Assembly (NCBI GenBank): GCA_000231825.2 | Contig: JH720325.1 | Span: forward strand, 49,920-68,909 | DNA: 18,990 nucleotides | Direction: 5' to 3' | Origin: Tetrahymena elliotti 4EA | Lineage: Eukaryota > Ciliophora > Oligohymenophorea > Hymenostomatida > Tetrahymenidae | Shown: piece by piece, positions 1 through 18,990 of the stretch | Numbering within the stretch: position 1 is the stretch's first letter | Layout of the letters: each line of letters begins with the position of its first letter | Notes under the pieces: generated by a model | Database searches by the model: none | The model's input: only the letters and a program-made list of their open reading frames with translations | Told to the model about the DNA's origin: nothing | Program-made: the position numbers and the translations under genes

Positions 1-3000
1 CTGAATTTATTTATTTATTTTTAATACTTAAAATAGTGTGTAAAATGAAAGAGAATGAAGATAGAAATTAAAATACAATTTTAAATAAAAATAGTTTGTA
101 ATTTATTAGAGATTAAATCAGATAAATACGGATGAATCTGAAATAAAATATAGTGAGTAAGATTGATTTGAAATTGAAAAACAGAATAAACTTTAACAAA
201 CTTTAGTGAGTAACTGATTAACTAATTGATAGATTACAAACTAATTAAATAACTATTTAGTGTATTATTAGCTTATTTTTTAAATAGCTAGATAGTTAGA
301 TGGTTAGTAAAATACAACAATTAATTTATCATTTTCCCTTATATAAATAGGAAGTAAAATTGCTAAATCATTTTCAATAAATTTTGTTTTTATCTAAATT
401 TCTGGAATAAAAATCAGCAAGTAATAAATAAAAATTAAATACTTTGAATAAATTGACTTAACTTTTAATTAAAATATAAATAATTAAGGAAGTAATTCTT
501 CTTTTATTTAAGATGAGATTAATCTTAATTAGTTTAAATCTTAAATATAGCCAGTAATATTCTTTTAGAAAAAAGAAATTAAAATATTTTGTTAATTGTG
601 TGAAAATAAAGGATGTAAAGAATTTAATTTGATTTTTCTCATAAGCATATGAAGAAATAGATCTTTAATTCAAAAAAGCGGGTAGCTAATTGATGATTTT
701 ATACTAATTTAAATACCTAAAAATCATAAAAATATTTATTAAAACATTAACAATAATTATGATAATTTTTATAAATAGATAGTAACTATTGATGTCCTTT
801 TATTTTAATGCTAATAAATTCTAATTAAAAAAAAAAAAGCATGTAAAAAATGAAAAAGAATTTGTATTAAAGAGAAAAAACAATATTTATTTTCAAATTA
901 GCTCGTAAAATTTAGATACATTTAGAATACTAAAAAAGAAGCTAAATTAAATACTAAAATGAATAGTTAGTAATAATTTGAATAGAAAGAAATAAATTTT
1001 TAATTATAAAATTAATTAATATTTTATTAGCAAGTAAATGTTTTTTGATGGTTTAACAAAATCTTAGCCAATAATTTAACTATTAAACTTCAATTTAAAA
1101 GGGATTATGACAAGTAAAATTATTTGAAAGGTATAAAAAACAAAATATTTTATTTTATTTGCATAGTTTAGAGTAAGAATTTAGAATCATAATGAACTAA
1201 AACTGATAAATAAATTAATTAAAATATTTGAAATAAACAGGAAAAACAATTAGTAATACTTTACAATGTCTCTTGCTGGAAAAAAATAATAACTGATTTC
1301 ATATATTTAATAAAATAGTGAGTAATGAGAGTTTACTTTCAAAATAATTACTTTTCGACATTTCAATTCATAAATTAACAACAAATAAATAAAAGGAAGT
1401 AAATCAATCAATCAATTAATTTATTTAACTTTAACCAATTTAAAAATATTCTTAATTGATAACTCTTTACATCAATATTAGCATGTAAAATTAAATAAAT
1501 TAATGTAAATTCAGTGGTTAATCTTATTTAAATGAAGGAGGTAATTAATTAATTTATTTATTAATGATCCATTTTTTCATTAAAAATTTTGTAAATTTAA
1601 ATTATTAATTAAATTTTTAATTAATTAAATAGATTGTAAGAATATTCAATACTTTATCTTTTGTCTTTGTCAACTAATTTTGATCTTTGAAATTAGACTG
1701 TAAATCTATTTCTGCTTTTTTATTTGTTTTAATTTAAATTTAATTTCTTTTTAAAATAGGCAGTAAATAAATATTTCTTTTATTTCTTGAAAGAAAATCT
1801 TAAAATATCTTGGATATCTAAAATAGACTGTAATTCTTCAATATGTTGAAATTGAATATATATTTATTAAATAACTATTAAAATAGTGAAACGTAGGAGC
1901 TTCAAATCACTCAGATTAATTTAAATAAATTTATTTTGAAACTTAAAATAGCGAGTAACAGCTTCAATTATTCATTTCTGAAAATTAAAATAAAATTAAA
2001 TCTGCTAAAATAGGTAACAAGAAACAGTTTTTGAGTTAAATTGATAGATTTTTATAAAGAAAAGAGTAAATAAATTGAATAATAATTTGAAAGCAAATGA
2101 AAACATTCATATTTATGATGAATTAAACAAATCTTAAACTTAAAAAGAGGGTGAGACATAAAAATAAATTGAAAATTTACTTTATTATTATTATTTTTCT
2201 CTAAAATAGAAAGTAATATTTTACAATGATGATATAAAGAAAGAACTTGATGAACTTATCTAATTATTATTGATTTAGAGTGTAAACTTTTCGACATAGA
2301 AACTTAAGTAAATAATAAACTAACCTACTAATTTTAAATAGCTCGTAATATTTTGAATTGAACAAGATATGAATTAACTTCAACCACCTTCCTTAATATT
2401 AAAATTAATAAAAAGATTGTAAAATATTTTTAAAATCTTTTCTAAAATTTTTTAAATTTTGTTTGGTTTTATTTAAAGAATGTAAGTTAGTTGGATAGAT
2501 TTAGACAATCTTTTTACAAAGAAATAGTTCAAATACATTTTATTTTTTATTCTTAAAACAGCAAGTAATTTTTTTAGATTGCTTGAAATTAAAAAGCTTT
2601 AACAATTTATTATGAAATAAGAGGGTATTCTATATCTTTAAATACATTATGATAATAAATTAATGAAAGAATCAAATAATCTTTTTATTTAACCAGCGAG
2701 TAAGAATTATTTTAAATTATTAATGAAAAGATAAATTAATAAATATTATTTATTGAATAGGAAGTAATTTAAATAATTTAATGACCTTACTAAGATTTAG
2801 ATTTAATTACTAAATAATTTCTATTTTTAAATTAGACTGTAAATAATACTTTTGAGGAAATTAAGTTTATTAATGATCTTTCATTAATTTTTAATTTGTG
2901 AAATAGCTAGTAATATTAAAGCCTTATTCAAATTCAAATATTAATTATTTATTTTAAAAATCTAATAATAGCTAGTAATATTTTTAGATTGGAGATTGTT

Positions 3001-4503
3001 CAATCAAAATTAAAAAATATCTATTTCAAAACAAAATAGCAAAAAGTAATATTATAAGAAAGTATTTAATTTAACATGATTTATTTACAAAACTAATTAT
3101 AAATAGTGAAGAGTAATATCTTTAATAATTTAAAATTAATTAAACAGAATTTTTAAATAAAAATAGCTTGAGGTAATATTTTCAGAAAAATTAATTTAAA
3201 AATATTTAAAATAACTTCAAAAAAAAATAGTTGGGAGTAATATTTTTAAATAATTTAATCTCTGAAAGAGGCTAATATACCTTTTGAATCAAAAATAGAG
3301 AGGAGTAATATTAATATATTTACTTCTATTGAAATTTTTTCTAACTTTATAAATAAAAACAGCAAAAAGTAATATTTAAATGATTAAACATTTATGACCA
3401 GATACAAAAAAATAGATTGTAAATTTATAACTTGTTTAAATAACAATATAATGAATTAACCTTGGTGTTTGAATGTTGGAAAATAGGTGGACGTAATATT
3501 CTAAATTAATTTAAATACAAAAATAAATTCAACAATTCAATATAAAAAAGTGAGTAATTAATTAATTAATTCATTGTTGATTGATTAGAAACATTTTTAA
3601 AATAAATAATGACTATTTATAATGAATGAATTGCTGACTCTTTCTATTAATAAAGATTGTAAAATTATTTGATTTAATAAAAAAAAAATAATTAATTAAA
3701 TTTAAAATGGAAATTATTAGTAAGTAAATTAAAATAAATAATTATAAACAACTAAAATATTTTTGATTGTTCAAAAATTAATTCAAATAGCTGGTAAATA
3801 ATTTTAAATTTTAAATGGATTTAGGAAAATTTAATTCATTTAATTTATGTAAAAGCGAGTAAGTTTACGAGACATTTAGAGTAGATGTTAATTATTTCAA
3901 TTAATTATTTGACAGATAGTAAAATTTATAAGGAAACCAAAATGAATATAATATTTATTTTTTTATAACCTATTCTTTAGTGAGTAAATTTTAATTTTAT
4001 TGAAGATGAAGGATTAGTAAACTTCAAAATAAATATTCTTAGGCTGTAATTATACTAATTTAGGAAATTAAATTGTTTATAATGTATAATTAAAACATTA
4101 GCTTGTAAATTAAAAAATATCTTTTCATTGGTAATATTGAACTAAATTAATTAATTAACCAAATAGCTGGTAAATATTTTTAATTTAAAAATAAATTTTG
4201 TTTAATTTAACTTTATTGATTTGAAAATAGAATGTAAAGTTTTTAAATTAGAAGAAAATTGAGCAAATTAATTAAATAAATTAATTATCATTAGGTAAAA
4301 TTTTTTTAAAATTTCTTAATGAGTGGACGGACAATCTTTTAAATTATTCTTATTTAAAATAGAAGGTAAATTTGTTCAATTTATTTATTTTTTCACAAAG
4401 AAAAACTTATTATAAAGACAGCAATGAAGATCAGAGAAGAAGTGTCTTTAGATTCAAGAATAAAAGGATCAAAAAATAAAGAAGACACAAATTAAAGCCA
4501 TGA
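1..4503 (+). CDS. 3' part of a hyper-fragmented microexon gene, product unknown
   Basis: I recognise no family. What is seen: a ladder of 63 tiny exons, each framed by AG before and GT (almost always GTAA) after, then a normal terminal exon. Fifty exons are 3 nt, ten 6 nt, two 12 nt and one 15 nt, so none shifts the frame. Reading the first base of each 3-nt exon as the third base of the preceding codon gives 80 residues without TGA: hydrophilic, acidic, Tyr/Lys/Asn/Glu-rich, for example IGYISYKDYDNLE, LLQLETEKEGK and KGEKLYYKNEDLSWEED. TAG is read as Gln twice. Frame 0 would contain eight TGA codons. A TGA falls across exons 4167-4169 and 4231-4233; beyond it the same frame runs through the terminal exon to TGA 4501-4503. 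The 5' end lies left of the window. Five exon borders (292, 1167, 2060, 2148, 2279) had alternatives and were picked by frame. Function cannot be inferred; spliced RNA is not available. Confidence 0.72.
37..1954 (+). other. Microexon block A (29 microexons)
   Basis: Exon start positions and bases: 37 TGT, 95 TTT, 154 TGA, 207 TGA, 292 (15 nt to 306), 351 GAA, 418 CAA, 489 GAA, 551 CCA, 612 GAT, 679 CGG, 779 ATA, 840 CAT, 902 CTC, 967 TTA, 1031 CAA, 1102 (12 nt to 1113), 1167 TTTAGA, 1241 (12 nt to 1252), 1319 TGA, 1396 GAA, 1482 CAT, 1538 GAG, 1633 ATT, 1697 ACT, 1760 GCA, 1827 ACT, 1887 TGAAAC, 1952 CGA. Donors are GTAA except GTAG at 682 and 1893. Introns run 44-97 nt. The exon at 292 is the least certain: AG occurs four times in its neighbourhood, and only the 15-nt choice keeps the frame. 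The codons read VFDEQLDGQ, then NKNQIGYISYK, DYDNLEKNNYE, NMRLLQLETE. Confidence 0.7.
2013..2014 (+). other. Zero-length exon / recursive splice site
   Basis: The bases around 2013/2014 are AAAATAG followed directly by GTAAC. The acceptor and donor abut with no exon between. The flanking introns would be 1955-2013 (59 nt) and 2014-2059 (46 nt), both the usual size for this ladder, so the site sits exactly where a microexon is expected. It fits a ratchet (recursive) splice point or a slot whose microexon has been lost. Otherwise 1955-2059 is one 105-nt intron. Confidence 0.55.
2060..2974 (+). other. Microexon block B (14 microexons)
   Basis: Exons: 2060 AAAAGA, 2148 AGG, 2210 AAA, 2279 AGT, 2342 CTC, 2416 ATT, 2479 AAT, 2562 CAA, 2622 AGG, 2697 CGA, 2761 GAA, 2836 ACT, 2907 CTA, 2972 CTA. 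Two donors differ from GTAA: GTGAGA at 2151 and GTATTC at 2625, both after AGG exons. With the last bases of block A the codons give EKEGKVSLIKGEKLYY. The exon at 2060 could also be a single A at 2065, and the one at 2279 a single T at 2281; 6 and 3 nt keep the frame. The two adjacent CTA exons have nearly the same flanks (TAGCTAGTAATATT), which suggests local duplication of an exon-intron unit. Confidence 0.7.
3040..3492 (+). other. Microexon block C, run of 6-nt exons
   Basis: Exons: 3040 CAAAAA, 3107 TGAAGA, 3167 CTTGAG, 3231 TTGGGA, 3299 AGAGGA, 3363 CAAAAA, 3416 ATT, 3487 GTGGAC. Six 6-nt exons in a row stand out in a ladder otherwise dominated by 3-nt exons. Their donors are nearly identical, GTAATATT (GTAATATC at 3113), and the acceptors are mostly AAATAG. 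The codons give KNEDLSWEEDKKLWT, which holds both Trp residues of the visible protein. The sameness of the donors points to spread of one unit within this stretch. Confidence 0.72.
3551..4365 (+). other. Microexon block D (12 microexons) with split TGA
   Basis: Exons: 3551 TGA, 3656 ATT, 3721 TAA, 3791 CTG, 3856 CGA, 3916 ATA, 3981 TGA, 4043 GCT, 4102 CTT, 4167 CTG, 4231 AAT, 4363 AAG. The codons read EFNCEYELF and then TGA, with TG from 4168-4169 and A from 4231. If the CTG exon at 4167 is skipped the frame instead runs ELLISNEDQRR into the terminal exon. Introns are 56-102 nt; the 3554-3655 intron is the longest of the ladder. Confidence 0.68.
4294..4295 (+). other. Second zero-length exon / recursive splice site
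   Basis: ATCATTAG at 4287-4294 is followed directly by GTAAAATT. Introns on either side would be 4234-4294 (61 nt) and 4295-4362 (68 nt), the normal spacing. It is the second AG|GTAA junction in the ladder that occupies a microexon slot without any exon bases. Confidence 0.55.
4422..4503 (+). other. Terminal exon of the microexon gene, basic C-terminus
   Basis: Acceptor ACAG at 4418-4421, then C completing the previous codon, then 26 codons and TGA 4501-4503. The residues begin NEDQRRSVFRF and continue KNKRIKKQRRHKLKP, so the tail is strongly basic (many Lys/Arg, nuclear-localisation-like), in contrast to the acidic microexon-coded part. The phase matches that of every microexon. If the split TGA upstream is used as a stop, this exon would be 3' UTR; its protein-like content argues that at least some transcripts read through it. 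An alternative acceptor AAAG at 4414-4417 would shift the frame. Confidence 0.6.
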
Positions 4504-5049
4504 AATAAATGGTTGATTGAATTAAGTTATAAAAGATTAAATATTTTATATTGTTACTTGTTTACTTATATCTTGTAAACTTAATTTTTCATTAACTTTT
4601 TTTTTTGAACAAAAATAAAAAATAATTAAATGTTTTTCTTGTATCTTTCATGATTTATTTACTTTTTATTGAAGTGCTTTTTTAATTTTTTAATGAAACT
4701 CTTTCTTGAGTTAAATAAGAGATAATTAATACCTTCTTTATGTATTAATTTCTTTCAATATCAAATCTACAGAATAATTGGATTGTTTGAGTATATAGAG
4801 CAGTTTTCAAATTGTTGGAAATACTATTTTATTTCTTAGAAATTATCATCTTATCAAAGTTTTTTTATTTAAATCTAAAAATATGGCTCAAAATATAGTA
4901 AAAAAGATTTTATAATTATATCAAAAGGTAGAATTATATGTGTATTTTACATCCAAAATAAAAAATATTTTCCAAATGAAATGTGTTTTATTTAATATTT
5001 CATACATAAAATATATTAATGAATGCAAAATATAATAATTTTATAATAA
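4504..5049. other. AT-rich spacer without recognisable gene
   Basis: This stretch holds the presumed 3' UTR of the microexon gene and then low-complexity A/T sequence with homopolymer runs. I see no AG-NNN-GTAA ladder here, no convincing coding frame and no RNA gene. Confidence 0.6.
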
Positions 5050-5376
5050 TCAACTAACTAATAATTATTTGATATTTATTTATTTAACTTGAAATTTGTC
5101 AATATAATTATTTATCTATTTGTTTGAAATGTTATTCCAAGCAACTATAATTTATGCGATAAACTGTTCTTTATTGTGAGGGTTTTATTTTTCAACAAAT
5201 TAGCTCCAGATTTACTCAATAGGGTTTAAATTTGGAGTCTAAGGAGGGTACTTTTAAACTGTAATTTTTTTATCTTGAAACTTGTCTGAATCTTATTTTT
5301 AAAAATTTGAGCATAATAAATTAATCGTAGGGAAATTTTTTATAGAATAATTCTTCATATCTTACTTAGCTTTCTT
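5050..5376 (-). pseudogene. Tc1/mariner-type transposase, C-terminal fragment
   Basis: The minus strand, read with TAA/TAG as Gln, carries KYPPQTPNLNPIEQIWSQF (about 5250 down to 5200) and then KEQFIAQIIVAWNNIS. The PP-Q-[ST]-P-x-LNPIE-x-[IL]W signature marks the end of the DDE/D catalytic domain of Tc1/mariner (IS630 superfamily) transposases; the Glu of NPIE and the Trp are kept. The frame ends at TGA (complement of 5050-5052) and is closed upstream by TGA (complement of 5377-5379), giving about 108 codons, against about 340 in intact family members. The N-terminal helix-turn-helix and the first catalytic Asp residues are missing, so it is a relic. No clear terminal inverted repeats or TA duplication were found. 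Confidence 0.78.
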
Positions 5377-5402
5377 TCAAAATTATTTTTAAAAATTTGA
5401 GC
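5293..5402. repeat. 20-bp direct repeat, 90 bp apart
   Basis: TTATTTTTAAAAATTTGAGC occurs at 5293-5312 and again at 5383-5402. The two copies lie on either side of the join between the Tc1-like and hAT-like relics. They may mark a small duplication or the recombination junction between the two. Confidence 0.7.
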
Positions 5403-6448
5403 TATTATCTTTATTTATTTTGTAAATACCATAATATGTTTATATTTAATAAATTAAATATTACTTTTATTACAACTTAAGAAGTCTTTTTTAAAATTCA
5501 TAATTTCCTTGAGAATATTATTACAAGTATATTTAAAACATATCATTTAAATGTTTTCAGAAAGTTCTATAGCTAACTTATTGGCTTTTGCTCCATCTAC
5601 TTTAAATGTGATTTAATTGCAAATCTCATCTTCTGGAAATTATTCTGTTTAAAAATAATAAAGTTTATTTGAATTTTAAAAAAATAAAAATATATCAAGA
5701 AGATCATATTTTTTAACAATATTTTCAAAATCTTAGAATATATCTTAACTTGTTCCTCCATTTCACAAAAATTGGTTCTAGATGCTTAATATTTTTAATT
5801 AGAATTCTGAATTAATAAATATTAGGTAAACTGAAATATATTTTTCCTTTGTGATACTCTCATAATTGCCAAATTATAGACCAAATAATTTTCCCTTTTA
5901 AAGGAGATTCAGTTTAATATCTTCTTGAAATTTGTTTACAAAAAAGCTATGCATTTGAATAATATATTTCCACATAATATTACTGATAGGTAATTCATAG
6001 TTTTTGTTTAGATGTTTAATAAGCTCTTTAAATCCGTTTATTCAACTATATTTATTGGTAGAAATTACTTATTAATATAAACCAAAAAATATTAAAATAA
6101 TTTTTAAATCTTAGTTATTTAAATTTATTAAATTGTAATTTTACATATGAAAGATTATTCTTGGTCTTCTAGTTTAGCATAAAAGATTGTAATTGTATTT
6201 ATTCAGTTTTTTATGAATCACCTTTTTTTTAATTTAATCTTCTTGAATTTTATTATCATTAACATCTTCTTTTAATTGAGCAGAATGATTCTTCTGTGTG
6301 TTTCCAGAGATTTAATATAGTAGGAGAATTATTGAAACTTAATTCCTTTGTACAATACTTTGCATGTTACTTTGTTATTCACTTGATCCCAATGCTTCCA
6401 AATGATAGAATTTTTTTTCTTTTTTTAGATAAAATTATTAGAATTCAT
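5355..6448 (-). pseudogene. BED-finger / hAT-like transposase relic
   Basis: Minus-strand reading from ATG (complement 6446-6448) gives a Lys-rich start, then SIIWKHWDQVNNKVTCKVLY; one frame over it continues NSPTILNLWKHTEESFC. Together these resemble a BED zinc finger (W...C...N-T-x-L...H), with one Cys lost and a frameshift. A further frame from about 6032 to 5355 is open except for one TGA (near 5766) and reads ELPISNIMWKYIIQMHSFF, then YISVYLIFINSEFQLKIL, DEICNQITFKVDGAKANKL and MICFKYTCNNILKEIMN. Order and spacing recall hAT transposases (Y-[IL]...HFID.W, then a C..H..N block), but the key catalytic residues are not clear. The C-terminal dimerisation region is absent; the frame stops where the Tc1 fragment begins. 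Assignment to hAT is tentative; the alternative is an unknown ciliate-specific gene in decay. Confidence 0.45.
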
Positions 6449-6901
6449 TTTTCTTCTTTTTTATTTCTTGTTTAAATTTGAATTTAAATGATGATAAACA
6501 ATTTTCGAAAATTTATATTTACTTCAAATAATTTTTTTCTCTAACTTAATAGTAGATTTGAATAAATGAATAAGTATTTTTAGAAGTAAATTATTTTATT
6601 CAAATATTTTGAATTATAAAATTTGATTTAAATAAATATAGGGGTCTTAAGTGATTAGTAGTCGATTATAAAAATTATATTTCAAAATTATTTCATCCAA
6701 AAATATGTAATTTATAGTCTTATGTTTTGTCCTCCCCCCCAATTGAACAATATATTTAGATTTGAAAACTCAATTATTTTGATTCAATTTCTTAATTTAT
6801 TTTTAAATTCCATTTTTATTTTTTGTATTATTTTCAATATTTTATTCTTTTTGTTGGAATTTTTTTATTTTTTTTAAATTTATTATCGACTAATTTATAA
6901 T
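6449..6901. other. AT-rich spacer, no gene seen
   Basis: Low-complexity sequence upstream of the hAT-like relic. The only compositional landmark is a C-rich run at 6731-6740, rare in this DNA. No terminal inverted repeat, coding frame or RNA gene could be supported. Confidence 0.5.
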
Positions 6902-7165
6902 AGAAAATGCTATGAAAAAGAATTTTTTCCTCATTCTTATTAAACAAACCCTTAAACTTAACAACCACCAAATCCTATTCCTTAGAATCCTCTTCAACAA
7001 AATCTGGTTACTCAGAATTACTGAGTGCAGCTTAAGGATAAAAACCTAAGACTTAAAAGGAAATATTACTCTAATTTGAGTAGCAAAAAAGATTCTCTTC
7101 AAATTAGCTCTAGTGATGAATAAAATAGTAATGACCCACTATTTTAATAATAATTAATATCATTA
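6902..7165 (+). pseudogene. Coding-like remnant, Gln/Pro/Asn-rich
   Basis: GC is visibly higher than in the flanks. One frame reads CYEKEFFPHSYQTNPQTQQ, then PPNPIPQNPLQQNLVTQNY, meets TGA near 7021, and continues in the same frame with VQLKDKNLRLKRKYYSN and SSSDEQNSNDPLF before TGA near 7163. No start codon in frame opens it and I recognise no domain. Either an old gene fragment with a premature stop, or exons of a gene whose introns I cannot place. Because TGA is the only stop, open frames of this size also arise by chance, so confidence is low. Confidence 0.3.
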
Positions 7166-7470
7166 TGAATAGTCATATAAAGGATAATACAAAATAATAA
7201 TAAATAATAATAATAATTTAACTTCTAAATATACTTTTAACAACTTTATATAAATGCAACACTTAGAGTGTATGATGATATATAATTCTTTTTATTTAGA
7301 AAATTCATAATGAAAATTTTTATAATAATAGGAATTTACCTTCATGACTTCATGAGTACTTTTTGTATATAGTACTCCAGTCTGAAAATCAGCTCTTGAT
7401 AAATACCAGATAAGCTGAGTGAGGCAGAAAAGAGCTATTTTGGTAGTTTAAGGTTAGCTAAGCGATGTGA

Positions 7471-7857
7471 ATGCTCTTAAAACAGAAGAAGAATTAGAGT
7501 TCTAAAGATCTTAAAAATACAATAAAATTTCTCTTATCTTTAAAAATAGCCTCATATTATGCTGCAACAAATTCACCATATTCTAATTTAATCTTTAAAC
7601 CTCATATCCTTTCTGAGCTGAGGAAGATAACTCAAAAGCATAGTGCAGCTTCATAATATTGCAATCATCTCTAAAACGAAAGAAGTCAACTCTGTAAAAA
7701 ATTGATGGATTGGCATTATTTATTACGCATTAACATTAAAGATTGTATCAATTGTTTCAACTTCAATAAAAATTTTTTACATGAATTATTTAATTATATG
7801 TAATATTTTTTTTATATTTAGTTTTTATTTTTAAACATATTTTCATTAAATTTATGA
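7471..7857 (+). CDS. Hypothetical 128-residue reading frame, possible gene remnant
   Basis: ATG 7471-7473 to TGA 7855-7857, read with TAA/TAG as Gln. Contents include SKDLKNTIKFLLSLKIASYY, FKPHILSELRKITQKHSAA and CKKLMDWHYLLRINIKDC, which look protein-like up to about 7790; the last 20 codons fall into very AT-rich sequence and are doubtful. Overlapping open frames exist on the same strand at 7400-7621 (IPDKLSEAEKSYFGSLRLAK) and about 7420-7613 (LSDVNALKTEEELEF); a damaged gene whose frame moves between these three is an equally good reading. No known domain was recognised, and no introns with GTAA...TAG of normal size restore one frame. Confidence 0.3.
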
Positions 7858-8090
7858 AACAAACATAAGCAAATAAAAATAAATAAATCCAAAAAATAAA
7901 TTAATAAATTATATGAAAATAATAAAAAATGGAACAAAAGAGTAAACAAAGAATTGCAATTCAGAGAAAAAAGAAAAAAAATGCTTGCTTCACTCAAACT
8001 TAAAAAGTAGTTAGATTTTTCCATTTTTTTATCAATGATAGACATGAAAAAAAAATATTTTTCAAATTTACAACGAAAAAGTTACTAAAT
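7858..8090. other. A-rich spacer
   Basis: Dominated by A runs. A minus-strand frame is open here, but its product is a low-complexity Phe/Leu/Ser string typical of T-rich DNA. Nothing supported. Confidence 0.5.
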
Positions 8091-8482
8091 ATGCTTAGCA
8101 ATAGCCATCTTATATAAATACCAGATGATTCTTCTGAAATAAATTTAGAAATTTAGCCATAATAAACAAGCATTTAAATACAAGGAGTTAGTTGACATTT
8201 GAAATTCTTCTTGAAGTATTTTTCGATCTCCAATTGTAAATAAAATAAAATAATTTAATACTGATTCTTCTAGGTAAGAGAGATAGTTTAAAGAGTAGTA
8301 ATTCTCAAGTTTTCCTACTATTTTTGAAACAAAACCATTATTCAGGATTTTAGAGTAACTATCTTAACTTAATAATTGAATGGGAGAGAGCTTTAATATT
8401 TATACTTTGTAATGAATTTAGAGTTAGCGAATTATAAAATATTGTTTTTGACAGCGAATAAGCAGCAGATTTATACAAGTGA
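8091..8482 (+). pseudogene. Coding-like stretch with frame change or small intron
   Basis: ATG 8091 opens a frame, MLSNSHLIQIPDDSSEINLE and on to TGA 8193-8195. Another frame starting near 8192 is open to TGA 8480-8482 and contains IIEWERALIFILCNEF and NIVFDSEQAADLYK. A candidate intron at 8236-8273 (GTAAAT...TTCTAG, 38 nt) would instead join FEILLEVFFDLQL to QERQFKEQQFSSFPTIFE and end at TGA 8377-8379. The pieces look like real protein, but no single model explains all of them and no family is recognised. It may be an independent small gene or a decayed one lying just upstream of LRR gene 1. Confidence 0.3.
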
Positions 8483-8670
8483 ACAAAAATGGTTAGTGCA
8501 TGTACAATGTGTCATAATTTTAATTTTTATAAATAAAAATAATCTTAAATCAACCTTAATAAGTTGTTTTTACTTAATAAATTTTTGTTTATTATTTTAT
8601 TATTTATTAAATTAATTGAATAACAAATTTGATTAAATTTGGAGCTTATAAAAGTAAAGGAGAAAAAAAA

Positions 8671-11600
8671 ATGATGTTATAGAAATAAAAATATTATGAT
8701 AATTTAGAAGATGTAAATCAATATTTAGAAGCAATATGATTAAGATTATATTTATAATGCAAAAAGTTTATAAGTTCTAACTTATCTGACCAAACCAATC
8801 TTCACATCAAGATAGAGTAAAGTTTATTTGATTTTTTTAATTATTTAAAAATATGAAATTTAGTTTTGTCTAAAATATAAACAAGAGTATTACTATCTTA
8901 CAAAATCTCTTATTTTGAATTAATTTACTATTAGTCTTTTAATCTTTTTTAATATTTAAAACATATTATTTCAAAAATAGGAGCGAAAAAAGAGAGATAG
9001 TATTTTTTGGGCTAATTGTCTTATAACTCAACAAGTATTTAAATATTAAGATTTTATTAAACAATAATAATTGCAAATCTTCTTTAAAAGGGATTGCAAA
9101 ATAGGATTAGAAGGTGCCTCAAATTTAGGTTCTGCTTTTTCAAAATGCTCTGAACTATTATGCTTAAGACTTTCTTTAAGGTAAAATCACTTAAAACTTT
9201 TAAATTTTATTGATCTGCTTTATCATTAATTAACACTAAAAGAATAAATAGCAAATTCTTTTAATCAAATTTAATTTTATAAAAAAAGTGATAACAGTAT
9301 TGGAGATCAAGGATTAATAAATTTAGTTAATGGACTAACATATTGTAAAAAGCTTGAAATTTTATCACTCACTCTTTAGTATATTTCTAAGATTTCTATT
9401 ATTGAATTATTTTCAAATAATAATTTTTAAGAGAAAACTAAATTAGTAATCACAGTGTTTCTGAATTAGGATTACAATTAGAGACATTTAAGAATATCTC
9501 TACCTTAGAACTCAATTTACAGTAATTTTATTTGTTTATTTTTTACTTTATAAAATTAAATTAACGAAGTTAAATAATATTTTACATTAAATTAGGACCA
9601 ACTAAATAAGTGACCAAGGAATATCAGATTTAGGTTGTGGATTAGTAAAATGTACAAATCTAGCATTTCTGAAGCTAAATTTAATGTAAAAATTCAATTT
9701 TAGGTATAAATCTAAAATAAGTATCTAATTTTAACAGCAGGAACAACTATGGAGAAAATGGATCCCATAATTTAGCATCTGAACTATCAAAATGCAAAAA
9801 GCTTACTACACTTAAGCTTATAATTGAGTAAAATTTTTTGTTTGCACTTAAACTTAAAAAATCTAAAAAGATTATCTAAATTAAATTCATTAAAATTTTT
9901 TTAAAATAAATTAATTACTTAAAATTTAGTCATTTTTAGAAAATTTAAAGTCTATTTTTATCATAAAAAGTGCAAATTTAACAGATGATTCAGTGAAATT
10001 AAACTTAGGCTCTGGTTTGGCAAAATGCAATTAATTAGAAAATTTGACTCTTCTTTTTAAGTACATTTTTTCTTAAATGTGTTTTGCAAATTATTTTTTA
10101 AATTCTTCACAATCATTCAAACCAATGGCATAGAATAAAATTTTGTGATTGATAAATTAAAACCATATTGAATTTGAGAAATTAATCTTTTTTTTTGAGA
10201 TGGAGCTAGAAATCATTTAAATTTATTAGAATATTTTTTAATTAATTATTGTTTAAAAAATTTTATTACAATTAAATACTATGATTTAAATTTTTTTAAT
10301 AATTTAAAATTATTTCAATAGTGGTAAAATGAGTCATGAATATGCTTTAAATTTAGGAACTGGATTAGGATAATGTATAAGTATTTCAAAACTAGTAATT
10401 TTTCTTTAGTAAATTAATTTTATTAACTCTTAAATAAATTATTACTTTGCTAATATTTAATTCTCAATACATAATAGATTATTTTTTATTTTTAATTTTA
10501 TTGAAGATTAAATAAATTATTTTGATTTTGATTTAATTTAGAAAATACTTTTGCTTAATTTTATTTCATTTTCTTTAAAAAAAGCAATAATAATTTAGAT
10601 TAACAAGGCACCTATAATTTATTATTTGGAATACCTAAATGTGCAAATCTATCTTATTTAGAACTAAAGTTAAAGTAAATATAGATATCTTAATAAATTA
10701 TTGTTATTTATAATGATTTAGTAGAAATTATTCACACATTTTTATTTAATATTAAATTTGCAAAGTAATAACAATATTGGAAGTGGAGGAGCATCAAAAA
10801 TAGGTAGCGAAATAGCATAATGCCCAAAATTATCTGAAATTATTCTAGAGTTAGAGTAAACCAAATTTGTTTTTTTAAACTTTAAACATAGATTTCTTTT
10901 AAAAATAAAAAGAAAAAAAATAATTAAAAAATAAAATTTAATTCTATGTCCAAAATGATTTTGCTCAAATATCAATTTAAAGTTATTTAAAAACCTATTT
11001 TAAATATTTTATTACTATTATAAAGAAATAATAACATAGACGATAGTGGTGTCCTTGCTTTATGCTCTGGTATTTCTAAATGTTCAACCATCTCAATTAT
11101 GACTTTAGCATTAAGGTATTTTAGCTTTTTTCCTTTTTAACTTATATTTTAAGCTTTTAATAAAATTAAACAATCTTATAATAAAGCTAGAATAAAATTG
11201 GAGATCATGGTGCAGCTTGCTTGGGTATCTAATTAGGGAATAGCTCTTCATTATCAGCTTTGTAACTTAATTTAAGGTAAATTTATATTACGAATATTTT
11301 TAAGATAGATTTAAATAGAAAGTATTTTACAATCTATTTAAGAAAATATAAATAAAATATATTTTATTATGATGATTTGCATTGAAATAACTCTTTATTT
11401 TAGTGATCTAACATTATTTTATTTAAAATCTAAAAAGTGATAATAACATTATGAGCTATGGTGTATCTAATTTAGCTTAAGGATTATCTAAATGCTAGAC
11501 CCTCGAAAAAATGATAATACATTTAGTGTAAATTTTGATTTAAATTTGATAATCTTAAAACACATTTTAGAAACAAAAAGTATCAAATATTTATGAAAAT

Positions 11601-13624
11601 AATATTATTATTATTATTATGATAAGAGATAATTAAATTGCAGACAAAGGATTATCAGCAATAGGATCTGAATTAAGGAATTATAGTAAGCTTTCTGCCT
11701 TAGAGCTTGACATTTAGTAAATATTTTCTTTGTAGTTCAAAGTTCTAGCTTAACTATTTTAAAACATAATACTATAAAAATGATTTCATAATTATATTAT
11801 TCTTATTTAATAACCTTGAGCTTCATCAAATTTCTTGTTTAAAAAATAAAATTTAAAATTAATAATTATTACAAGAGGAGCTAGTTTGGGAGATGAAGGT
11901 CTATCTGATTTAGGCGCTGGATTAGCAAAATGTAGAAATCTTGAAGTTCTAATTATTTTATTTGAGTATAAAATTAGCATAAATTAAATTAATATTTAAA
12001 AGATTTATTTTTAGCATAATTTAAAGTTTTCATAAAAACAATACCAAGAATTTTAAATTTATCAAATAATTTGGTAAATTAAATGTTTTATTCTTTTAAT
12101 AAAAGAATCCTTTGTTTGAAAACTTGAGATATGTTTAGATTATTAATCATCTTTTTCAATGTTTAAAATAATCTAATATTTTAGAACTTAAAATAATAAT
12201 TTATTTTTATGAAATTTTTTTAAAAGTAAAAATGAGATTGCTGATAAGGGCTTATCAAATTTGGGAGCCTAGCTTGGACTGAATTCTAACTTACAAGTTC
12301 TTAACTTATCGTTGAAGTACATTAATACATTGAATTATTTAAACTTAATAAAAAATTACTAAATTATTAATTTGATCATGTTTACCCTTATTTTGATAAA
12401 TTATATCATCTATTTAATTAATTAAAAAATATTTTTATGAAGTAAAAATAAGATTGGTGACGATGGTCTTTCATGTTTGGGTTTTGGATTAGCAAAATGT
12501 AGTAGTCTTTTCTCAGCAAAATTATTTTTTGAGTAATTTCATTTTCTCAATTTTGAAAAAATCTTTGATATTAATTACTGTTTAGTAATTTTTCAACATT
12601 ACTTTAAAATGTATTATTTATAAATTAAAGATTTAATTGCTTTGGAGATGACGGAATATCAAACTTAAGCCTTGGGTTATCTTAATGTCCTAAACTTAAA
12701 ATTTTGGCACTCTTTTTAAAGTAAATTCTAAATTAATTTAAATTAATTTTAAAAGTTAATTAAATCATCAAAAAGTTTAAGATAAAATTATTATTAGTTA
12801 TTTAATAAAATATTATAAATTTTTTATTTATCAAAAAAGTGAAAATAAAATAGGGGATAAAGGTGCTCAACACCTAGGAATTAATCTAACTAGGTCTAAT
12901 AGCTTCTCATATCTAAATTTGGAAATAGAGTAAAAATTAATTATGAAAAATTATACTATTTTAACGAAAAATCTTTAAAAGGAGGAATAAGGTTAATATC
13001 AGATCATTTTCAAAACTAATTACAAGAATCAGAAAAATGAAAAAGCTAGTTAAATACTTTTTTTCTTGGGATTATGAAGAGGTTATTCAAAATCAAAATA
13101 ATGAGGCTCCTTAATAATAAGGGAATAATTAGGATGATGATGGTTAACCATAAGATAACTAAAATAATTAATAACAAGAAAATAATTTAGATTAGGGTAA
13201 TGGTGATCTTGGTTAGGGGGCGAATGATAATGGTCATGAAGAATAAGAAGAAAATAGCGAATTTGAGCATTTAGAATAAAGCTAACTAAACGATTAAGAT
13301 AAAGAAGATGAGTCTTATCCATCATAAAAGGATGAATACTTATCTAATCAATTAGTAAGTGAAGAATAACATTTTTTGGAAAGAAATGAAGATAATAATT
13401 CATAACATGAAAATGACTAATAACAGTATGATGAGTAAATTAATAATATTAAAAAATAAACACTTAACAAATTTATTTATAATCATTAATTAAAATAGGA
13501 ATCAAAATTGATGAGATTTTTTTGGCATATTTTTATTCTTGTTTACAATTAATATTAATATTTCATGTTTTTTAAATTGTTTTATTTCTCATTAATTAAA
13601 AAATATTTAATTTAAATTTTTTGA
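8671..13624 (+). CDS. LRR gene 1: RNI-type leucine-rich-repeat protein, 21 exons, 782 aa
   Basis: Exons: 8671-8712, 8767-8816, 9091-9180, 9289-9378, 9432-9521, 9596-9685, 9741-9827, 9971-10060, 10322-10408, 10585-10674, 10766-10855, 11026-11115, 11187-11276, 11438-11527, 11627-11716, 11876-11965, 12227-12316, 12443-12532, 12631-12720, 12840-12929, 12982-13624; 2349 nt with TGA. Exons 3-20 each encode one ribonuclease-inhibitor-like repeat, pattern N-x-I-G-D-x-G-x3-L-x2-G-L-x-K-C-x2-L-x2-L-x-L-x-L, e.g. NKIGDDGLSCLGFGLAKC. Intron 1 is phase 0, all others phase 2. The final exon has KLITRIRKMKKLVKYFFSWD, then an acidic Gln/Asn-rich region, and about 35 hydrophobic C-terminal residues (possible tail anchor, or AT-rich sequence before the first TGA). 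No kinase or other enzyme domain; a protein-binding horseshoe is likely, partner unknown. ATG follows an A-rich leader, and exon 1/2 borders are backed by the paralogue. Confidence 0.92.
8713..8766 (+). other. Phase-0 first intron of LRR gene 1
   Basis: A 54-nt GTAAAT...AAAAAG intron that removes an in-frame TGA (8737-8739). Without it the LRR frame has no start codon. The matching intron in LRR gene 2 (18519-18575, 57 nt) sits between exons of the same sizes, 42 and 50 nt, and the following exon begins FISSNLS here and FIRSNLS there. That independent match fixes the start of both genes. Confidence 0.85.
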
Positions 13625-13887
13625 GGAAACAAATATTGATTTAAATTTCTTAACCTATAATTTTATAAGATTTGATTTATTTTAGATTATCTTATCTTTT
13701 TTTATCTTTTTAAATAAAATACTTATTTTTATCAATGAATTCAGAAAAAAATAAATTTAAATATTATTTTTCAGACTACATAAAATAAAAAAAAATAAAA
13801 ATCACAAATATTCAATCAAAATAAAGATTGATAACAATAAAATATTAATTAAAAAATTAAACAAAAGAGAGCCCATTAAAATTAAAT
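13625..13887. other. Convergent intergenic spacer between the two LRR genes
   Basis: 263 bp separate the two stop codons. The sequence is A/T low complexity and must hold both 3' ends. No hairpin or poly(A) signal could be singled out. It is the centre of the inverted duplication. Confidence 0.6.
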
Positions 13888-16800
13888 TCAGGATAGATGT
13901 AGTTTTTTTAATATCTTATCAATACGTATTTTTAAATTAGTTGTGTCAGTTTTCATTGCTTTTAATATTAATTAAACACAATCATAATTTTCAAAATTTT
14001 TTATGATAAATTTATTTTACTTATCAATCTCTTCTTGGTTTTTTTGTTTATCGGTTTAAGATTGTTCTTATTAAGTCAGATTTTATTGATGATTTAAATC
14101 AACTTAATTATTTTCACTATCATGATTGTTTTCATTTGATTATTTTGAAGTATTATCAATTGAGTTATTTTCATTGTTTTATTTTTCCAAATCATTTTAC
14201 ATTAAATCTAAATGTTATTCTGGTGATTCACTCTCTTCGTCACTTTCTTCACTATATTAGTATTCATATTACTAATCTATTTTATATTGGAGCACACAAC
14301 TTAATCTAACTAATTTTTTCATTTTATGGATATTTTAGAAAAACTTTTAATTTGTAGGTATTTTAACAATATTTCCTCTTTTTTACAATGTAAACATTAA
14401 TATTTTTATAAAGGCAAAGTATTTTACTGTAGATCAATTGTTAAGTATGTAATATTGCAACATTTTCTTAAATTCTATGCTAAATTTAATACTCCTTTAT
14501 CACTAATTTTATTATCGCTATTGATATAATATAAAATTATTTTGCCGATCATCAAGTTTCAATTTATTTTATTTTTTTTTCGAGAGAATAAAACATTGAT
14601 GAATTTACTTTAAATCGCAAACTAATATTTTAAGCATATTACAAAGAGTTAATCCTAAACTAAATTAAGTAATGCCTTAATCTCCAAAGCTATTTTAACT
14701 TTTTATATTAATATTATAATTTATTATTTTTTGTAAGATACAAAATAAATTACTCTAGTTATATATTTATGCCTATTAGATTCCTACATTTTGCTAGATT
14801 AAAACCTAAAGATGAAATACCATTATCACCAATTTAATTGAATCTAAAATATATTTAAATTAATTTTATTAGTCAATTAAAAGTCTCTTCTTCAAAAATT
14901 TTCTTATGTTTATTTATTTATAAAAGTGAAATATATACCTAAAACCTAAAACTAGATTTTCTAAGCTAGAACATAAAACTAATTAGGCTCCTAGATTTGA
15001 TATACTTTTATCACTGATACAGTTTTTTCTTTTAAAATTTAAAAATAGAGTTAAATAAATTAATTTATAAAGAAAACTAAAAAGTAAATTATTTAGATAA
15101 AGTTATTATTGAAATTAAAATATCTTTAAATATTTTTTTAAATGTAATATTTCATTTATTTTATCAGATATATTTTTTTCTGAAGTAAAACCTTAGCATT
15201 TTATTAAAAACTTAATTATCAATTAAACATTAAAAATTTTTAAAGCTTATTAGAATAACTTGGTATAAATTATCTGTAATTTATTTGTTTGATATTTTAA
15301 TTTAATTAATATTACTCAGCTGTGAGTATCAAATTTTGAATGCTTTTACATTTTGCTAATTCATCCCCTAATTCAATAATACACTGATCTCCAATACCTG
15401 TTTCCCTTAATAAAATTTTTAAGAAATTCATTTGATTTAACAAAAAGTGATAAATTATAAAAAATATTAGATTTACGTTAAGAATAACCGAAAGAATGAA
15501 AGCTTTTCTAAATGAGAAAATGTGTTTCTAATAGTTGATAGACCTTTATCACCAATTTTGTTTTTGCTTTTTCATAATTTTAATCATTAATAATAAAAAA
15601 TAAAGTTTTCTCTCTAATAAAATATTAGATTTGAAATTGCTGAAGCAAATATTAATTTAAAGATTTACTCAAAGTTTAATTGCAATTTTTCAATTGCTGA
15701 CAATAATGGCAATCTTTAAATTAAGTTTTATGAACCATAGCTTGTAATCTTGTTATCCCTTTAAGCATTAATAGTATTAAAATATATTTTGTAAAAATAT
15801 CATTCAAATATTATAAAATTCATTTTTATAAAATTTAAATAATTTTTAACACAATTATGTTTATATTAACTTCAAATTGAGAATCAATTCTTTTAGTTAA
15901 GTGCATTTAGTTAATTCTGTTGCCAAATTTTGTACTCCATTGTCTCCAAATTTGTTAGATCTTTTATTTTTAGAATTAAAAAAGAAAAAATTTAACAATA
16001 ATATGATCAAATATTCTTCTTTCAAATGAAAAAAAAAAAATCTGTTACCCTAAATGTAAGCTTAATTTTTCTATGCTTGAACACTTAGATATTCCAGAGC
16101 TTAGCTCGTATATACCATTATCTTCAATACTATTTTAACTTTTATTTAATATGTTAAATATTTATTAATTAATATCAAAATTAACATAATTCTCATAAAT
16201 GATTATCAACATTTTATAAATTAATTTTGAAGTTGTTTGCTCAAAAAACTTTTATAAAATTAAAATTAGAGAACATTACTCCAAACCTAATAGCATTTCT
16301 TATAATTTAATACACAATGCTACTTCTTTGCCTATTTTGGAAAGACATCCATTACCTATTTAGCTATTCCTAAATATAGTAAATATTTTTGTATGTACAA
16401 ATTTATCATAAATTAATAGTAGAAATTTAAGATTTTAATTCATAAATTAAATTTAAAATTAATTAATTATTTTTATACTTTAAAATGATTTCTAGTTAAG
16501 TTAAGTTTATGCAGTTTGATAATTCTGAGAATAAATTTTATTAGGCCTATTCACTTAGGTTGTAATCTCTTTTTAAATAAGAAATTATATTAGAATTTAA
16601 AAGGGATAAAAATATTAAAACAAAAAATATTTGAAGCATAATAAGACAAAAATTATACAGTTTTTACTTCAAATAATTATCAAAGGTTATTTTTTTAGTT
16701 TTTAAAAATGTTAATAAGAAATAATTTTACGAGTAAACAAAATTGAATTTTTTGACATTAATTAATTTTCCTAATCCAATTCCTATACTTAAAGCCAATT

Positions 16801-18617
16801 GGTTATTTATTTTGCCGCTAATAAAATAGAGAAAATAGAGTTAATTTCAAATTTTAAAAGAATAATTTTTATTCATTTATTAAGAATTATCAAAAATATT
16901 TTCTAATTGTTTAACAAAAAGAATTTTCATCTCTTTCAGATTATTTTTTATAAAAATAGATTACAAAAAATGAACCTTTAGATGTTTTTATATACTTTTG
17001 GAGTGGTTGAGGGGGATGAAAAACAGAAAAACGTTGAATTTTTATTAAATATTCAAATTTCAGATTAATAAAGCTTTTCTTTTTTTATGGGGTTAATTTT
17101 TTTATTTTTCCCTCTTATTAAAGTAATTTCAGAAAAATTTTAAATAATTTATAAATTTTATTCAAAGTAATACTCATAAAAAAGAATTAAATCTTCTAAT
17201 TGAGAGCATCTAGCTAATCCATTCCCAAAATTTAATACACTATTGTCTTCTTATTGGAGTAAGCTATTTTATTTTAAGTATATATTATGGAATTAGATAA
17301 TACAATAAAACAATCTAATACTGAATATAAATCTGAAGCTTGATCAGATTGCTACATTTTGATAACTCAGACATTAAATTGTATAATCCTATTTATCCAT
17401 AACAATTTCCGCTATTAACAAGAATAAAAAAATATTTGAGATATTAATAAAAGAAATTTAAAATAAAAGGATTAAGATAATAATTTAAATCTTAAAAAAA
17501 ATAGGATAAATGAACTTTCAAATTAATTTTATTTTAAATAAATATTTCATTTTTTACTTTAAAAGTAGATCTAGATATTAAAGATTTATGCAGCTTGATA
17601 TTCCTTCTCCTAAATTCTTCAAACTTTAATCACCAACTTTGTTTTCACTTTAAATTAAAATTTATAGATTTAAATTAGAAAATAATAATTTTTTAAATAA
17701 TATTTTTATGTAATTAGAAGAAATAAATTATTTTATTTACCTCAGACAGATTTCTAATTTTTAAATATTTTTCAACTTTTAGAATGAAGATCCTAACTCA
17801 CTGAGATCACTTATAAGATTTCCTCTTTCAAATTATTTTATTAGTTAAAGTATGATAATCAAATAAAATATATTTTTTTTAAATAAATATGAAGTATCAA
17901 TCATTTTAAAATCAGTTTATTTTTATTAAATAAATTTATGTCAAATTTACGCAAAATCTATTTTTAAGCTTTAAAGGTTTAAACAATGTGATAATCCTTA
18001 TACTAAATCAGAAAAACCAGCATTATCAATAGTATGTTAACTTATTATTATTTTATTTGTTAAAAATTAAATAATCTTAATATTTATTATTATATCTTTT
18101 CTATTATTTAAATTTTTAATTAAAATTCATTTACCGTAAGGTAATTTTAAGACATTATAACTAATCACATTTTGCTAAAGCATTGCCTAGTTTTTTAGCT
18201 CCTGAATTACCAATTTTAGTGTTCCTTCAAAGAATTTTAAGTTATTAAGAAAGTTTATTCATTTTAATTATTTTTAAGAATTTATTTATACATAATGAAT
18301 GATGAAATTCTATTTTACTAATAGAAAACTCTTTCAATTTTATTTCTATGTTTTTGATTGTTAAATAAAATAAATTTTAATAATAATAATAGTAAGCTTT
18401 TATCTTAAATTAAAGATGTAAAATATCGTTTATTCAAAAATTAATAAAACAAAGGCAAATAAATTTACTAAATTGATAAGTTAACATTCTTATGACCACT
18501 TAAGTTAGATCTTATAAACTTTTGTTATAGTATAATTAAAATATATAAAATATCATTTTAAAAATTAATAATTACATCAACGCAGCAATCATACTTAACC
18601 TCATTAATAAGCTCCAT
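13888..18617 (-). CDS. LRR gene 2: RNI-type leucine-rich-repeat protein, 21 exons, 730 aa
   Basis: Exons, 5' to 3' on the minus strand: 18617-18576, 18518-18469, 18224-18135, 18040-17951, 17824-17741, 17647-17558, 17411-17322, 17263-17174, 16817-16731, 16568-16479, 16369-16280, 16138-16049, 15960-15871, 15758-15669, 15566-15477, 15405-15316, 15028-14939, 14843-14754, 14698-14609, 14517-14428, 14377-13888; 2193 nt with TGA. Eighteen exons carry one repeat each; sixteen are 90 nt, one 84, one 87. Examples: NKIGDKGLSTI and NQIGDNGISSLGFNLAKC. Intron 1 is phase 0, the rest phase 2. Donors are GTAA or GTAT except GTTAAT after exon 13. The last exon has KFFQNIHKMKKLVRLS, then an acidic Ser/Glu/Asn/Gln-rich region and a short basic end, IRIDKILKKLHLS; it lacks the hydrophobic end of gene 1. 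ATG lies in an A-rich context. Likely a protein-binding scaffold; partner and location unknown. Confidence 0.92.
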
Positions 18618-18990
18618 TTTTTTCAGATACTATTTCGCTTTTTGAAATAATTAAATTAAATTTTTTTGAGTTTAAATAAAATTTCAATTTGAGGAAGGAA
18701 AAATTTTACTATTTAAAGAGTTTCTCAACAATATAAATTAAGTGAAAAATATTATTTATGCACATAGAAAAATACAATAATACAATTATTGATCAAATAT
18801 TTTATTTTTCATTTTTAAAAAAAATAAATTCCTTGCATTTCTCTAAAAACGGATAATTTTTAAATGCATATCCAATTTGTTTTCTTTACTTATATGTTGT
18901 ATGAAATTTTACTAAAAATAATATTAATAAATATAAACTAGTAGGGTATTAATTTTAAATTTATTTAGGAAATACTTTGAATGAAAAAGC
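18618..18990. other. 5' flank of LRR gene 2, no gene seen
   Basis: AT-rich sequence that should hold the promoter of LRR gene 2. No coding frame, RNA gene, repeat or recognisable promoter motif. Confidence 0.5.

Follow-up and report, generated by a model that had tools for sequence, protein, structure and literature searches.

The window, by which we mean the whole stretch of 18,990 nucleotides of Tetrahymena elliotti 4EA DNA that was analysed, carries at its left end a ladder of very small predicted exons separated by short introns, followed by a stop codon split between two exons and by a spliced 3' untranslated region (3'UTR). The gene extends past the left end of the window, and the DNA to its left reads N. 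LRR-like genes, recognised as such by eye, adjoin the ladder in the window. The features of the ladder gene, all on the + strand, are the following.

37..4169, + strand: coding ladder of 61 exons, from the model and one-phase homology; the 5' end lies beyond the left edge
Exons 1-10, + strand: 37-39, 95-97, 154-156, 207-209, 292-306, 351-353, 418-420, 489-491, 551-553, 612-614
Exons 11-20, + strand: 679-681, 779-781, 840-842, 902-904, 967-969, 1031-1033, 1102-1113, 1167-1172, 1241-1252, 1319-1321
Exons 21-30, + strand: 1396-1398, 1482-1484, 1538-1540, 1633-1635, 1697-1699, 1760-1762, 1827-1829, 1887-1892, 1952-1954, 2060-2065
Exons 31-40, + strand: 2148-2150, 2210-2212, 2279-2281, 2342-2344, 2416-2418, 2479-2481, 2562-2564, 2622-2624, 2697-2699, 2761-2763
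Exons 41-50, + strand: 2836-2838, 2907-2909, 2972-2974, 3040-3045, 3107-3112, 3167-3172, 3231-3236, 3299-3304, 3363-3368, 3416-3418
Exons 51-61, + strand: 3487-3492, 3551-3553, 3656-3658, 3721-3723, 3791-3793, 3856-3858, 3916-3918, 3981-3983, 4043-4045, 4102-4104, 4167-4169
292..306, + strand: 15-nt exon (ATAGTTAGATGGTTA), by homology with the same exon in loci C33b (L019) and C82 (L018)
4167..4233, + strand: split stop, TG 4168-4169 plus A 4231 after removal of intron 4170-4230
4293..4298, + strand: zero-length exon AG/GTAA (AG 4293-4294, donor from 4295), candidate ratchet (recursive) splice site in the 3'UTR
4363..4365, + strand: last 3-nt exon (AAG), in the 3'UTR
4422..4600 (end approximate), + strand: terminal 3'UTR exon, its start taken from the acceptor GACAG 4417-4421

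Gene model and motif counts

The best model of the window contains 63 tiny exons: 50 of 3 nt, ten of 6, two of 12 and one of 15. This number takes in the 15-nt exon 292-306 and two 3-nt units situated at the stop codon or past it. The same totals, including the fifty 3-nt exons, had been given in the initial annotation of this DNA, as had the observation that all exon lengths are multiples of three, and the final model holds just 3, 6, 12 and 15 nt. Exon 292-306 is absent from the automatic model; its placement by homology restores the residues VFDEQLDGQ. The introns of the window are in phase 2, each 3-nt exon completing one codon with its first base and opening the following codon with its other two. 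When the exons are joined, the predicted tail of the protein reads VFDEQLDGQNKNQIGYISYKDYDNLEKNNYENMRLLQLETEKEGKVSLIKGEKLYYKNEDLSWEEDKKLWTEFNCEYELF-stop (in short form, VFDEQLDGQNKNQIGYIS...CEYELF).

A strict count on the + strand of positions 1-4500 gives 47 matches to AG-NNN-GTAA (exactly the approximate number noted initially) and nine to AG-N6-GTAA, while every other spacing from 1 to 30 gives between 0 and 4. On the - strand of the same region there is one match at spacing 3 and none at spacing 6. Over the whole window and both strands AG-NNN-GTAA occurs 54 times, compared with a mean of 7.5 (sd 2.6, maximum 17) in 200 dinucleotide shuffles. Its density is 106 per 10 kb in positions 1-4420 versus 3.7 per 10 kb of strand in 12 non-ladder loci, a background that is slightly inflated because eight of the 12 were fetched for holding one such site each. 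A comparable density in shuffled or unrelated DNA, which the initial annotation had named as the result that would speak against a gene, is thus absent.

Ladders across the genome

Similar ladders were sought in 90 Mb of the genome (134 contigs). Three consecutive AG-NNN-GTAA units at intron spacing were found in 241 places and the reversed pattern in one. Triples with 4-nt units (AG-NNNN-GTAA) occur in one place, and the reversed control of this 4-nt pattern in two. Merging of ladder places within 4 kb gives at least 45 clusters, 33 on the + and 12 on the - strand; this includes all those whose first exon starts with A or C and, for first exons starting with G or T, those up to contig C23. 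During merging, dense clusters were thinned and two neighbouring C56 kinase matches were taken as one.

Part of all these ladders was modelled, 14 loci first and then L029-L033 and L034-L035. The exon model uses dynamic programming with splice-site matrices alone and does not weight exon lengths. The matrices were trained around 3-nt units, which biases them towards such sites but not towards lengths divisible by three in themselves. Of 649 internal exons in the 14 loci, 625 are multiples of three (513 of 3 nt and 87 of 6 nt), and many of the 24 that are not belong to a single locus, C40c (L016). The reverse complements of the 14 loci produce only chains of 1-5 introns. The introns themselves (671 of 40-110 nt, from 12 of the 14 loci) have a median length of 62 nt and are evenly distributed modulo 3 (214/215/242). 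The multiple-of-three rule is therefore a property of the exons and not of a repeat unit.

Two simple origins of the pattern could be eliminated. A tandem DNA repeat with a 3-nt spacer is excluded, since the introns vary in length, evenly modulo 3, and a 4-nt ladder is found once in the genome. Chance is excluded by the shuffles, the control loci and the reversed-pattern, 4-nt and reverse-complement controls. The segments between the units have the ends GTA(A)...AG. The branch-site-like word TTAAC is enriched 2.1-fold in the introns, where at least 15 other words are more enriched.

A conserved tail protein

Read in one phase, the joined units encode a domain of approximately 80 residues ending in CEYELF-stop. 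An alignment of 11 sequences, in which the window row is without QLDGQ, gives the core DE.K..IG.I...D......K.IG.VSL..G...Y....CEYELF.

To relate this protein to the DNA that carries it, 13 ladders were compared by blastn. They fall into seven groups, between which at most 10% of a ladder aligns: the window (W), C82, C33b, C24b, C24c and C40a form one group, C23 and L031 another, and C50, C17, L029, L032 and L034 stand singly. The C23 and L031 ladders are 93-98% shared, and the W and C40a sets, kept apart in a grouping by eye, 35-71%. Profiles were then trained without the whole group of the locus under test. The models behind the test sequences favour exon lengths divisible by three and are blind to TGA and to homology; those behind the profile rows additionally avoid TGA in phase 2, except for the C23 row (a simpler model). 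All 13 loci match these tail profiles, in one phase, with E values from 5e-21 to 6e-4, the weakest match being that of L034. In the wrong phases a value of 6e-4 was reached once (in C23, whose right phase gives 5e-21), and all other values are 0.04 or worse. The result is the same whether the paralogue groups are set by eye or by DNA. The window's right phase is differently labelled in this search because its automatic model starts with a wrong 19-nt exon.

That these loci have a protein in common, but not the DNA lying between its codons, speaks more strongly than any other finding for reading the 3-nt units as exons. From this conservation we infer that the units are joined in RNA.

The tail has no homologue in the protein database. 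Its fold has no PDB or Pfam match of weight, and no domain database names it. One of 11 tails gives 19.6 bits with the 5-fold beta-flower domain (PF21785), below the Pfam cut-off of 38; this possible similarity is a lead only.

The upstream kinase

In a tblastn search with the L014 kinase as query, 11 of 19 ladder loci have a kinase upstream of the ladder and on its strand (L010, L012, L013, L014, L016, L018, L020, L022, L029, L031 and L032). These 19 leave out a second ladder spanning L010 and L011. In four others (the window, L015, L017 and L025) the upstream sequence is N, one ladder (L019) is without an upstream kinase, and three (L024, L030 and L033) resemble another gene type. The kinase of the C40a gene (L014) matches Pkinase (PF00069) with an E value of 7.9e-36 and 124.2 bits, above the Pfam cut-off of 31.7, and sits in ordinary exons outside the microexon ladder. 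By eye, the exon that follows it encodes a coiled coil and has a phase-2 donor, with which the L014 frame carries on into the first ladder exons. In L016 (C40c) a ladder lies behind the kinase and no tail was recognised. The association is also evident in the opposite direction: at least 17 of 33 kinase copies have a downstream ladder no more than 9 kb away (no more than 4.4 kb in 16 cases), where 0.07 would be expected, and 16 of the 33 have no downstream strict ladder among the matches listed. The window's own gene presumably also begins with a kinase.

The best database match of the kinase is 64% identical, to a T. thermophila protein. Of 34 relatives (E 1e-10), 33 are named Tetrahymena: 29 T. 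thermophila, two T. utriculariae and two T. malaccensis. None of the 34 carries the tail (best profile E value 0.32), and annotation therefore appears to miss it. Judged by eye, the C-termini of these database proteins appear to be mis-annotated ladder DNA.

L024, L030 and L033, the ladders that resemble another gene type, read best in phase 0, in which each 3-nt exon would equal one whole codon. TGA occurs in phase 2 in all three and in phase 1 in two (L030 being open). The ladders of L030 and L033 follow exons whose sequence was named, by eye, cysteine-rich, zinc-finger-like and coiled.

The split stop codon and the 3'UTR

The reading frame of the window ends at a junction. TGA forms by the joining of exon 4167-4169 (CTG) to exon 4231-4233 (AAT), bases 2 and 3 of which already belong to the 3'UTR. 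Without splicing the frame would continue at this point as TGG TAA (W Q in the ciliate code). Of 14 loci whose 3' ends were inspected, 11 show the site, and all 11 have the A that opens the exon after CTG; the next two bases vary.

The terminal exon includes GTGTC..GACAC and a shared element, TTGTAAACTTAA, and its length differs by indels among paralogues. Given its position past the conserved TG|A stop and its variable length, this exon is 3'UTR and not coding. The initial annotation had carried the frame into a coding terminal exon ending at TGA 4501-4503, which these two observations exclude. The microexon gene that it proposed is otherwise supported by genome-wide recurrence, by one-phase conservation of the protein between loci with unlike ladder DNA, and by a conserved stop codon at a junction. 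A structured RNA in the 3'UTR was also considered, as GTGTC and GACAC catch the eye, and was rejected because alifold on 11 sequences returned no structure. Rfam found no family at gathering score over the window.

In 383 strict neighbouring pairs from the 14 loci, TGA occurs 12 times in the coding phase (0-2 per locus), compared with 7.4 expected from base composition and with 14 and 20 in the other two phases of the same pairs. The terminal stop accounts for most of the 12, though not for every one. The bare count is weak evidence for the coding phase.

Beyond the stop codon, a zero-length AG|GTAA site is common to eight loci (W, C24a, C24b, C24c, C40a, C40b, C82 and C33b), and C23 and C17 have a 1-nt unit in its place. 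Such sites invite a different reading, namely that every AG-NNN-GTAA is a ratchet point only, used to remove one long 3' intron piecewise, and that the 3-nt units are lost or meaningless. Units of 0 and 1 nt do occur in the array, 3' of the stop codon. Discarded units, however, would not be expected to have lengths in multiples of three, to keep TG|A in 11 of 11 loci, or to give, in one phase, a common protein in all 13 loci tested, including those whose ladder DNA is unlike. We consider this reading very unlikely.

Divergence of the microexons

Between paralogues the microexons diverge 1.9-5 times faster than the introns. For C24c/C40a, 41 of 189 microexon sites differ compared with 141 of 3279 intron sites (p 4e-16); for W/C82, 56 of 224 compared with 418 of 3141; for W/C33b, 59 of 202 compared with 453 of 2945; and for C24a/C24b, 7 of 195 compared with 40 of 2782 (p 0.03). 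The pairs that include W are not independent of each other. Positions at which the models disagree were dropped (40, 28, 29 and 9, respectively), and the GT/AG site class, which is changeless by construction, was not used.

In C24c/C40a the tail has 23 nonsynonymous and 4 synonymous changes in 59 codons, and the kinase plus coil 16 and 14 in 321. At kept residues, synonymous changes number 4 of 36 in the tail versus 14 of 305 in the kinase plus coil (p 0.11). In six of six pairs, microexon dN is 1.6-5.5 times and dS 1.6-7.8 times the intron divergence. The ratio dN/dS ranges from 0.26 to 1.18. Clearly, this ratio alone is no proof of positive selection, since dS is raised too and only two of the six pairs exceed 1. 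Diversifying selection, local mutation or constraint on the introns could each cause the fast exons, and we lean to diversifying selection. We predict that the tail acts as a rapidly diverging domain of the kinase with a role in recognition or regulation.

Fast divergence would also be compatible with a relic, that is, a tail that was once spliced and is now unexpressed or unneeded. The 16 kinase copies without a strict ladder among the matches listed, the ladder of L019 without a kinase and that of L016 without a recognised tail point the same way. Against this, seven groups with introns that are no longer alike all give the tail in one phase, its core residues are kept, and strict in-phase TGA is limited to 0-2 per locus in the 14 loci. 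A relic is about as improbable as the piecewise removal of a long 3' intron.

Ciliates remove internal eliminated sequences (IESs) from DNA in macronuclear development, and the 62-nt segments might be cut out in this way and not from RNA. Two contig ends are without telomere repeat, although an empty telomere search proves nothing on germline or soma. The ends of the segments, GTA(A)...AG, argue against elimination, and to our knowledge the IESs of Tetrahymena are not of approximately 62 nt or of this border type. In addition, T. thermophila proteins labelled macronuclear end, by eye, in apparent translated ladder introns. Elimination from DNA is hardly credible. Read-through of the split TGA (for example, as selenocysteine) into a coding terminal exon, which in the window is open to TGA 4501-4503 in the ladder's frame, can be set aside with similar confidence in view of the indels between the paralogues' terminal exons, the lack of an Rfam family at gathering score in the window (Rfam includes selenocysteine elements) and the retention after CTG of just the A, with variation in the exon's other two bases.

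A proposed stepwise splicing model

The first 4.4 kb of the window are very probably the 3' part of a Tetrahymena-type protein kinase gene with a C-terminal domain of about 80 residues that would be spliced, presumably 5' to 3', from some 60 tiny units, most of them 3 nt. The earlier prediction that splicing here works purely by intron definition is a reasonable hypothesis. Stepwise splicing in the 5'-to-3' direction would fit better, and is the mechanism we prefer; it is proposed to start from the 5' end because simultaneous binding at the two ends of a 3-nt exon is scarcely feasible. Each ligation would set the next GTAA donor 3 nt behind the growing exon. At each step the spliceosome would see one long upstream exon and one intron of approximately 62 nt, and no 3-nt exon would ever be flanked by two bound introns. 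The zero-length AG|GTAA sites in the same arrays would fit this order. Multiples of three may have been retained because skipping of an exon would cost one residue and not the frame.

On balance, and with some reserve, we favour a more general interpretation: that Tetrahymena splices domains codon by codon in dozens of genes from more than one family, with up to about 70 3-nt exons, by a processive 5'-to-3' cycle, and that in the kinase family the product is a fast-diverging recognition tail.

If the units are spliced in this way, a run of sixty would demonstrate that an exon signal is dispensable, since such exons are too small for splicing factors at both ends, and that the spliceosome can act in strict succession. 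The order of splicing would become directly testable in a laboratory organism, and the ladder would be a natural limit case for exon size. That the tail is missing from all 34 database proteins related to the kinase suggests that gene finders can overlook a protein domain. What the kinase recognises is a further question, prompted by a tail that changes quickly next to slower introns.

Comparison with known systems

Literature searches of open-licence PMC papers returned no account of 3-nt exon runs, in Tetrahymena or any other ciliate, which is consistent with the initial view that long runs of this type are undescribed. An RNA-seq study of T. thermophila accepted a junction only with 8 bp or more on each of its sides (PMC3274533), a threshold that 3-nt exons fail.

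The micro-exon genes (MEGs) of Schistosoma are the closest parallel in design; MEG exons are longer than the 3-nt units described here. The coding region of MEGs consists largely of very small symmetrical exons, and the genes form families with accelerated protein evolution, mostly encode small secreted proteins and are apparently restricted to platyhelminths (PMC4350168, PMC4015677). Ladder genes likewise have small multiple-of-three exons, form a gene family and encode a fast-evolving protein, whereas here runs of 3-nt exons make the tail of a kinase, in a ciliate. As to whether most of the coding sequence lies in multiple-of-three microexons, 625 of the 649 exons in the tail are of this kind and the kinase part is in ordinary exons. 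A ladder gene works like a MEG but is not one, given its ciliate host and a tail without database homologue.

In Tetrahymena itself, LRR genes contain arrays of 90-bp exons with phase-2 introns (Xiong 2019, PMC6564038). There the 90-bp exons repeat a protein motif, the gene families are young and expanding, and protein kinase is one of seven domains of species-specific Tetrahymena genes; a term search of that article found no mention of short or 3-bp exons (PMC6564038). The ladders resemble these genes in their tandem exon arrays, in the extreme phase-2 bias of the kinase-type ladders and in being young, expanding gene families. They differ in that their exons are mostly 3-15 nt, the introns form the main mass, and Pfam finds no LRR in 11 tails.

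Ultra-small exons are also described singly: 1-nt exons are reported in plant APC11 and VPS55 (PMC8831610) and an isolated ultra-small exon in fungal CYP621A (PMC12940212). Spliceosomes can, as these cases illustrate, include exons of 1-5 nt. There, one or two such exons lie among larger ones, whereas in the ladder about sixty would follow in succession.

Recursive (ratchet) splicing takes place at AG|GT sites in long introns of Drosophila. The ladder arrays have in common with it the zero-length AG|GTAA sites and the stepwise removal proposed here. Recursive splicing adds nothing to the mRNA at each step, whereas each step of the ladder would add one codon's length.

A possible second type of ladder gene, and other ladder loci

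Three ladders elsewhere in the genome look like those of a second gene type:
L024 5011-5900, phase-0 ladder
L030 4560-6710, phase-0 ladder
L033 3920-5725, reverse, phase-0 ladder

In each of these loci phase 0 is open and a predicted 3-nt exon would be one whole codon. Exons with N-terminal parts that look cysteine-rich and coiled by eye precede the ladder in L030 and L033.

In L014, which carries a kinase gene and a ladder, read-through of the first ladder intron gives, at 2935-3012, a short alternative C-terminus ending in PKYYLI-TGA. A similar end was seen by eye in L013, and both may represent intron-retention isoforms. The ladder of L019 (C33b, start approximately 3580) has no kinase and lies just downstream of two tRNA genes:
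L019 2746-2820, tRNA-Lys gene
L019 3065-3137, tRNA-Glu gene

Shared 3' elements and genomic distribution

Comparison of window positions 4422-4600 with 3'-end sequence from 10 other ladders identified GTGTC..TTAGATTC..GACAC, common to several, and TTGTAAACTTAA, present in most; no consensus fold of these 3'UTR elements was found in this set.

Ladders are biased toward the + strand of the contigs, both as triples (three consecutive AG-NNN-GTAA motifs at intron spacing; 185/241) and as clusters (triples merged within 4 kb; 33/45, from at least 45 clusters). Many ladder genes contain N stretches within or ahead of their 5' part (L009, L010, L012, L013, L015, L017, L018, L022, L025, L029, L034 and L035). 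The DNA immediately left of the window is all N.

Neighbouring LRR-like genes

By eye, LRR-like genes in which each exon is one repeat adjoin the ladder gene of the window:
~9000-13000, + strand, LRR-like gene(s)
~14600-18200, - strand, LRR-like gene(s)

They resemble, again by eye, the LRR genes with 90-bp exons reported in Tetrahymena by Xiong 2019 (PMC6564038).
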